From Gammaproteobacteria bacterium (GTDB lineage Bacteria; Pseudomonadota; Gammaproteobacteria; Pseudomonadales; Halieaceae), in NCBI GenBank assembly GCA_030427085.1, contig JAUHXH010000001.1, forward strand, positions 496,001 to 560,000: 64,000 nucleotides of DNA, read 5' to 3'. The position numbers and the translations under genes are program-made. The notes under the pieces were generated by a model that was given only the letters and a program-made list of their open reading frames with translations, was not told the DNA's origin and did no database searches. Of the stretch, positions 1 through 64,000 are shown one piece after another (position 1 is the first letter of the stretch; the number at the start of each line of letters is the position of its first letter).

Positions 1-147
1 GGAAGAATGAGGGACAGGCTCATGGCTGATCGCTGTGACTGGACTTTGCGTAAGCATGCCGGGCGTGCGCAATGGCGTATTGAACAAAATTGCGCTCGGG
101 ATGATCGCTCCGGCGACCTGGCCGGCACTATCGGGATGGCGCGCTGA
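1..147 (+). CDS. possible 3' end of an unidentified upstream gene
   Basis: One frame is open from the first base of the window to a TGA at 145-147, giving 48 codons with no start needed. The peptide is arginine-rich and resembles no family I recognise. The opposite strand is also partly open here, so this may be non-coding or the start of a divergent gene. It is listed only because the frame runs off the window edge and stops just before the aroC promoter region. Confidence 0.25.
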   Translation, partial: GRMRDRLMADRCDWTLRKHAGRAQWRIEQNCARDDRSGDLAGTIGMAR

Positions 148-152
148 GGCTT

Positions 153-158
153 TATAAT
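153..158 (+). promoter_or_regulatory. candidate -10 box for aroC
   Basis: A consensus TATAAT hexamer lies 29 bases before the aroC start. No convincing -35 hexamer is visible 16-18 bases upstream, so the assignment rests on the -10 box and its position alone. Confidence 0.35.
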
Positions 159-187
159 TATCCGCTTTTGGTACGAGACTTCCGCCC

Positions 188-1303
188 ATGGCCGGCAATA
201 CCTTTGGCAAACTTTTTACTGTCACCAGTTTTGGCGAGAGCCACGGCCCGGCCCTGGGGTGCATCGTCGACGGTTGCCCGCCGGGGCTGGATCTGGACGC
301 GTCGGACATGCAGCACGATTTAAATCGGCGCAAACCCGGTACTTCACGCTACACCACTCAGCGTCGCGAGGCAGATGAAGTACGCATTCTGTCCGGTGTG
401 TTTGAGGGCAAAACCACGGGAACGCCCATCGGCCTGTTGATCGAAAATACCGACCAGCGCAGCAAGGACTACGGCAATATCGCCAGCACGTTCCGTCCGG
501 CGCACGCCGATTACACTTACAACCAGAAGTACGGTTTTCGCGATTATCGCGGCGGCGGCCGCGCGTCGGCGCGGGAAACCGCCATGCGGGTAGCCGCGGG
601 GGCGATTGCCAAAAAGTACCTGCAACAGCGCTACGGCATCACTGTGCGCGGCTACCTGTCTCAGTTGGGCCCCATTCGTGCTGAAAAACTGGACTGGTCC
701 GTGGTGGAAACCAACCCCTTCTTCTGTCCCGACCCCGACAAGATCACCGACATGGAAGACTTCATGGCGGCGCTGAACAAACGCGGTGATTCCATTGGCG
801 CGCGTATCAATGTGGTTGCCAGTGGCGTGCTGCCCGGTCTGGGCGAGCCGGTATTCGATCGTCTGGACGCTGATATCGCCTCGGCGATGATGGGTATCAA
901 CGCGGTCAAGGGCGTGGAGATTGGCGCGGGCTTTGCCAGCGTGGAACAACACGGCAGTGAGCACCGTGACGAGATAACGCCCGACGGATTTCTCAGTAAT
1001 CATGCCGGTGGTGTACTGGGCGGCATCTCCAGTGGCCAGGATATTCTGGTCAGTATGGCACTGAAGCCCACCTCCAGTATCCGTCAGCCCGGCGCCAGCA
1101 TCGATACCCGGGGCGAGCCCGTGGAAATGGCCACACACGGACGGCACGATCCCTGTGTGGGCATTCGGGCTACCCCCATCGCCGAGGCCATGTTGGCGCT
1201 GGTGTTGATGGACCACATGCTGCGCCACCGCGCCCAGAACGCCGATGTGGTTTGCGAAACACCGGTTGTACCCGCTGCTCCGGGGGGCGAGTCCACCGGC
1301 TGA
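188..1303 (+). CDS. aroC: chorismate synthase
   Basis: This enzyme makes chorismate from 5-enolpyruvylshikimate-3-phosphate, the last step of the shikimate pathway, using reduced FMN in the cytoplasm. The 371 residues match the usual bacterial length. Visible family signatures are GESHG near residue 17, the [16 protein letters not shown] stretch near 50, the [10 protein letters not shown] and [15 protein letters not shown] blocks around 105-130, and ISSGQDI and KPTSSI near the C-terminus. The TGA stop shares its A with the ATG of the next gene, so the two are translationally coupled. The order aroC then MFS permease is also known from Pseudomonas. Confidence 0.98.
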
Positions 1304-2451
1304 TGTCACTTCCCTACTGGCGGCTGTCGGGGTTTTATTTTTTCTACTTCGCCTTTGTTGGCGCCTCCGTCCCGTACTGGAACGTCTACCTCGAGCACTT
1401 GTCCTTCACGCCCCAGCAGATTGGTCTGATAACCGGGGCGGTGATGGGTACGCGGATTTTCGCGCCCAGCTTGTGGGGAATGGTCGCTGACCGCAGCGGC
1501 AAGCCCTTGCAGGTCATCCGGCTGGGCAATTTGCTGGCCATGGTGATTTTCGCTGCCGTACTGATATTCCAGGGCTTCACGCCCATGCTGCTGATCATCG
1601 CCTGTTACAGTTTTTTCTGGAACGCGGTGTTGTCGCAGTTTGAGGTGGTTACCTTGCGCCACCTCGGTTCACAGTATCGGCATTACGCACGCATCCGGCT
1701 CTGGGGTTCGCTCGGTTTTATTGCCAGTGTTGCGGGCCTTGGCCTGTTATTTGAGTGGGTATCGGTAGCGCAGTTGCCGGTGATCATGCTGTTGTTCCTT
1801 GCGGCCACCTGGTTGTGCAGTTTGTGGGTGCCGATCCCGCCGCAGCGGGCTGAGCACAGCGCAACCGGGCAGGGTATTGGCCAGGTGCTGGCGGCGCATC
1901 CGGTGATTCCCTTTCTGGTGATCAGCCTGTTGATGCAGATCAGTCACGGCCCGTACTACACCTTTTTCAGTGTCTATATGGCCGATCTGGGTTATCACAC
2001 CACCACGATCGGCGCGCTGTGGGCGCTTGGCGTGGTGGCGGAAGTTATGCTCTACGTGGTGATGCACAAGGTGCTGTTGCATTACCGGCTCAGTACGCTG
2101 TTGCAATTGAGTCTGTTGCTGGCCAGCATCCGGTGGTTGCTTACCGGCTATCTGTCCACGTCACTGCCGGTGCTCTTGCTGATGCAGTGCCTGCACGCGG
2201 CAACCTTTGGCGTGTTCCATGCGGTGAGTATCGAGTGGATCCGCCGGGCTTTTCCCGCGGCGCTGGCCGGGCAGGGGCAGGCCCTGTACAGTGGCATCAC
2301 CTACGGTGTGGGTGGTGCGGTCGGCGCCGTGCTCAGTGGCCTGCTCTGGGTCATCTCACCCAGCTTTACGTTCACGCTGGCTGCCGCGTCTGCCGCGCTT
2401 GCTCTGCTGCTCAGCCTGATTTACCTGCGAAGAGAATTACCCGATGGCTAA
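1303..2451 (+). CDS. MFS transporter, HcaT/phenylpropionate-permease-like
   Basis: This is a 382-residue inner-membrane permease with about twelve hydrophobic segments, of the MFS_1-like group related to 3-phenylpropionate permease HcaT. The substrate cannot be read from the sequence. The open frame extends upstream into aroC, but I place the start at the ATG that overlaps the aroC stop (TGATG). That start gives [10 protein letters not shown] followed directly by the first membrane helix, as in relatives. The last 8 bases overlap the next gene. Family placement is firm; substrate is open. Confidence 0.88.
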   Translation: MSLPYWRLSGFYFFYFAFVGASVPYWNVYLEHLSFTPQQIGLITGAVMGTRIFAPSLWGMVADRSGKPLQVIRLGNLLAMVIFAAVLIFQGFTPMLLIIACYSFFWNAVLSQFEVVTLRHLGSQYRHYARIRLWGSLGFIASVAGLGLLFEWVSVAQLPVIMLLFLAATWLCSLWVPIPPQRAEHSATGQGIGQVLAAHPVIPFLVISLLMQISHGPYYTFFSVYMADLGYHTTTIGALWALGVVAEVMLYVVMHKVLLHYRLSTLLQLSLLLASIRWLLTGYLSTSLPVLLLMQCLHAATFGVFHAVSIEWIRRAFPAALAGQGQALYSGITYGVGGAVGAVLSGLLWVISPSFTFTLAAASAALALLLSLIYLRRELPDG

Positions 2452-2668
2452 GGGAATCAAACGATATCGGCGTACCGTTTTTCTGGCGGTGCTGGCCTGT
2501 GCGACGCTGGTATGGGCAGCGATAGAGCAGTTCGATATCCCGGCACAGGAAATGGCCTGGTTGTTTGCTTTTTCAGCGCTGGGCGTATTGGCGATAATCT
2601 GTGCAGCCGCGCTGGTGATGGGGCTGTGGCTGGGCCTGCGCCGCTTATTCGGGCGCAGGCAAGAGTGA
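2444..2668 (+). CDS. small two-helix membrane protein, unknown function
   Basis: This 74-residue protein has a basic N-terminus (MAKGIKRYRR), two hydrophobic segments near residues 11-27 and 38-63, and a basic tail (LRRLFGRRQE). Its ATG lies inside the end of the permease gene (8-base overlap), so it is probably cotranslated with it. The next gene runs the other way and starts its stop codon two bases later. No family is recognised; a small accessory membrane protein is the most that can be inferred. Confidence 0.65.
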   Translation: MAKGIKRYRRTVFLAVLACATLVWAAIEQFDIPAQEMAWLFAFSALGVLAIICAAALVMGLWLGLRRLFGRRQE

Positions 2669-2669
2669 G

Positions 2670-3206
2670 CTAGCCGATGCTGTCAATGGCGTCCAGGTTG
2701 ATGTCCAACGTCATGCGGTTGGCGATTTCATCCAGGCGGTCCTGCAATTCGTCCAGATCCTGATCGGGTGCAATGGTGGCCTCTATGTGGGCTTCGAACA
2801 GCGGTTCGGCGCTCATTGGCGCGCTGATAACATGGGTTTCCATCTCCACCACGTTGACCTGACGCGCGCTCAATTCGCCGGAAATTTCCCGCACGATTCC
2901 GTTGCGATCCGGGCCGATAACGGTGAGCCGTACTGCGCGATCCGCCGCGCTCGCCACCGTGCCGCCGCTGGTGCGGGTCACACGAACACTCAGCCCGGCG
3001 TCAGAGAGGGCTTTTAAATCGCGCTCCAGTTTCTCACCCCGGTCTGCCGGCAAACGTACCAGCACCAGGCCGGCAAATTTACCCGCTAACTGTGACGAGC
3101 GGCTTTCCAGCCAGTTACCGCCGTTGTCGGAAATCGCTCGGGCCAGCTCCTCGACCAGTCCCGGACGGTCGTCACCGATGAAAGTGACAATGTAGGAAGT
3201 TTCCAC
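2670..3206 (-). CDS. GcvR-like protein with two ACT domains
   Basis: This cytoplasmic regulator of 178 residues carries two ACT domains, at about residues 4-80 (starting YIVTFIGDDRPGLVEEL) and 90-170 (starting LTVIGPDRNGIVREIS). This is the layout of the glycine cleavage system repressor GcvR. ACT domains usually bind amino acids; here glycine sensing is inferred only from family resemblance. The frame is open much further upstream, but a GTG at 3204-3206 has a GGAG motif six bases before it and gives the usual family length. It is divergent from the methyltransferase gene, sharing a 100-base intergenic region. Confidence 0.8.
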   Translation of the reverse strand: METSYIVTFIGDDRPGLVEELARAISDNGGNWLESRSSQLAGKFAGLVLVRLPADRGEKLERDLKALSDAGLSVRVTRTSGGTVASAADRAVRLTVIGPDRNGIVREISGELSARQVNVVEMETHVISAPMSAEPLFEAHIEATIAPDQDLDELQDRLDEIANRMTLDINLDAIDSIG

Positions 3207-3306
3207 GGTAGGCTCCACTTTATTGGTTGCAGGGATTATATTAGCGCGCAGTGCACGGCATCGACCAGCACGGCGCCGTGTAAATTCCACTCCGAAGGAG
3301 AACATA

Positions 3307-4104
3307 ATGAAAAAACTGGCAGCGATAGCATTGAGTGTGTTTGCAGCCACCGCCCAGGCCGATCTCGACTGGGACACCGCCCTGAATGGTGAACATCGCA
3401 GTGACGCCAACAAGGCCCGCAATGAATACCGGCATCCGCGTGAAACCCTGGAATTTTTCGGCCTCAGCGAAGGTATGACCGTGGTGGAAGTCTCCCCCGG
3501 CGGCGGCTGGTACACCGAGGTGTTGGCTCCCTTATTGAAAGACAACGGCATGCTCTACACAGCCCACTTTGGCCTCAATGCCGGCAACGCGTATTACCGT
3601 AATGCACTGGGCAAGTTCCTGCAGAAGCTGGCTGCCGATGCCGAGATCTACGATCCGGTGCTGGTGACTCAATTGCAGCCTCCGGTTGAAGTGAATATCG
3701 CACCGGCGGGTACGGCTGATCTGGCGGTGACTTTCCGCAATGTGCATGGCTGGCTGCGCGGCGATAGTGCGGAGGCCACCCTGGCGGCTATTTACGCCGC
3801 GTTGAAGCCCGGTGGCACCTTCGGGCTGGTGCAGCATCGCGCCAAGCCGGGTACCGATCTGGAAACCATGAAGAAGTCTGGCTACGTTACCGAGGCGGAA
3901 GTGATTCGTCTGGCTGAGGCTGCCGGATTCAAACTGGCGGATCGCTCCGAGGTCAATGCCAACCCGAAAGACACGGCGGACTATCCAGAGGGTGTGTGGA
4001 CACTGCCGCCTGCACTGCGCCTGGGCGACACCGACCGCGCCAAATATGAAGCCATCGGTGAGAGCGACCGCATGACCCTGAAATTCACCAAACCGGTTTC
4101 CTGA
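3307..4104 (+). CDS. exported class I SAM-dependent methyltransferase (COG4798-like)
   Basis: The protein has 265 residues. A strong AAGGAG six bases before the ATG fixes the start. The first 18 residues (MKKLAAIALSVFAATAQA) form a typical cleavable signal peptide. The mature part has a Rossmann-type motif I (VVEVSPGGGWYTEVLAP, about residues 59-75) and an LKPGGTFGLV stretch near 165, as in class I methyltransferases. An exported methyltransferase is odd because S-adenosylmethionine is cytoplasmic; family members with this leader are known, but substrate and true location are unclear. It heads a run of same-strand genes to 9322. Confidence 0.8.
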   Translation: MKKLAAIALSVFAATAQADLDWDTALNGEHRSDANKARNEYRHPRETLEFFGLSEGMTVVEVSPGGGWYTEVLAPLLKDNGMLYTAHFGLNAGNAYYRNALGKFLQKLAADAEIYDPVLVTQLQPPVEVNIAPAGTADLAVTFRNVHGWLRGDSAEATLAAIYAALKPGGTFGLVQHRAKPGTDLETMKKSGYVTEAEVIRLAEAAGFKLADRSEVNANPKDTADYPEGVWTLPPALRLGDTDRAKYEAIGESDRMTLKFTKPVS

Positions 4105-4111
4105 GGCCGCT

Positions 4112-4354
4112 TTGGCGCAATTTGTACGGGTCCCCCTGTCGCGGCTGGATGAGGACATTCTCCAGGCTTTGCTGGAGGAGTTTGCCAGCCGCGATGGCAC
4201 CGATTACGGGGCAGTGGAGACACCACTGCCCGACCGTGTAAAATCCCTTCACGCCCAGTTACGGGACAATAGCCTCTGGCTCCTGTACGACGCTGATTCC
4301 GAACAATGGGATCTGGTGCCTGCCGAGCAAGCGCAGGGCCTGCTCAACGACTAA
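4112..4354 (+). CDS. YheU family protein (UPF0270)
   Basis: This 80-residue cytoplasmic protein matches the YheU family: [18 protein letters not shown] followed by REGTDYG-like RDGTDYG near residue 28. No molecular function is established for the family. The start is a TTG; a GAGG overlapping the stop codon of the preceding gene lies five bases before it, and no ATG or GTG gives a better start. Translation is therefore probably coupled to the methyltransferase. Confidence 0.85.
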
Positions 4355-4377
4355 CTGACGATCCTCTGGTTTTTCCT

Positions 4378-4620
4378 ATGTCTGACGCACCCGCAGATAC
4401 CCTGGATGCTCGCGGCCTGTATTGTCCCGAGCCCGTTATGCTGCTGCACAACAAGGTGCGTGAGCTGGCGGCGGGGCAGGTGTTGGAAGTGCTCGCGACA
4501 GATCCTTCCACCGAACGGGATATTCCCAAATTCTGCCAGTTTCTCGGTCATGAATTACTGATACATACCGCGACAGAGGGCGAATTCCGCTACCTCATCC
4601 GCAAGGCGGGAGCGGCATGA
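4378..4620 (+). CDS. tusA: sulfurtransferase TusA family protein
   Basis: This small sulfur carrier (80 residues) relays persulfide sulfur from IscS toward tRNA 2-thiouridine synthesis or other sulfur pathways. The family motif is clear: [13 protein letters not shown] with the sulfur-carrying Cys at residue 16 in a CPxP context. The open frame extends upstream, but the ATG at 4378 gives the usual family length. mnmA, the terminal enzyme of tRNA thiolation, lies elsewhere in this window (52013-53104). The stop overlaps the next start by four bases (ATGA). Confidence 0.88.
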
Positions 4621-5177
4621 ATCAAGCGCTTGCCGTTGCCCAACCTGGTTGCTCCAGTGCCGATCTGGAACGCGTATTCCACGACTGTTTTTACCGCAGT
4701 GAACACACGGTGCTGTGTGGCGGTGCGCAAGAACCTTTCTACGAACCCGGCAGCCCCCATCGTCTTTACTACCGGGAGGACTATTTCGCCAGTGCCCTGC
4801 ATGAAATAGCCCACTGGTGTATTGCGGGGAAGGCGCGTAGACAACAGCCTGATTTCGGTTACTGGTATGCGCCCGAGGGTCGTAATACGCAGCAACAGGC
4901 CGCTTTTGAAGCGGTAGAGGCCAAACCGCAGGCGCTTGAATGGTTCTTTTCCCTGGCCTGCGCCTATCCCTTTCGGGTGAGTGCAGATAACCTGAGCGCG
5001 GACGGTGCCTTGGTCGACAATACAGGTTTTCGCCAGCAAGTCGCGATGGCTGCAAAAGAATGGCAATCCCGCGGCCTGCCGGCTCGAGCGCAGCAGTTCT
5101 TCGACGCGCTATCGATACATTATGGCACCGGCCGACTTGTGTCCGACCTGGTGCTTTCTGCGGATTCTCTGGAATGA
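4617..5177 (+). CDS. epmC: elongation factor P hydroxylase EpmC
   Basis: This 186-residue enzyme hydroxylates the beta-lysylated lysine of elongation factor P. It shows the family's metal-binding [10 protein letters not shown] motif (His62, His66) followed by [13 protein letters not shown], and the FRVSADNLS block near residue 120. Its presence implies EpmA and EpmB elsewhere in the genome, which are not in this window. Start and stop both overlap the neighbours by four bases, making a coupled tusA-epmC-exonuclease unit. Confidence 0.9.
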
Positions 5178-6091
5178 CATCGGTCCGCCGTGCCTGGCTT
5201 GTCGATACTTCCATCTATATATTCCGAGCGTACTTTTCTCTCCCGGAACGTTGGCACTCTCCGCAGGGTTATCCGCTCAATGCAGTTTATGGCTTTGCCA
5301 GTTTCCTGATCGACTTGTTGGGGCGTCGCCAGGGGGAGGCCCTGGCGCTGGCTTTCGATGAAAGTCTGGGCTCCTGTTTCCGTAATGAGATCTATGCGGA
5401 TTACAAATGCCGGCGGGAACTTCCCGATGAAGCGCTTGCGTTCCAACTGGATACCTGTCGACAGTTAGCGGAGGCGCTCGCATTACCCTGTTATTCAGGC
5501 ACGCGCTATGAGGCCGACGACTATCTCGCCACCCTTGCCCGGCAATACCGGGAGCAGGGCGTAGCCGTTTCAGTGTTGACCCGTGACAAGGATCTGGGCC
5601 AGCTTCTGCTTGGCCCTAAAGATGAGTGGTGGGACTACAGCGCGGATGTCCGCCTCAATGCGGAAACTTTTACCGAGCGACACGGTGTTAGCCCGGCGCG
5701 CTTTGGGGAGTACCTGGCGCTGGTGGGTGACGCGATCGATGACATTCCCGGCGTTCCCGGGGTCGGTCCCAAGACGGCCGCAGCGCTGTTGCAACATTTT
5801 GAGTCGCTGCAGTCTCTGCTTGATGGGAGTGCTGAGATAGCCACCTTGCCGGTGCGCGGCGCCAAAGGCCTGGTGGGCAAAATTGCCACTCACAGCGAGC
5901 AAATTCAGATGGCTGCCCGACTAACGGCCCTGGCAGACGCAGTGCCCGATGTGGCGTGTCCTCCGGTCGTGCAACTGGAGCAGTCCAACCTACACGCCTT
6001 TGTTTCTGCATTGATAGAGCTTGGCCTGGAAGGCGCATTGACCCGAAGAGCTCTGGCCCTCGCAAGCGAATCCGAAAGGGCGGAGCGGTGA
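5174..6091 (+). CDS. 5'-3' exonuclease / flap endonuclease (PolA N-domain type)
   Basis: The 305-residue protein resembles the stand-alone 5' nuclease domain of DNA polymerase I. Acidic metal-binding motifs are present in order: LVDTSIYIFRAYF near residue 10, AFDES near 55, YEADDYLATLA near 115, VLTRDKDLGQLL near 137, and the helix-three-turn-helix GDAIDDIPGVPGVGPKTAA near 185. The acidic set looks complete, so it is probably catalytically active. I start at the ATG overlapping the epmC stop rather than the upstream in-frame codon inside epmC. The stop overlaps the pdxB GTG. Confidence 0.88.
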   Translation: MTSVRRAWLVDTSIYIFRAYFSLPERWHSPQGYPLNAVYGFASFLIDLLGRRQGEALALAFDESLGSCFRNEIYADYKCRRELPDEALAFQLDTCRQLAEALALPCYSGTRYEADDYLATLARQYREQGVAVSVLTRDKDLGQLLLGPKDEWWDYSADVRLNAETFTERHGVSPARFGEYLALVGDAIDDIPGVPGVGPKTAAALLQHFESLQSLLDGSAEIATLPVRGAKGLVGKIATHSEQIQMAARLTALADAVPDVACPPVVQLEQSNLHAFVSALIELGLEGALTRRALALASESERAER

Positions 6092-7221
6092 AGATTGTTG
6101 CCGATGGCAATATGACGGCCGTGGAGGAGGTTTTCGCCCCCCTTGGAGACGTCACCACCGTCGATGGCCGTACGCTGGGTTCGGCCGAGCTCAAGGATGC
6201 ACAGGTATTGCTCGTACGCTCGGTCACTAATGTGAACGAAGCGCTGCTGAACGACACCCCGGTGGAATTTGTCGGTAGTGCAACGGCGGGGCTGGATCAT
6301 GTGGACCGCGACTACCTGCGCCGACGGGATATCACTTTTGCCAACGCCCCCGGTGCCAACGCCAACTCTGTGGTGGAGTATGTACTGACAGCGATCGCCG
6401 CCTGCGATGATTACCTGGAGCAAGTCCTTGCCGGCGCGCCGGTAGGTATTGTCGGTTATGGACGGGTAGGGCGTTTGTTGGCCGCGAGTATTCGGTCCCT
6501 GGGTGGCAAAGCGGTGGCCTACGACCCCTGGCTGAGCGATGCCGAGGCCGGGGAATCCCTGGCGTCGCTGCCAGCGGTGACTCAATGCCCCGTCATCGCG
6601 ATTCACGCCGAGTTGAGCGATCAGCTGCCGTATCCGAGCCGACACCTGTTCGATCGAGCAGTGCTGGCGGAGTTAACTTCGGAACAATTGCTGATCAACG
6701 CGGCGCGCGGGCCTGTCGTTGATAACACGGCGCTGCTTCGGCGCATGACACAACCCGAGCCACCCTCGGTGGTGCTGGACGTGTGGGAGTTTGAACCCGA
6801 GGTGGATGCCGTACTGTTTGCTGAGGTAGACATCGGTACACCGCACATTGCGGGTTATTCCTACGATGCCAAATTGAAGGGGACGCAAATGTTGGCCCGG
6901 GCGCTCGCCGAATTTGCCGGCAAGGCTGGCAATACAAGCACCAACGCCGGCACAGTGCCGACGATGCCGTTGGATTCGGTCAACACCGGCGCCAACTTGT
7001 TGCGGGAATTACTGGGTGCCGTCTATGACATTCGCGCAGACCACCAGGCGCTGGCGGGCGTGCTCGCTCAGGCTGATGCCAGGCAGGGCTTTGATGACTT
7101 GCGGCGCAACTATCCCCAGCGCCGCGAACTGAGTGCAACACGCGTTGTGCTACCGCGTTTCAACACACCCCAAATCGATATGCTGGCCTCGCTCAACTGC
7201 CAGTATGAGGTAAAAACATGA
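6088..7221 (+). CDS. pdxB: 4-phosphoerythronate dehydrogenase
   Basis: PdxB oxidises 4-phospho-D-erythronate with NAD in the DXP-dependent pathway to pyridoxal 5'-phosphate. At 377 residues it has the family length. Visible are the hydroxyacid-dehydrogenase features: SATAGLDHVD near residue 68, NAPGANANSVVEYV near 88, the nucleotide fold VGIVGYGRVGRLLA near 120, NAARGPVVD near 205, DVWEFEP near 230 and HIAGYSYDAK near 253, and the C-terminal dimerisation domain. The GTG start, with GGAG five bases upstream, overlaps the exonuclease stop; the longer open frame lies within that gene. Confidence 0.95.
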   Translation: MKIVADGNMTAVEEVFAPLGDVTTVDGRTLGSAELKDAQVLLVRSVTNVNEALLNDTPVEFVGSATAGLDHVDRDYLRRRDITFANAPGANANSVVEYVLTAIAACDDYLEQVLAGAPVGIVGYGRVGRLLAASIRSLGGKAVAYDPWLSDAEAGESLASLPAVTQCPVIAIHAELSDQLPYPSRHLFDRAVLAELTSEQLLINAARGPVVDNTALLRRMTQPEPPSVVLDVWEFEPEVDAVLFAEVDIGTPHIAGYSYDAKLKGTQMLARALAEFAGKAGNTSTNAGTVPTMPLDSVNTGANLLRELLGAVYDIRADHQALAGVLAQADARQGFDDLRRNYPQRRELSATRVVLPRFNTPQIDMLASLNCQYEVKT

Positions 7222-8360
7222 GTCGCCCGTTGCGCCTGGGTTTGGTGGTCAATCCCTTCGCTGGCATTGGCGGTAGTGTCGCCCTGAAGGGCAGCGATTC
7301 CGAGGAAGCACATCACCTGGCGCAGTCCCAACTGGCTGCGGGCAAACGTCGCGCCGGTGAGCGGGTGGTACGCGCGCTGGAGCGACTGCAACCCTGTAAG
7401 GACCGCATCGAACTGCTGTGTTGGGGAAATGAAATGGGGGGCTTTTCTGCCTCTGCGGCCGGCTTTACCGCGCGGGAGATCGGGTCTTCCGACAACGAGG
7501 ACACCTCGGCTGCGGATACTCGCTCCGCTGCGCGCGCACTGGCAGCCCAGGGCATCGACCTGCTGCTGTTCGCTGGCGGCGATGGTACAGCGCGGGATGT
7601 GTTTGATGCCGTAGGCAGTGAATTTCCAGTGCTGGGCATTCCTGCCGGGGTGAAAATGCACTCCGGTGTATTCGCGGTCTCGCCAGAGGCCGCCGGCGAT
7701 CTGCTGGTGCAATTGGCGCAAGCCGGACTGGTAGACCTGTGGCCGCGCGAAGTGCGCGATATCGACGAGGAGGCATTCCGCCAGGACCGGGTAAAAACCC
7801 GCTTTTATGGCGAGATGCTGGTGCCGGCGGAAGGGCGCTACCTGCAACAAACGAAAGTAGCAGGGCGGGAAAGCGTGGAGCTTGTTGCGGCAGAAATAGC
7901 CGCGGGTATCGTCGAACACATGGAGCCTGCCGTGCTCTATTTGATTGGACCCGGTTCCACGACCGCTGCAATCATGGAGGAACTGGGCCTGCCCAACACT
8001 CTTCTGGGCGTGGATGTGGTGGCAAATCGGCAATTGATTGCAAGCGACGTCGATGAGGCCGCGTTGCTGGATTTGCTGGCCGACCCCGACCAGGCCGTGC
8101 AGATGATCCTGACCGCGATCGGTGGCCAGGGGCATGTATTTGGCAGGGGTAATCAACAATTCTCCCCCGCAGTGATCCGCCGTGTCGGCAACGACAATAT
8201 CCAGGTAATCGCGGCCAAGTCGAAGATCACTGCACTGGAGGGGCGCCCCTTGTTGGTGGATACCAACGATGTCGAACTGGACGAGGCGCTCAGCGGTTAC
8301 CGCTCCATCCTGACGGGCTATGAAGACCGAATCCTGTACCCACTGGCGAGAACACCGTGA
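7218..8360 (+). CDS. ATP-NAD kinase family protein (COG3199)
   Basis: This 380-residue protein has the diacylglycerol/NAD kinase-type nucleotide site: VVNPFAGIGG near residue 10 and GGDGTARDVFDAV near residue 119, followed by GIPAGVKMHSGVFA. It belongs to the long NAD-kinase-like family distinct from housekeeping NadK; true substrate is not settled. It overlaps pdxB by four bases (ATGA) and the next gene by four, so it is firmly in the operon. A link to cofactor metabolism is inferred from pdxB. Confidence 0.85.
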   Translation: MSRPLRLGLVVNPFAGIGGSVALKGSDSEEAHHLAQSQLAAGKRRAGERVVRALERLQPCKDRIELLCWGNEMGGFSASAAGFTAREIGSSDNEDTSAADTRSAARALAAQGIDLLLFAGGDGTARDVFDAVGSEFPVLGIPAGVKMHSGVFAVSPEAAGDLLVQLAQAGLVDLWPREVRDIDEEAFRQDRVKTRFYGEMLVPAEGRYLQQTKVAGRESVELVAAEIAAGIVEHMEPAVLYLIGPGSTTAAIMEELGLPNTLLGVDVVANRQLIASDVDEAALLDLLADPDQAVQMILTAIGGQGHVFGRGNQQFSPAVIRRVGNDNIQVIAAKSKITALEGRPLLVDTNDVELDEALSGYRSILTGYEDRILYPLARTP

Positions 8361-9322
8361 ACAGACTCCCCGAATTACTGGCTGAGGTGGAACGCAATCG
8401 CGATCCAGACAGTCGCGATGCCTGCCGCTGGTTTCACGGGCGCGGGCAATGCTTCACCGGACTGGAACAAATCGCGGTCGATTATTTTGGCGATCTGATA
8501 CTGGTTACCACGTTTCAGGCGGAGCAGGATGAGTGGCTTGCCGCACTGGCCGATGCATTGGGTAGCTTGCCTGGATTGGCGGATGTTCCGGTGGCATTGC
8601 AACGGCGCGACCTGCCAGGAGCGCCGATCACAGCACTGCGCGGCGAGCCGCCCTTGCAACTGGTGGTAGAGGAAGCGGGGATCCGCTATCTCTGCCAGTT
8701 TCAGCAACGCCAGAACATCGGCTTTTTCCTCGACATGGCTGAAGCCCGCCGCTGGTTGGCGCAGCGTAGCGCCGGTAAACGGGTACTAAACCTGTTTGCC
8801 TTCACCTGCGCGTTTTCCGTGGTTGCACGACAGCACGGTGCCTCGCGGGTGGTGAACATTGATATGTCGCGGGGCGCGCTGAAACGGGGGCAGGGTAATC
8901 ACCAACTGAATGGTCTCAGTGGTGGAGCAAGTTTTTTGCCGCACAACATCTTCCGCAGTTTTTCGCGCTTACGGCGGGAAGGGCCTCACGACCTGTTGAT
9001 TGTTGACCCACCGAGCCGTCAGCCGGGCAGTTTTGTCATCGAGGCGGACTATCCGCGATTATTGCGCCAGTTGCCCTCCCTCTGCGCACCGGGTGCGGAC
9101 TTGTTGCTGTGCAACAATTCACCGCACTACGACACGGGCTATATGCAGGACCTGGTCAACGAACAGGCGCCGGGGCTGCGTTTTGTGACGCGGCTGCCGA
9201 ACCCGCCGGCGTTCAAGGATCGTGACCCCGAGGCCAGCCTGAAAGTCATGCACTATGTCTGGGAAGGCGGGGTCGGGGAGGGCGAACCTCCGGCGTCTGG
9301 CGGCGGCGAGGACAACAGGTAA
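8357..9322 (+). CDS. class I SAM methyltransferase, RlmI/RlmL-like
   Basis: The 321-residue protein carries a SAM-binding fold of the rRNA-methyltransferase type: NIGFFLDMAEAR near residue 119, VLNLFAFTCAFSVVA near 142, an acidic NIDMS near 170, and the catalytic-loop-like LLIVDPPSRQPG near 216. An rRNA or related nucleic-acid target is inferred. GTG start overlaps the previous stop. Its last 70 bases are also the last 70 bases of the convergent gene on the other strand, an unusually deep coding overlap. Confidence 0.85.
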   Translation: MNRLPELLAEVERNRDPDSRDACRWFHGRGQCFTGLEQIAVDYFGDLILVTTFQAEQDEWLAALADALGSLPGLADVPVALQRRDLPGAPITALRGEPPLQLVVEEAGIRYLCQFQQRQNIGFFLDMAEARRWLAQRSAGKRVLNLFAFTCAFSVVARQHGASRVVNIDMSRGALKRGQGNHQLNGLSGGASFLPHNIFRSFSRLRREGPHDLLIVDPPSRQPGSFVIEADYPRLLRQLPSLCAPGADLLLCNNSPHYDTGYMQDLVNEQAPGLRFVTRLPNPPAFKDRDPEASLKVMHYVWEGGVGEGEPPASGGGEDNR

Positions 9323-9738
9323 TCGACCACCCGCTGCAGGTCGATAGATGAGTCGTTTTTCAACGCCTGTCGCAACTGCGCGATGTTACTGAGGCTGGTG
9401 CCGGCAATGCTGGGCGGAAATTCCTCGGGATCGACACCATTGAGGTTTAAAGCGGAGCGGGAACTGAGCAGCAGAAAGCCACGGCGGGTCAACACCGCCT
9501 GGTCCAATGCCTCCTGGCGAATGGGCGCGTCGAAACTCAGGTAGCCCTGTTCCGCAAGCCACACGGCAGCCGAGAAACCCGCTTCGAAGCGTGGGCTGTG
9601 CAGGCCAAATTCATCGGGCTCATCCGGGCCGCAGATATCTTCCACATACAACACAATCTTGCGAGGGAAGCTGGCGTAGAGCCACTTGAATGTAGTTGCC
9701 ACGTCGCGGTAGAAATCGTCGATATGAAGGTCGGCCAT
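9253..9738 (-). CDS. hypothetical protein, unknown family
   Basis: The 161-residue soluble protein starts MADLHIDDFYRDV and has a mixed helical pattern, including EAGFSAAVWLAEQGYLSFD near residue 52 and a proline/serine-rich tail (SSPPPDAGG). No membrane segment, signal peptide or known catalytic motif is visible. Codon pattern and length suggest a real gene, divergent from msrB across a 70-base spacer. The 3' 70 bases overlap the methyltransferase gene on the opposite strand, and that overlap encodes the low-complexity tail, so the end may be a run-through extension. Confidence 0.7.
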   Translation of the reverse strand: MADLHIDDFYRDVATTFKWLYASFPRKIVLYVEDICGPDEPDEFGLHSPRFEAGFSAAVWLAEQGYLSFDAPIRQEALDQAVLTRRGFLLLSSRSALNLNGVDPEEFPPSIAGTSLSNIAQLRQALKNDSSIDLQRVVDYLLSSPPPDAGGSPSPTPPSQT

Positions 9739-9808
9739 GGTCGTCTATCAGCGTGATTTTGCTATGCTCTAGTCTATTGGCCGAAACCGGCTGACAAAAG
9801 GGAAAGTC

Positions 9809-10189
9809 ATGGAAAACGACGAATACTGGCGCGACAAACTCACCCCGGAAGAATTCCACGTTACACGGGAAAAAGGTACCGAGAGGGCCTTTACCGGCGA
9901 GTACTGGGATTGCAAAAAAGACGGCACCTATCATTGCCGCTGCTGCGGTGAGCCGCTGTTCCTGTCCAATTCCAAATACGATGCAGGTTGCGGGTGGCCC
10001 AGCTTTTTTCAGCCGGCCGATGCAGCCGTGATACGCGAGGAACGTGACACCTCCCACGGCATGATCCGCACCGAGGTGATGTGCGAAAAGTGCGGTGCGC
10101 ACCTGGGGCATGTGTTTGAGGATGGGCCACAGCCGACGGGGATGCGTTATTGCATCAACAGTTTGTCTATTAAGTTGGAAGAGACATGA
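9809..10189 (+). CDS. msrB: peptide-methionine (R)-S-oxide reductase
   Basis: MsrB reduces the R-sulfoxide of methionine in proteins, using thioredoxin. All key residues are visible in 126 residues: zinc ligands Cys43/Cys46 and Cys92/Cys95, resolving-type Cys61 in AGCGWPSF, and catalytic Cys115 in GMRYCINS. There is no signal peptide, so it is cytoplasmic. An AAAGGGAAAG sequence precedes the ATG. It is convergent with the tRNA genes downstream. Confidence 0.97.
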
Positions 10190-10197
10190 TAGAAATT

Positions 10198-10303
10198 TGG
10201 AGCGGGAAACGGCCGGGGTGGCGTACCACTTCGAACCGGCGAGACTAGGCGTCCCCCCTCAACCTCAGCAAGGTGGCGCTCTACCAACTGAGCTAATTGG
10301 GGT
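10198..10303 (-). pseudogene. decayed tRNA-Gly copy
   Basis: Read on the minus strand, the 5' part keeps the D-arm and anticodon-arm sequence TAGCTCAGTTGGTAGAGCG of the intact tRNA-Gly next door. The 3' part keeps the CGCCGGTTCGAA T-arm piece and the GTTTCCCGCTCCA acceptor end. Between and beside them lie about 30 extra bases, including a GTGG/CCAC hairpin and a GGCGTCCCC piece that resembles the tRNA-Glu 3' end. The 5' acceptor strand (TACCCC) no longer pairs with the 3' strand. An 18-bp perfect direct repeat at 10193-10210 and 10312-10329 ties both copies together. Confidence 0.7.
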
Positions 10304-10316
10304 ATTTGATAAAATT

Positions 10317-10392
10317 TGGAGCGGGAAACCGGGTTCGAACCGGCGACCTCAACCTTGGCAAGGTTGCGCTCTACCAACTGAGCTATTCCCGC
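10317..10392 (-). tRNA. tRNA-Gly (GCC)
   Basis: A 76-base cloverleaf with encoded CCA. The acceptor stem GCGGGAA pairs with TTCCCGC, the D-arm is AGCTCAGTTGGTAGAGC, the anticodon loop TTGCCAA has GCC at 10357-10359, and the T-loop is GGTTCGAACCC. It lies 15 bases downstream of tRNA-Glu and is probably cotranscribed from its promoter. Confidence 0.97.
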
Positions 10393-10407
10393 AGGAGAGA
10401 AATTGAG

Positions 10408-10483
10408 TGGCGTCCCCTAGGGGGTTCGAACCCCTGTTACCGCCGTGAAAGGGCGGTGTCCTAGGCCACTAGACGAAGGGGAC
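10408..10483 (-). tRNA. tRNA-Glu (TTC)
   Basis: A 76-base cloverleaf with encoded CCA. The acceptor stem GTCCCCT pairs with AGGGGAC, the anticodon loop CTTTCAC has TTC at 10447-10449, and the T-arm is GGGGTTCGAACCCC. A near-consensus promoter lies just upstream. Confidence 0.97.
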
Positions 10484-10510
10484 GCAGCAGGACTCAATCA
10501 AGAGGCGCGC

Positions 10511-10539
10511 ATTGTAGGTATTGAATCGGGGGTCGTCAA
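10511..10539 (-). promoter_or_regulatory. sigma70 promoter of tRNA-Glu/tRNA-Gly
   Basis: On the minus strand TTGACG (10534-10539) and TACAAT (10511-10516) are separated by exactly 17 bases and followed by a GC-rich discriminator (GCGCGCC), the pattern of stringently controlled stable-RNA promoters. It sits about 28 bases before the tRNA-Glu gene. Confidence 0.8.
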
Positions 10540-10601
10540 TACCTTCCGGAAAATATTTCCCGCCACTTTTCTTAGCGAATTCAGCCGCTTGCGGGTGGCG
10601 C

Positions 10602-10976
10602 CTACTGTAGCCCCTGCAGTTTGGCCTGTGCGTCGATCAGGTCTAGCGTCTCGCCCCGTTCGGCAGCTTCCCGGCGCATCTCGTCAAGGCGGTGATAGCG
10701 CTCGATTTCCTCGTCGGGCATGAAATGCAGGCACTCGCCACCGAGGAACCAGAGCAGGTCGCGGGGGAATAGGGGGGCGAAGTCGGGATAGTGGGTAAAC
10801 AGGCGCGAAACCAGTGCGGGGCCTTCCTGGTAGATGTCCAGATCGTCGGCGGCCAGACGCATCACTATTTGGCGTAGATTGTCCTCGGCTTCCATTTCGC
10901 GGGTGCGGTGCACCATGTCGTTGGTGAAAGCCTTCAGCAAGCCCTTGCAGTGGGCCAGATACTGTTCGTCATTCAT
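10602..10976 (-). CDS. PA2817 family protein
   Basis: This 124-residue cytoplasmic protein matches the conserved PA2817 family of gammaproteobacteria: MNDEQYLAHCKGLLKAF, then a helical FPRDLLWFLGGECLHFMPDEEI block near residue 70. No function is known. It is divergent from a YadG/YadH-type ABC pair; related ABC genes also lie in the PA2811-PA2817 region of Pseudomonas, which supports the identification. Confidence 0.75.
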   Translation of the reverse strand: MNDEQYLAHCKGLLKAFTNDMVHRTREMEAEDNLRQIVMRLAADDLDIYQEGPALVSRLFTHYPDFAPLFPRDLLWFLGGECLHFMPDEEIERYHRLDEMRREAAERGETLDLIDAQAKLQGLQ

Positions 10977-11006
10977 GGGAATTCGTCGGTCAGTGAAATT
11001 AGCGGG

Positions 11007-11012
11007 TACAAT
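11007..11012 (+). promoter_or_regulatory. candidate -10 box for the ABC exporter operon
   Basis: TACAAT lies 50 bases before the ABC ATPase start, between divergent genes. No good -35 hexamer is seen at the right distance, so support is partial. Confidence 0.3.
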
Positions 11013-11061
11013 ACCGGGTTTGCACCGTGGAACAAGCCCGCGACCTCAATCAGGAGTTCTA

Positions 11062-11979
11062 ATGACCGTCGCCCTCACCATCGAGAATCTCAGCAAGACC
11101 TACGAAAATGGCCACCAGGCCCTGAAAGGTATCAGCCTGCAAGTGGAGCAGGGCGATTTCTTCGCCTTGCTCGGGCCCAATGGGGCAGGCAAGTCCACCA
11201 CCATCGGCATTATCTGTTCGCTGGTTGCTAAAAGCGGTGGGCGGGTGCAGGTGTTCGATAAAGACATCGACGAGGACTTCCCTGGCGCAAAGCGCTACAT
11301 CGGCATCGTGCCCCAGGAATTCAACTTCAATCAGTTTGAGAAGGTGTTCAACATCGTGGTGGCGCAGGCGGGCTACTATGGATTGCCCGCGTCGGTGGCC
11401 AATGAGCGAGCCGAGCGCTACCTGAAAGAACTGGGGCTTTGGGACAAGCGCGATCAGGCTTCGCGGCTGTTATCCGGGGGGATGAAACGCCGCCTGATGA
11501 TTGCCCGCGCGCTGGTTCATCAGCCGCGCCTGTTGATCCTGGATGAACCCACTGCCGGGGTGGATATCGAAATGCGCCGTTCGATGTGGGAATTCCTCAA
11601 GGGCATCAACGCCGAGGGCACCACAATTATCCTCACCACCCATTATCTGGAAGAAGCCGAGGCGCTCTGTAGGAATATCGCCATCATCAACCACGGCGAA
11701 ATCGTGGAAAACAGCTCGATGAAATCGTTGTTGAAACAACTGCATCGGGAATTCTTTATTCTGGATAGTGCGGCGGATCTTCCCGCCACTGTTGAATTGG
11801 AGGGCTTTGAGTGCACGCGCCTGGACGACCATAGTCTGGAAGTAGGGGTTGAACAGGGCCAATCCATCAACGATGTATTCGCCCAACTGGAACAGCAGGG
11901 TATCAAGGTCAGCAGCATGCGGAACCGCGCCAACCGACTGGAAGAGATGTTTGTAAATCTGGTGGAGGGCGCTGCGTGA
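11062..11979 (+). CDS. ABC transporter ATP-binding protein, YadG-like
   Basis: This is the nucleotide-binding subunit of an ABC-2 type exporter (305 residues). Walker A (GPNGAGKST) is near residue 39, the Q-loop follows, the signature LSGGMKRR is near 137, and Walker B LLILDEPTAGVD near 157 is followed by the switch His in LTTHYLEEAE. The upstream open frame is ignored because CAGGAG sits seven bases before the ATG at 11062. It overlaps its permease by four bases; length and pairing match E. coli YadG/YadH, whose substrate is unknown. Confidence 0.92.
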   Translation: MTVALTIENLSKTYENGHQALKGISLQVEQGDFFALLGPNGAGKSTTIGIICSLVAKSGGRVQVFDKDIDEDFPGAKRYIGIVPQEFNFNQFEKVFNIVVAQAGYYGLPASVANERAERYLKELGLWDKRDQASRLLSGGMKRRLMIARALVHQPRLLILDEPTAGVDIEMRRSMWEFLKGINAEGTTIILTTHYLEEAEALCRNIAIINHGEIVENSSMKSLLKQLHREFFILDSAADLPATVELEGFECTRLDDHSLEVGVEQGQSINDVFAQLEQQGIKVSSMRNRANRLEEMFVNLVEGAA

Positions 11980-12749
11980 ACGTGTCTGAACAGTGGGTGG
12001 CCTTTACCACCATCTTCATCAAGGAAGTTCGCCGTTTTACCCGGATCTGGGCGCAGACCCTACTGCCGTCCGCAATTACCATGTCACTGTATTTTGTAAT
12101 CTTTGGTTCCCTGATCGGTTCGCGCATCGGCGACATGGGCGGCTTCAACTACATGCAGTTCGTGGTGCCGGGCCTGATCATGATGGCCATCGTCACTAAC
12201 TCGTATTCCAATGTGGTGTCCTCCTTCTTCGGCGCCAAGTTCAATCACAGTGTGGAAGAGTTGCTGGTTTCGCCCACTCCCAATTACGTGATCCTCCTGG
12301 GCTACGTCAGTGGTGGCGTGGCGCGGGGTTTGTGTGTGGCGATGATCGTTACTACCGTGTCCCTGTTCTTTGCCGATCTCAATATTCACAGCTATTTCAT
12401 TACCATCAGCATCGTGCTGATGACCTCGGTATTGTTTGCTCTGGCGGGTTTTATCAACGCCGTGTACGCCAACAGCTTTGACGATATTTCCATCGTGCCC
12501 ACCTTCGTGCTCACCCCGCTCATCTATCTGGGCGGCGTGTTTTATTCGATGGATCTGTTGCCGGATTTCTGGGCGGCGGTATCCAAACTCAATCCGCTGG
12601 TCTATGTGGTCAATGCCTTCCGCTACGGTGTGCTGGGTGTGTCGGACGTTAGCCTGCCCTTTGCCTTCGGCATGATCGCGCTGTTTACGGCGGGCGCGTT
12701 TGCTTACAGCATGCACTTGCTCAACAGCGGCAAACGCCTGCGTCAGTAG
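11976..12749 (+). CDS. ABC-2 type transporter permease, YadH-like
   Basis: The 257-residue inner-membrane subunit has about six hydrophobic segments and the ABC-2 family block VPTFVLTPLIYLGGVFYSMDLLP near residue 170. The GTG start overlaps the ATPase stop (GTGA). It pairs with the upstream ATPase as an exporter; the exported compound cannot be inferred. queF follows after 10 bases and may be cotranscribed. Confidence 0.9.
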   Translation: MNVSEQWVAFTTIFIKEVRRFTRIWAQTLLPSAITMSLYFVIFGSLIGSRIGDMGGFNYMQFVVPGLIMMAIVTNSYSNVVSSFFGAKFNHSVEELLVSPTPNYVILLGYVSGGVARGLCVAMIVTTVSLFFADLNIHSYFITISIVLMTSVLFALAGFINAVYANSFDDISIVPTFVLTPLIYLGGVFYSMDLLPDFWAAVSKLNPLVYVVNAFRYGVLGVSDVSLPFAFGMIALFTAGAFAYSMHLLNSGKRLRQ

Positions 12750-12759
12750 AGGGTGATAC

Positions 12760-13629
12760 GTGGATACTGATTCCGACGGTTTATTGCTCGGCAAAAACAC
12801 GCCGCTGGTAGAGTCCTACGATCCAGGGCTGTTGTTCCCCGTGCCCCGCAGCCAGGGCAGGGCGGCGCTGGGCATCGATGCGATGGCGCTGCCATTTCGT
12901 GGCGAAGACCTCTGGCACGCCTGGGAATTGTCCTTTGAGGTGGGCCGGGGTAAGCCGGTAGCGCGCGTGGGGCGCTTTCGTGTGCCCGCACACAGTCCAA
13001 ACCTGATTGAATCCAAATCCTTCAAGCTCTACCTCAACTCGCTGAACTTTCAATGCTTTGAAAATGAAGCGCATGCGGCTGCGCAGATCACGGCAGACCT
13101 GTCACAGGTGGCGGGTGCCGAGGTGACGCTGGAACTGCTCCCTGTCGATGACAAGCGCCTTCAAGCTGCTGCTCTCAGCGGCCGTTGTATCGATGAGCTT
13201 GATTGTGAGGGCGACGATGCGGAACCAGAGCCATCAGCCAATGAACAGCCTTCGGCCAATGAAGAACCTTCGGCCAACATGCTAGTGCCAGCGGACAAGG
13301 GGCTGCTGGATCGTCACGCGTATCACAGCCATCTCCTGCGATCCCTGTGCCCGGTCACGGCACAGCCCGATTGGGGGAGTGTGCAAATTGTGATGGGTGG
13401 TGCGGCGGTCGCCCCCGAGTCCCTGCTGCGCTATTTACTCGCTTTCCGTCGGCACCAGGAATTTCATGAGCAGTGCGTGGAGCGCATCTACATGGATCTT
13501 GAGCGTGCGCTTGGCCCCAGCTACCTCGAAGTCCATGCGCTGTATACGCGGCGCGGCGGGCTCGATATCAATCCCTGGCGTTGCAGCGAAGCGGGGTCGG
13601 CACCGGGAATACGCTTACACCGGCAGTGA
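12760..13629 (+). CDS. queF: NADPH-dependent 7-cyano-7-deazaguanine reductase
   Basis: QueF reduces preQ0 to preQ1 in queuosine tRNA modification. This is the long, two-domain form (289 residues). The QueF motif ESKSFK is at residues 84-89. The catalytic Cys197 and Asp204 appear in SLCPVTAQPDWG with the same seven-residue spacing as in E. coli. Residues 157-174 are three copies of a six-residue P-S-A-N-E type repeat in the linker, not expected for the family. GTG start follows GAGGGTG. The 3' end overlaps the convergent ABC exporter gene by 15 bases. Confidence 0.95.
   Translation: MDTDSDGLLLGKNTPLVESYDPGLLFPVPRSQGRAALGIDAMALPFRGEDLWHAWELSFEVGRGKPVARVGRFRVPAHSPNLIESKSFKLYLNSLNFQCFENEAHAAAQITADLSQVAGAEVTLELLPVDDKRLQAAALSGRCIDELDCEGDDAEPEPSANEQPSANEEPSANMLVPADKGLLDRHAYHSHLLRSLCPVTAQPDWGSVQIVMGGAAVAPESLLRYLLAFRRHQEFHEQCVERIYMDLERALGPSYLEVHALYTRRGGLDINPWRCSEAGSAPGIRLHRQ
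13228..13281 (+). repeat. three 18-bp tandem repeats inside queF
   Basis: Units at 13228-13245, 13246-13263 and 13264-13281 each encode a six-residue (E/Q)PSAN(E/M) block. They keep the reading frame and fall in the acidic linker between the two halves of QueF. Confidence 0.85.
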
Positions 13630-15411
13630 GGGTTTGTCCTGCTGCGCTTGCCACAAGCGTGCGTACAGTGTGCCACTCGCAAGCAGTTCACTGTGCGTAC
13701 CCGTTTCCGCCACGCGACCCTGATTCAGCACCACAATCCGGTCGGCGTCCACCACGGTAGACAGCCGGTGGGCAATCACCAGGCTGGAATGCCCCCTGGC
13801 CACCTCCCGCAACGCTCCCAGGATAGCCTGCTCGGCATGACTGTCGAGACTGGAAGTGGCTTCATCGAATACGAGGATGGGCGAGCGTTTGAGCACCGCG
13901 CGGGCAATCGCCACACGCTGTTTTTCACCGCCCGACAGCTTCAATCCGCGCTCTCCGACCAGGGTGTCATGCCCTTCGGGCAGACTGCGGACGAAGTGCG
14001 TGAGATGCGCCAGTTCAATCGCTTCTGCCACTTCGGCATCACTGGCACCAGGGCGACCATAGCGAATATTCTCCAGCAGGCTAGTGTTAAACAGCACGGT
14101 ATCCTGCGGCACGATGGCGATAGCCTGACGCAGCGAATGCTGGGTGCACTGGCTGATGTCCTGGCCGTCGATGGTAATGCGGCCCTGATCGACGTCATAG
14201 AAACGCAGTAACAGCTTGATGAGTGTGGACTTACCGGTGCCGCTGGCGCCGACCACGGCCACCTTTTCACCCGGGCCCACGCTGAAGTCCAGGCCGTTGA
14301 GTATCGGCCGGTCTTCGGTGTAGGCAAATTGAACATCCTCGTAACGAATGCGTCCCTCGGAGACCGTCAATCTTTGCGCATTGGGCGCATCGATGATCGC
14401 CGGTTTTTGTCCCAGCAACTCAAACAACTTCTCCACGTTGGCCAGTGAGCCCTTGATTTCCCGGTAGACGAAGCCGAGGAAGTTCAGTGGCATAAACAAC
14501 TGCATCATAAAGGCCTGCACCGCCACGAAATCACCCACCGTCATCAGGCCACGGCTGACCTGAATTGCCGCGGCGATCATCATTCCGGTCTGGGCTGCGG
14601 CAATGATTAGTGCCTGGCCGCCATTCAGGGCAAACATGGACAGACGATTTTTGCGGCGCGCCTGTTCCCAGAGCGCGAGTTCCTCGTCGTAGCGCCGCGC
14701 TTCAAGCTCTTCATTGGTGAAGTATTTCACCGTCTCGAAATTGAGCAGGCTGTCTACTGCACGGGTGTTGCTGCGCGAGTCAGCCTGGTTCATTTCCCGT
14801 ACAAAGCGCGTGCGCCATTCGGTGGTATAAACCGAGTAGGTCACATACAGCCCCACGGCAAACAGCGGCAGCACGCCAAACAACCACCCGTAATTCCAGA
14901 ACAGCAGGAAGGCGACCATCACCACTTCGAACAGTGTCGGGGCGATGTTGAACACGAAAAAGCGCATCAGGAAACCGATGCCCGTGGTGCCACGTTCGAT
15001 GTCGCGCGCCAGCCCTCCGGTACGCCGCTCCAGATGAAAGGCCAGGTCGAGTTGATGGAGATGTTCGAACACCCGCAAACCGATGCGACGCATGGCGCCC
15101 TCGGTAACGCGACCAAACAGGGTGTCGCGGATCTCGCCGAAGATCACCGTGGCGAAACGTGCCAGTCCGTAGGCGAGTAGCAGGCCGAGGGGGATTGCCC
15201 AAAGTGCACTCCCGGCGAGATTGCCGCCTTCCAAGGTATCGACGATGTGTTTCAGTAGAAATGGGCCGATCAGAGTCGCTGTTTTTGCGAGTAACAAGCA
15301 TGCTAACGCCAGCGCAATGCGAAGCCGATACCGCGCTAGGTAGGGCAGGATGGAACTGATTATTTGCCAGTTCAACCCGGAGGGGGCGTTAAGACTAGAA
15401 GGCCGCTTCAT
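13615..15411 (-). CDS. ABC exporter, Atm1/HMT type (fused membrane and ATPase domains)
   Basis: The 598-residue half-transporter has six membrane segments in the first 310 residues and an ATPase domain after 350. Visible are Walker A GASGTGKST near 390, signature LSGGEKQRVAIA near 493 and Walker B ILVFDEATSSLDSH near 514. The NTRAVDSLLNFETVKYFTNE stretch near 217-236 is typical of the Atm1/ABCB7/HMT1 group, which exports glutathione-linked or persulfide compounds. Export of such compounds is inferred from the family. Start is the ATG at 15411; its ribosome site is weak. Confidence 0.9.
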   Translation of the reverse strand: MKRPSSLNAPSGLNWQIISSILPYLARYRLRIALALACLLLAKTATLIGPFLLKHIVDTLEGGNLAGSALWAIPLGLLLAYGLARFATVIFGEIRDTLFGRVTEGAMRRIGLRVFEHLHQLDLAFHLERRTGGLARDIERGTTGIGFLMRFFVFNIAPTLFEVVMVAFLLFWNYGWLFGVLPLFAVGLYVTYSVYTTEWRTRFVREMNQADSRSNTRAVDSLLNFETVKYFTNEELEARRYDEELALWEQARRKNRLSMFALNGGQALIIAAAQTGMMIAAAIQVSRGLMTVGDFVAVQAFMMQLFMPLNFLGFVYREIKGSLANVEKLFELLGQKPAIIDAPNAQRLTVSEGRIRYEDVQFAYTEDRPILNGLDFSVGPGEKVAVVGASGTGKSTLIKLLLRFYDVDQGRITIDGQDISQCTQHSLRQAIAIVPQDTVLFNTSLLENIRYGRPGASDAEVAEAIELAHLTHFVRSLPEGHDTLVGERGLKLSGGEKQRVAIARAVLKRSPILVFDEATSSLDSHAEQAILGALREVARGHSSLVIAHRLSTVVDADRIVVLNQGRVAETGTHSELLASGTLYARLWQAQQDKPSLPV

Positions 15412-15641
15412 TGCCCTAGTTTGGCGAGAACTTGTTATGCGGGCAATGAAGAATACACCACAAGAGTGGTGGGGGCATGTACATCAAGCAGGTTGCACTA
15501 TGACTGTTCACCACGGGAGCTTCTTTGCTGCTTGTGCGGAGATCTTCCCAGATTAGACCAAGTCTTTCGCAGAAAACCAATCTGTTGGCGGATTCGGTAA
15601 TGTATATCACTGCCCGCTTGTTTATCATCGTAGGATTGGTA
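15412..15641. other. intergenic region before the metalloprotease
   Basis: Between the divergent ABC exporter and the metalloprotease no gene is supported. Short open frames here are either antisense to the exporter start or an upstream extension of the metalloprotease frame. The base composition changes toward AT within this segment, so it may contain the left edge of the inserted DNA. Confidence 0.5.
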
Positions 15642-16814
15642 ATGGAGCAGCAGAATCAATATTGGGACGGAAAATTGAAATTAACATGTGATAACGAATT
15701 TGGATCTAAGAATTGGCAGCCAAATGGCGCGAGGAAGTTGGTGGTCTGTTCAGCGGCAATGAGTTTATTTATCGGAGTTGCAGGCTGCGCGAACCCGTCA
15801 ATTGAAAATCAGAGGAGCGCATCTCACGAAGTTTATGCCGAAACGGAAAAACACAATAATGGTTTCTCTCGGGTAAAGGGCATTTTCGCTGACTTGAGGC
15901 GGAAGTCCACTTCGCTATGCCCGGATTCTTTAGTGACAGCACCTCCGGAATATGTGGGCGTGCTGGGAAATATGCTTACCAGTCGAGAGCTGCGGGACTA
16001 CTACTCTCTGTACTTTGAGCCATCTCGATACGTTATTGCCGAAATGTACGGTCCAAGAAGTAATCCAGGCTATCTTCAAAGTGGTGATGTGGTTCTGAGT
16101 ATAGATGGAAGGGAGTATATCTGGGAGAGGCCCGAGTCGCTTCATGAGGAAAAGTCAGTTACCTCCAAAGCCAAGAAGCAGTTGGCTAGTTTTCGACGAG
16201 ATTTCCAGTCCGCGATTGATAGCAGTTCTCCAATTCACGTGAGACGAGACGAAAGAGAGCTGGATGTTTCGGTACCGATGGAAGAGCGGTGTGATATTAA
16301 ATACGTTTCGCGCTGGGATTCTGAGCTAAAAGTACTGCCAGTTGTCAGTTCCTATGGTGATCATGTATTGACCGGTGAAGTGTTTGATCACTTGAGTGCA
16401 GACGAGCAAGAAATGTTCCTGGCTCATGAATTGGCGCATCACTTTCTAGGTCATTACGATGAATATATTTCTAATACCGTTGTTTCCGAAGTTGGTGTTG
16501 GAATAGCTGGTCTGGCTCTTGGTGCTCTTGGCGCTCCCACTCTGGTGCTCCCTAGTTCGGTATTTGGGAACTACGACTATCAAACATTCGATGAAGAACA
16601 AGAGCTAGCCGCAGATAAGGCCACGCGGGACATTCTTGCTGGCAAGTACGACCCTTCTGAATATTTGAGTGTGTGGAAAAATCTTAAAAAAATACCATTT
16701 ACGAAAGACTTTGTCCGCGCGCATTCGCTGGATGGGGCACGTCTGGACAAGTTGGAGCATGAAGCCGCTGCACAAGCTCCGAAGCTCAAAGGTCTCGAGA
16801 TCATAGAAACCTAG
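15642..16814 (+). CDS. M48 family metalloprotease lipoprotein with PDZ-like segment
   Basis: The 390-residue protein has the zinc site HELAHHFLGH (near residues 262-271) and the third-ligand motif EELAADKATRD near 325, as in M48 peptidases. A lipobox-like GVAGC follows a hydrophobic stretch at about residues 33-49, suggesting an outer-membrane or periplasmic lipoprotein. YLQSGDVVLSIDG near 145 is PDZ-like. The start is uncertain: the ATG at 15642 has a weak AGGA before it and gives a long N-region; in-frame starts at 15525 or nearer the hydrophobic segment are alternatives. Base composition is clearly more AT-rich than the neighbours, suggesting acquisition. Confidence 0.8.
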   Translation: MEQQNQYWDGKLKLTCDNEFGSKNWQPNGARKLVVCSAAMSLFIGVAGCANPSIENQRSASHEVYAETEKHNNGFSRVKGIFADLRRKSTSLCPDSLVTAPPEYVGVLGNMLTSRELRDYYSLYFEPSRYVIAEMYGPRSNPGYLQSGDVVLSIDGREYIWERPESLHEEKSVTSKAKKQLASFRRDFQSAIDSSSPIHVRRDERELDVSVPMEERCDIKYVSRWDSELKVLPVVSSYGDHVLTGEVFDHLSADEQEMFLAHELAHHFLGHYDEYISNTVVSEVGVGIAGLALGALGAPTLVLPSSVFGNYDYQTFDEEQELAADKATRDILAGKYDPSEYLSVWKNLKKIPFTKDFVRAHSLDGARLDKLEHEAAAQAPKLKGLEIIET

Positions 16815-17156
16815 CTAGCAGCGAGTAGGTTCCGGGCGGATGTTCGCCCTTGCCGCTTGGAGCTAGAGCATTTTCGGCATGCTTGATGGGTGATCAGTTC
16901 AGGGTCGAACATTTTTTACAAGCGAGAGTCGGGATTAACCCTCCAGCAAACGGCTACTGGAGACCCATCTAGTGAGAGAAGAAATCACACTGTTGGATGG
17001 TCGCTTACTGAAATTATCGGTTGAGGGTGCTGACCCATTGCGGGTGGGAGGGCATTATCAATCGTGTAGGTATGGATGCCCGTCCCCCGCTTTTGTGGTA
17101 GAGCCCTGAAACAAGATTAGGTATTGTTCTTAACTTGTTGTTTCTTAGTACAAAAA
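16815..17156. other. gene-free 342-base region between metalloprotease and tRNA-Ser
   Basis: No open frame with a plausible start is visible. The segment holds a small hairpin (GGGCG at 16834-16838, CGCCC at 16845-16849), a fragment GGGATTAACCCTC (16931-16943) resembling the tRNA-Ser T-arm with two bases missing, and a larger imperfect stem-loop at 17040-17090. It reads as remnant or boundary DNA of the insert. Confidence 0.5.
17040..17094 (+). terminator. imperfect stem-loop followed by TTTT
   Basis: GCGGGTGGGAGGGCAT (17040-17055) pairs with ATGCCCGTCCCCCGC (17076-17090), with one bulged base, one mismatch and a G-T wobble around a 20-base loop, and four T follow. It could terminate transcription toward tRNA-Ser or be the end of a mobile or integrated element. 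Confidence 0.45.
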
Positions 17157-17244
17157 TGGCGGTGAGGGAGGGATTCGAACCCTCGATACGTTTCCGTATA
17201 CACACTTTCCAGGCGTGCGCCTTCGACCACTCGGCCACCTCACC
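17157..17244 (-). tRNA. tRNA-Ser (GGA)
   Basis: An 88-base class II tRNA with encoded CCA. The acceptor GGTGAGG pairs with CCTCACC, the anticodon loop CTGGAAA has GGA at 17208-17210, a long variable arm (TGTATACGGAAACGTATCG) is present, and the T-arm is AGGGTTCGAATCCCT. Its 3' end faces the AT-rich insert. Confidence 0.96.
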
Positions 17245-17257
17245 GTTGAGGGCGCGC

Positions 17258-17285
17258 ATGTTACCACACGCCGCGAAAGTTTCTA
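17258..17285 (-). promoter_or_regulatory. candidate promoter of tRNA-Ser
   Basis: On the minus strand TAGAAA (17280-17285) and TAACAT (17258-17263) are 16 bases apart, followed by a GC-rich discriminator (GCGCGCC). The -35 match is modest; the position just before the tRNA supports it. Confidence 0.4.
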
Positions 17286-17299
17286 GCCTTTTTAAGCAC

Positions 17300-18313
17300 T
17301 TACAGGGCTATTTCCGCCATCTGCCTCAACAGCGCTGCATCGCCATTGATCAGCAGGGTAGTCACGGGTGAGCTTTCCCAGTCTTTCAGGCGCTCCCGAA
17401 TGCGGTCGATGGGGCCGCTGAGGGAGATTTCGTCGGCAAACTGGTCAGGTACGGCAGCGATACCTTCCTCCCGTTTGCCCTCGAAGAACAGTTGTTGAAT
17501 CTGTTCGGCTTCATTGGCAAAGCCCATGCGGGCCATCAGATCCTTGTGGAAATTGCGCTTTTTGGCCCCCATGCCACCCACATAAAAGGCCAGCATGGCC
17601 TTCACCGGGTAGAGTGCCTGCTGCAGGTCGTCATTGATATTCACCAGGGCCAGGGCAGCGATTTCAAAGCCGGGGCCGGCGCCAGCGAGTTGATCGGCGT
17701 AGACCTCCTGACGGTAGGGTGAGTAGTAGAGTGGCAGCCAGCCATCGGCGATTTCGGCGGTCTGGGTGACGTTTTTGGGGCCTTCCGCGCCGATGAAGAT
17801 GGGTACATCGGCCCGCAAGGGGTGGGTAATGCTTTTGATGGCTTTGCCCAGCCCCCACGATCCTTCGCCGGTGTAGGGCAGGGGGTAGTGTTCTCCCTCA
17901 TAGGTGAGGGGTGCTTCACGGGCCAGAATATTGCGGATGATGTCCACGTATTCGCGGGTTCGGGCCAGGGGTTTTGAATAAGGCTGGCCATACCAGCCCT
18001 CAACGACTTGAGGGCCGGAAACCCCCAGCCCGAGGATGGCGCGGCCCCCGGAGAGGTGGTCCAGGCTCAATGTGGCCATCGCGCAGGCCGCCGGTGTGCG
18101 CGCTGACAGCTGTGCCACGGCTGTGCCCAGGCCTACCCGTTCAGTGCGGGCGGCGATGTAGGCCAGTGGCGTAAAGCAGTCGTTGCCGTAGGACTCTGCG
18201 CACCATACCGAGTCAAAGCCCAGGTTTTCTGCTTCCACCGCCAAATCCGCGTGTCCGGCGGGGTAGTGCGCGCCCCAGTATCCCAGTTGTAGCCCCAGTT
18301 TTAACTTCGCCAT
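17300..18313 (-). CDS. LLM class (luciferase-like) flavin/F420-dependent oxidoreductase
   Basis: The 337-residue protein has the luciferase-like TIM-barrel pattern: LKLGLQLGYWG at the start, AENLGFDSVWCAESYG near 28, RTERVGLGTAVAQLSARTPAA near 61 and FIGAEGPKNV near 175. Cofactor (FMN or F420) and substrate cannot be decided. AGGTGG before the ATG at 18313 makes this start better than the one nine codons upstream. It is divergent from moaC with no close functional link visible. Confidence 0.85.
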   Translation of the reverse strand: MAKLKLGLQLGYWGAHYPAGHADLAVEAENLGFDSVWCAESYGNDCFTPLAYIAARTERVGLGTAVAQLSARTPAACAMATLSLDHLSGGRAILGLGVSGPQVVEGWYGQPYSKPLARTREYVDIIRNILAREAPLTYEGEHYPLPYTGEGSWGLGKAIKSITHPLRADVPIFIGAEGPKNVTQTAEIADGWLPLYYSPYRQEVYADQLAGAGPGFEIAALALVNINDDLQQALYPVKAMLAFYVGGMGAKKRNFHKDLMARMGFANEAEQIQQLFFEGKREEGIAAVPDQFADEISLSGPIDRIRERLKDWESSPVTTLLINGDAALLRQMAEIAL

Positions 18314-18522
18314 GTCCACCTGCCCAATGATGAAAATCAAATCACTGTACGTCAGTTATCGCTAAAATTCAGCGTGTGGACTGATCTGGAGAGAGTGACG
18401 AAAGTGATCACACCAATACCCGTGGGAATGTACGCCGGTATCCCCGGTTAACGCCGGTTTACCTCGCTGGCCTGCATTGGCTACACTGGCTGTTTCAGCG
18501 GTAATCCCCGGTTTTGACTCCC

Positions 18523-19011
18523 ATGACGAAACTCACTCACCTGGATGAACAGGGTGCTGCCCGCATGGTGGATGTTGGCAATAAGGCCGACACACGCCGC
18601 GAGGCCAGCGCTCAGGCTGTCGTTGCCATGCAGCCGGAAACCCTATCCCTGATTAGCAGTGGCAACCATAAAAAGGGCGATGTGCTCGCGGTGGCTCGTG
18701 TGGCCGGCATACAGGCGGCCAAACGCACCTGGGATTTGATTCCCCTGTGCCATCCCCTGATGTTAACGGGCGTGTCAGTGGACTTCGAACTGGATGCGCA
18801 GGACAGCACGGTTCGTATTACCGCCACCTGTCGGGTCAGCGGCCCGACCGGGGTTGAAATGGAAGCCCTGACCGCAGCATCGGTAGCGGCTCTGACCCTG
18901 TACGACATGTGCAAAGCCGTGGACCGTTGCATGGAAATCCGGCAAGTGGGCCTGCTGACTAAAAGTGGTGGCAAGAGTGGCGACTGGCGCCGTGACGGGG
19001 TGAGCGGCTGA
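18523..19011 (+). CDS. moaC: cyclic pyranopterin monophosphate synthase
   Basis: MoaC acts with MoaA to make cyclic pyranopterin monophosphate, the first intermediate of molybdenum cofactor. The 162 residues show [14 protein letters not shown] near residue 15, [13 protein letters not shown] near 50, the LCHPL motif near 73 and MCKAVDR near 128. An in-frame TTG three codons upstream is less likely than the ATG. The TGA overlaps the moaD ATG by one base. moaA is not in the window. The 209-base upstream region has no obvious Moco riboswitch. Confidence 0.96.
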
Positions 19012-19268
19012 TGGCGGTCCGGATCGTTTTCTTTGCCAGTTTGCGTGAACAACTCGCTTGCTCATCGCTCGACTGGGAGGGTAGGTCGCCGCAGGAAACA
19101 GTAGCTTCCCTGCGCGAAAAACTCGCCAGGGAACAGTTCCCCGAATCGGGCGCGGTCCTCCTGGCCGACACGGTGTTGGCCGCAGTAAATCAGGTTATGG
19201 CGCAGCCGGAGCAAGCGGTTGCGGACGGCGACGAAGTGGCCTTCTTTCCGCCGGTAACCGGGGGTTAG
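19011..19268 (+). CDS. moaD: molybdopterin synthase sulfur carrier subunit
   Basis: This ubiquitin-like sulfur carrier of 85 residues ends in the required Gly-Gly (PPVTGG), the site of thiocarboxylation. It forms molybdopterin synthase with MoaE, encoded 10 bases downstream. The start overlaps the moaC stop. Confidence 0.93.
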   Translation: MAVRIVFFASLREQLACSSLDWEGRSPQETVASLREKLAREQFPESGAVLLADTVLAAVNQVMAQPEQAVADGDEVAFFPPVTGG

Positions 19269-19278
19269 GGCAGGGGCG

Positions 19279-19734
19279 ATGGACATTCAGGTCAGTATTC
19301 AGCCCGAGGACTTTGATATTGCGGAGCTGCAAGCGGCGCTACTGGGTGGCGGCGCCGGTGAAGGTGCCGTTGCAACGTTCACGGGCTATGTGCGAGGGAG
19401 TCACGCCGGTCAGGCCCTGGAGGCGATGGAGCTGGAGCACTATCCGGGAATGACCGAGAAAAGCATTACGGACATTGTGCAGCGCGCCGCGAAGCGCTGG
19501 CCGGTGATGTCTGCCAGAGTCGTCCACCGCGTCGGCCGCCTCGCGCCTGGCGAGCGCATTGTGTGGGTCGGAGTCGCCTCCGCGCACCGGGAAGCAGCCT
19601 TTGCCGCCTGCGAGTTCATCATGGACTACCTCAAAACCAGTGCTCCTTTCTGGAAAAAGGAGTTTACCGGCAGCGGGGCACACTGGGTGGAAGAACGTGC
19701 CAGCGATGTCCAGCGGCGCAATCGCTGGTCATAA
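19279..19734 (+). CDS. moaE: molybdopterin synthase catalytic subunit
   Basis: MoaE inserts sulfur from MoaD into cyclic pyranopterin monophosphate. The 151 residues contain GAVATFTGYVR near residue 33, LEHYPGMTEK near 54, RVGRLAPGE near 90 and the catalytic-region FWKKE near 128. It completes a compact moaCDE operon, which would supply cofactor for the molybdenum hydroxylase at 22757-25431. Confidence 0.95.
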   Translation: MDIQVSIQPEDFDIAELQAALLGGGAGEGAVATFTGYVRGSHAGQALEAMELEHYPGMTEKSITDIVQRAAKRWPVMSARVVHRVGRLAPGERIVWVGVASAHREAAFAACEFIMDYLKTSAPFWKKEFTGSGAHWVEERASDVQRRNRWS

Positions 19735-19823
19735 GCCGAATGGGGGATGCCGCCGCTAATGTAGTGGGGCGAAATAGCACATAACAACGCGGTCGTGTCA
19801 GACCGGGTAAGCAGGAGTAATGC

Positions 19824-20300
19824 ATGAGTATTAACGGGCGTAGTTTCAGGAATGCCCTGGGTCGATTCGCCACTGGTGTGTGTGTAATTACACGCAGTAC
19901 CGCCGATGGCCGCAATGTTGGAATGACCGCCAACAGCTTTGCCTCGGTCAGCCTCGACCCGCCACTGGTGTTGTGGTCTATCCAGAATAGCTCGGATCTG
20001 TTTGCCGATTACACGGCCGCCGGCCGTTTTGCCATCAATGTGCTGGCGCTTGAACAGGCACACATGTCCCACACGTACGCGCGCAAGGGCGATCACCTGC
20101 TCGACCCCGAACACTGCAAGCCCGGCCGGCACGGTACGCCCTTGATTCGCAATGCCCTGGCCAGTTTTGAGTGCGATCTGTTTGCCACCCACCCCGGCGG
20201 TGATCACACCATCATCGTGGGCAAAGTGCGTGACCTGGATCACCGGCCGACGGGTAAACCGCTGCTGTTTTCCGCAGGCGCCTATGGCGAGTTGCACTGA
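19824..20300 (+). CDS. flavin reductase family protein
   Basis: The 158-residue protein is a flavin reductase-like (HpaC/RutF type) FMN-binding domain: FATGVCVITRS near residue 15, GMTANSFASVSLDPPLVL near 33, FAINVLA near 68 and the C-terminal PLLFSAGAYG. Such proteins supply reduced flavin to monooxygenases; the partner is not evident here. GCAGGAG lies five bases before the ATG. It is 90 bases after moaE and probably separately controlled. Confidence 0.88.
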   Translation: MSINGRSFRNALGRFATGVCVITRSTADGRNVGMTANSFASVSLDPPLVLWSIQNSSDLFADYTAAGRFAINVLALEQAHMSHTYARKGDHLLDPEHCKPGRHGTPLIRNALASFECDLFATHPGGDHTIIVGKVRDLDHRPTGKPLLFSAGAYGELH

Positions 20301-20369
20301 ACCGGACTCCACTGGGCCGCTCCCAGCCCGTATACTGCTGGCTCTGCCTGAGAGGGAAGTGGACCTTCC

Positions 20370-20915
20370 ATGAATTTCTGTTCCGCCTGCGGCGCCGAAG
20401 TAACGCTGCGCATTCCCCCCGGAGATGACCGGGAGCGCCATGTCTGTGTGGCCTGCGATTTCATTCATTATGTGAATCCCCGCGTGATCGTGGGCTGCTT
20501 GCCAGTCCACGAAGATCGTGTTTTGCTGTGTCGGCGGGCGATCGAGCCGCGCAGGGGCTACTGGACACTGCCCGCTGGTTTCATGGAGAACGGTGAAACC
20601 ACGGAACAGGGCGCGGCCAGGGAAACCTGGGAAGAGGCCGCGGCGCGGGTGGATGACATGTCCCTGTATCGGGTGTTCGACCTGCCGCACATCAGTCAGG
20701 TCTATCTGTTTTACCGTTGCCGCCTGATTGATGGTGAGTACGGGGTGGGCCCGGAAAGCCTGGAAAGCGCGCTGTTTCGTGAGGACGAAATCCCCTGGGA
20801 CGAGTTGGCCTTCACCGTGGTCAAGCGCACACTGGAAGCATGGTTCCGCGACCGGGAAACGGATCACTTCCCGGTTGACGTATCCGCCATCCATTTTCAC
20901 CGTCCACGTGGCTGA
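20370..20915 (+). CDS. Nudix hydrolase with N-terminal zinc ribbon
   Basis: The 181-residue protein begins with a CSACG...CVAC zinc ribbon (residues 4-28), followed by a Nudix fold. The Nudix box GFMENGETTEQGAARETWEEA is nearly canonical, except that the late glycine is alanine. It is related to NudC-like hydrolases, which act on NADH or other nucleotide diphosphates; the exact substrate is unknown. Its end overlaps the rmuC GTG by eight bases. Confidence 0.87.
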   Translation: MNFCSACGAEVTLRIPPGDDRERHVCVACDFIHYVNPRVIVGCLPVHEDRVLLCRRAIEPRRGYWTLPAGFMENGETTEQGAARETWEEAAARVDDMSLYRVFDLPHISQVYLFYRCRLIDGEYGVGPESLESALFREDEIPWDELAFTVVKRTLEAWFRDRETDHFPVDVSAIHFHRPRG

Positions 20916-22281
20916 TATCCCAAGCTGGGCGCTGCCCGCCGCATTGGCGGTGGCACTCCTGTTTAGTCTGGTCGTATTGATGTACGGGCATTTCCGCCGG
21001 CGCACACTATTGGAACGGCTTCATGCGCTGGAATCTGTTTGTGCCAGGGCCCAGGATGAAACCGAACGGGCCGTCGCCGAATTGGCCGAGACTTCCGCCG
21101 AACTGGCGCAGGAACAGCGCACCACTACAGCCTTGCGGGTAGAGTGCGCGCGCATGGACTCCAGGCATGAAGCCGAACAGGCTGCCTTCGAAGAAAAACT
21201 GCAGTTGCTGCAATCGGCCCGCGAGCAGATGAAGCTCGAATTCAGCCAGCTCGCCAGCACCCTGCTGGAGCAGGGCCAGGACCGCCTGACCCAGACCGCC
21301 ACCGGCCAACTCGCCAATACCCTGACACCGCTGCGGACTCAGTTGCAGGACTTTCGCCAGCGCATCGAGGATGTGAATACGCGGCAGACGCAGGATCAGG
21401 CCGCACTGCGTGCCCAGTTGCAGGGGTTGGAAAAACTCAACGCGCAGATGTCCGAGGAAGCCCACAACCTGACCCGTGCCTTGAAAGGGGACAAGAAGTT
21501 GCAGGGCAATTGGGGCGAGATGATTCTGGAACGGGTACTGGAACAGTCCGGTCTACGAGCGGGAATCGAGTACCAGACCCAGGTGGCACTTTCCGATTCC
21601 TCCGGCGACCGGCGCCTGCCCGATGTGGTGGTTCGACTGCCCGAAGAACGCGACCTGATCATCGATGCCAAAGTTTCGCTGGTGGCTTATGAACAGTTCG
21701 CCACCGCAGAGGAGGGCAGTGCTCAGGAGGAGGCACTAAAAGCACACACCGGCGCCTTGCGACAGCATATCGCCGGTCTGGCGCAGCGCGATTACAGTGC
21801 TTTGCCAGGCTTACGCAGCCTCGACTTTGTATTGATGTTCGTGCCGATCGAGCCGGCCTTCACTGCGGCGCTGCGGGCGGACACACAACTGCTGTCCTAC
21901 GCCAGCGAACGCAAGGTGATCCTGACCAGCCCGAGTACGCTGTTGGCTACATTGCGCACCGTGGAAACGCTGTGGCGACACGACCAGCAAAATCGCAACG
22001 CCGAAAAAATCGCCCGACAGGCCGGCGGCATCTATGACCAATTCGTGCTTATACTGGAATCTATGGATGATCTGGGCAAAGCCCTTGATCGTAGTAGAGA
22101 AAGCTATGACCGCCTGGCCCGGCGCCTGTCCCAGGGTAAGGGCAATTTGCTGCGCAGGGTGGCAGGATTGAAAACCATGGGCGCCCCGGTTCACCGGGAG
22201 CACGCAGCCCTGCAGCACCTGGAAGGTGAGGGGGAGGCGGTGATCCACAACGACAACGAAGAGGAGACAGAATCGCAATGA
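20908..22281 (+). CDS. rmuC: DNA recombination protein RmuC
   Basis: RmuC limits DNA rearrangements and belongs to a family with a restriction-endonuclease-like core. The 457 residues show one N-terminal membrane helix (residues 6-25), a long coiled coil (about 33-180), and the conserved core with NWGEMILERVLEQSGLR near 203 and DVVVRLPE...LIIDAKVSL near 237-256. The open frame continues upstream into the Nudix gene in another frame, so I use the GTG at 20908. The stop overlaps bcp by four bases. Confidence 0.92.
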   Translation: MADIPSWALPAALAVALLFSLVVLMYGHFRRRTLLERLHALESVCARAQDETERAVAELAETSAELAQEQRTTTALRVECARMDSRHEAEQAAFEEKLQLLQSAREQMKLEFSQLASTLLEQGQDRLTQTATGQLANTLTPLRTQLQDFRQRIEDVNTRQTQDQAALRAQLQGLEKLNAQMSEEAHNLTRALKGDKKLQGNWGEMILERVLEQSGLRAGIEYQTQVALSDSSGDRRLPDVVVRLPEERDLIIDAKVSLVAYEQFATAEEGSAQEEALKAHTGALRQHIAGLAQRDYSALPGLRSLDFVLMFVPIEPAFTAALRADTQLLSYASERKVILTSPSTLLATLRTVETLWRHDQQNRNAEKIARQAGGIYDQFVLILESMDDLGKALDRSRESYDRLARRLSQGKGNLLRRVAGLKTMGAPVHREHAALQHLEGEGEAVIHNDNEEETESQ

Positions 22282-22754
22282 GTTTTCCGAAAATCGGTAA
22301 CATGGCCCCGGCCTTCACCCTGCTCGACCAGAACGGCGACAAAGTCAGTCTGAAGCAATTCCGCGGCGAAAAAAATGTGGTGCTGTACTTCTATCCGAAG
22401 GCAATGACGCCCGGCTGTACCGTCCAGGCCTGTGGCATTCGCGACAGCCGCAAGGAGCTGGCAAAACTGGATACCGTGGTACTGGGCGTCAGCCCCGACC
22501 CGGTACCCCGCCTGGGGCGCTTCATCGACAAGCAGGAATTGAACTTTACCCTGCTGTCCGACGAGGACCACGCCATTGCCGACAAGTACGGCTGCTGGGG
22601 TCTGAAGAAATTCATGGGGCGGGAGTTCATGGGACTGATCCGCACCACCTTCATCATCGGCAAAGATGGCCGCCTGAAGCACATCATGGACAAGGTGAAA
22701 ACCAAAACCCACCACGATGACGTGATCGCCCTGATCGGGGAACTCGGTCTCTGA
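22278..22754 (+). CDS. bcp: thioredoxin-dependent thiol peroxidase (PrxQ/Bcp)
   Basis: This peroxiredoxin reduces hydrogen peroxide and organic peroxides. In 158 residues the peroxidatic Cys47 and resolving Cys52 appear as [10 protein letters not shown], five residues apart as in the PrxQ group, in a thioredoxin-like fold (VVLYFYPK before it). It is cytoplasmic. It overlaps rmuC and lies two bases before the iron-sulfur subunit gene, so it may be cotranscribed with the molybdenum hydroxylase. Confidence 0.94.
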
Positions 22755-22756
22755 CT

Positions 22757-23254
22757 ATGGTGCGCTTCACGCTCAATGGCGAGCAGCGGGAACTGGATGT
22801 CGACGCCGACATGCCGCTGCTGTGGGTGCTGCGCGACGAACTTGGCCTGACCGGTACCAAGTTTGGTTGCGGCATGGGCTTGTGCGGTGCCTGCACGATT
22901 CACCTGGACGGCGCTGCCACCCGCAGCTGTATCTTGCCGGTGAGCACTGTGGAGGGGCGGGAGGTGGCCACTATCGAATCGCTGGCGGGCGCACACCCAC
23001 TACAGGCCGCGTGGGTGAAATACAATGTGCCCCAGTGTGGCTACTGCCAATCGGGTCAGATTATGTCAGCCGCAGCATTGCTGGCAGAGAACCCGGCGCC
23101 CGATCGCGACGCTATCCGCTCTGCCATGGCTGGCAATCTTTGCCGCTGTGGTACGTATTCCCGTATTGAACAGGCCATTGCCTCGGTAGCGGAAACAGCT
23201 ACGCCTGTGGCCGCTGTGCAATCGTATGATCCGGCGGAGCAGGGCACAGAATGA
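22757..23254 (+). CDS. (2Fe-2S)-binding subunit of a molybdenum hydroxylase, IorA-like
   Basis: The 165-residue electron-transfer subunit carries two 2Fe-2S clusters. The plant-type ferredoxin site is C38, C43, C46 and C58 ([12 protein letters not shown]), and the second, helical site is C94, C97, C129 and C131 (CGYCQSGQ and CRCG). This matches the small subunit of isoquinoline 1-oxidoreductase or aldehyde dehydrogenase-type enzymes. It overlaps the large subunit gene by four bases. Confidence 0.93.
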
Positions 23255-25431
23255 GCATTTCTCGTCGCCAATTTCTAAAGAACAGTTCCACCGCCGGGGG
23301 CGCACTGGCGATCGGGTTCAGCCTGACTGCCTGCAGTGGGTCGCGTTTACCGCCCGTGGCAGCCCCAGGTGATTTTCAACCGGATGCCTACCTGCGTATC
23401 ACAACTCAAGGTGAGATCGTGGTGCAGATCCCCAAGGCGGAAATGGGGCAGGGTGTGATCACCGGCATGCTCACCCTGATCGGGGAAGAATTGGATACAT
23501 CGCCGGCACTACTGCGTTTTGAACACGCGCCGGCGCACCCGCAATTTGATGACCCCGAGTTCCGGATGCAGGTGACGGGCGGCAGTGCGTCTGTCCGCGT
23601 CTATGCGAGGTTGTTGCGCGAGGTCGGCGCCGCAGCGCGAGCGGCAATCTTGATGGCAGCGTCACGCGATAGCGGCATTGCGGTGGAGCAGCTAAGCCTG
23701 CGCGATGGCGTTGTGAGCGCCAAAGCCGGCGGTTACCGCAGCGAACTGGCACCGCTGGTGCCCCTGGCCTCGCAGTTCGACATTCCTGAGCAATTGACAC
23801 TGAAATCCCCCACCGACTATCGCTTTGTGGGCAAGTATGACCAGCGTGCCGATGCCCGGTCCAAGTCCGATGGCACGGCACAGTTCGGCATGGATGTGCA
23901 GTTGGACGGCCTGCGCGTTGCCGTATTGCGTCGCAGCCCCGCCTTCGGCGGTGTACTGACACAATTCGATGCCACCAAAGCCCTGAACATGACCGGGGTG
24001 GAGCACGTGTTTGCCGTGGGTGAGGCGGTGGCGGTGGTGGCCGACAACTACTGGCATGCGCAGCAGGGGGCCAAGGCGGTGGCGCTCACCTTCTCTGAAC
24101 CTGAGTCCGCTTATCGTTCCTCCGCAGAACTGGAGGCGGCGATGGATAGCGCCCTGGCGGATCCGGACAGTTTCCACTCCGCACGTAAGACGGGCTCGGC
24201 AGCATCCACGGAAGACCCCACCGTCTCGGGTGACTACTTTGTTCCCTTTCTCGCCCATGCCCCCATGGAACCCCTGAATGCCACTGCCCGTGTCACGGCA
24301 GAGCGTGTCGATGTGTGGACGGGTACCCAGGCGCCGGATGTCGCCCAGGCCGCGGCGGCCGATGCCTTGGGCATCAGCCGGGATCGGGTGTTTATCCATA
24401 ATCAGATGTTGGGCGGTGGCTTTGGTCGCCGGGCTGGCCCCGATGTGGTGGTGGAAGCAGTGCGGGTGGCAGCGCAGGCTGGCGTGCCGGTGAAAGTGGT
24501 GTGGTCCCGGGAGGACGACACGCAGCAGGATATGTACCGGCCGGCAATGAAGGCGCGATTGGCGGCTCGCCTGTCCTCCGATGGTAGTGTGGAAAACTGG
24601 TCGCATCACATTGTGGGACCCAGTGTGTTGCAGTCCGTGGCATCGGCCATGGGCGCCGCTGCGGCACCTGCCTGGGTGCCCGACGGTGTGTTTCGCTTCG
24701 CCGGCAAGATTATCGGCGGGCGCGATCCCCAGTCCGTGGAGGGCGCCGCTGAATTGCCCTATCAATTTGGTGGCGTGGAAGTGGCTTTCCGCAATCTGCC
24801 CACCCACGTGCCGCTGGGTTTCTGGCGCTCCGTGGGCCACAGCTACAACGCCTTTGTGGTGGAGAGCTTCGTCGATGAAGTCGCTCACGCGGCGGGCATT
24901 GATCCCTTGCAGTTTCGACTGCAGTACTTGCCAGAGGATTCTCCTGAGCGAGCGTGCCTGATGCAGGTGGCCCAGATGGCCGACTGGCAGGCACCGCCGA
25001 GCGGTGTTGTTCAGGGCATCGCGGTCCACAGCAGTTTCGAGTCCACTGTGGCGGAAGTCGTTCGTCTGCGCACCGTTGCGGGTGAACTCCGGGTGGACGA
25101 AGTGTTCTGTGCGGTTCACTGCGGCGAGGTGATCAATCCCGGCATCGTGGAGGCGCAAATGCAGGGTGGCATTGTGTTCGCCCTGAGTGCGGCCCTGTTC
25201 GGGCAAATCACCCTCGACAAGGGGGCGGTGGTGCAGAGCAACTTCCACGATTACCCCCTGTTGCGGATGGATCAGTCCCCCGCGATCCACGTTGCTATCG
25301 TACCCGGCGACGGTCCACCCACCGGCGTCGGTGAACCCGGAGTTCCACCCCTGGCGGCGGCCCTGGGCAATGCCTTATTTGCGGCCACGGGCGAGCGGCA
25401 GCGGCGCCTGCCGTTCAGCGTGAAAGCCTGA
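23251..25431 (+). CDS. molybdopterin-binding subunit of exported molybdenum hydroxylase, IorB-like
   Basis: The 726-residue catalytic subunit belongs to the xanthine dehydrogenase family. It starts with a Tat signal (SRRQFLKNS, then a hydrophobic stretch to about residue 30; a cysteine in LTACSG could also be lipidated), so the complex is probably moved folded to the periplasm with its small subunit. Cofactor-binding blocks are seen, such as [11 protein letters not shown] near 59, [12 protein letters not shown] near 386 and [17 protein letters not shown] near 690. Substrate is unknown: isoquinolines, aldehydes or nicotinate-type compounds are all handled by relatives. No separate FAD subunit is encoded, as expected for this subgroup. 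Confidence 0.92.
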
Positions 25432-25536
25432 CCCAAATAAGTATCCCGCCAGTATAGATTCTCAGCTTCGACCGCTTTTTCAGGCCTTTGGCCGGGGCTA
25501 GACTGATTCCTCCACGTCTTTAGAGGGATGCCAACC

Positions 25537-26766
25537 ATGAGCGGATGCCCGCACATAGACCTCAGCAGCCCCGACTCCTTTCGCGGTGGCATGCCCCGTG
25601 AAGCCTTTGCCTGGCTGCGCCGGGAGGCTCCGGTATTCTGGCATGAAGACCCTGCACAGGGAGTCGGCTACTGGGCGGTCACACGTCAGAAGGACGTGGA
25701 TTTTGTCTCCAAAAACCCGCAGCTGTTTTCCAGTAAAGCGCGTACCTGTTTTCTGCCTGAGCATACGGATGAAGAAATAGAGTTGATGCGTACCCAGCTC
25801 ATCAATCTCGATCCCCCCGAACATCTGCGCTTTCGGCGTCTGGTGCGCACGGCGTTCACTCCGCGCGCCGTAGACAGCTACCGGGAGCGCTTCCACCAGG
25901 TGGCGCAGGCGCTGGTCAACAAAGCGCTGGACGGAGGCCGCTGTGAATTCGTGGCGGACATTGCCTGTGACTTGCCGCTGATCGCGATCTGCGAGCTAAT
26001 GGGGGTGCCACTGGATCAGCGAGAGCGCCTGTTTGAACTCACCAATATCATGTTGGGCATGGACGACCCGGAGCTGACCCACAGCCCGGACGATGCCATG
26101 GCTGCCATGACCGAAATGTTCATGATGGCGAACGCGATTGCCCTGAATCATAAGGAAAATCCGCAGGACGATATCGTCAATGTGCTTCTGACCGGTACGG
26201 TGGATGACGAGCCACTCAGTGAGATGGAGTTCTGCAATTTCTTCCTGATGTTGATGGTGGCCGGCATCGAAACCACTCGCAACGCCACCAGCCACGGCAT
26301 GCGCTTGCTGATGGAGCACCCGGAGCAGTACCGCCTGCTGGTAGCGGAACCGGCGCGCATCCCGGACGCGGTGGAGGAAATCCTGCGCTACAACCCGCCA
26401 GTGATCGCTTTTCGCCGTACCGCGACAGAGGACACCCAAATCGGCGAGCAGGCCGTAGCCAGAGGTGACAAAATCGTCCTGTTTTACGGTGCCGCCAGTG
26501 CCGACGAGTCGGTGTTCAGCGAGCCGGATCGCTTTGATATCACCCGGCCCCAACGCGAGGAGGTGCGCAATGAGCACCGTGCATTTGGCATTGGCGAGCA
26601 TTTCTGCATGGGTTCGCATCTGGCGCGACTCAATCTGGAGCTGATATTTGCCGAGATCGTGCGGCACATTCGGGAGCCGCGGCTCGATGGCGAGATTAAC
26701 TGGTTGCGTTCCAACTTCATCAATGGCATCAAGGCTATGCCTATAGCCTTTGAAGTAGCCAGCTAA
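25537..26766 (+). CDS. cytochrome P450
   Basis: This soluble bacterial P450 (409 residues) has the oxygen-activation helix AGIETTR at 242-248, the EILR (ExxR) motif at 281-284, and the heme loop FGIGEHFCMG with the proximal Cys357. It resembles the CYP125/CYP142 side of bacterial P450s, which oxidise sterol side chains, but substrate is a guess. GAGGG at the right distance favours the ATG at 25537 over the one three codons earlier. It overlaps the next gene by one base (TAATG); no ferredoxin gene is adjacent. Confidence 0.93.
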   Translation: MSGCPHIDLSSPDSFRGGMPREAFAWLRREAPVFWHEDPAQGVGYWAVTRQKDVDFVSKNPQLFSSKARTCFLPEHTDEEIELMRTQLINLDPPEHLRFRRLVRTAFTPRAVDSYRERFHQVAQALVNKALDGGRCEFVADIACDLPLIAICELMGVPLDQRERLFELTNIMLGMDDPELTHSPDDAMAAMTEMFMMANAIALNHKENPQDDIVNVLLTGTVDDEPLSEMEFCNFFLMLMVAGIETTRNATSHGMRLLMEHPEQYRLLVAEPARIPDAVEEILRYNPPVIAFRRTATEDTQIGEQAVARGDKIVLFYGAASADESVFSEPDRFDITRPQREEVRNEHRAFGIGEHFCMGSHLARLNLELIFAEIVRHIREPRLDGEINWLRSNFINGIKAMPIAFEVAS

Positions 26767-27761
26767 TGACCGACATGCAATTTATCGATATCGCCGAACC
26801 CGGCGGTCCGGAACAACTACAACTGCGCACCGCGCCGCAGCCCGAGCCTGCAGCCGGGGAGGTGCTCATCCAGGTCCACGCTGCCGGGGTGAATCGTGCT
26901 GACATTGTGCAGCGCAAGGGTTTTTATCCGCCGCCGCCAGGCGCTTCCCCGATTCCGGGTCTGGAAGTTTCGGGAAAGGTTGTGGCGCTCGGTGAAGGTG
27001 TGAACAGCTGGCAAGTGGGCGACGCGGTGTGTGCACTGCTCGCCGGCGGTGGCTATGCCCAGTACACCACAGCCGCGGCAGCCGAATGCCTGCCCATTCC
27101 GGACGGAATGACATGGGCCGATGCGGCAGCGCTGCCGGAAGTGCTGCTGACCGTATGGTCCAATCTTTTCATGCGCTGTGGGCTGAAGTCCGGTGAGCGG
27201 CTGCTGATTCATGGCGGCAGTAGCGGTATCGGTAGCGCCGCGATTCAGCTGGCTCGCTGTTTCGATGTAGACGTGCTGACCACCGTAGGCAACGAAGAGA
27301 AAGCGGCGTTCTGTCGCGAATTGGGTGCGGGCACCGTGATCAATTACCGGGAGGAGGATTGGGTGGCCCGGGTTGCCGAGGCGACGGGCGGCAAAGGCGT
27401 GGATGTGATCCTCGACATGGTGGGTGGCGACTATGTGCAGTCCAACATCAAAAGCCTGGCCCGAGAGGGGCGGCTGGTGAATATCGCCTACATGCAGGGA
27501 TCGCGCGTGGAAGTGGACCTGATGCCGGTGATGCTGAAACGCCTGACGATCACCGGGTCCACCTTGCGGGCGCGGGAAGCGTCGTTCAAGGCCGACCTGA
27601 CCGCACGGGTACGGGAGCAGGTCTGGCCGCTGGTGGCAGCGGGGCAGGTGCGCCCGCTGGTGCACAGCACCTTTCCACTGGCCGACGCGGCCGAGGCGCA
27701 CCGCCTGATGGAAAGCAGTGCCCACATGGGCAAGATCATTTTGCTGCCGGAGCAGGACTAG
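26766..27761 (+). CDS. NAD(P)H quinone oxidoreductase, PIG3 family
   Basis: The 331-residue medium-chain dehydrogenase lacks the zinc ligands of alcohol dehydrogenases. It shows AAGVNRADIVQRKGFYPPPPGASPIPGLEVSG (read in pieces near residues 38-68), and the nucleotide site HGGSSGIGSAAIQLA near 148. This matches PIG3/zeta-crystallin-like quinone reductases. One-base overlap with the P450 gene suggests a common pathway handling a hydrophobic substrate. Confidence 0.9.
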   Translation: MTDMQFIDIAEPGGPEQLQLRTAPQPEPAAGEVLIQVHAAGVNRADIVQRKGFYPPPPGASPIPGLEVSGKVVALGEGVNSWQVGDAVCALLAGGGYAQYTTAAAAECLPIPDGMTWADAAALPEVLLTVWSNLFMRCGLKSGERLLIHGGSSGIGSAAIQLARCFDVDVLTTVGNEEKAAFCRELGAGTVINYREEDWVARVAEATGGKGVDVILDMVGGDYVQSNIKSLAREGRLVNIAYMQGSRVEVDLMPVMLKRLTITGSTLRAREASFKADLTARVREQVWPLVAAGQVRPLVHSTFPLADAAEAHRLMESSAHMGKIILLPEQD

Positions 27762-27767
27762 CGCCGC

Positions 27768-28217
27768 ATGCTGTCACAGCAGGAGATATCTGACCGCCTG
27801 GAACTGCAGGACCTGGTGCATCGCTATGCGCAGCTGATCGACTCCCGGCAGTTCGACCAATTGCGCTCGGTGTTCACGGAAGATGCTCACATCGATTACA
27901 GCGCCTTCGGCGGCAGTGTCGGCTCACTGGACGAGACACTTGCGTTTCTCCAGCAGGCGCTGACCCCCGAGCTGTTTCCCAATTACCAGCACCTGAACGC
28001 CAATCATCATTTTCAGATCGCTGGGGACACTGCCACCGGCCGGGTTATGTGCTTCAACCCGATGGAGATCGCGTTGGGGGAAGGGGAGTGCCAGACCTAC
28101 ATGCTGGGCCTGTGGTATCGGGATGCCTATCGGCGTACCGCTGCCGGCTGGCGTATCAGTCGCCGTGAGGAAGAGCGGAGCTGGGTCTTCAACGTGCCGG
28201 AATTTATGGGCCTGTAG
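27768..28217 (+). CDS. nuclear transport factor 2 / SnoaL-like protein
   Basis: The 149-residue protein has the NTF2-fold SnoaL_4-type pattern: LELQDLVHRYAQLIDSRQFD near residue 10, VFTEDAHIDYSAFGG near 35, and NANHHFQIAGDTATGR near 72. Members isomerise, dehydrate or cyclise small molecules, often steroids or polyketides; here the reaction is unknown. It follows the quinone reductase after six bases and ends six bases from the convergent MarR gene. Confidence 0.82.
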   Translation: MLSQQEISDRLELQDLVHRYAQLIDSRQFDQLRSVFTEDAHIDYSAFGGSVGSLDETLAFLQQALTPELFPNYQHLNANHHFQIAGDTATGRVMCFNPMEIALGEGECQTYMLGLWYRDAYRRTAAGWRISRREEERSWVFNVPEFMGL

Positions 28218-28223
28218 CTGGCC

Positions 28224-28763
28224 TTACTCGTGTTCGCGTAGCGGCCTGGCCCAGGACTCAGGCAAATATTCCAGTTCGAGCTTGTCCACTGTATCCGCCA
28301 GTAACCGCTCCAGTTCCTGCAGTCGCGCCTCGCCGACCTTGGCGGCGTATTCCTGCTCCACTTCCGCCAATGCAGCCATGCTGTCGGCGACCAGTTGTAC
28401 ACCACGCTCAGTCAATCTGATCTCTCGGGCGCGTTTGTCGCGGGCGTCTACCGCCCGGGTGATGTAGCCAATACGTTCCAGTTCCTTGAGCATTTTACCC
28501 ATGGCCTGCTGGGTGACCCGGGCGCGCTCGGCCAACTCGGTGACTCGGACCGCACCCAGGCCAAGGTTGGAAAATACGGCCGCATGGGACGGACGCAGTT
28601 CGCTGTGACCACGCTGATGCAAGCGGTCCAGAATGCGCCCCTCAAAGTCACGGGCAAACTCGCGCAGCAGGCGGCTGAGGTTGTTGGACAGGCGATAGGC
28701 CAAATCCCGATTGGTTTCCGCTGTAGTCTTATGCATGCCCTGATCCGAACCCGCGCTGTCCAT
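28224..28763 (-). CDS. MarR family transcriptional regulator
   Basis: The 179-residue winged-helix regulator shows LRPSHAAVFSNLG, VTELAERARVTQQAMGKMLKELERIGYI (recognition region, about 75-105) and the wing DARDKRAREIRLTERG. The open frame extends upstream; I start at the ATG at 28763, but the ATG at 28736 is also possible. It is convergent with the P450 cluster and may respond to its substrate, which is inference from position only. Confidence 0.85.
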   Translation of the reverse strand: MDSAGSDQGMHKTTAETNRDLAYRLSNNLSRLLREFARDFEGRILDRLHQRGHSELRPSHAAVFSNLGLGAVRVTELAERARVTQQAMGKMLKELERIGYITRAVDARDKRAREIRLTERGVQLVADSMAALAEVEQEYAAKVGEARLQELERLLADTVDKLELEYLPESWARPLREHE

Positions 28764-28843
28764 TGGGGAGTTCCGATTTATCAGACTAGCACAAGCCTCG
28801 CAGTCCGCCGCCGCCAGTGCTGGCGTGGATGGATGCAGTAAAT

Positions 28844-28872
28844 TTGTCCGCAGCCGGTAAACCCGGTACATT
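28844..28872 (+). promoter_or_regulatory. promoter of yajC
   Basis: TTGTCC (28844-28849) and TACATT (28867-28872) are 17 bases apart and lie 28 bases before the yajC start, a good sigma70 arrangement. Confidence 0.55.
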
Positions 28873-28900
28873 AGCCCCGCTTTACACCTGAGGATTTCCC

Positions 28901-29239
28901 ATGAGCTTTTTTATTGCCCAGGCCCACGCACAGGATGCCGCACCCGCCGGCGCCGGTGGTGGCGAAATGTTCCAGATCGTTTTTCTGGTTGGCCTGTTCC
29001 TGCTGTTCTACTTCATCGCCATTCGCCCCCAGCGCAAGCGGCAGAAAGAACACGCCCAGATGGTTTCCGAACTCGGCAAAGGCGATGAGGTCGTTACGTC
29101 TTCGGGCATCCTGGGTAAGGTGACTGCCCTCGACGATAACTACATGGTGCTAAACGTGGCCAACAACGTGGATATGAAGTTCCAGAAGGTCCACGTACAC
29201 GCTGTTTTGCCCAAGGGCACGCTGAAGTCCATCGGCTGA
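28901..29239 (+). CDS. yajC: preprotein translocase subunit YajC
   Basis: YajC is a small inner-membrane partner of SecDF. The 112 residues have one membrane helix (about 26-45, VFLVGLFLLFYFIAIRPQRKR) followed by the conserved MVSELGKGDEVVTSSGILGKV block. GAGGAT precedes the ATG. It is separated from its usual tgt and secDF neighbours; here a PLP enzyme follows instead, so this may be a second copy or a rearranged locus. Confidence 0.92.
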   Translation: MSFFIAQAHAQDAAPAGAGGGEMFQIVFLVGLFLLFYFIAIRPQRKRQKEHAQMVSELGKGDEVVTSSGILGKVTALDDNYMVLNVANNVDMKFQKVHVHAVLPKGTLKSIG

Positions 29240-29258
29240 GCCTTTCCAGGGCGCTGGC

Positions 29259-30251
29259 GTGACCGTCAACTACCCGCCGCGGGTCGATCTGGCCCGCCTT
29301 CCCACACCATTGCATCTATTGCCGCGGGCCAGCGAGCGCTACGGTCGGGGCAAGCGCATCTGGATCAAGCGCGATGACCTGACGGGTTCCACCCTCAGCG
29401 GCAACAAGGTTCGCAAACTCGAGTTTATTGCGGCACTGGCCCGGCAGCGCGACTGCCAGGTGCTGATCACCTGCGGCGGTTTGCAAAGCAACCACTGCCG
29501 GGCGACGGCCTTGGTGGCCGCACAACTGGGCCTGCACGCTCACCTGATCCTGCGCGGTGAGCCGGAAGGCGTACCCGACGGCAATCTTCTGCTGGACCAT
29601 CTGGCCGGCGCGACGGTGAGCTGCTACCCCAAGCGCCAGTACCACCATCACCTCGAGAGCCTGTTCGAGCAGTGGCAAGCCCACTACGCCGAACAGGGGC
29701 TGAAAGCCTTGTGCATCCCCACCGGTGCCAGTGACGGTCACGGTATCTGGGGGTATATCGCTGCGGCTGAAGAACTGGTGCAGGATTTCGCCAATGCGGG
29801 TATCGAGCAGGCGCATATCGTCACCGCGAACGGCTCCGGAGGTACCCAGGCAGGTCTGACACTCGGTGCAGCCATCCACCAATTGCCAGCGACCGTATGG
29901 GGCGTGAACGTCTGCGACGACGAGGCCTGGTTCCTGAACAAGGTGGCCGAGGATATCGCCCATTGGGAGCGTGCCTATGAGTGCCGCGCCCCAGCGGTGA
30001 CTCCGCGGGTCATCGACGGTTACGTCGGTCCGGGCTACGGTGTGGCCACCGACGAAGTACACACTCTGATTGGAGAACTCGCGGCCCTGGAAGGGGTAGT
30101 GCTGGATCCGGTTTACACGGGCAAGGCTTTTCACGGGCTGGTGAGCGAACTGGCCATGGGCCGGTTCGACGACGCCACGGACGTGGTGTTCATGCACACC
30201 GGCGGTCTTTTTGGCCTGTTCCCACAGCGGGCCCACTACCACACACCGTAG
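29259..30251 (+). CDS. D-cysteine desulfhydrase / ACC deaminase family PLP enzyme
   Basis: The 330-residue fold-type II PLP enzyme shows RIWIKRDDLTGSTLSGNKVRKLE (in pieces near residues 33-55) containing the Schiff-base lysine in GNKVRK, TCGGLQSNHCRATA near 73, and GSGGTQAGL near 195. The family includes D-cysteine desulfhydrase and 1-aminocyclopropane-1-carboxylate deaminase; the sequence alone does not separate them, though the former is likelier in gammaproteobacteria. GTG start, 19 bases after yajC. Confidence 0.85.
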   Translation: MTVNYPPRVDLARLPTPLHLLPRASERYGRGKRIWIKRDDLTGSTLSGNKVRKLEFIAALARQRDCQVLITCGGLQSNHCRATALVAAQLGLHAHLILRGEPEGVPDGNLLLDHLAGATVSCYPKRQYHHHLESLFEQWQAHYAEQGLKALCIPTGASDGHGIWGYIAAAEELVQDFANAGIEQAHIVTANGSGGTQAGLTLGAAIHQLPATVWGVNVCDDEAWFLNKVAEDIAHWERAYECRAPAVTPRVIDGYVGPGYGVATDEVHTLIGELAALEGVVLDPVYTGKAFHGLVSELAMGRFDDATDVVFMHTGGLFGLFPQRAHYHTP

Positions 30252-30340
30252 CCAGTGCGGCACAGAGTCGTGCAGGACTGTGACGAGAACGCTAGTATAG
30301 GCGGGCGTCACCGCGCGAGAACCATAACAAGGGGCATTTG

Positions 30341-31672
30341 ATGGAAGCGATCATCCAAACAATCAATGGCTGGGCCTGGGGTCCGGTCATGCTGGTCTTG
30401 CTGTTGGGCACAGGCCTGTATCTTAGCGTTGGCTTGCGCCTGGTAACGGTGCGCAAAATCCCGGCGGCCTTCGGCCTTCTGCTTCGCGGGCGCAAGGGTA
30501 AGGGCGATGGCGATATCTCGCCTTTCAGCGCCTTGATGACGTCACTGTCGGCAACCATCGGTACCGGCAATATCGCCGGTGTGGCCACGGCCCTGGCCCT
30601 GGGTGGGCCGGGCGCGCTGTTCTGGATGTGGATCACCGCCCTGGTGGGGATGGCGACCAAGTATGCCGAGGCTGTCTGCGCGGTGCGCTTTCGCGAGCAG
30701 GACGACAAGGGTACCTACAGCGGTGGCCCGATGTACTACATTCGCAATGGTTTGGGTAAAAACTGGCGCTGGCTCGCCGGCGCTTTCGCCCTGTTTGGTT
30801 CGCTGGCTGGCTTCGGGATTGCCAACACCGTGCAGTCCAATTCCGTGTCGCAAGTGCTGGAAACCAACTTCGGTGTTCCGGCGCTGGCCACCGGGCTGGT
30901 GCTGATGGTGTTGGTCGGTGCGGTTGTGCTGGGCGGCATCAAGCGCATTGCCAGTGTGGCTAGCTGGCTTGTGCCCTTTATGGCCCTCAGTTATGTGTTG
31001 ATGGCGTCTGTGGTCATCGCCATGAACATCACCGCTGTACCGGCGGCCATCGTTACCATCGTCGACGCTGCCATGAATGGCTCGGCCGCTGCCGGCGGCT
31101 TTGCCGGCGCTACTGTCTGGGCGGCGCTACGCTTCGGTGTGGCACGAGGCATCTTTTCCAACGAGGCCGGACTCGGCAGTGCCCCCATCGCACACGCGGC
31201 AGCGCGCACCAATGAACCGGTGCAGCAGGGCATGATTGCCATGCTCGGTACATTCATCGACACCCTTATCGTCTGCACCATGACCGGCCTGGTGATTGTA
31301 CTGACCGACGTGCTGCCCAGCGGTGTCAATGGCGCAGCCCTGACCTCCATGGCCTTCGAGAAAGCCTTTCCCGGTGGCGACATGATTGTCACCCTGGGCC
31401 TGTGCCTGTTCGCCTTTACCACCATGATTGGCTGGAGTTTCTACGGCGAGCGCTGTGTGGTCTACCTCCTGGGTACCTGGGCGATTCTGCCGTTCCGCCT
31501 GTTGTGGGTGGTAGCCATTCCCATCGGCACCGTAGTGGAGCTCAACCTGGTGTGGCTGATAGCGGATACCCTGAACGCCTTCATGGCGATTCCCAACCTG
31601 ATTGCCTTGCTGTTACTCAGCCCGGTGGTTTTCCAGTTGACGCGCGAATTCTTCAATCGTCAGGCGGACTGA
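30341..31672 (+). CDS. alanine/glycine:cation symporter (AGCS family)
   Basis: The 443-residue inner-membrane symporter takes up alanine or glycine with sodium or protons. It has about ten hydrophobic segments and family motifs: GTGNIAGVATALALGGPGALFWMW near residues 74-97, KYAEAVCAVRFR near 106 and FSNEAGLGSAPIAHAAA near 272. AAGGGG six bases before the ATG fixes the start. A second member of the family lies at 58524-59870. Confidence 0.93.
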   Translation: MEAIIQTINGWAWGPVMLVLLLGTGLYLSVGLRLVTVRKIPAAFGLLLRGRKGKGDGDISPFSALMTSLSATIGTGNIAGVATALALGGPGALFWMWITALVGMATKYAEAVCAVRFREQDDKGTYSGGPMYYIRNGLGKNWRWLAGAFALFGSLAGFGIANTVQSNSVSQVLETNFGVPALATGLVLMVLVGAVVLGGIKRIASVASWLVPFMALSYVLMASVVIAMNITAVPAAIVTIVDAAMNGSAAAGGFAGATVWAALRFGVARGIFSNEAGLGSAPIAHAAARTNEPVQQGMIAMLGTFIDTLIVCTMTGLVIVLTDVLPSGVNGAALTSMAFEKAFPGGDMIVTLGLCLFAFTTMIGWSFYGERCVVYLLGTWAILPFRLLWVVAIPIGTVVELNLVWLIADTLNAFMAIPNLIALLLLSPVVFQLTREFFNRQAD

Positions 31673-31699
31673 GTTGTTGCGCGGCGCGATTCGATCTCC

Positions 31700-33853
31700 G
31701 TGACCGCGCGACTGGACAGCGCCGAGGCCGGTGTTGATCTGGCCATCGAGCGGGTCGGTAAACGCCTGGTAGTAGGGGCGCCGTTGGGTCTGGGTAAGCC
31801 TGCCCAACTCCTCAATGCCTTCTACCGACGTGCCGTAGCCGATGATTCGCTCGAGTTGCTTATTTACACAGCACTCTCACTGGAGATTCCGCCGGTCGGG
31901 GAGGGCGTAGCGGCCCGCCTGGCAGCGCCAATCGTCGAACGATTGTTTGGCGGCGTGGTTGAGCTCGACTACATGCACGACCTGCGCGCGGGAAAGATTC
32001 CCCCAAACGTCCGCCTGCACGAGTTTTACGTCAAGGCGGGTTCGCTGGCCAAGGTACCTGCGGCCCAGCAAAACTATATTTCCTGCAATTACACCCACGT
32101 CGCCCGCGACCTTCACGCCGCGGGCGTCAACGTGCTGTTAAATCTGGTAGCGGCGGAAGAGGGTGACGATGGGCAGCGTATCAGCCTGTCCTGCAATCCC
32201 GATGTCAGCCTGGAGCTGGTGCGCCGCTTGCGGGAAGGCGACGGCCGCCCCTGGCTGGCGCTGGCTCAGGTGAATTCGGAGCTACCCTTCATGCCCCTGG
32301 ATGCTGAAGTGGGGCCGGGTTTCTTCGACGCCATACTGGATAGTCCCGAGACTGACACTCCTTTATTTGCAGTGCCAAACAGCCCTGTCCCACTTCAGGA
32401 TTACGCTGCGGCGTTACACGCCAGTGCGCTGGTCCCTGATGGCGGGACCTTGCAAATCGGTATCGGTGCCCTGGGTGATGCACTGGCACACAGCCTGGTG
32501 CTGAGGCAGCAGTCCAACGACGTCTATGGAGACTTGTTGTCTCGGCTTGCTCGTACACAGGGCGAGGGGGAGTTCCATTGGGGTTGCTTTGATAAAGGCC
32601 TGTACGGATGTACCGAGATGTTTGTCAGCGGGATGTTGGCGCTGATCGACGCGGGTGTGCTCAAGCGCCCGGTTTTCGACCATACCGCCTTACAGTGCGC
32701 CCTGAATGACGGGCAGCTGTCACAGGGGCCGGTGGACCCTGACTTTATCCGGAAAGCTATTGAGCTTGGCATCATTCCTCCCGTACTGACACCGGATGAC
32801 CTCACTCGGCTTCAGACAGTTGGTGTACTGCCGGAATCCCTCTCGCTCGTGGCCGGGCAGCTTTGTATTGGCGGGCAAAGCTACCTCAATTTCACCGCCG
32901 ACCCCGACACGGCTCAGGCACTACAGCGCAGTGCCACGGGCGCGATGTTGCGGGGCGGGCATATTCTGCATGGTGGCTTTTTCCTTGGCCCTCGTGACTT
33001 CTATCGACAATTGCGCGAGATGGATCACGCGCAGCGCAGCACCCTTTGCATGACCGGTGTGGAGCGCACTAACCAACTGCTGCTGGACGTGCCGCTGTAC
33101 TGCGCGCAGCGCCAGCAGGCCCGTTTCATCAATACCGCCATGATGGTGACGCTTAGCGGAGCCGTTGTTTCGGACGGACTGGAAGATGGCACTGTGGTCA
33201 GTGGGGTAGGTGGTCAGTACAACTTTGTAGCCATGGCCCACGATCTGCCCGGCGCGCGTTCGGTGATTTGCGTGCGCAGCACCCGTGGGCAAGGGGATAA
33301 GTTGCGGAGCAACATTGTGTCGTCTTACGGGCATACCACCATCCCCCGTCACCTGCGCGATCTGGTGGTGACAGAATACGGTGTTGCCGATCTGCGCGGC
33401 CAAGGTGACGCCGAAGTCGCCAAGCGATTGCTGTGCATTACAGACTCTCGCTTTCAGCGGGAGCTGCTGGAAGCAATGCAGCAGACGGGCAAGATCGAAG
33501 CAGGGTGGGAAATACCACTCGAACATCGCCACAACACGCCTGAACGCATTCAATCTGCCCTGGGGAGTGCGAGGGAGAATGGCCTGCTGCCCGCCTTTCC
33601 CTTTGGTACCGATCTTACTGGCGAGGAAGTTGCGCTGGGCGAGGCCTTGCGTTCAGTCCAGGCGGAATCCGAAGATTTAGCTCTTCTGCTGCCGGAACTA
33701 TTACGAGCCCTGCTGCACCGGCCTGACAGCGAGGCGGCAAAACCCTACCTCGAACGCCTGGGCCTGGAACATCCTGACAGCGGTCGGGAGTTCCTCATTC
33801 AACAGTTGCTCTTGCTGGAACTGGAACAACGCGGATATTTACGAGGCCTCTGA
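31700..33853 (+). CDS. acetyl-CoA hydrolase/transferase family protein
   Basis: The 717-residue protein matches the acetyl-CoA hydrolase/CoA-transferase fold: IPPNVRLHEFYVKAGS near 100, LQIGIGALGDALAHSLV near 255 and the C-terminal VVSGVGGQYNFVAMAHDLPGARS with the TTIPRHLRDLVVTEYGVADLRG block near 540. It is longer than the 430-500 residues typical for the family, with an extended N-terminal half and about 100 extra C-terminal residues. CoA transfer between short-chain acids is the family role; partner acids are unknown. GTG start without clear ribosome site. Confidence 0.83.
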   Translation: MTARLDSAEAGVDLAIERVGKRLVVGAPLGLGKPAQLLNAFYRRAVADDSLELLIYTALSLEIPPVGEGVAARLAAPIVERLFGGVVELDYMHDLRAGKIPPNVRLHEFYVKAGSLAKVPAAQQNYISCNYTHVARDLHAAGVNVLLNLVAAEEGDDGQRISLSCNPDVSLELVRRLREGDGRPWLALAQVNSELPFMPLDAEVGPGFFDAILDSPETDTPLFAVPNSPVPLQDYAAALHASALVPDGGTLQIGIGALGDALAHSLVLRQQSNDVYGDLLSRLARTQGEGEFHWGCFDKGLYGCTEMFVSGMLALIDAGVLKRPVFDHTALQCALNDGQLSQGPVDPDFIRKAIELGIIPPVLTPDDLTRLQTVGVLPESLSLVAGQLCIGGQSYLNFTADPDTAQALQRSATGAMLRGGHILHGGFFLGPRDFYRQLREMDHAQRSTLCMTGVERTNQLLLDVPLYCAQRQQARFINTAMMVTLSGAVVSDGLEDGTVVSGVGGQYNFVAMAHDLPGARSVICVRSTRGQGDKLRSNIVSSYGHTTIPRHLRDLVVTEYGVADLRGQGDAEVAKRLLCITDSRFQRELLEAMQQTGKIEAGWEIPLEHRHNTPERIQSALGSARENGLLPAFPFGTDLTGEEVALGEALRSVQAESEDLALLLPELLRALLHRPDSEAAKPYLERLGLEHPDSGREFLIQQLLLLELEQRGYLRGL

Positions 33854-33915
33854 ATTGCCGCTTTGCGCCATGGTGTGGCGGCGGTATGCTTGTTACTCAC
33901 TATCAGGGAACACCC

Positions 33916-34815
33916 ATGCCGCGCCAACTCAGCGACAAACTGGTTATTGCCATCTCTTCCCGGGCGCTGTTCGATCTGGACGCCAGCCACGCGGTTTACC
34001 GCGAGCAGGGGCTGGAAGCCTATTCCGCCTACCAGATTGATCATGAGGATGAGCCACTGGAGCCGGGCGAAGCTTTTCCGCTGGTCCATAAGCTGCTGGG
34101 CCTGAACGCACGCCTGGGTGGCGAACCGCAGGTGGAAGTGGTGCTGCTGTCCCGTAACAGCGCCGACACCGGCCTGCGTGTTTTCAACTCCATCGCCCAC
34201 CACAAACTGGCCATCAGTCGCGCCGCCTTTTGTGGCGGCGAAAGTCCCTATCGCTACATCAATGCCTTCGGCTGTCAGCTGTTCCTCTCCACCGAGGCGG
34301 ACGATGTCCGTCACGCCCTCGATCACGGCGTGGCGGCTGCGACTTTGGTGTCGAACAAGGGCGGGGGGATGGAATACGATCAATTGCGCATCGCCTTCGA
34401 TGGCGATGCGGTGTTGTTTTCGGACGAAGCCGAACAGGTTTTCAAGGAGCAGGGGTTGGAGGCGTTTACCGCCAGCGAACTGGCCTCGGCTCGCCAACCG
34501 CTGGCCGGCGGACCATTCAAACCCTTCCTTAGTGCTTTGCATCAGCTGCAGCAGGCCTTTCCGGCCACCGAAGCACCGCTGCGCACTGCCCTGGTCACAG
34601 CCCGATCGGCACCGGCCCATGAGCGGGTGATCCGCACGCTGCGGGCCTGGGACATCCGCATCGATGAGTCAATTTTCCTTGGTGGTCTGGATAAAACGGC
34701 ATTCCTGCGTGCCTACCGTGCCGATGTGTTCTTCGACGATCAGGCTACACACTGCGCCTCAGCCAGCGAACACATCGCCACCGGGCACGTACCACACGGG
34801 GTTGCCAACCGTTAG
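33916..34815 (+). CDS. cytosolic 5'-nucleotidase (NT5C1-like)
   Basis: The 299-residue protein matches the 5'-nucleotidase PF06189 family: LVIAISSRALFDLDASHAVY near residue 9, VVLLSRNSADTGLRVFNSI near 74, and a HAD-like VTARSAPAHERVIRTLR near 230 with FFDDQATH near 273. It dephosphorylates nucleoside monophosphates in the cytoplasm. The ATG at 33916, with AGGGA upstream, is preferred over an in-frame start ten codons earlier. Confidence 0.87.
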   Translation: MPRQLSDKLVIAISSRALFDLDASHAVYREQGLEAYSAYQIDHEDEPLEPGEAFPLVHKLLGLNARLGGEPQVEVVLLSRNSADTGLRVFNSIAHHKLAISRAAFCGGESPYRYINAFGCQLFLSTEADDVRHALDHGVAAATLVSNKGGGMEYDQLRIAFDGDAVLFSDEAEQVFKEQGLEAFTASELASARQPLAGGPFKPFLSALHQLQQAFPATEAPLRTALVTARSAPAHERVIRTLRAWDIRIDESIFLGGLDKTAFLRAYRADVFFDDQATHCASASEHIATGHVPHGVANR

Positions 34816-34902
34816 CACCCGGATTGTGGACTGTGTTGCACTCGCACGCCGTTATTCCCTTTGATATTGGCATTCGGGTAATTAAATGGCTATTCTTCAT
34901 AA

Positions 34903-35916
<1,014 letters not shown>

Positions 35917-35948
35917 CACTGGGTTTGATCTGCTACATTAGCGCCCCC

Positions 35949-35970
35949 GGCGGCGCTCGCCGCCTTTGTT
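35949..35970 (+). terminator. hairpin terminator after cysB
   Basis: GGCGGC (35949-35954), a four-base GCTC loop and GCCGCC (35959-35964) form a short perfect hairpin followed by TTTGTT. It lies 32 bases after the cysB stop and 22 bases before thrH, so it may end cysB transcripts or attenuate read-through into thrH. Confidence 0.5.
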
Positions 35971-35991
35971 GCAGACAATGGAGATTAGCCC

Positions 35992-36609
35992 GTGGAGTTA
36001 GCCTGCCTCGACCTCGAAGGTGTTCTGGTACCTGAAATCTGGATTGAATTTGCCGAGAAAACCGGCATTGATGAACTGCGGGCCACCACGCGGGATATTC
36101 CCGATTACGACGTATTGATGAAGCAGCGGCTGGCGCTGCTCGATCAACACGGCCTGAAAATCGATGATATCCAGGCCGTTATTGCCACCCTGGAACCGCT
36201 GCCCGGTGCGAAGGACTTCCTCGACTGGCTGCGCGAACGCTTCCAGGTGATCATCCTGTCGGATACCTTTTACGAGTTCTCCCAACCCCTCATGCGCCAA
36301 CTGGCCTGGCCCACGCTGTTCTGCCATCGGCTGATCTGCGATGAAGACGGCCGTGTGGTGGATTACAAACTGCGCCAGCCCGATCCGAAACGGGCCTCAG
36401 TGAAAGCGTTCCACAGCCTGAACTATCGCGTTATCGCCGCCGGTGACTCCTACAACGACACCACCATGCTGTCGGAGGCGGAAGTGGGTATCCTGTTCCA
36501 CGCTCCCCAGAATGTCATCGATGAGTTCCCGCAGTTCGAAGCGGTGCATGAGTTCGACGACCTGAAGCGCGCCTTCATCGCGGCCAGCGAGCGCAGTCTC
36601 AGCCTGTAA
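35992..36609 (+). CDS. thrH: phosphoserine phosphatase / homoserine phosphotransferase
   Basis: ThrH is a HAD-family enzyme of 205 residues that removes phosphate from phosphoserine and can pass it to homoserine. The nucleophile motif is LDLEGVLVPE (Asp7), motif II is ILSDTFYEF near 89, and motif III is AAGDSYNDTTML near 149. GGAG eight bases before the GTG start. The cysB-thrH order is shared with other gammaproteobacteria. Confidence 0.93.
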   Translation: MELACLDLEGVLVPEIWIEFAEKTGIDELRATTRDIPDYDVLMKQRLALLDQHGLKIDDIQAVIATLEPLPGAKDFLDWLRERFQVIILSDTFYEFSQPLMRQLAWPTLFCHRLICDEDGRVVDYKLRQPDPKRASVKAFHSLNYRVIAAGDSYNDTTMLSEAEVGILFHAPQNVIDEFPQFEAVHEFDDLKRAFIAASERSLSL

Positions 36610-36615
36610 GGCGTT

Positions 36616-37977
36616 CTAGCGTAGCCCGGAGTGCGCTTCCAGCGCGTGCAGGAAGCGCCCGACCTTGTCCAGTGTCTCCTGGAACTCCTCCTCACAGTTG
36701 GAGTCGGCGACGATACCGCCGCCGCCCCAGCAGTGTAGCTGCCCCTCGCGCGCGACCAGGGTGCGGATGGTGATGTTGCTGTCCATCCTGCCATCGGCGC
36801 TGATATAAAGGGCTGAACCACAGTAGGCTTGCCGGGGCTGCGGTTCGAGTTCCGCGATAATTTCCATTGCACGCCGTTTCGGGGCGCCGGTGATGGAGCC
36901 GCCCGGGAAGCTGTCGCGCAGCAAGTCCACTGCACTGCGGTCGGCGAGTAATTCGCCGCTGATGGTGCTTACCAGGTGGTGTACGGTGGGGTAGCTTTCC
37001 ACACTGAACAGGTTGTCTACCCGAATCGAGCCCGGTTCGCAGTTGCGCCCCAGGTCGTTGCGTAGCAAGTCGACAATCATCAGGTTTTCAGCCCGGTCCT
37101 TGCGACTGTTGCGCAACTCGGTAGCCAGTTGCCAGTCTCGCTCGGGATCGTCGAGGGCGCGCGGCCGGGTGCCTTTGATCGGCCGGGTTTCTACCCTGCG
37201 GCTTTTCAGGCTGAGGAAGCGTTCCGGTGAAACACACAGCACGGCACCTTCAGCCTGCGTCAAATAGGCGGAAAAGGGCGCACCGGCGATAGATCGCAGC
37301 AGTTTATACGCCGTAAAAGGGTCACCTTCGTATGGTGCGGTGAAATGCCGGGCCAGGTTGACCTGGTAACAGTCACCCGCCAGCAAATAATCGGCGATGG
37401 CCCCAAACGCCTCGGCGTAGGTGTCGGCATCGAAGGCAGTATCAAAAGCCCCACTCAGCCTGAAAGGTGCAGACTGCGAAACGATGGCCTTGTCGCGTAG
37501 GCGGCGCAGTAAATCGGCACGCAGCGATGCATCCAGGGCAGGCAGGGCGACCAGCGCAGAACGTGCCAGTAGATGATCCTGGATGACACACCAGTCGTAG
37601 GCCTTCACGTTGGCCAGTGGTGTGTTCGCCTGGCCGGGTACGTCGATTCCATGTAGTCGGCTACCGAGTTCATAGCCGAGATAACCCAGCAGTCCGCCGC
37701 AAAATGGCCACTCGCCATCGGCACTCTGTACGTCGTGATAACGGGAGCGGTGGTAGTAGGCCAGCTCCGCGAAGTATGACTCGGCGCCGGCCTGGTCGGT
37801 GTCTCCGGACAGAGCCTGCGGGCTGTCAGTTGCCGGCATTGCCACCATGATGTCGTAGCGGCCGGCGCTGGCGGCTCCGTGGCAGCTATCCAGAAAGGCA
37901 GCATCCGGCAGCTCCCGCAGTACTTCAAACAGGGCTGCGGAATCGGCTTGGTATGGAATTTCGTCGATGTGGAGCAT
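36616..37977 (-). CDS. pabB: aminodeoxychorismate synthase component I
   Basis: PabB converts chorismate and ammonia to 4-amino-4-deoxychorismate for folate. The 453 residues show the chorismate-binding domain in the C-terminal half: GDCYQVNLAR near 200, SPERFLSL near 250, KGTRPR near 268, SRKDRAENLMIVDLLRNDLGR near 290 and the FPGGSITGAPKRRAM block near 383. The ATG at 37977 is chosen; an upstream TTG nine codons earlier is weaker. It is convergent with thrH and divergent from the propionyl-CoA operon. Chorismate comes from aroC, at the left end of this window. Confidence 0.95.
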   Translation of the reverse strand: MLHIDEIPYQADSAALFEVLRELPDAAFLDSCHGAASAGRYDIMVAMPATDSPQALSGDTDQAGAESYFAELAYYHRSRYHDVQSADGEWPFCGGLLGYLGYELGSRLHGIDVPGQANTPLANVKAYDWCVIQDHLLARSALVALPALDASLRADLLRRLRDKAIVSQSAPFRLSGAFDTAFDADTYAEAFGAIADYLLAGDCYQVNLARHFTAPYEGDPFTAYKLLRSIAGAPFSAYLTQAEGAVLCVSPERFLSLKSRRVETRPIKGTRPRALDDPERDWQLATELRNSRKDRAENLMIVDLLRNDLGRNCEPGSIRVDNLFSVESYPTVHHLVSTISGELLADRSAVDLLRDSFPGGSITGAPKRRAMEIIAELEPQPRQAYCGSALYISADGRMDSNITIRTLVAREGQLHCWGGGGIVADSNCEEEFQETLDKVGRFLHALEAHSGLR

Positions 37978-37999
37978 GTCTACCCGCGCTGGCCCAGGC

Positions 38000-38070
38000 G
38001 TCAATTTCGGTCAATTTTTCTGTCAGTTGGAGAAATTGACTCACTTATACCCCTGAATTACTGTGAGTCG
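38000..38070 (+). promoter_or_regulatory. promoter with nested inverted repeats for the propionyl-CoA operon
   Basis: TTGACT (38036-38041) and TACTGT (38059-38064) are 17 bases apart, a good sigma70 pair directed toward the carboxylase genes. GTCAATTT occurs at 38000-38007 and 38010-38017 (one helical turn apart) and inverted as AAATTGAC at 38033-38040. A second perfect inverted repeat, GACTCAC (38038-38044) and GTGAGTC (38063-38069), overlaps both promoter boxes. A dedicated repressor or activator is inferred; none is encoded beside it. Confidence 0.6.
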
Positions 38071-38190
38071 CCGCTGCAAAATCAGGCCTGCATCCTATGC
38101 TTGTAGAGCAGTGTGCGCAAATTCCCCCGAGCAAGAGGAATCGGATCTACCGCGCTCGCGACGTATCTGGGCCCGGTAACGCCTACCATT

Positions 38191-39924
38191 ATGACAACCG
38201 CCAAAGACAACGCACTTATCGCATCCCTGGACAATCCCTTTGCTGAAGCCCAGGAAGTGGAATTCAAGGTACCCGGCCAGGTCGCTTCCGAGCCCGGTTT
38301 GTACGAGACCGCGCTGAAAGCCGGCTGGGAACTCCAGCAGCGACCGTATCAGGCTGCCGGCCTGAAAAATATCCAGCGGCAACACCAGAAAAACCGGATG
38401 ACCGTGTGGGAGCGGATTCGCTTTCTCGCGGACGAAGAACCCAAGGTGTTGTACCAGAACTGGGGGCCCAACCTGGACGGTGCCTCGCTGGTTACCGCGT
38501 TGATCCGTGTCGGCGGCCGGGACATCGCCATCTACGGGCACGATTTTACCGTCCGCGCCGGCTCCATGGATGCCACCAACGGTAAAAAACTGGCGCGACT
38601 GTTCGAGCTGGCGGCCAAACGCCGCATCCCCCTTGTGGGGCTTAACGATTCCGCAGGTGCTTACATTCCTGCCGGTGTCGGTGGCCTTGACGGCTACGCC
38701 GATGCCTTTACTGCGCTGCGCAAGATCAGCGGCGTGGTGCCCTCCATCATGTGTATGTTCGGTTTTAATGCCGGCGGTGGTTCCTATCTGCCACGGCAGG
38801 GTTCTTTCCTGATTCAGCCCAATGACACCTTTTTCGGCCTGACCGGGCCGGGCGTGGTGAAGTCGGTGTTGGGTGAAGACGTGACTCCCGATGAACTCGG
38901 TGGGCCGGGTGTACACAGCCAGAGCGGTGTAACTGATTTCTGTGTGCCGGATGAAGTGGCCGCGCTGCGCAAAGTGCGCGCGCTGCTGAACTATCTGCCC
39001 AGCCACAACGGCGAGCTGGCGCCGCACCAGGCGTCTTCCGATCCGGTCAATCGCAAGACCTGGGATATCGATATTCTGCTGAAAAAAGCCTTTAACTCGC
39101 CGACCGGATTCAACACCCCAATCGACATCAGCATCATGATCCAGCAGCTTTGCGATCACGGTGACTTCCTTGAAGTGCAGGCGGAGCGGGCACGTAATAC
39201 CGTTACCGCGCTGGGTCGTATGGGTGGCAACGTGGTGGGCTTTGTAGCCAACAATTCAGCGGTTTCTTCCGGCCAGATCGATATTGCGGCGGCCTATAAG
39301 AACGCGCGTTTTATCCGTTTTTGCAATCTCTACAACATCCCGGTGATTTTCCTGGAAGACACTACAGGCTTCCTGCCGGGTCGTGAGCAGGAGAGCAACG
39401 GTATCGTTCAGGCCGGTCGCGCCATGCTGGACGCCATTGTCGATTTGCGCACGCCGCGCTTCCTGGTGCTGGTACGTAACGCCTTTGGCGGCGCTTATGC
39501 GTCCTACAACAACTATCCGACAGGCGCCGACTTTGTTGTCGCGCTGCCCACCACGCGTGTGGCGGTGATGGGCCCGGCCGGGGTGGAGTATGTCTACAAG
39601 GATGAGCTGAAGAAAATTCGCGGCTCCGTGGCGCAGCGCATTGACGATGAATGTCAGGCGCAAATGTCTGCCGGTTTGTCGGAGTCCCAGGCGCGGGAGA
39701 CGGCGCAGCAACTGGTACAGGACTGGGTCAAGGCCGAGGAACAATTGCTGGCACAACGTTACGAGCGGGAACTTATGAATCCGAATGAGGCCCTCAGCCT
39801 TGGGTCGATTTCGCAGATTGTCATGCCCTCGGATTTACGCCAGGTACTGGCTGAGCATATGGACTTCTGCCTGCGACACTACCAGGCCAGCCCCATGCAG
39901 TCCGTACAGCGTGAATTCCACTAA
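38191..39924 (+). CDS. acyl-CoA carboxylase carboxyltransferase (beta) subunit, probably propionyl-CoA
   Basis: The 577-residue crotonase-fold carboxyltransferase carries [23 protein letters not shown] near 150, [13 protein letters not shown] near 190, [12 protein letters not shown] near 390 and [14 protein letters not shown] near 430, which bind CoA and carboxybiotin. It is longer than usual PccB (about 510-540) and clearly divergent in its first 100 residues. Propionyl-CoA as substrate is inferred from the epimerase and mutase downstream. The ATG at 38191 lacks a clear ribosome site; the upstream open frame lies in the leader. Confidence 0.88.
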
Positions 39925-39955
39925 GCCCGCACCGAACACAGATCGAGGATAAACC

Positions 39956-42787
39956 GTGTCCAACGAACACTACCTGCGCAATCCACTGATTCACCGCGAC
40001 CGTCAACTGGCACGGCGGGGCTCGGAGTGGGTGAAACAATTTGATTGCACGCATTTGCGTCCGCTGATTATTTGCCGTGGTCCGATTCGCAAAGAAGCGA
40101 TGGATGTCTTCACCGAAATGGGTATTGCAGATTTCGGCATCCTGCTGTCAGAGAAAGACTCTATCGTGTACCAGAATGCGCTGGCCCCCGAGCTGCGCAG
40201 CATGGCAAACCCGGATCATATCCATCGCGTTCCGGATTACACCGGCGCCAACCGCGAGGAGCGCGCCCAGCGTATCGAGCAGATCATCGCCATCGCCCGG
40301 GACAACGACTACAACGCGATATTTGCCGGCTACGGTTTCATGGCCGAAGACGAGACCATGGTAGCGGCGATGGAAGCAGCCGGTCTTAATTTTATCGGCC
40401 CCTGCTCGCGCACGGTGCACGACGCGGGCTTGAAAGATGAAGCGAAACGTACGGCCCTGAAGGCGGGCGTATCCGTTACACCGGGTATCGACAACGGCAC
40501 CGCGCTCACCCTGTTGAAAAAGTATCCGACCGTTGCGGACCTCAAAGCGCTGTGCCAGCAACACGGCCTGGCCGTGGATGACAGTGCACTGGATGATCCG
40601 GAAACGGCGCTGGAAGATAAAGCGGATCTCGTGTTGGCCGCCAGCTACGACAAGCTGGTAGATCTGTACACCGTTGATGAGCTCTGCGAAACCCTCACCG
40701 AAGCTGTGCAACGCATGGCAGAAGAGTACCCGCAGAATCGGGTGCGACTGAAAGCGATCAGCGGCGGCGGCGGTAAAGGCCAGCGGATTCTGGGTATCGG
40801 TGAAGCGGCGCGCACGCCCGAAATGGTGCGTGAAATTCTCAACGAGGTGAAAACCACCGGCGTCGGCGATAACAAGAACGTGCTGGTGGAGTTGAATATC
40901 GAGACCACCCGGCACCAGGAGATACAGGTTATCGGCAACGGTGACTGGTGTATCACCCTCGGCGGTCGCGACTGCTCACTGCAGATGCACGAACAGAAAC
41001 TGCTGGAAGTCTCTGTTACCGTCGAGTCGCTGCGTGCGGCTATCGAGCAGGCGCAGGCCAGCGGCAACGACACCGAACTGGCAGTGCTGCAACAGGATTT
41101 GCTTACCCTGGAGGCAATGGAAGATGAGGCCTCCCGTTTTGGTGCGGCGGTGGGGCTCGATTCCGTATCCACCTTCGAGTGTATCGTGGATCGCGACAAG
41201 CATTTCTTCATGGAAATGAACACGCGGATTCAGGTTGAGCATCGCGTGACTGAACTGTGTTACGCCTTGCAGTTCAGCAACCCCGAGAATCCGGACGATT
41301 CATTCATGGTGGAATCGCTGGTTGAAGCCATGGTCCTGTTGGCGGCCCATGGTGAGCGCCTGCCGCGTCCGGATCGTATTCTGCGGCACAATGACAGTGT
41401 TGAAGCGCGCCTCAATGCCACCAACCAGGCGCTGCAGCCCAGTGCCGGTGGCGTGATCGAGTACTGGTCCGACGCTGTGGCGGGGGAAATTCGGGATGAC
41501 CAGGGCATCAGCCTGCACAACCCCGACACCGACACCTTTATGAAATACACCCTGGCAGGGGCCTACGATTCCAACATCGCCTTGCTGTTGACCGTGGGTG
41601 AGACGCGCCTGGACACCTACGAGCGTATGGCCGAGGTGATCCGCCAGACCAACATGCGCGGCAAGGATCTGGCCACCAATCTGGAGTTTCACTACGGTCT
41701 GGTGAACTGGTTTATCGGGCAGAACATCAATGCCCGGCCTACGACGCGGTTCATCGTGCCTTATCTGACCGCAGTCGGGGAGCTGAAACAGCAGGCCAAC
41801 AACCTGGACCTCGACTACGCCTGGCGTTCGGTAGTGAAATCAAACGTGGCCACGGCAGAAGGCGATGCCGCCCAGGCGCTGTCGCTGGCACTGCAAAGCA
41901 AGCAGACCTTATTGCTGCGCCCGGTGGAGCAATTGCTGGCGCAGCCTCACATTCTGGCGGGTTGGCTCAGCGTGAACCGGGAAAGCTATAGCGTGGAAAA
42001 CGGCCGTATCCGCTGGCAGGAAAACCCGGTGGAATTGTTGGGCGACAGCTACCACTACCTGAACATGGACTACGTGGACGGCGCGCCAGCCGCCACCATG
42101 ATTTGGGATCACGACCACAAGCTGCTGCAACAGGCACTGGATTTCTATGCAGAGCTGAACAATCGCGTGCAGGTATCCAACTGGGCTGAGCTCGAGGCGC
42201 TGCTGTCTAGTTCCGAAACCCCCGAAGGCTTCGATGCAGGCCTGTGGCAACAAACACAAGCCGCTCACCTGGGCTTCCAGGCGGGTACCGAAATTCTGGG
42301 TGTGCTGCCCTGTATTGCCGAGGCAACCGGCTTCTTTGATCTCACCGTCAACCCGGATCTCACCATCCACATCCCCGAAAAGCTGCTGGATTCCGAGCTA
42401 CAGGAGGCCATGGCTAAAGTACTGGTGCCGCCGCCCGTGGCCAAGAGCGATGAAATCCTGGCGGAGAGTGGCGGTATGTTCTATCCCCGCGAATCGCCCG
42501 ACCAGGCGGTCTACGTCAGTGAGGGCGACCACTTTGAGGCCGGCGATCCGCTGTATATCGTGGAAGTGATGAAGATGTTCAATAAGGTGTACGCACCCTT
42601 CGCCGGCACCATCGACAAGGTACTGGTTGAAGAAGATGGCGTGATCATCAGCAAGGGTCAGCCGCTGTTCAAGATCACACCCGATGAAAAGATTGTTATT
42701 GAATCACCCGAGGAGATCGCTGCCCGGCAACGTCAGGTCAGCGACCAATTCCTCGCCCAACTGCAACCCGGAGGTGCCAGCGCATGA
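39956..42787 (+). CDS. atypical biotin carboxylase with fused biotin carrier domain
   Basis: The 943-residue protein carboxylates its own biotin with ATP and bicarbonate. Recognisable pieces are AIFAGYGFMAED near 121, NFIGPCSR near 145, the ATP-grasp loop SGGGGKGQR at 269-277, MNTRIQVEHRVTE near 421-433 and the biotinylation motif EVMKM at 870-874 (Lys873). It departs from normal alpha subunits (about 650-670 residues): the N-terminal NRGEIA motif is replaced by CRGPIRKEA, about 65 extra residues separate GYGF from the GGGG loop, and about 300 residues lie before the carrier domain. GAGGAT precedes the GTG. It overlaps the epimerase gene by four bases. Confidence 0.87.
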   Translation: MSNEHYLRNPLIHRDRQLARRGSEWVKQFDCTHLRPLIICRGPIRKEAMDVFTEMGIADFGILLSEKDSIVYQNALAPELRSMANPDHIHRVPDYTGANREERAQRIEQIIAIARDNDYNAIFAGYGFMAEDETMVAAMEAAGLNFIGPCSRTVHDAGLKDEAKRTALKAGVSVTPGIDNGTALTLLKKYPTVADLKALCQQHGLAVDDSALDDPETALEDKADLVLAASYDKLVDLYTVDELCETLTEAVQRMAEEYPQNRVRLKAISGGGGKGQRILGIGEAARTPEMVREILNEVKTTGVGDNKNVLVELNIETTRHQEIQVIGNGDWCITLGGRDCSLQMHEQKLLEVSVTVESLRAAIEQAQASGNDTELAVLQQDLLTLEAMEDEASRFGAAVGLDSVSTFECIVDRDKHFFMEMNTRIQVEHRVTELCYALQFSNPENPDDSFMVESLVEAMVLLAAHGERLPRPDRILRHNDSVEARLNATNQALQPSAGGVIEYWSDAVAGEIRDDQGISLHNPDTDTFMKYTLAGAYDSNIALLLTVGETRLDTYERMAEVIRQTNMRGKDLATNLEFHYGLVNWFIGQNINARPTTRFIVPYLTAVGELKQQANNLDLDYAWRSVVKSNVATAEGDAAQALSLALQSKQTLLLRPVEQLLAQPHILAGWLSVNRESYSVENGRIRWQENPVELLGDSYHYLNMDYVDGAPAATMIWDHDHKLLQQALDFYAELNNRVQVSNWAELEALLSSSETPEGFDAGLWQQTQAAHLGFQAGTEILGVLPCIAEATGFFDLTVNPDLTIHIPEKLLDSELQEAMAKVLVPPPVAKSDEILAESGGMFYPRESPDQAVYVSEGDHFEAGDPLYIVEVMKMFNKVYAPFAGTIDKVLVEEDGVIISKGQPLFKITPDEKIVIESPEEIAARQRQVSDQFLAQLQPGGASA

Positions 42788-43194
42788 TTACTGCTCTGGA
42801 TCATATCGCCATTGCTGTGCCCGACTTCGAGGGTGCGGTGAAACGTTTCATGGAAGATTTTGGCCTGCCCTTTGAAGGGACAGAAGACGTCGCGTCCGCC
42901 AAAACCAGCACAGCCTTCTTCCCCCTGCCGCCCACCAGTATCGAGCTGGTTCACCCCCTGAACGGCGAGGGGCCTATTGCCAAGTATCTGGAGAAGCGCG
43001 GTGGTGGGCTCCACCACCTGTGTTTTCGCACTGACAACATCGACGAAGACGTGGCTCGCTTACAGAAAAAGGGCTATCAGTTTCTGTCCGAAGCCCCCAC
43101 GCCCGGCGCGCACGGTGCCCGCGTTATTTTTATTCACCCCAAGTGTTGCGACGGCGTCCTGATTGAACTCAGTCAGCCCAGCGATAACCACTGA
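42784..43194 (+). CDS. mce: methylmalonyl-CoA epimerase
   Basis: This 136-residue glyoxalase-fold enzyme interconverts (S)- and (R)-methylmalonyl-CoA. The metal ligands are visible: His7 in LDHIAIAV, a glutamine/glutamate position, His in GGGLHHLCF near 76 and Glu in GVLIELSQP near 128. It starts inside the carboxylase stop (ATGA) and is followed by the mutase after 15 bases. Confidence 0.94.
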   Translation: MITALDHIAIAVPDFEGAVKRFMEDFGLPFEGTEDVASAKTSTAFFPLPPTSIELVHPLNGEGPIAKYLEKRGGGLHHLCFRTDNIDEDVARLQKKGYQFLSEAPTPGAHGARVIFIHPKCCDGVLIELSQPSDNH

Positions 43195-43209
43195 CTGCGA
43201 GGTATAGCC

Positions 43210-45366
<2,157 letters not shown>

Positions 45367-45388
45367 CTACACTGGCGCCACATCTCCA

Positions 45389-46351
45389 ATGACTTCGTCT
45401 ATCTCTGTGGCAGCGCTGCGCACGGGCGACCGCCGTTCGCTGGCCAAGGCGATTACCCTGGTTGAGAGCAAGCTCGACAAGCACCGCGAGCAAGCTCAGG
45501 CGGTGTTGGAGCAGGCGCTACCGCACACCGGCAACAGTGTTCGCATCGGTATCACCGGTGTACCCGGCGTGGGTAAATCCACCTTTATCGAGGCATTTGG
45601 CCTGTACTTGATCGAGCAGGGTAAGCGGGTCGCGGTGCTCGCCGTAGACCCCAGTTCCCCGATTGCCGGTGGCTCGATTCTCGGTGACAAAACCCGCATG
45701 GAAGAGTTGTCCCGGCGAGAGGAGGCGTTTATCCGTCCGTCGCCCTCGGAAGGCGCCCTTGGCGGCGTTGCCCACAAAACGCGCGAAACCCTGTTGCTGT
45801 GCGAGGCGGCGGGCTACGACGTGATTCTGGTGGAAACCGTGGGAGTAGGGCAGTCAGAGTATCAGGTAGCTGCCATGGTGGATTTTTTCATGGTGCTGAT
45901 GCTGCCCGGCGGTGGTGATGAACTGCAGGGTATCAAAAAGGGCATCATGGAATTGGCCGACGCCCTGGTGATCAACAAGGCCGACGGTGAAAGCGCCCAA
46001 CTGGCCCAAAAAACCCGCCAGCACTACACCAGTGCGATGAACCTGCTGCGCCACACTTCCTTCTGGACGCCGCGGGTGATGACTTGCTCGGCACTGCAGG
46101 GGGACAATATTGCCGCCGTGTGGGGCATGATTCTGGACTTCTACTTCGAAGCGGTCGACAACGGGACGCTCTCCGGCCAGCGCAGTCGCCAGAACCGCGA
46201 CTGGATGCATCAGTTGATCGGCGAGATGTTACAAATGCGTCTGGCTGCCAACAAGGAGGCCCAGGCCTTGCTGCCGAAACTGGAGGACGATGTTGCCAAT
46301 CACCGCATTACCCCCTTTGCGGCGGCCCATCAGGTGCTAAGCTGCCTCTAG
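45389..46351 (+). CDS. meaB: methylmalonyl-CoA mutase-associated GTPase MeaB
   Basis: MeaB is a G3E-family GTPase that protects and reloads the mutase. The 320 residues show Walker A GVPGVGKST near 57, DPSSPIAGGSILGDKTRM near 89, ETVGVGQSE near 150 and the NKADG guanine motif near 196. It closes the carboxylase-epimerase-mutase series, so the operon encodes the whole propionyl-CoA route to the TCA cycle with its chaperone. Confidence 0.95.
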   Translation: MTSSISVAALRTGDRRSLAKAITLVESKLDKHREQAQAVLEQALPHTGNSVRIGITGVPGVGKSTFIEAFGLYLIEQGKRVAVLAVDPSSPIAGGSILGDKTRMEELSRREEAFIRPSPSEGALGGVAHKTRETLLLCEAAGYDVILVETVGVGQSEYQVAAMVDFFMVLMLPGGGDELQGIKKGIMELADALVINKADGESAQLAQKTRQHYTSAMNLLRHTSFWTPRVMTCSALQGDNIAAVWGMILDFYFEAVDNGTLSGQRSRQNRDWMHQLIGEMLQMRLAANKEAQALLPKLEDDVANHRITPFAAAHQVLSCL

Positions 46352-46377
46352 CAATTGTGACCGTATGAGGAGTGGGC

Positions 46378-46695
46378 GTGCGATTCTTTCCGCTGGAAAA
46401 GTTGATCAACCTGCACGACGGCTATACCGCCAACATCAAAATCGACCATCTCAGCCTGCTGTTGTTGCAGCGGGGTGAGGAGCGCTACCTGATCGAATCC
46501 CACTGTCCGCACCGTAATCACCCACTCGATGTTGCGCTAATCGACGGCAAGGCGATCGAGTGCCCTCTGCATCACTACCGCTTTTCACTGGCGTCAGGGG
46601 AGTTGCTTGCCGCGACGGAAGAACCCTGTCGCGGTTTGCGGACCTTCGAACTGGTCTATGAAGGGAATGAAGTAGGCGTCGTTCTGGACGACTAA
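46378..46695 (+). CDS. Rieske (2Fe-2S) domain protein
   Basis: This 105-residue cytoplasmic protein is a stand-alone Rieske domain with both ligand motifs: CPHRNH near residue 43 and CPLHHYRF near 63. It could be an electron carrier or the small subunit of an oxygenase or nitrite-reductase-like enzyme. The GTG at 46378 has AGGAG five bases before it and is preferred to the GTG two codons upstream. It follows meaB after 26 bases and may share its transcript; a role in the pathway is not evident. Confidence 0.85.
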   Translation: MRFFPLEKLINLHDGYTANIKIDHLSLLLLQRGEERYLIESHCPHRNHPLDVALIDGKAIECPLHHYRFSLASGELLAATEEPCRGLRTFELVYEGNEVGVVLDD

Positions 46696-46697
46696 CT

Positions 46698-47360
46698 TCA
46701 GGCTGCCAGAGTCTGTGCGAAGGCTCTTTCCCTGGCCAGTACTTCGGCCACCACCGGATGTGCCTCCACCCGCTTCAGGTAGGCCGCCAGTTGTGGCCAG
46801 CGTTCACTGGAAACTTCAAAGCCCCCATAGCGTGCATTCAACAGCGGCGAGAGCAGGGCGATATCCGCGGTGCAGAGGTAGTCGCCAAACAGTAACCCGG
46901 TAACGGGCACCTGGCTTTCAAGGTAGTCCAGAACCGGTGGCAGGGTGTCTCGCTCAGCCTTTTCCGCTCGTGCCAGATCCGGTTCCTGTTTCAGTACTAC
47001 CGCGTGCACAAAGCGTTCAATAAAAATGGGGGCGGTGTTCTCTACCAGTTTGGTGTCTGCTACTTCCTCCAGGAAGCGTGCGTGGGCCCGGTCTTTGGGG
47101 TCGCTGGGTAACATCGCCGGTTGTGGCCGAATGTCTTCGAGATACTCACAGATGACGGAGGAGTCCGGCAGGACCAGGTCGCCATCTATCAGTACGGGAA
47201 TCTTCCTCAGCGGACTGATCTTCTCAAAACCCTCGGGCAGAGATAGCGGGAGAACGGGGTCATTATCGTAGTCCATTCCCTTGTTCAACAGGCAGGTGGC
47301 TACCTTGCGGACGAAGGGTGACAGGGGGACTCCAACGAGGGTGACGGTGGATGCACTCAT
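46698..47360 (-). CDS. glutathione S-transferase family protein
   Basis: The 220-residue protein has a thioredoxin-like N-domain (VTLVGVPLSPFVRKVATCLLNKG; SPF is the likely active serine region) with the cis-proline and GSH-binding motifs RKIPVLIDGD near 50 and DSSVICEYLED near 64, then an all-helical C-domain. GGAG precedes the ATG at 47360; the longer frame upstream crosses the operator region. It is divergent from an HxlR regulator and very likely controlled by it. Confidence 0.88.
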   Translation of the reverse strand: MSASTVTLVGVPLSPFVRKVATCLLNKGMDYDNDPVLPLSLPEGFEKISPLRKIPVLIDGDLVLPDSSVICEYLEDIRPQPAMLPSDPKDRAHARFLEEVADTKLVENTAPIFIERFVHAVVLKQEPDLARAEKAERDTLPPVLDYLESQVPVTGLLFGDYLCTADIALLSPLLNARYGGFEVSSERWPQLAAYLKRVEAHPVVAEVLARERAFAQTLAA

Positions 47361-47427
47361 GGTTATCTCCGGCAGTAAAAAGGGTGACAGGGGGTTGTTG
47401 TGTAGGCCGCTCCAACGGTTGCGGCTC

Positions 47428-47446
47428 AACTTGCAAAGTGCAAGTT
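47428..47446. promoter_or_regulatory. operator 1 of the GST/HxlR intergenic region
   Basis: AACTTGCA and TGCAAGTT form a perfect 8-bp inverted repeat around AAG. A TATACT hexamer abuts it (47446-47451), so a bound protein would block transcription. Probable HxlR-family binding site. Confidence 0.7.
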
Positions 47447-47460
47447 ATACTCTAGCCCAT

Positions 47461-47479
47461 CACTTGCGAAATGCAAGTT
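47461..47479. promoter_or_regulatory. operator 2 of the GST/HxlR intergenic region
   Basis: CACTTGCG, AAA and TGCAAGTT form a near-perfect inverted repeat of the same 19-bp design as operator 1. The centres are 33 bp apart, three helical turns, placing both on one face of the DNA. It lies 20 bases before the regulator start. Confidence 0.7.
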
Positions 47480-47498
47480 AAGTTGAAATACTGCCGCG

Positions 47499-47933
47499 AT
47501 GGACATACTTGAACCCGGCACACGCTGCCCCATCGACTTTACGCTCCAGATAATGGGAGATCGCTGGACGCTGTTGCTGATGCGCGATCTGCTTCTGGTT
47601 GGCAAGCAGCGCTACGGTGAGTTTCTGGAGTCTCCGGAAGGGATTTCCACCAACATCCTGGCCAATCGGCTCAAGCAATTGGAGGCGCACGGCATGATCG
47701 ATCGCTTCCCCGCCGAGGGTGGTGGCCGGAATGCGCGCTACGTCGCCACAGAGAAGGGTTTATCGGTGCTGCCCCTGATGCTGGAGATCATTCGTTGGGG
47801 CCTGCAGCAGGATGCACTGTCCTGCGTTCCCGAAGTGGTGAGTACGGCACTGGCGGACAATGAGGCAGCGCTGATCTACGCCGTCAATGCCCGTGTACGC
47901 GACGCGCGGGCATCACTCATCGCTGCGCACTAA
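47499..47933 (+). CDS. HxlR family transcriptional regulator
   Basis: The 144-residue winged-helix protein has the HxlR opening CPIDFTLQIMGDRWTLLLMRDLL (in pieces near 10-32), the recognition region GISTNILANRLKQLEAHGMI near 49-68 and a wing with RNARYVATEKG. Cys10 at the head of the domain is a common redox or electrophile sensor position in the family. It is divergent from the GST gene and probably represses both genes through the paired operators; induction by reactive electrophiles is inference. Confidence 0.9.
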   Translation: MDILEPGTRCPIDFTLQIMGDRWTLLLMRDLLLVGKQRYGEFLESPEGISTNILANRLKQLEAHGMIDRFPAEGGGRNARYVATEKGLSVLPLMLEIIRWGLQQDALSCVPEVVSTALADNEAALIYAVNARVRDARASLIAAH

Positions 47934-47955
47934 CGGCAACACTCTCCAGCGGGTT

Positions 47956-48867
47956 TCACAGGCGCAGTTGCCTCAGTTCCGGATCCGGGCGACTGCTCTG
48001 CCACAATTGTTCAAAGCGATCGAGTTGCTGCTGGGTGCTTGCTGCGTCGTCCGGACGGTAGATGGCGCCGCTTTTGCCGGCTGCGGGAAGCAGCAGAAGT
48101 CCGGTTCGATCCTGAATGACCAGGGCATCGTCACTCAACTCAGGGTGATCGGATAAACGCTGAATGGTCATTGCAGAATCGAGGCGACGGGCCAGGTGGA
48201 GAAGTCGATGGCCACGGGTGACCAGTGGCCGGGAGTCCTGAATCAGGATTCTGATTGAGGCCTGCCGGGTGCTGCGGGCCAGCGCGCTCACCGCGTCACA
48301 AAACGGCTCGCGATCGAACACCGCAGCGTCCAGCGTAGGGTGCATGATGCACAAGTGCCGGCGAGCCTGTCCGGCTAAGGCGCAGGCGAGTTCGGCAAAG
48401 GGTTGGGGGTAGTCGATTCCGCTGTGTTCACGGCCGGGGTCTGGACTGAGTTCCATGGCGACGTGTACGATACCGGCTTCCTCGAACACTTCTCCGCGCT
48501 GGTAAAAGCCATTCCGGCGATAAAACGGCTCAGCGTGTTGCTGTGCGTGCAGGTAAGTGCGGGGAAAGGCGGCGGACCGGGCATGAGCTACCAATGCCTG
48601 CAGAATCGCTGCACCGGTTCCCTTGCCGCGTTCCTGCGCCAGCACCGCCATTCGGCCGATTTTGCCTTCCGGATTGATGCGGCCACAGCCAACATTCACA
48701 CCACCGCGCTCAGCGAGGACGTGGTAACACAGGGGGTCGGCGTCATCCCACTCGATCTCCCGCGGGACACCCTGTTCCTCGATGAACACTACTTCGCGAA
48801 TCGCCCGCAGCGCATCCCGGTGGCTTTCCCATGGCGCCGGAACGATGCGCAGCCCATCAGTCGTCAC
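47956..48867 (-). CDS. GNAT acetyltransferase with C-terminal DUF7931-type domain
   Basis: The 303-residue protein joins a GNAT domain (about 1-150; acetyl-CoA loop QERGKGTGAAILQAL near 82) to a C-terminal domain (about 160-300) with RILIQDSRPLVTRGHRLLHLARRL in the middle, which I relate to DUF7931. Neither acceptor nor C-domain role is known. The frame extends far upstream, but a GTG at 48867 has GGGAGG eight bases before it and opens at the domain edge. It overlaps the roxA end by 11 bases. Confidence 0.8.
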   Translation of the reverse strand: MTTDGLRIVPAPWESHRDALRAIREVVFIEEQGVPREIEWDDADPLCYHVLAERGGVNVGCGRINPEGKIGRMAVLAQERGKGTGAAILQALVAHARSAAFPRTYLHAQQHAEPFYRRNGFYQRGEVFEEAGIVHVAMELSPDPGREHSGIDYPQPFAELACALAGQARRHLCIMHPTLDAAVFDREPFCDAVSALARSTRQASIRILIQDSRPLVTRGHRLLHLARRLDSAMTIQRLSDHPELSDDALVIQDRTGLLLLPAAGKSGAIYRPDDAASTQQQLDRFEQLWQSSRPDPELRQLRL

Positions 48868-49945
48868 GATAAACACCTCCCTGTTCGAGCAGCCATTGCA
48901 GCAGGGCGTGCAACTCGTTGTCGTTTTCTTCCGGCCAGGCCAGTGATTCACCGTTGCATAAGACTTCCAGGGCGGCGATAGTTTCGGCGGGGCTGGGTCT
49001 GGACTGGCCATTGCAGAACACCACCAGGCCTTCCACAGATTCCTGCCAGGCGATTCGCGCCGACGGTTCGGGGTAGGCCAGTTGGCCCTCGTCGTGGTGC
49101 GTTTCGATCTCAAGGGGGTAGCGTGGTTCGGTAATCGTTTCACCAAACCACAGCGGGTCTGAACTGCGCTCCAGTGCTGCCAGCAACTGTTGTTTTGCGC
49201 GTTTTACATCGGCGGGGTCGATCTCTCCCGCGCGCAGGCTCGCCGGCCGTGCCCGGTCAGTGAACAGTTGTTCGGCGGGGAGTTGCTCCAAAGCGGCATC
49301 CACCCAGCGCGACAGCAGGTCATTCAATCGCGGCGCGCGAAAGCCGAGCGACCAGGTCATGCACTCGCCCCGCGCGATGCCCCAGTGGGCGAGTTGCGGT
49401 GGCACATACAGGATGTCGCCGGGATTGAGCAGGTGGCGTTCGGACTCTTCGAAGTGGGCGAGGATACGTAATTCGGTACCACTCAGGCAGGCCTCATCAA
49501 GCGCGCAGTGCTGGCCCAATCGCCATTCCCGTTGCCCACTACCCTGGAGCAGGAAGACATCGTAGTGGTCGTAGTGCGGCCCCACACTGCCGCCGTCGGT
49601 GGCATAGCTGACCATGATGTCATCCACCCGCCAGCGGGGCAGGAAATCTACCAGTTGCAGCAGTTCGGCAACGGCGGGAATGTAGTGGTCTACGGACTGG
49701 ACCAGCAGGGTCCAGGGTGAGGGCCGGTCAAAATCCTCGGCTTCGAACGGCCCCTGCGAGAGCTGCCACTGTTCACCCTGTTGCTCGACGATGCGGGATT
49801 CAATCTCGGGTTCCATCGCCAGCCCTGCCAGCTCATCGGCATCGATGGGGCCTTCGAAGCCGGGCACCGCATTGCGGATCAGCAGGGGTTTACGTTGCCA
49901 GTACTTGGCCAGGAAAGTGGCGTGGTCAAGCGGCAGCCCGGCCAT
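48857..49945 (-). CDS. roxA: ribosomal protein uL16 3-hydroxylase (cupin/JmjC type)
   Basis: RoxA/YcfD hydroxylates an arginine of ribosomal protein L16 using iron and 2-oxoglutarate. The 362 residues contain the HxD iron motif in GPHYDHYDVFLLQ (near residue 124) and the distal histidine in VPPQLAHWGIA near 185. A C-terminal winged helix follows, as in E. coli. It starts three bases after purB ends. E. coli carries phoPQ between purB and roxA; that insert is missing here. Confidence 0.9.
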   Translation of the reverse strand: MAGLPLDHATFLAKYWQRKPLLIRNAVPGFEGPIDADELAGLAMEPEIESRIVEQQGEQWQLSQGPFEAEDFDRPSPWTLLVQSVDHYIPAVAELLQLVDFLPRWRVDDIMVSYATDGGSVGPHYDHYDVFLLQGSGQREWRLGQHCALDEACLSGTELRILAHFEESERHLLNPGDILYVPPQLAHWGIARGECMTWSLGFRAPRLNDLLSRWVDAALEQLPAEQLFTDRARPASLRAGEIDPADVKRAKQQLLAALERSSDPLWFGETITEPRYPLEIETHHDEGQLAYPEPSARIAWQESVEGLVVFCNGQSRPSPAETIAALEVLCNGESLAWPEENDNELHALLQWLLEQGGVYRDD

Positions 49946-49948
49946 GAC

Positions 49949-52012
<2,064 letters not shown>

Positions 52013-52016
<4 letters not shown>

Positions 52017-53104
52017 TTCGCGGCCTCGATCACGCCGCCGCCCAGGCAGGTGTCTTCAGTGTAGAACACCACAGACTGGCCCGGGGTGATGGCGCGTTGC
52101 GGTTCATCGAAGATTACTTCGTAACCGTTTCCGTGATCCTGCACGGTGCAGTGTTGATCGGCCTGGCGATAGCGCGTTTTGGCCATGCAGGTCAGGGGTC
52201 TAGTGGGGGCTTGTCCCGCGACCCAGTGCACCGGGCCGGTGAACAGGCTGTTTTTGAACAGGGCGGGGTGGTTCTTGCCCTGGGCGACCAGCAGCACATT
52301 GCGCTCCAGATCCTTGTCCACCACATACCAGGGCTCGCTGCCGTGGTCCGCCAATCCGCCGATCCCCAGGCCCTGGCGCTGGCCGATCGTGTGATACATC
52401 AGGCCCTGGTGCTTGCCCAGTACCTCGCCGTCGAGGCTGTGAATATCGCCGGGCTGGGCGGGCAGGTATTGCTGCAGGAAATCCTTGAAGCGGCGCTCCC
52501 CGATGAAGCAGATCCCGGTGGAGTCTTTCTTGTCGTGGGTGATCAGGCCGTGGCGCGCGGCAATGTCCCGTACTTCGGGTTTGGGAATTTCTCCCAGCGG
52601 GAACAGCGTGCGCTCCAGCTCCGCGTGACCCACGGCGTGCAGGAAGTAGGATTGATCCTTGTTGCCGTCGAGCCCCTTCATCAGGGTAGCGCGCCGATCG
52701 GCATAGCCCCGGCGTGCGTAGTGACCGGTGGCGATGTAGTCGGCCTCCAGCATCAGGGCGTATTCGAGGAAGGCCTTGAACTTGATTTCGCGGTTACAGA
52801 GGATGTCCGGGTTAGGCGTGCGGCCGGCGCGGTATTCGGCCAGGAAGTGCTCGAACACATTGTCCCAGTACTCGGCGGCAAAGTTGGCCTGATGCAGGTG
52901 AATCCCCAGCTTGTCGGCTACCGCCTGGGCATCGGCCAGATCCTCCTTGGCCGTGCAGTACTCGGTGCCATCGTCCTCGTCCCAGTTCTTCATGAACAGG
53001 CCTTCCACCTGATAGCCCTGCTCCAGCAGCAGCAATGCGGAAACGGAAGAGTCGACCCCGCCGGACATGCCGACAATTACCCTGGTCGAAGCCTTGTCGT
53101 TCAT
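52013..53104 (-). CDS. mnmA: tRNA-specific 2-thiouridylase MnmA
   Basis: MnmA puts sulfur on uridine 34 of tRNA-Glu, -Gln and -Lys. The 363 residues carry the PP-loop [13 protein letters not shown] near residue 11, the catalytic Cys in [12 protein letters not shown] near 101, the second Cys in [11 protein letters not shown] near 197 and [17 protein letters not shown] near 333. Sulfur would arrive by the Tus relay, of which TusA is encoded at 4378-4620. It follows nudJ after eight bases. Confidence 0.97.
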
Positions 53105-53112
53105 GACAGTCC

Positions 53113-53559
53113 TCAGTAGAAAAGATCAAGGGGATGGATTACGCCCTGCCGGTGACGCTCGATGGAGGCCAGCACCAGCGGGCTGCGCATTCTATCACTG
53201 TGCGCCTGGATTTCCTCATAGCTGAGCCAATGTGTGGCGAGAATGTCCGGGTCCAGTTCAGCGCCTTTGTCCAGGGTCAGTGCCTCGGCGAGAAAGGTCG
53301 TGCGGTAATAGGTCACGCCATTGGCGGGGGCAGTGTACAGTGCGAAGCCGAGCACGCCGGTGAGCTGGACCGTCCAGCCGCTTTCCTCCCGCGTTTCCCG
53401 CAGGGCTGCTTCCGGCAAGGATTCTCCCGCTTCAAGGTGGCCGGCGGGTTGATTGAATACCAGACGGCCAGTTTGTTTGTCCCGCTCTTCCACCAGCAGA
53501 TAGCGACCGGCGCTGAAAACCACAGTGGCCACTGTGACATGGGCCTGCCAGTCCCTCAT
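53113..53559 (-). CDS. nudJ: phosphatase NudJ-like Nudix hydrolase
   Basis: This 148-residue Nudix enzyme has a full Nudix box, [23 protein letters not shown] (near 40-62), with all conserved glutamates. NudJ removes phosphate from HMP-pyrophosphate and nucleotides in E. coli. The ATG at 53559 overlaps the rluE stop by three bases; the upstream open frame is inside rluE. Position before mnmA supports the name. Confidence 0.9.
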
Positions 53560-54173
53560 CGCCTGTGCCACCGCGGTGGGCGTTTCGGGGCGCGACGAGG
53601 GTGGGGTTTGCTGGCCACTGCGGGCGCGTCCACCGTGATGCGGCGACTCTCGCCGGGTTGCAGTTCCGCCAGATGCCAGTCTCCGATGGCGGCGCGTATC
53701 AGGCGCAGAGTGGGGAGGCCGACAGCGGCCGTCATGCGGCGCACCTGTCGGTTGCGCCCCTCGTGAATCGACAATTCCAGCCAGGCATCCGGTACCGTCT
53801 TGCGCTCGCGCACCGGGGGAACACGGGGCCACAAACCCGGCGGTTCGGCCAGGCTTTTGACCCGAGCGGGCAGGGTTGGGCCGTCCTTGAGTTCCACCCC
53901 GGTGCGCAGGTGGTCCAGGGCCTCTTCACTGGGAGACCCTTCCACCTGAACCCAGTAGGTTTTCCAGGCTTTGTGTCGCGGGTTGGCGATCTGTTGCTGC
54001 AGCGCGCCGTTGTCGGTCAGGACGAGCAAGCCCTCAGAGTCGTAATCGAGTCTGCCGGCGGCCCGGAAGCCGGGCGCGCTCAGGTAGTTGGCCAGGGTCT
54101 CGCGCCCGTCCTCGTCGCTGAACTGGCTCAGCACCCGGAACGGCTTATTGAACAAAATGAGCTTCGCACTCAT
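53556..54173 (-). CDS. rluE: 23S rRNA pseudouridine synthase, RluE type
   Basis: This RsuA-type pseudouridine synthase (205 residues) modifies 23S rRNA. It lacks an S4 domain, as RluE does. Motifs are [14 protein letters not shown] near 5, the catalytic Asp in [19 protein letters not shown] near 37-55 and the [22 protein letters not shown] block near 138. A basic tail of about 20 residues ([13 protein letters not shown]) follows. It is divergent from icd across 130 bases, as in E. coli. Confidence 0.92.
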
Positions 54174-54231
54174 CGCCTGCCACCGCTGGCAGTATTCCGG
54201 CCAAATTTCAAGATTTCCCCTTTTTCTGTGC

Positions 54232-54237
54232 TACAAT
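54232..54237 (+). promoter_or_regulatory. candidate -10 box of icd
   Basis: TACAAT followed by GCGCGCC lies 66 bases before the icd start. The -35 position has only a weak TTTCAA at non-ideal spacing, so an activator may help. Confidence 0.4.
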
Positions 54238-54303
54238 GCGCGCCGCTTTTCCAAGCGCCGGGCGACCCCCGGCTCTCCTTTCACCCGAGTTACGGAGCAC
54301 AAC

Positions 54304-55557
<1,254 letters not shown>

Positions 55558-55567
55558 TGGGCGACAT

Positions 55568-55588
55568 GGGTTCGTTTCCAACGAACCC
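55568..55588 (+). repeat. hairpin between icd and its terminator
   Basis: GGGTTCGTT (55568-55576) and AACGAACCC (55580-55588) form a perfect 9-bp stem with a three-base loop, 11 bases after the icd stop. No T-run follows; it may stabilise the 3' end of the mRNA. Confidence 0.6.
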
Positions 55589-55603
55589 GTGGAAACCATC
55601 AAA

Positions 55604-55630
55604 AGCCCCGGCCTGTGCCGGGGCTTTTTT
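55604..55630 (+). terminator. Rho-independent terminator of icd
   Basis: GCCCCGGC (55605-55612), loop CTGT and GCCGGGGC (55617-55624) form an 8-bp GC stem extended by A-T pairs and followed by six T. Classic intrinsic terminator. Confidence 0.9.
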
Positions 55631-55657
55631 GTTTATGCCAGACGGACTTTGAGGATC

Positions 55658-57184
55658 TCAGCGTGACGTCAAACGGTATGCTGCCAGGTATTCATCCCGA
55701 TAGGCGGGCTTCCCAAACCGATCACGTAAGGCCTGCAGGCATACACCGCTCTGCCGCCGAAGCTCGCGATCCGGCAAATTTGCGCGGCCGGTTCCCCCGC
55801 CCAGGTAAATCAGCCAATCTGGCTTAACCCCCGGAAAGTATTGGGGGCTCTCTCCGACAGCGTAGCGTGTACGCAGCTGTAAGTTTTGCGGCGAAGAACT
55901 CGTTTCGGAGACATTGGTCTGCGAGCCGCACAAGCTCGAAAGCGATGCAGGCCAGATGCGCTGCCGGGTTGATTGCTCCAGGCTCGCCAGCGCAGCAGGC
56001 GCTAATCCGCCATTGAGTGGCGCAATAACCAGCAGGTTGGGCCGGCCCTCAGCTCCGGTAAATGTACTCCAGAACGGCGAGTTGGAAGCCGGGAGATTGT
56101 CCGCTTCCGCGCGCCATGTGCCCGCAGCCCAATAACTATTGGGTACTTGCACCGCAGTCCAGAGCGGGGCGACGTAACAGACAAATCCCAGTGCCCAGCC
56201 CAGGGCTGGCAGCAGGTGCAAAGCGCGGTTGTTGGATGACTGCACAAGACCGAACACCTGCCTTGAGCCCAGGGCAAACAGCAACCATACAGTGGGTATC
56301 AGCGGTAACAGCAGCTGTTGCAACCGTGAGGGGCTGTCCAGTAGCCCAAGGCCTGCAAAGACGGACAACGCACCGAGCTGTAAAAGCAGCGGTGAAAGAA
56401 TCAGGGCGTACTTGCCCATCCCCCAGATACCAACGCAGGCAACCACCAGCACCCAGGGCAGCACCAAAGGTGGAGCCGACAGCCCGGCAAGCGCAGTGAG
56501 TGACTCTGCGAACAATTGCGAATTGAAAAAGCCGACACTCACACAAGCGGCCAGCAGTAGCCACGCCCCACACGCCAGCGTTTTGATCGGAAGCTCAACA
56601 TCGCGGAGTGGTTTAGTCGATAAGAACAACAGTAAGGGCGCACTAGTGGCGATCAAAGACATTGGGTCGAGCACTGCTGCCAACGCCACAAAGGTCAGGT
56701 AGGCCACCAGGCGCCGGCCAGCGACCTTTGATCCACCGCCATACCATGTCAGTAGCGCCGCCACCTGCAGGAACACGAGTATTGAGGATCCGTCCGCGGT
56801 ATGCCCGGCGACTGCCAGTGGCAGTGAAAACGCCAGCCCCACTGCCAGCACCGTGGCGTAGAGACTGCCCTCGCGTCGGGCCCAGAACAACGAGAGCCAG
56901 CACAGGGTGGCAATGCTGGCAGCGGCGTGTGGCAGCCTGAGTTGCCACTCTGACAGCGTTGCCACTTGCAGCACCGCGCTGTAGAAGCGGCCCATAGCGA
57001 TGTTGGCCGGGCTCAAGTTGTCGGTAGCGCCGTGGAGCACATTTGCAGGCAGCACACCTGCCGGTAGAAGCTGTAGTTCTGCGTTGCTCAGTACCTGAGC
57101 GAAGAATTGGTCCAGGCGCAAACAGGCGCCGGCAATCAGAATCAGTAGCAGCAGCCCGGAGGTGCTGAAGGGGCTGGATTTCAT
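55658..57184 (-). CDS. multi-pass membrane protein, glycosyltransferase GT-C-like
   Basis: The protein has about 508 residues with some ten to twelve membrane segments and a soluble C-terminal domain (about 380-508, ending REYLAAYRL-like). The LRLDQFFAQ...NAELQLLP stretch after the first helix recalls the first external loop of ArnT/PMT glycosyltransferases, although the usual acidic pair is not obvious. A lipid-linked sugar transferase for the cell envelope is inferred only. The start is uncertain: no ribosome site is clear, and in-frame starts at 57223 or 57241 are possible. It is divergent from an OafA-type acyltransferase. Confidence 0.65.
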   Translation of the reverse strand: MKSSPFSTSGLLLLILIAGACLRLDQFFAQVLSNAELQLLPAGVLPANVLHGATDNLSPANIAMGRFYSAVLQVATLSEWQLRLPHAAASIATLCWLSLFWARREGSLYATVLAVGLAFSLPLAVAGHTADGSSILVFLQVAALLTWYGGGSKVAGRRLVAYLTFVALAAVLDPMSLIATSAPLLLFLSTKPLRDVELPIKTLACGAWLLLAACVSVGFFNSQLFAESLTALAGLSAPPLVLPWVLVVACVGIWGMGKYALILSPLLLQLGALSVFAGLGLLDSPSRLQQLLLPLIPTVWLLFALGSRQVFGLVQSSNNRALHLLPALGWALGFVCYVAPLWTAVQVPNSYWAAGTWRAEADNLPASNSPFWSTFTGAEGRPNLLVIAPLNGGLAPAALASLEQSTRQRIWPASLSSLCGSQTNVSETSSSPQNLQLRTRYAVGESPQYFPGVKPDWLIYLGGGTGRANLPDRELRRQSGVCLQALRDRFGKPAYRDEYLAAYRLTSR

Positions 57185-57372
57185 AAATTGGGAGTGAGGG
57201 AAGGACAAATTAAGTCCGCGCATTCGCAGTGCTGATCGCAAGGCAAGTTACCGGGTATCTACACCCTGCGCAAGCACGAACGCCTGTAGCGGGAACTACG
57301 CCACGCGCGATTGCTTGAGCGCCCCCATTACCCTGTGACAGAATGCTGTGGAATTAAACTGTTGCCCACTCC

Positions 57373-58527
57373 ATGCCCTCAAGCCCTGCGAATTTTAATC
57401 CCAATCTTCATGGTTTGCGGGGCATTGCAGCGCTGCTCGTGCTGCTGTTTCACTGGGGCTCCGACATCGGCTTTTTCCCTGAGATTCGCCGGTTGCTGGT
57501 TGTGGATTCCCCCGCAGGTTCCTGGGACTTTGGTCGCTTTCTGGATATGGGCTGGATAGGCGTGCCTATATTTTTTGTATTGTCCGGGTACCTATTGGGC
57601 GGGCAACTGTTGCGGCACCCCGCCCACGGCAAACAACTGGCCACGTTCTGGAAACGCCGTTTCCTGCGAATTTACCCCGCGTACTGGCTTCAGCTTGCAA
57701 TATTACTTGCTCTGGCTGCGGTGCTTCCGTTCATGCCGCAAATTGCCGGATTGGGTGATGTCTTGCGACATGTTGCGCTGTGGATCAATCTGCCGCCTTC
57801 TATGACCCAGCCGCTCAACCCCGTGTGGTGGACGCTGCCCACGGAGTTCAGTTTTTATCTGGTGCTGCCGGCTCTGGTGTTGTTATCCAGAAGGATTGGC
57901 TGGGCCAGTTTGTTGCTCGCCGCCTTGCTGGTGACACTGCTGTGGCGCTATCAGGTAATTGCTTATTACGGTTCGAGCAATTACACCGTACATTTACCCG
58001 TACTCGACAGCTTGCCGGGTTATCTGTTCACTTTTTGTGTGGGACTGGCGCTAGCAAGCTATCTGGAAGGCGCTGGCACTCTGTCGCGGGGAAGGCGACT
58101 GGTTCCGCTCGGTATTGGCTTTCTGGCCATTTTGCTGCTTTCAACCTGGCTTCAAAATAACGTCGATCTCTACTATTCCGGGCACTGGTCACTCATTGCC
58201 TGGAACTCAGGCCTGGCTGCCGCGATGGGGCTGATGCTGCCTGGGCTGCTGTGGCCGTTACCCGGCCTTGGCTGGCTTGGGAGCAAAACCATGGTGTGGC
58301 TGGGGAATATCAGCTATGGAATTTACTTGTGGCACTACCCGGTGCTCATGCTTGTTAAGCGCACGCTGCTGGAGTCCATGAATTCGCCAGCCGGGGCTAT
58401 GGTGGGGTTGATAGTTTGTCTGGCGGTTACGCTGGCGATTTCACACGCCAGTTACCGCTGGTTGGAACATCCACTCATGCAGATGGGCCGTAATAAGCCG
58501 AGCGGCTCGAATGCGAGGACCAGCTAA
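57373..58527 (+). CDS. acyltransferase family 3 (OafA/YrhL-like)
   Basis: The 384-residue membrane acyltransferase has about ten hydrophobic segments and the family signatures NLHGLRGIAALLVLLFHWG near residue 11 (catalytic His in the first helix), GWIGVPIFFVLSGYL near 60 and RRFLRIYPAYWL near 95. It would acylate a sugar of lipopolysaccharide, capsule or a small glycoside. Divergent pairing with a GT-C-like membrane protein fits envelope glycan decoration. The stop overlaps the convergent symporter by four bases. Confidence 0.88.
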   Translation: MPSSPANFNPNLHGLRGIAALLVLLFHWGSDIGFFPEIRRLLVVDSPAGSWDFGRFLDMGWIGVPIFFVLSGYLLGGQLLRHPAHGKQLATFWKRRFLRIYPAYWLQLAILLALAAVLPFMPQIAGLGDVLRHVALWINLPPSMTQPLNPVWWTLPTEFSFYLVLPALVLLSRRIGWASLLLAALLVTLLWRYQVIAYYGSSNYTVHLPVLDSLPGYLFTFCVGLALASYLEGAGTLSRGRRLVPLGIGFLAILLLSTWLQNNVDLYYSGHWSLIAWNSGLAAAMGLMLPGLLWPLPGLGWLGSKTMVWLGNISYGIYLWHYPVLMLVKRTLLESMNSPAGAMVGLIVCLAVTLAISHASYRWLEHPLMQMGRNKPSGSNARTS

Positions 58528-59870
58528 TAGGGGTGCCGTGCGAAATAGTCCTTTGCCGCCGCCATCACTTTCGGCGCCAGCCACAAGGTCGACACCATCG
58601 TCGGCACTGCCATTAAACCGTAGCTGCCTGATATCAGGTTAAACACCACATCCACGCTAACGGTGGCACCGAAGATCACTGTGCCCACGAAGAACCAGCG
58701 GTAGTGATGCTGCACCTGGGCACCGAACAGGAATCCGAAGCACTTGGCGCCGTAGTACCACATGGTGAACATGGTGGTGCTGCTCAGGATCAGGGCCACA
58801 ATGCTGAGCAGCACCGCACCCGTCATGCCCAGGTCGGCACGAAAAGCATCCATCGTTAGCGTAATGCCCGACAGGTCGCCCGGTTGCTGCCAATTCCCCG
58901 CCAGCAGGATGACCAGCGCGGTGCAGGTACACACGATAAGGGTATCCGCCACCGGGCCCAGCATGGCAACAAGGCCCTCGCGAATCGGTTCGCGGGTGCG
59001 CGCTGCGCCATGGGCCATTACTTCTGTTCCCACACCCGCTTCATTGGAAAACACACCGCGGCTGATACCGATCAGCATTACGCCCAGCAAGCCGCCGCCG
59101 ACTGCACCAGGATTGAAGGCCTCGTTAACAATGCTCGCCAGCAAGCCGGGGAGTTCTGCAGCGTGCCGCGCCAACAAAAATACCGTCATGGACAGGTAGA
59201 TCACTACCATCACTGGCAATAGTGCCACCGCAACGCGGGCTACCCGCGTCAGGCCGCCGAAAATCACCGCGCCCACTACCAGAGCCATCGCTATCCCGAT
59301 ACCCAGTCCCGCCAGTTGCGGATCGGCGTTGGGCACCACATGGCTGCGAATCAATGCGGTGAGCTGATTCGCCTGGAAAATCGGCAGGGTACCGATCAGT
59401 CCCGCTACGGAGAACGCGATGGCTAGTGGATAGAACGGCCGGGGCAGGGCTTCCCGGATGATATACATGGGGCCGCCTTGCAGGCGACCGAGGCTGTCCT
59501 CGCCGCGATACATCACGCCGAGAGTGCACGTGAAGAACTTGGTGGCGATGCCCAGAATGGCCGATATCCACATCCAGAACACGGCGCCTGGGCCGCCGGC
59601 AACGATAGCCAGTGCCACTCCGGAGATATTGCCCAGCCCCATCGTTCCGGACAGCGCCGCTGCCAGGGCCTGGGCATGACTCAGTTCACCGGGATCGTCT
59701 GCTTTGTCGTGCCGCCCCAGCATGATGCCGACGGCATGGCCGAAGTGGCGGTAAGGAAGCAGACGTGAGAACACAGCGAAGAAGGCACCACCGCACAGTA
59801 ACAGTGCCACAAGGGGTACGCCCCATACGGCCGCGGCAAACTGCTCGGCAACCTGGGAGAGGGAGGTCAT
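58524..59870 (-). CDS. alanine/glycine:cation symporter (AGCS family), second copy
   Basis: The 448-residue symporter shows GTMGLGNISGVALAIVAGGPGAVFWMW near 73-99, KFFTCTLGVMYRG near 107 and FSNEAGVGTEVMAHGAA near 275. It shares the family with the gene at 30341-31672 but differs in sequence throughout, so it is not a recent duplicate. The ATG at 59870 is chosen over an upstream in-frame start 27 codons earlier because it directly precedes the first helix. Confidence 0.9.
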   Translation of the reverse strand: MTSLSQVAEQFAAAVWGVPLVALLLCGGAFFAVFSRLLPYRHFGHAVGIMLGRHDKADDPGELSHAQALAAALSGTMGLGNISGVALAIVAGGPGAVFWMWISAILGIATKFFTCTLGVMYRGEDSLGRLQGGPMYIIREALPRPFYPLAIAFSVAGLIGTLPIFQANQLTALIRSHVVPNADPQLAGLGIGIAMALVVGAVIFGGLTRVARVAVALLPVMVVIYLSMTVFLLARHAAELPGLLASIVNEAFNPGAVGGGLLGVMLIGISRGVFSNEAGVGTEVMAHGAARTREPIREGLVAMLGPVADTLIVCTCTALVILLAGNWQQPGDLSGITLTMDAFRADLGMTGAVLLSIVALILSSTTMFTMWYYGAKCFGFLFGAQVQHHYRWFFVGTVIFGATVSVDVVFNLISGSYGLMAVPTMVSTLWLAPKVMAAAKDYFARHPY

Positions 59871-59996
59871 ATCGTGGATTGGGGCCCGTCGTTGACAAAG
59901 TGATTGTGAAATTCTGGGCGTCGGGCCCGAGACAGATTCCCACCATAGCACGGCACGGCGCCCGGGTGTAGCTGCCGGCGTGCTCTTGAATTACCC

Positions 59997-60002
59997 TATA
60001 AT
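59997..60002 (+). promoter_or_regulatory. candidate -10 box of clpS
   Basis: Consensus TATAAT lies 78 bases before the clpS start in the divergent region. A -35 hexamer at normal spacing is poor. Confidence 0.4.
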
Positions 60003-60079
60003 GGCCTTATATCCAGTAGCTGGCGTGAATGATTGGAAGCGGTTCAGTGCATTTGTATACAACATCCCCCGCGTGGCGC

Positions 60080-60403
60080 ATGTCCGCCGAGGAGCGCGAC
60101 GGCGACGGTGGACTCGCCCTCGAGGAGAGCAAACCGAAACTCAAGCGGCCGCCGCTGTACAAAGTGGTACTGCTGAACGATGACTACACGCCGATGGAAT
60201 TCGTGGTGGAAGTACTGGAAGTGTTTTTCCACATGAACCGAGAGCAGGCGACACACGTCATGCTCACGGTTCACACCCAGGGTAAAGGGGTTTGTGGCAT
60301 CTACACCCGTGATATCGCCGAGACCAAAATGGCCCAGGTGAATCAGTACTCGCGCGAAAACGAACACCCACTGTTGTGTGAGATCGAGGCCTCAGAGGAC
60401 TGA
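60080..60403 (+). CDS. clpS: ATP-dependent Clp protease adaptor ClpS
   Basis: ClpS binds N-degron proteins with Leu, Phe, Trp or Tyr at the N-terminus and hands them to ClpAP. The 107 residues match E. coli in length and show [20 protein letters not shown] near 28, the binding-pocket region with [22 protein letters not shown] near 53-74 and [12 protein letters not shown] near the end. An upstream in-frame ATG (60029) would add 17 atypical residues, so 60080 is preferred. clpA follows after 31 bases. Confidence 0.95.
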
Positions 60404-60434
60404 GTGACCACCGGTTTCAAGTGAGGAGGCAGTA

Positions 60435-62726
60435 ATGCTGAGTAAAGACCTTGAACAGACGCTGAACGACGCCTTCCGGGGTGCGCGCGCCAAACGGCAC
60501 GAGTTCATGACTGTGGAGCACCTGTTGTTGGCCCTACTGGACAACAACGATGCCATCCGGGTTCTGAAAGCGTGCGCTGCGGATCTCAGTAGCCTGCGCG
60601 GTGATCTGGCGGAGTTTGTCGACGCCACCACCCCCCTGATTCCCGATGACGAGGAAGAGCGAGAGACCCAGCCGACCCTGGGCTTCCAGCGCGTGTTGCA
60701 GCGTGCCGTCTTTCACGTGCAATCCTCCGGCCGCGATGAAGTTACCGGCGCCAATGTGCTGGTGGCCATCTTCAGTGAGCAGGAGAGCCAGGCCGTTTAC
60801 TTCCTCAAGTTGCAGAGCATTGCCCGCCTCGATGTGGTCAATTACATCACCCACGGGATCTCCAAAGTGCCCAATGAAGAGGGCGAGGAGAGCGGCAGCG
60901 AACAACCGGCGGACGAGGAGGCGGCAGCGGAGAGCGAGTCCAATCCGCTGGACAACTACGCCACCAACCTCAATGAAGAGGCCAAAGCCGGCCGCATCGA
61001 CCCCCTGATCGGGCGTATCCCCGAAGTGGAGCGGGTGGCACAAATTCTGGTGCGGCGCCGCAAGAACAACCCCTTGCTGGTGGGCGAGTCTGGCGTGGGC
61101 AAAACGGCCATCGCCGAAGGCCTGGCCAAGATGATCGTTGACGGCGAAGTCCCTGAAATTCTCAACGGCGCAGTGGTCTATTCCCTGGACCTCGGCGCGT
61201 TGCTTGCCGGTACCAAATATCGGGGCGACTTCGAGAAGCGCTTCAAAGGTCTGCTCGCCGAACTCAAAAAGCGCGAAGGCGCGATTCTGTTTATCGACGA
61301 GATCCACACCATTATTGGTGCCGGTGCGGCTTCCGGTGGCGTTATGGACGCCAGTAATCTGTTGAAGCCCCTGCTGACCTCGGGCCGCCTGCGCTGCATC
61401 GGTTCCACCACCTTCCAGGAATACCGCGGCATCTTCGACAAAGACAAAGCCCTCAGCCGGCGCTTCCAGAAGATCGATGTGCTGGAGCCGAGCGTGGAGG
61501 ACGCCTACCAGATTCTGAAGGGCCTGAAGGGCCGCTTCGAGGAGCACCACGGGTTGCGTTATCGCAATAAAGCGCTGCGCACCGCCGTCGAACTGGCGGA
61601 TCGCTACATCAATGATCGCTTCCTCCCGGACAAGGCAATCGATGTTATCGACGAGGCCGGGGCCTACCAGCAGTTGCAGGCCGAGAAGAAGCGCAAAAAG
61701 GTCATCGGTGTCAGTGACATCGAATCCGTGGTAGCCAAAATCGCCCGCATTCCCCCGAAATCGGTGTCGCGGGACGACCGCGAGTCCCTGCTGAAACTGG
61801 AAGACAACCTTAAAATGGTGGTGTTCGGGCAGGATCAGGCGATAGGCAGCCTGTCTGCCGCGATCAAACTTGCCCGTGCCGGATTATCCACTGGTGACAA
61901 GCCGATCGGCTCCTTCCTGCTGGCGGGCCCAACCGGTGTGGGTAAAACTGAGGTTACGCGCCAACTGGCGAAGATTCTCGGGCTGGAACTGGTGCGTTTT
62001 GACATGTCCGAGTACATGGAGCGCCACACGGTATCGCGCCTGATCGGTGCGCCGCCCGGTTACGTAGGTTTCGATCAGGGTGGCTTGCTCACCGATGCGG
62101 TGACCAAAAACCCGCATTCAGTGGTGCTGCTCGATGAAATCGAAAAAGCCCACCCGGAAGTGTTCAACCTGTTGTTGCAGGTGATGGATCACGGTTCGCT
62201 CACCGACAACAACGGCCGCAAAGCGGACTTCCGCAATGTGATTCTGGTGATGACCACCAATGCCGGCGCGGAAAGCGTCAGCCGCAGGAGCATTGGCTTC
62301 ACGGAACAGGATCACCGCACGGACGGGATGGAAGCCATCAACAAGCTCTTCACGCCAGAGTTCCGCAACCGCCTGGACAGCATTGTCCAGTTCGAACCGC
62401 TGAGTACCGAGGTGGTGCTGACTGTGGTGGACAAGTTCCTCACCGAACTTCAGTCGCAGCTGGACGAGAAGCGCGTCACGCTGGATGTGGATGAAGATGC
62501 GCGTTTGTGGCTGGTGGAGAAGGGCTACGACATCAACATGGGGGCACGCCCCATGGATCGGGTGATCCGCGAGCACATCAAGAAGCCCCTGGCGGAGCTG
62601 GTGCTGTTCGGTTCGCTGGCGCGCGACGGCGGTGTCGCGCAGGTACGGGTGAACCCGTCAGCCGACGAACTGCAGGTGGAAGTCTTGGAGGAGGAGGCCC
62701 GGCTGGAAGAGCTGGGCCAGGATTAA
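60435..62726 (+). CDS. clpA: ATP-dependent Clp protease ATP-binding subunit ClpA
   Basis: ClpA unfolds substrates for ClpP. The 763 residues have the N-terminal repeat domain (1-140) that docks ClpS, a first AAA domain with Walker A GESGVGKT near 217, a second with GPTGVGKTE near 498 and the IGF loop (RRSIGFTEQ near 617) that grips ClpP. GAGGAG-type sequence precedes the ATG. The end overlaps the convergent infA by four bases. clpP is not in the window. Confidence 0.97.
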
Positions 62727-62941
62727 CGCTCGCGGTAGGTGATGCGGCCCTTGGTCAGGTCGTAAGGGGTCAGCTCAACGCGGACCTTGTCACCCGTCAG
62801 AATGCGGATGTAGTTTTTGCGCATTTTGCCTGAGATATGCGCAGTAACCACGTGTCCGTTCTCAAGTTGCACACGAAACGTGGTGTTCGGCAGGGTGTCG
62901 ATCACCTCACCTTCCATTTCAATTTGGTCTTCTTTCGCCAT
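62723..62941 (-). CDS. infA: translation initiation factor IF-1
   Basis: IF-1 is a 72-residue OB-fold protein bound at the ribosomal A site during initiation. The sequence is near the family consensus: [44 protein letters not shown] and LTKGRITYR. The ATG at 62941 gives exact family length. It is the usual neighbour of clpA and aat in gammaproteobacteria. Confidence 0.98.
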
Positions 62942-63042
62942 GCGGCCCTTACCCGGTAAATTTCGAGGGGCGCATTTTGCCCGAAATCGCGGCAACACGC
63001 CAGCGTCCGGCCAGTGAATTCGGCAATCCGTTCGGGGAGGTA

Positions 63043-63753
63043 CTAGAGCAAGGTGCTCCAGCGTTGGTCGATGTACAGCTCAACGGGGCGGTATTCCAGC
63101 TTGTAGGCCATCTTGGCGCAATCGCGGATGTAGTAGCCCAGGTAGAGATAGGGCAGGCCCAACTCGCGGGCTGCTTCGATCTGCCAGAGAATCGCGAACT
63201 TGCCCAGGCCGCGATTGGCCTGTTCCGGTTCAAAGAAGGTGTAGATGGCCGACAGGCCGTCTTCCACTTCATCCACCACCGCAATGCCCAGCAATTCGTT
63301 GCCATCGTGAAAGCGGTAATAGCGTGTTACGCCCCATTCGTTGGAGAGAAACGACTCATATTGCTCCCGATCCGGTGGGTACATGTCGCCATCACTGTGG
63401 CGGGCGTGGATGTAGCGCTGGTAGAGGTGGAAGGCAGCGTCATCGGAGATGCTGTCGCAGATTTTAACGCTCAGGTCGGCATTGCGACGCAGTGTTCGCC
63501 GTTGGCTGCGATTGGGCTGGAAGTCTGCGACGGGGATACGCGCCGGGATGCAGGCTCGGCAATCGTTGCAGTAGGGTCGGTAGACATGGCCACCGCTGCG
63601 CCGGAAGCCGAGCCGGGAGAGGCGGCTGTAGAGTTGGGCGTCCATCTGCGTTCCCGGATCCACAAACAGGGTGACAGCCTCCCGATCCTGCAGATAACTG
63701 CAGGCGTGGGGGTAGGTGGTATACACCTTCAGATCCCTGAGGGAAGAGGTCAA
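63043..63753 (-). CDS. bpt: aspartate/glutamate leucyltransferase (arginyltransferase family)
   Basis: Bpt adds leucine from tRNA to proteins with N-terminal Asp or Glu, creating a ClpS degron. The 236 residues show the conserved N-terminal cysteines ([19 protein letters not shown] near 61-73) and the GNAT-like C-domain with [23 protein letters not shown] near 167 and LYLGYYI near 202. It overlaps aat by four bases. Annotated in many genomes as ate; leucine transfer is the bacterial activity. Confidence 0.94.
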
Positions 63754-64000
63754 AGCAGCTCTCCGCAGCCCCGCGAAAAAGCCCAGATCGCGGGATCGTG
63801 TGCCTGTGTGACAGTTTGCGCAAGGCGTCGTTCAAAGTCCAGCCGAGGCAGGTTGATAGCGCCCATGCTGTTCATATGCGGGCTCTCTACCTGACAGTCG
63901 AACAGGCCAAAGCCCGCTTTCTCCAACTGTGTAACTAAAGCCACGAGCGCTATCTTTGAGGTATTGCTGCGGCGGCTGAACATGGATTCGCCAAAGAAGG
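63750..64000 (-). CDS. aat: leucyl/phenylalanyl-tRNA--protein transferase (C-terminal part)
   Basis: Aat adds leucine or phenylalanine to proteins with N-terminal Lys or Arg. Only the C-terminal part is in the window: FFGESMFSRRSNTSKIALVALV, LEKAGFGLFDCQVESPHMNSMGA and LPRLDFERRL are family blocks. The gene continues beyond the right edge. With bpt, clpS and clpA it makes up the N-degron pathway locus. Confidence 0.94.
   Translation of the reverse strand, partial: FFGESMFSRRSNTSKIALVALVTQLEKAGFGLFDCQVESPHMNSMGAINLPRLDFERRLAQTVTQAHDPAIWAFSRGCGELL

Follow-up and report, generated by a model that had tools for sequence, protein, structure and literature searches.

Dimeric one-component repressors, as a general class, can act through inverted-repeat operators that overlap the -35 box, and structured 5' leaders and riboswitches place structured RNA ahead of metabolic operons. 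BirA sites have a long spacer. For the propionyl-CoA pathway itself, PccR, a member of the ScfR family, is described as an activator in Rhodobacter (PMC10370305), and related pathways in other Proteobacteria are described as being under the control of global or pathway regulators (PMC5343134; PMC10370305), with BirA sites being termed inverted repeats (PMC5343134). Among the literature entries listed, read at the level of abstract openings, nothing concerned the pcc promoter or the leader that are the subject of this study.

The promoter was analysed in a 64,000-nucleotide stretch of DNA (the window) from a genome of the family Halieaceae; at the protein level Parahaliea mediterranea is closest to it, with 91% across the first operon gene. 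That gene (38191..39924, plus strand) encodes an acyl-CoA (propionyl-CoA) carboxylase carboxyltransferase subunit (PF01039, E=2.6e-103). The remainder of the operon (39956..46351, plus strand), assigned by Pfam, encodes a biotin carboxylase/carrier, a glyoxalase-fold epimerase-like protein, methylmalonyl-CoA mutase and MeaB, and this content points to propionyl-CoA as the substrate of the carboxylase. The divergent neighbour is a pabB-like chorismate-binding enzyme (36616..37977, minus strand; PF00425, PF04715), which is also found, by inspection of translated upstream ORFs, in 11 relatives. The first-pass annotation was thus correct that no regulator gene adjoins the operon, in the window as in the 11 relatives inspected. 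No near-matches to plasmids were found.

The same annotation had placed a promoter at TTGACT (-35 hexamer, 38036..38041, plus strand) and TACTGT (-10 hexamer, 38059..38064, plus strand) with a 17-bp spacer, and this assignment is borne out across the family. We compared 83 homologous loci (80 named loci, the window and two further genomes) in a gap-free alignment on the -35 box, taking from each 420 bp the best place for a TTGAC-like box, 17 bp and a second box in which A2 and T6 were required. Of the 83 loci, 69 have a promoter of this form, some perhaps by chance, and 14 loci were skipped. For the promoter rows, the 69 loci were thinned to 61, and 9 of 52 further fetched regions were added (4 had no promoter of this form and the others were near-copies of rows already included). 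TTGAC is present in 76 of 78 aligned rows, all picked for resemblance to the window promoter, and TAATGT, TACTGT, TATCGT or TAAGGT in 63 of 78, A2 and T6 having been required in choosing the rows. Information per position is 1.1-1.9 bits in the -35 hexamer and 0.4-1.9 in the -10 box, and reaches at most 0.4 in columns -110 to -11. A generic sigma-70 consensus scan did not list TTGACT-17-TACTGT, and TACTGT has 3 of 6 consensus bases. On this comparison, TTGACT-17-TACTGT is the predicted family-wide sigma-70 promoter of the pcc/methylmalonyl-CoA mutase operon, and the position of its -10 box would place the transcription start near 38071. A TGCGTTGAAA-like word lies upstream of the -35 box in L050, L053, L059, L064, L065, L070 and L083; at least two copies, about 22 bp apart by eye, are present in 7 of 83 loci and mark another site, specific to a lineage, ahead of this promoter.

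Over this promoter the first-pass annotation reported nested inverted repeats, and all of them are literally present in the window letters, exact and with the spacing given there. GTCAATTT occurs twice, at 38000-38007 (outer copy) and 38010-38017 (inner copy), 10 bp apart, and its reverse complement AAATTGAC lies at 38033-38040. The inner copy and AAATTGAC make up dyad 1; paired with the outer copy, the perfect dyad extends to 9 bp, GTCAATTTC/GAAATTGAC. Dyad 2 consists of GACTCAC (38038-38044) and GTGAGTC (38063-38069), placed around both promoter hexamers. In 1000 dinucleotide shuffles of 37980-38190 (211 bp; perfect arms, gap 3-40), at least one perfect dyad of 9 bp appeared in 1.3%, of 8 bp in 6% and of 7 bp in 26%. 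The segment has three 8-bp dyad pairs, a number reached in 0.1% of shuffles; 2.8% of shuffles contained a direct repeat of 8 bp within 20 bp. Among 303 window tiles of 211 bp, perfect dyads of 7, 8 and 9 bp were found in 42%, 16% and 3%, respectively. On its own, the 7-bp dyad 2 is unremarkable and dyad 1 is only mildly rare. With chance frequencies this high, the dyads by themselves are weak proof, and conservation must decide.

Five loci are the nearest to the window among those that have dyad 1: Parahaliea maris (L033), P. mediterranea (L034), Sediminihaliea albiluteola (L035), strain TN14-10 (L036) and L006. All five, which belong to three other genera, share with the window a 35-bp block (38010..38044, given no strand; it spans column -26 to column +8 relative to the -35 hexamer), at 29-30 of 35 identical positions pairwise, compared with 15-21 of 84 in the left flank and 0.44-0.50 identity at fourfold sites of the first gene. 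Across the six genomes, 27 of 35 block columns are invariant, versus 5 of the 84 columns on its left and 6 of the 91 that follow the -10 box; with the -35 hexamer removed, 21 of 29 block columns are invariant. Three stretches stand out within the block. The left arm of dyad 1, the inner GTCAATTT copy (38010..38017, plus strand), is all-or-none, with 8/8 in all six close loci and a mean of 2.3/8, at most 5/8, in 72 other rows. A third conserved stretch within the dyad, TGTCA (38021..38025, plus strand), is kept 5/5 in 6/6 loci. The right arm AAATTGAC (38033..38040, minus strand), which overlaps the -35 hexamer, is invariant in the six loci, but most of it is conserved throughout the family, since its bases double as the -35 region; the independent evidence therefore consists of the left arm and TGTCA only.

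Exact dyad 1 is found in 6 of the 83 homologous loci and, genome-wide, once in each of six genomes (four genera), every time at the pcc promoter. The protein tree places the five relatives together in a starred clade, to which the window is attached through a fork that is not resolved. A single origin of dyad 1 would fit this tree (support 70, not starred, against 33 leader-labelled loci with 44 rows uncounted), and the six related dyad loci probably amount to one evolutionary origin. The conservation upstream of orthologous operons that the first-pass annotation proposed as a check is therefore seen for dyad 1, within one lineage, and is lacking for dyad 2, which is present in 1 of 83 loci. 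Taken together, the comparison supports the view that the dyad over the -35 box has been kept by selection. Around the block, a CTTGAATTGCGT stretch lies about 30-50 bp left of the -35 box in the five relatives and is absent in the window, and the pabB start of the window is much nearer dyad 1 than theirs.

One of the reported dyads is thus a conserved site and most likely an operator. We estimate at roughly 0.6 the probability that dyad 1 is a single protein-binding operator, through which an unlinked putative factor represses by way of the -35 box. The block is kept in a randomised background and lies over the -35 box of a more widespread promoter, which argues for the operator of one protein. 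Because exact dyad 1 is unique in each genome, the factor is more likely to be dedicated than global. It would be a DNA-binding protein, unlinked and probably dimeric, that binds GTCAATTT-N15-AAATTGAC and might make an extra contact at TGTCA. The centre of the bound site would lie some 46 bp ahead of the predicted start, with one half-site covering the -35 box. The most likely mode would be repression through blocking of the -35 box, relieved as a pathway metabolite accumulates; the first-pass annotation had named propionyl-CoA, methylcitrate or a fatty-acid signal as candidates. Since relatives carry the promoter without the block, a repressor added onto a working promoter is the simplest mode. 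The analysis shows the sequence of dyad 1, its conservation, its single exact occurrence in each of the six genomes and its confinement to one lineage; from there, protein binding, repression and a sensed metabolite are inferred. An activator mode, which the weak -10 box would suit, is possible.

Dyad 1 could instead be a pair of back-to-back -35 boxes, with AAATTGAC on the minus strand serving pabB and AAATTGACT on the plus strand serving pcc. The pabB-like gene is indeed divergent and adjoining, and the left arm in the five relatives reads as TTGACA on the minus strand. No -10 box was found for the minus-strand box, however: at spacers of 15-19 the best candidate matches 1 of 6 bases for the window and 2 of 6 for the five relatives. 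This arrangement would also leave the conserved TGTCA unexplained, and we consider it unlikely.

Binding of the block by a known regulator, whether global or specific to the pathway (BirA, FadR, PsrA, LiuR, ScfR/PccR), is also improbable. Regulators of this kind do act, as described, on related pathways in other Proteobacteria (PMC5343134; PMC10370305), and G036, alone among the six dyad genomes, has an ScfR protein. The window's own genome, however, has no match to ScfR (PF09856), and 5 of 140 family genomes have one, so that a PccR-type regulator at the window promoter is unlikely. GTCAATTT is presumably also unlike BirA, FadR or PsrA sites. A regulon-wide factor should have more sites, but dyad 1 with at most two mismatches occurs at 7 additional places across the six genomes, of which the window's own genome has none, versus 3 for a reversed control. 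The half-pattern TGTCAATTTTCNTGTCA, at the same tolerance, occurs at 13 additional places versus 5 for its control; 8 of the 13, including the one in the window's own genome, lie inside open frames of more than 200 aa. No regulon of dyad 1 or TGTCAATTTTCNTGTCA was found in the six genomes searched at this tolerance, and a small regulon is possible.

The first-pass annotation had taken the two dyads to suggest either a pair of regulators or a single one that uses composite sites, dyad 2 bracketing both promoter boxes. Both dyads are exact in the window, and the left arm of dyad 2, GACTCAC, belongs to the conserved block and does not vary among the six loci. Its right arm GTGAGTC (38063..38069, minus strand), however, occurs in none of the five relatives, which have GTGTTGC (two), GTGTTTC, GTTATCG and GTTTGGC at this position, and a 7-bp dyad is frequent in the shuffles, as given above. 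We judge the right arm to be a product of chance and reject dyad 2 as a functional site; chance appears to be its best explanation. The outer GTCAATTT copy (38000..38007, plus strand) is window-specific among the six loci, with 0 of 8 columns invariant. The five relatives have CGTCTAAA, CGTCCAGA (three) or CGTTCGGA in its place, and it was set aside because they do not share it. With neither the right arm nor the outer copy shared, the two-regulator and composite-site proposals are not supported, and their probability is very small. Just as improbable is a block that has no function and is shared through chance or recent divergence. The relatedness of the six genomes would favour such a view, but their near-random left flank and 44-50% identity at fourfold sites stand against 29-30 of 35 in the block.

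Downstream of the operator that we favour, relatives may have a second level of control. Between promoter and first gene, Halieaceae have a pcc leader of about 120 nt, seen in L064 (for example L064:1882-2000), L251, L249, L091, L008, L052 and others. A leader sequence model built from 35 rows, the window among them (R1), matched 45 of 140 family genomes at E<=1.5e-5, with one match each, many of these being rows from which R1 was built. By coordinates read by eye, 43 of the 45 matches lie just upstream of the carboxylase match. The exceptions are G130, where the match is on another contig than the carboxylase, whose own match starts 42 bases from the contig end, and G123, which has no carboxylase match. 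A structured model (R2), applied to 71 sources outside its building set, gave 19 leader-placed matches at E<0.05 (best 3.5e-13). In 390 genomes of the order, searched with stricter filters, it gave six at E<=0.01; all six are model-building genomes, so these are no new carriers.

Rfam covariance models gave no match at threshold, the upstream regions of seven relatives included, and no known cis-regulatory RNA such as the cobalamin riboswitch reached the Rfam threshold at the pcc leader; three sub-threshold matches were to human or animal families and were judged chance. A coding frame in the leader was dropped by inspection because its distance from the start is variable and an in-frame stop interrupts it in the window. 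In the Spongiibacter group (L105, L106 and L111), the stems TTGAGAA/TTCTCAA and GCCGT/ACGGC versus ACCGT/ACGGT could be picked out by eye in the pcc leaders, which suggests that a structured pcc leader may exist in another family too.

The first tests for a fold failed. RNAalifold predicted 0 pairs (A1, 38 rows), and a stem scan of 40 rows did no better than shuffled columns, with top mutual-information pairs that were not helix-like. For two hand-named helices (A2), covariation score and pair types were not above shuffles, and percentage paired (12/500) and two-sided cells (11/500) were marginal. In 17 Halioglobus-type leaders (A5), RNAalifold gave 7 pairs, with no named helix among them and none with two-sided changes, and a loop-to-TTGCAA pairing was not supported. 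Over 61 rows, the mean folding z of the leader was -0.76, compared with -0.24 and -0.44 for two upstream control segments. The controls of the swap tests were not uniformly clean. In the first of these tests, which used 43 of 61 rows, 18 having been removed by hand as other leader types, they gave p 0.05 and 0.07, and 0.03 after thinning.

In ten leaders, picked by eye for divergent hairpins, the hairpin has diverged to 37% identity, and arms paired with their own partners gave -15.6 kcal/mol versus -11.0 kcal/mol with those of others (p 3e-4; controls 0.02 and 0.82). The non-folding L057 was left out of A3 and A4, which thus hold nine of the ten leaders, and was restored in A6. In a MAFFT alignment of the nine, 9 of 12 pairs of hairpin P1 show two-sided changes. 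P1 covariation is 0.56 versus 0.31 in shuffles (0/500 reach it) and at most 0.225 in slid positions, a control that leans towards P1 because its columns were named after the sequences had been inspected. Unaided, RNAalifold predicted P1, P3 and P2 in the nine leaders (A4), and additionally a three-pair P4 in 13 leaders (A6). Across the 13, two-sided cells numbered 15 versus 5.1 and covariation was 0.258 versus 0.173 (0/500 each); pair types were not exceptional (65/500), and P4 and the closing stem had no two-sided change. The partners of this possible closing stem, of three pairs, differ between A4 and A6. Among 18 leaders of the Halioglobus type (the 17 of A5 and L072), arms fitted their own partners at p 0.002 for P4 and, more weakly, p 0.04 for P2 (controls 0.10 and 0.17), and 13 thinned leaders of this type gave 0.006 and 0.05 (controls 0.06 and 0.10). 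The two-sided changes, for P1 and P2, and the swap tests indicate that the relatives' pcc leader is a structured RNA with compensatory changes, and we regard it as a candidate new cis-regulatory RNA.

The predicted 5' leader of the window (38071..38190, plus strand) occupies the place of the relatives' structured RNA but has diverged. R1, with the window among the rows that built it, reached E=0.025 in the window's own genome. R2 did not match the leaders of the window, L033, L034 and L006, and in L035 and L036 it scored 16 bits at the right place with E of about 0.5. The window leader folded no better than its shuffles. The leader core TGCATCSTAWGC, with at most one mismatch, had 31 matches in the window's own genome versus 21 for the control, which is uninformative. 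Before the predicted start ATG of the first gene at 38191, no Shine-Dalgarno-like AGGA occurs in 38176-38190 (GGTAACGCCTACCATT), whereas many relatives have AAGGA or similar before the same ATG.

A joint reading of both levels can be put forward only tentatively, as a possibility on the doubtful side: pcc would be controlled by lineage-specific operators and by a new riboswitch-like leader of about 120 nt, which has decayed in the window, where the operator may replace it. Under such a scheme the promoter would be conserved, and operator and leader parts would turn over between lineages. The leader would comprise a 5' hairpin P1, a P3/P2 composite hairpin, P4 before the Shine-Dalgarno region and possibly a 5'-3' closing stem. 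It would form a riboswitch-like class confined to one operon, and what it senses would be a metabolite or cofactor of propionyl-CoA disposal. In the window lineage the RNA would be largely decayed, and the conserved operator may have assumed control.

For a group of marine bacteria, the analysis offers a precise, testable putative operator through which propionyl-CoA disposal would be regulated, and it separates the reported repeats, indicating which to ignore. The putative operator is an ordinary kind of thing. The leader RNA of the relatives holds more novelty and, should a function be confirmed for it, would add a new cis-regulatory RNA to a pathway that depends on B12 and biotin.

Compared with structured leaders and riboswitches, the relatives' pcc leader is alike in that putative covarying helices lie between the promoter and ribosome-binding site of one metabolic operon, and in that the last hairpin adjoins the Shine-Dalgarno region; it differs in belonging to no Rfam family at threshold and in being found so far only at this operon in Halieaceae. 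With PccR/ScfR control, as described for alphaproteobacteria (PMC10370305), the locus would share a dedicated transcriptional control of the route from propionyl-CoA to succinyl-CoA. ScfR sites, however, are described as two nearly identical boxes (PMC10370305), and the window genome is without an ScfR match. The operators of dimeric repressors differ from dyad 1 in that the latter has an asymmetric extra TGTCA, an exact dyad at a single promoter per genome and a protein that is putative, but dyad 1 resembles them in having arms about two helical turns apart, one of which lies on the -35 box.
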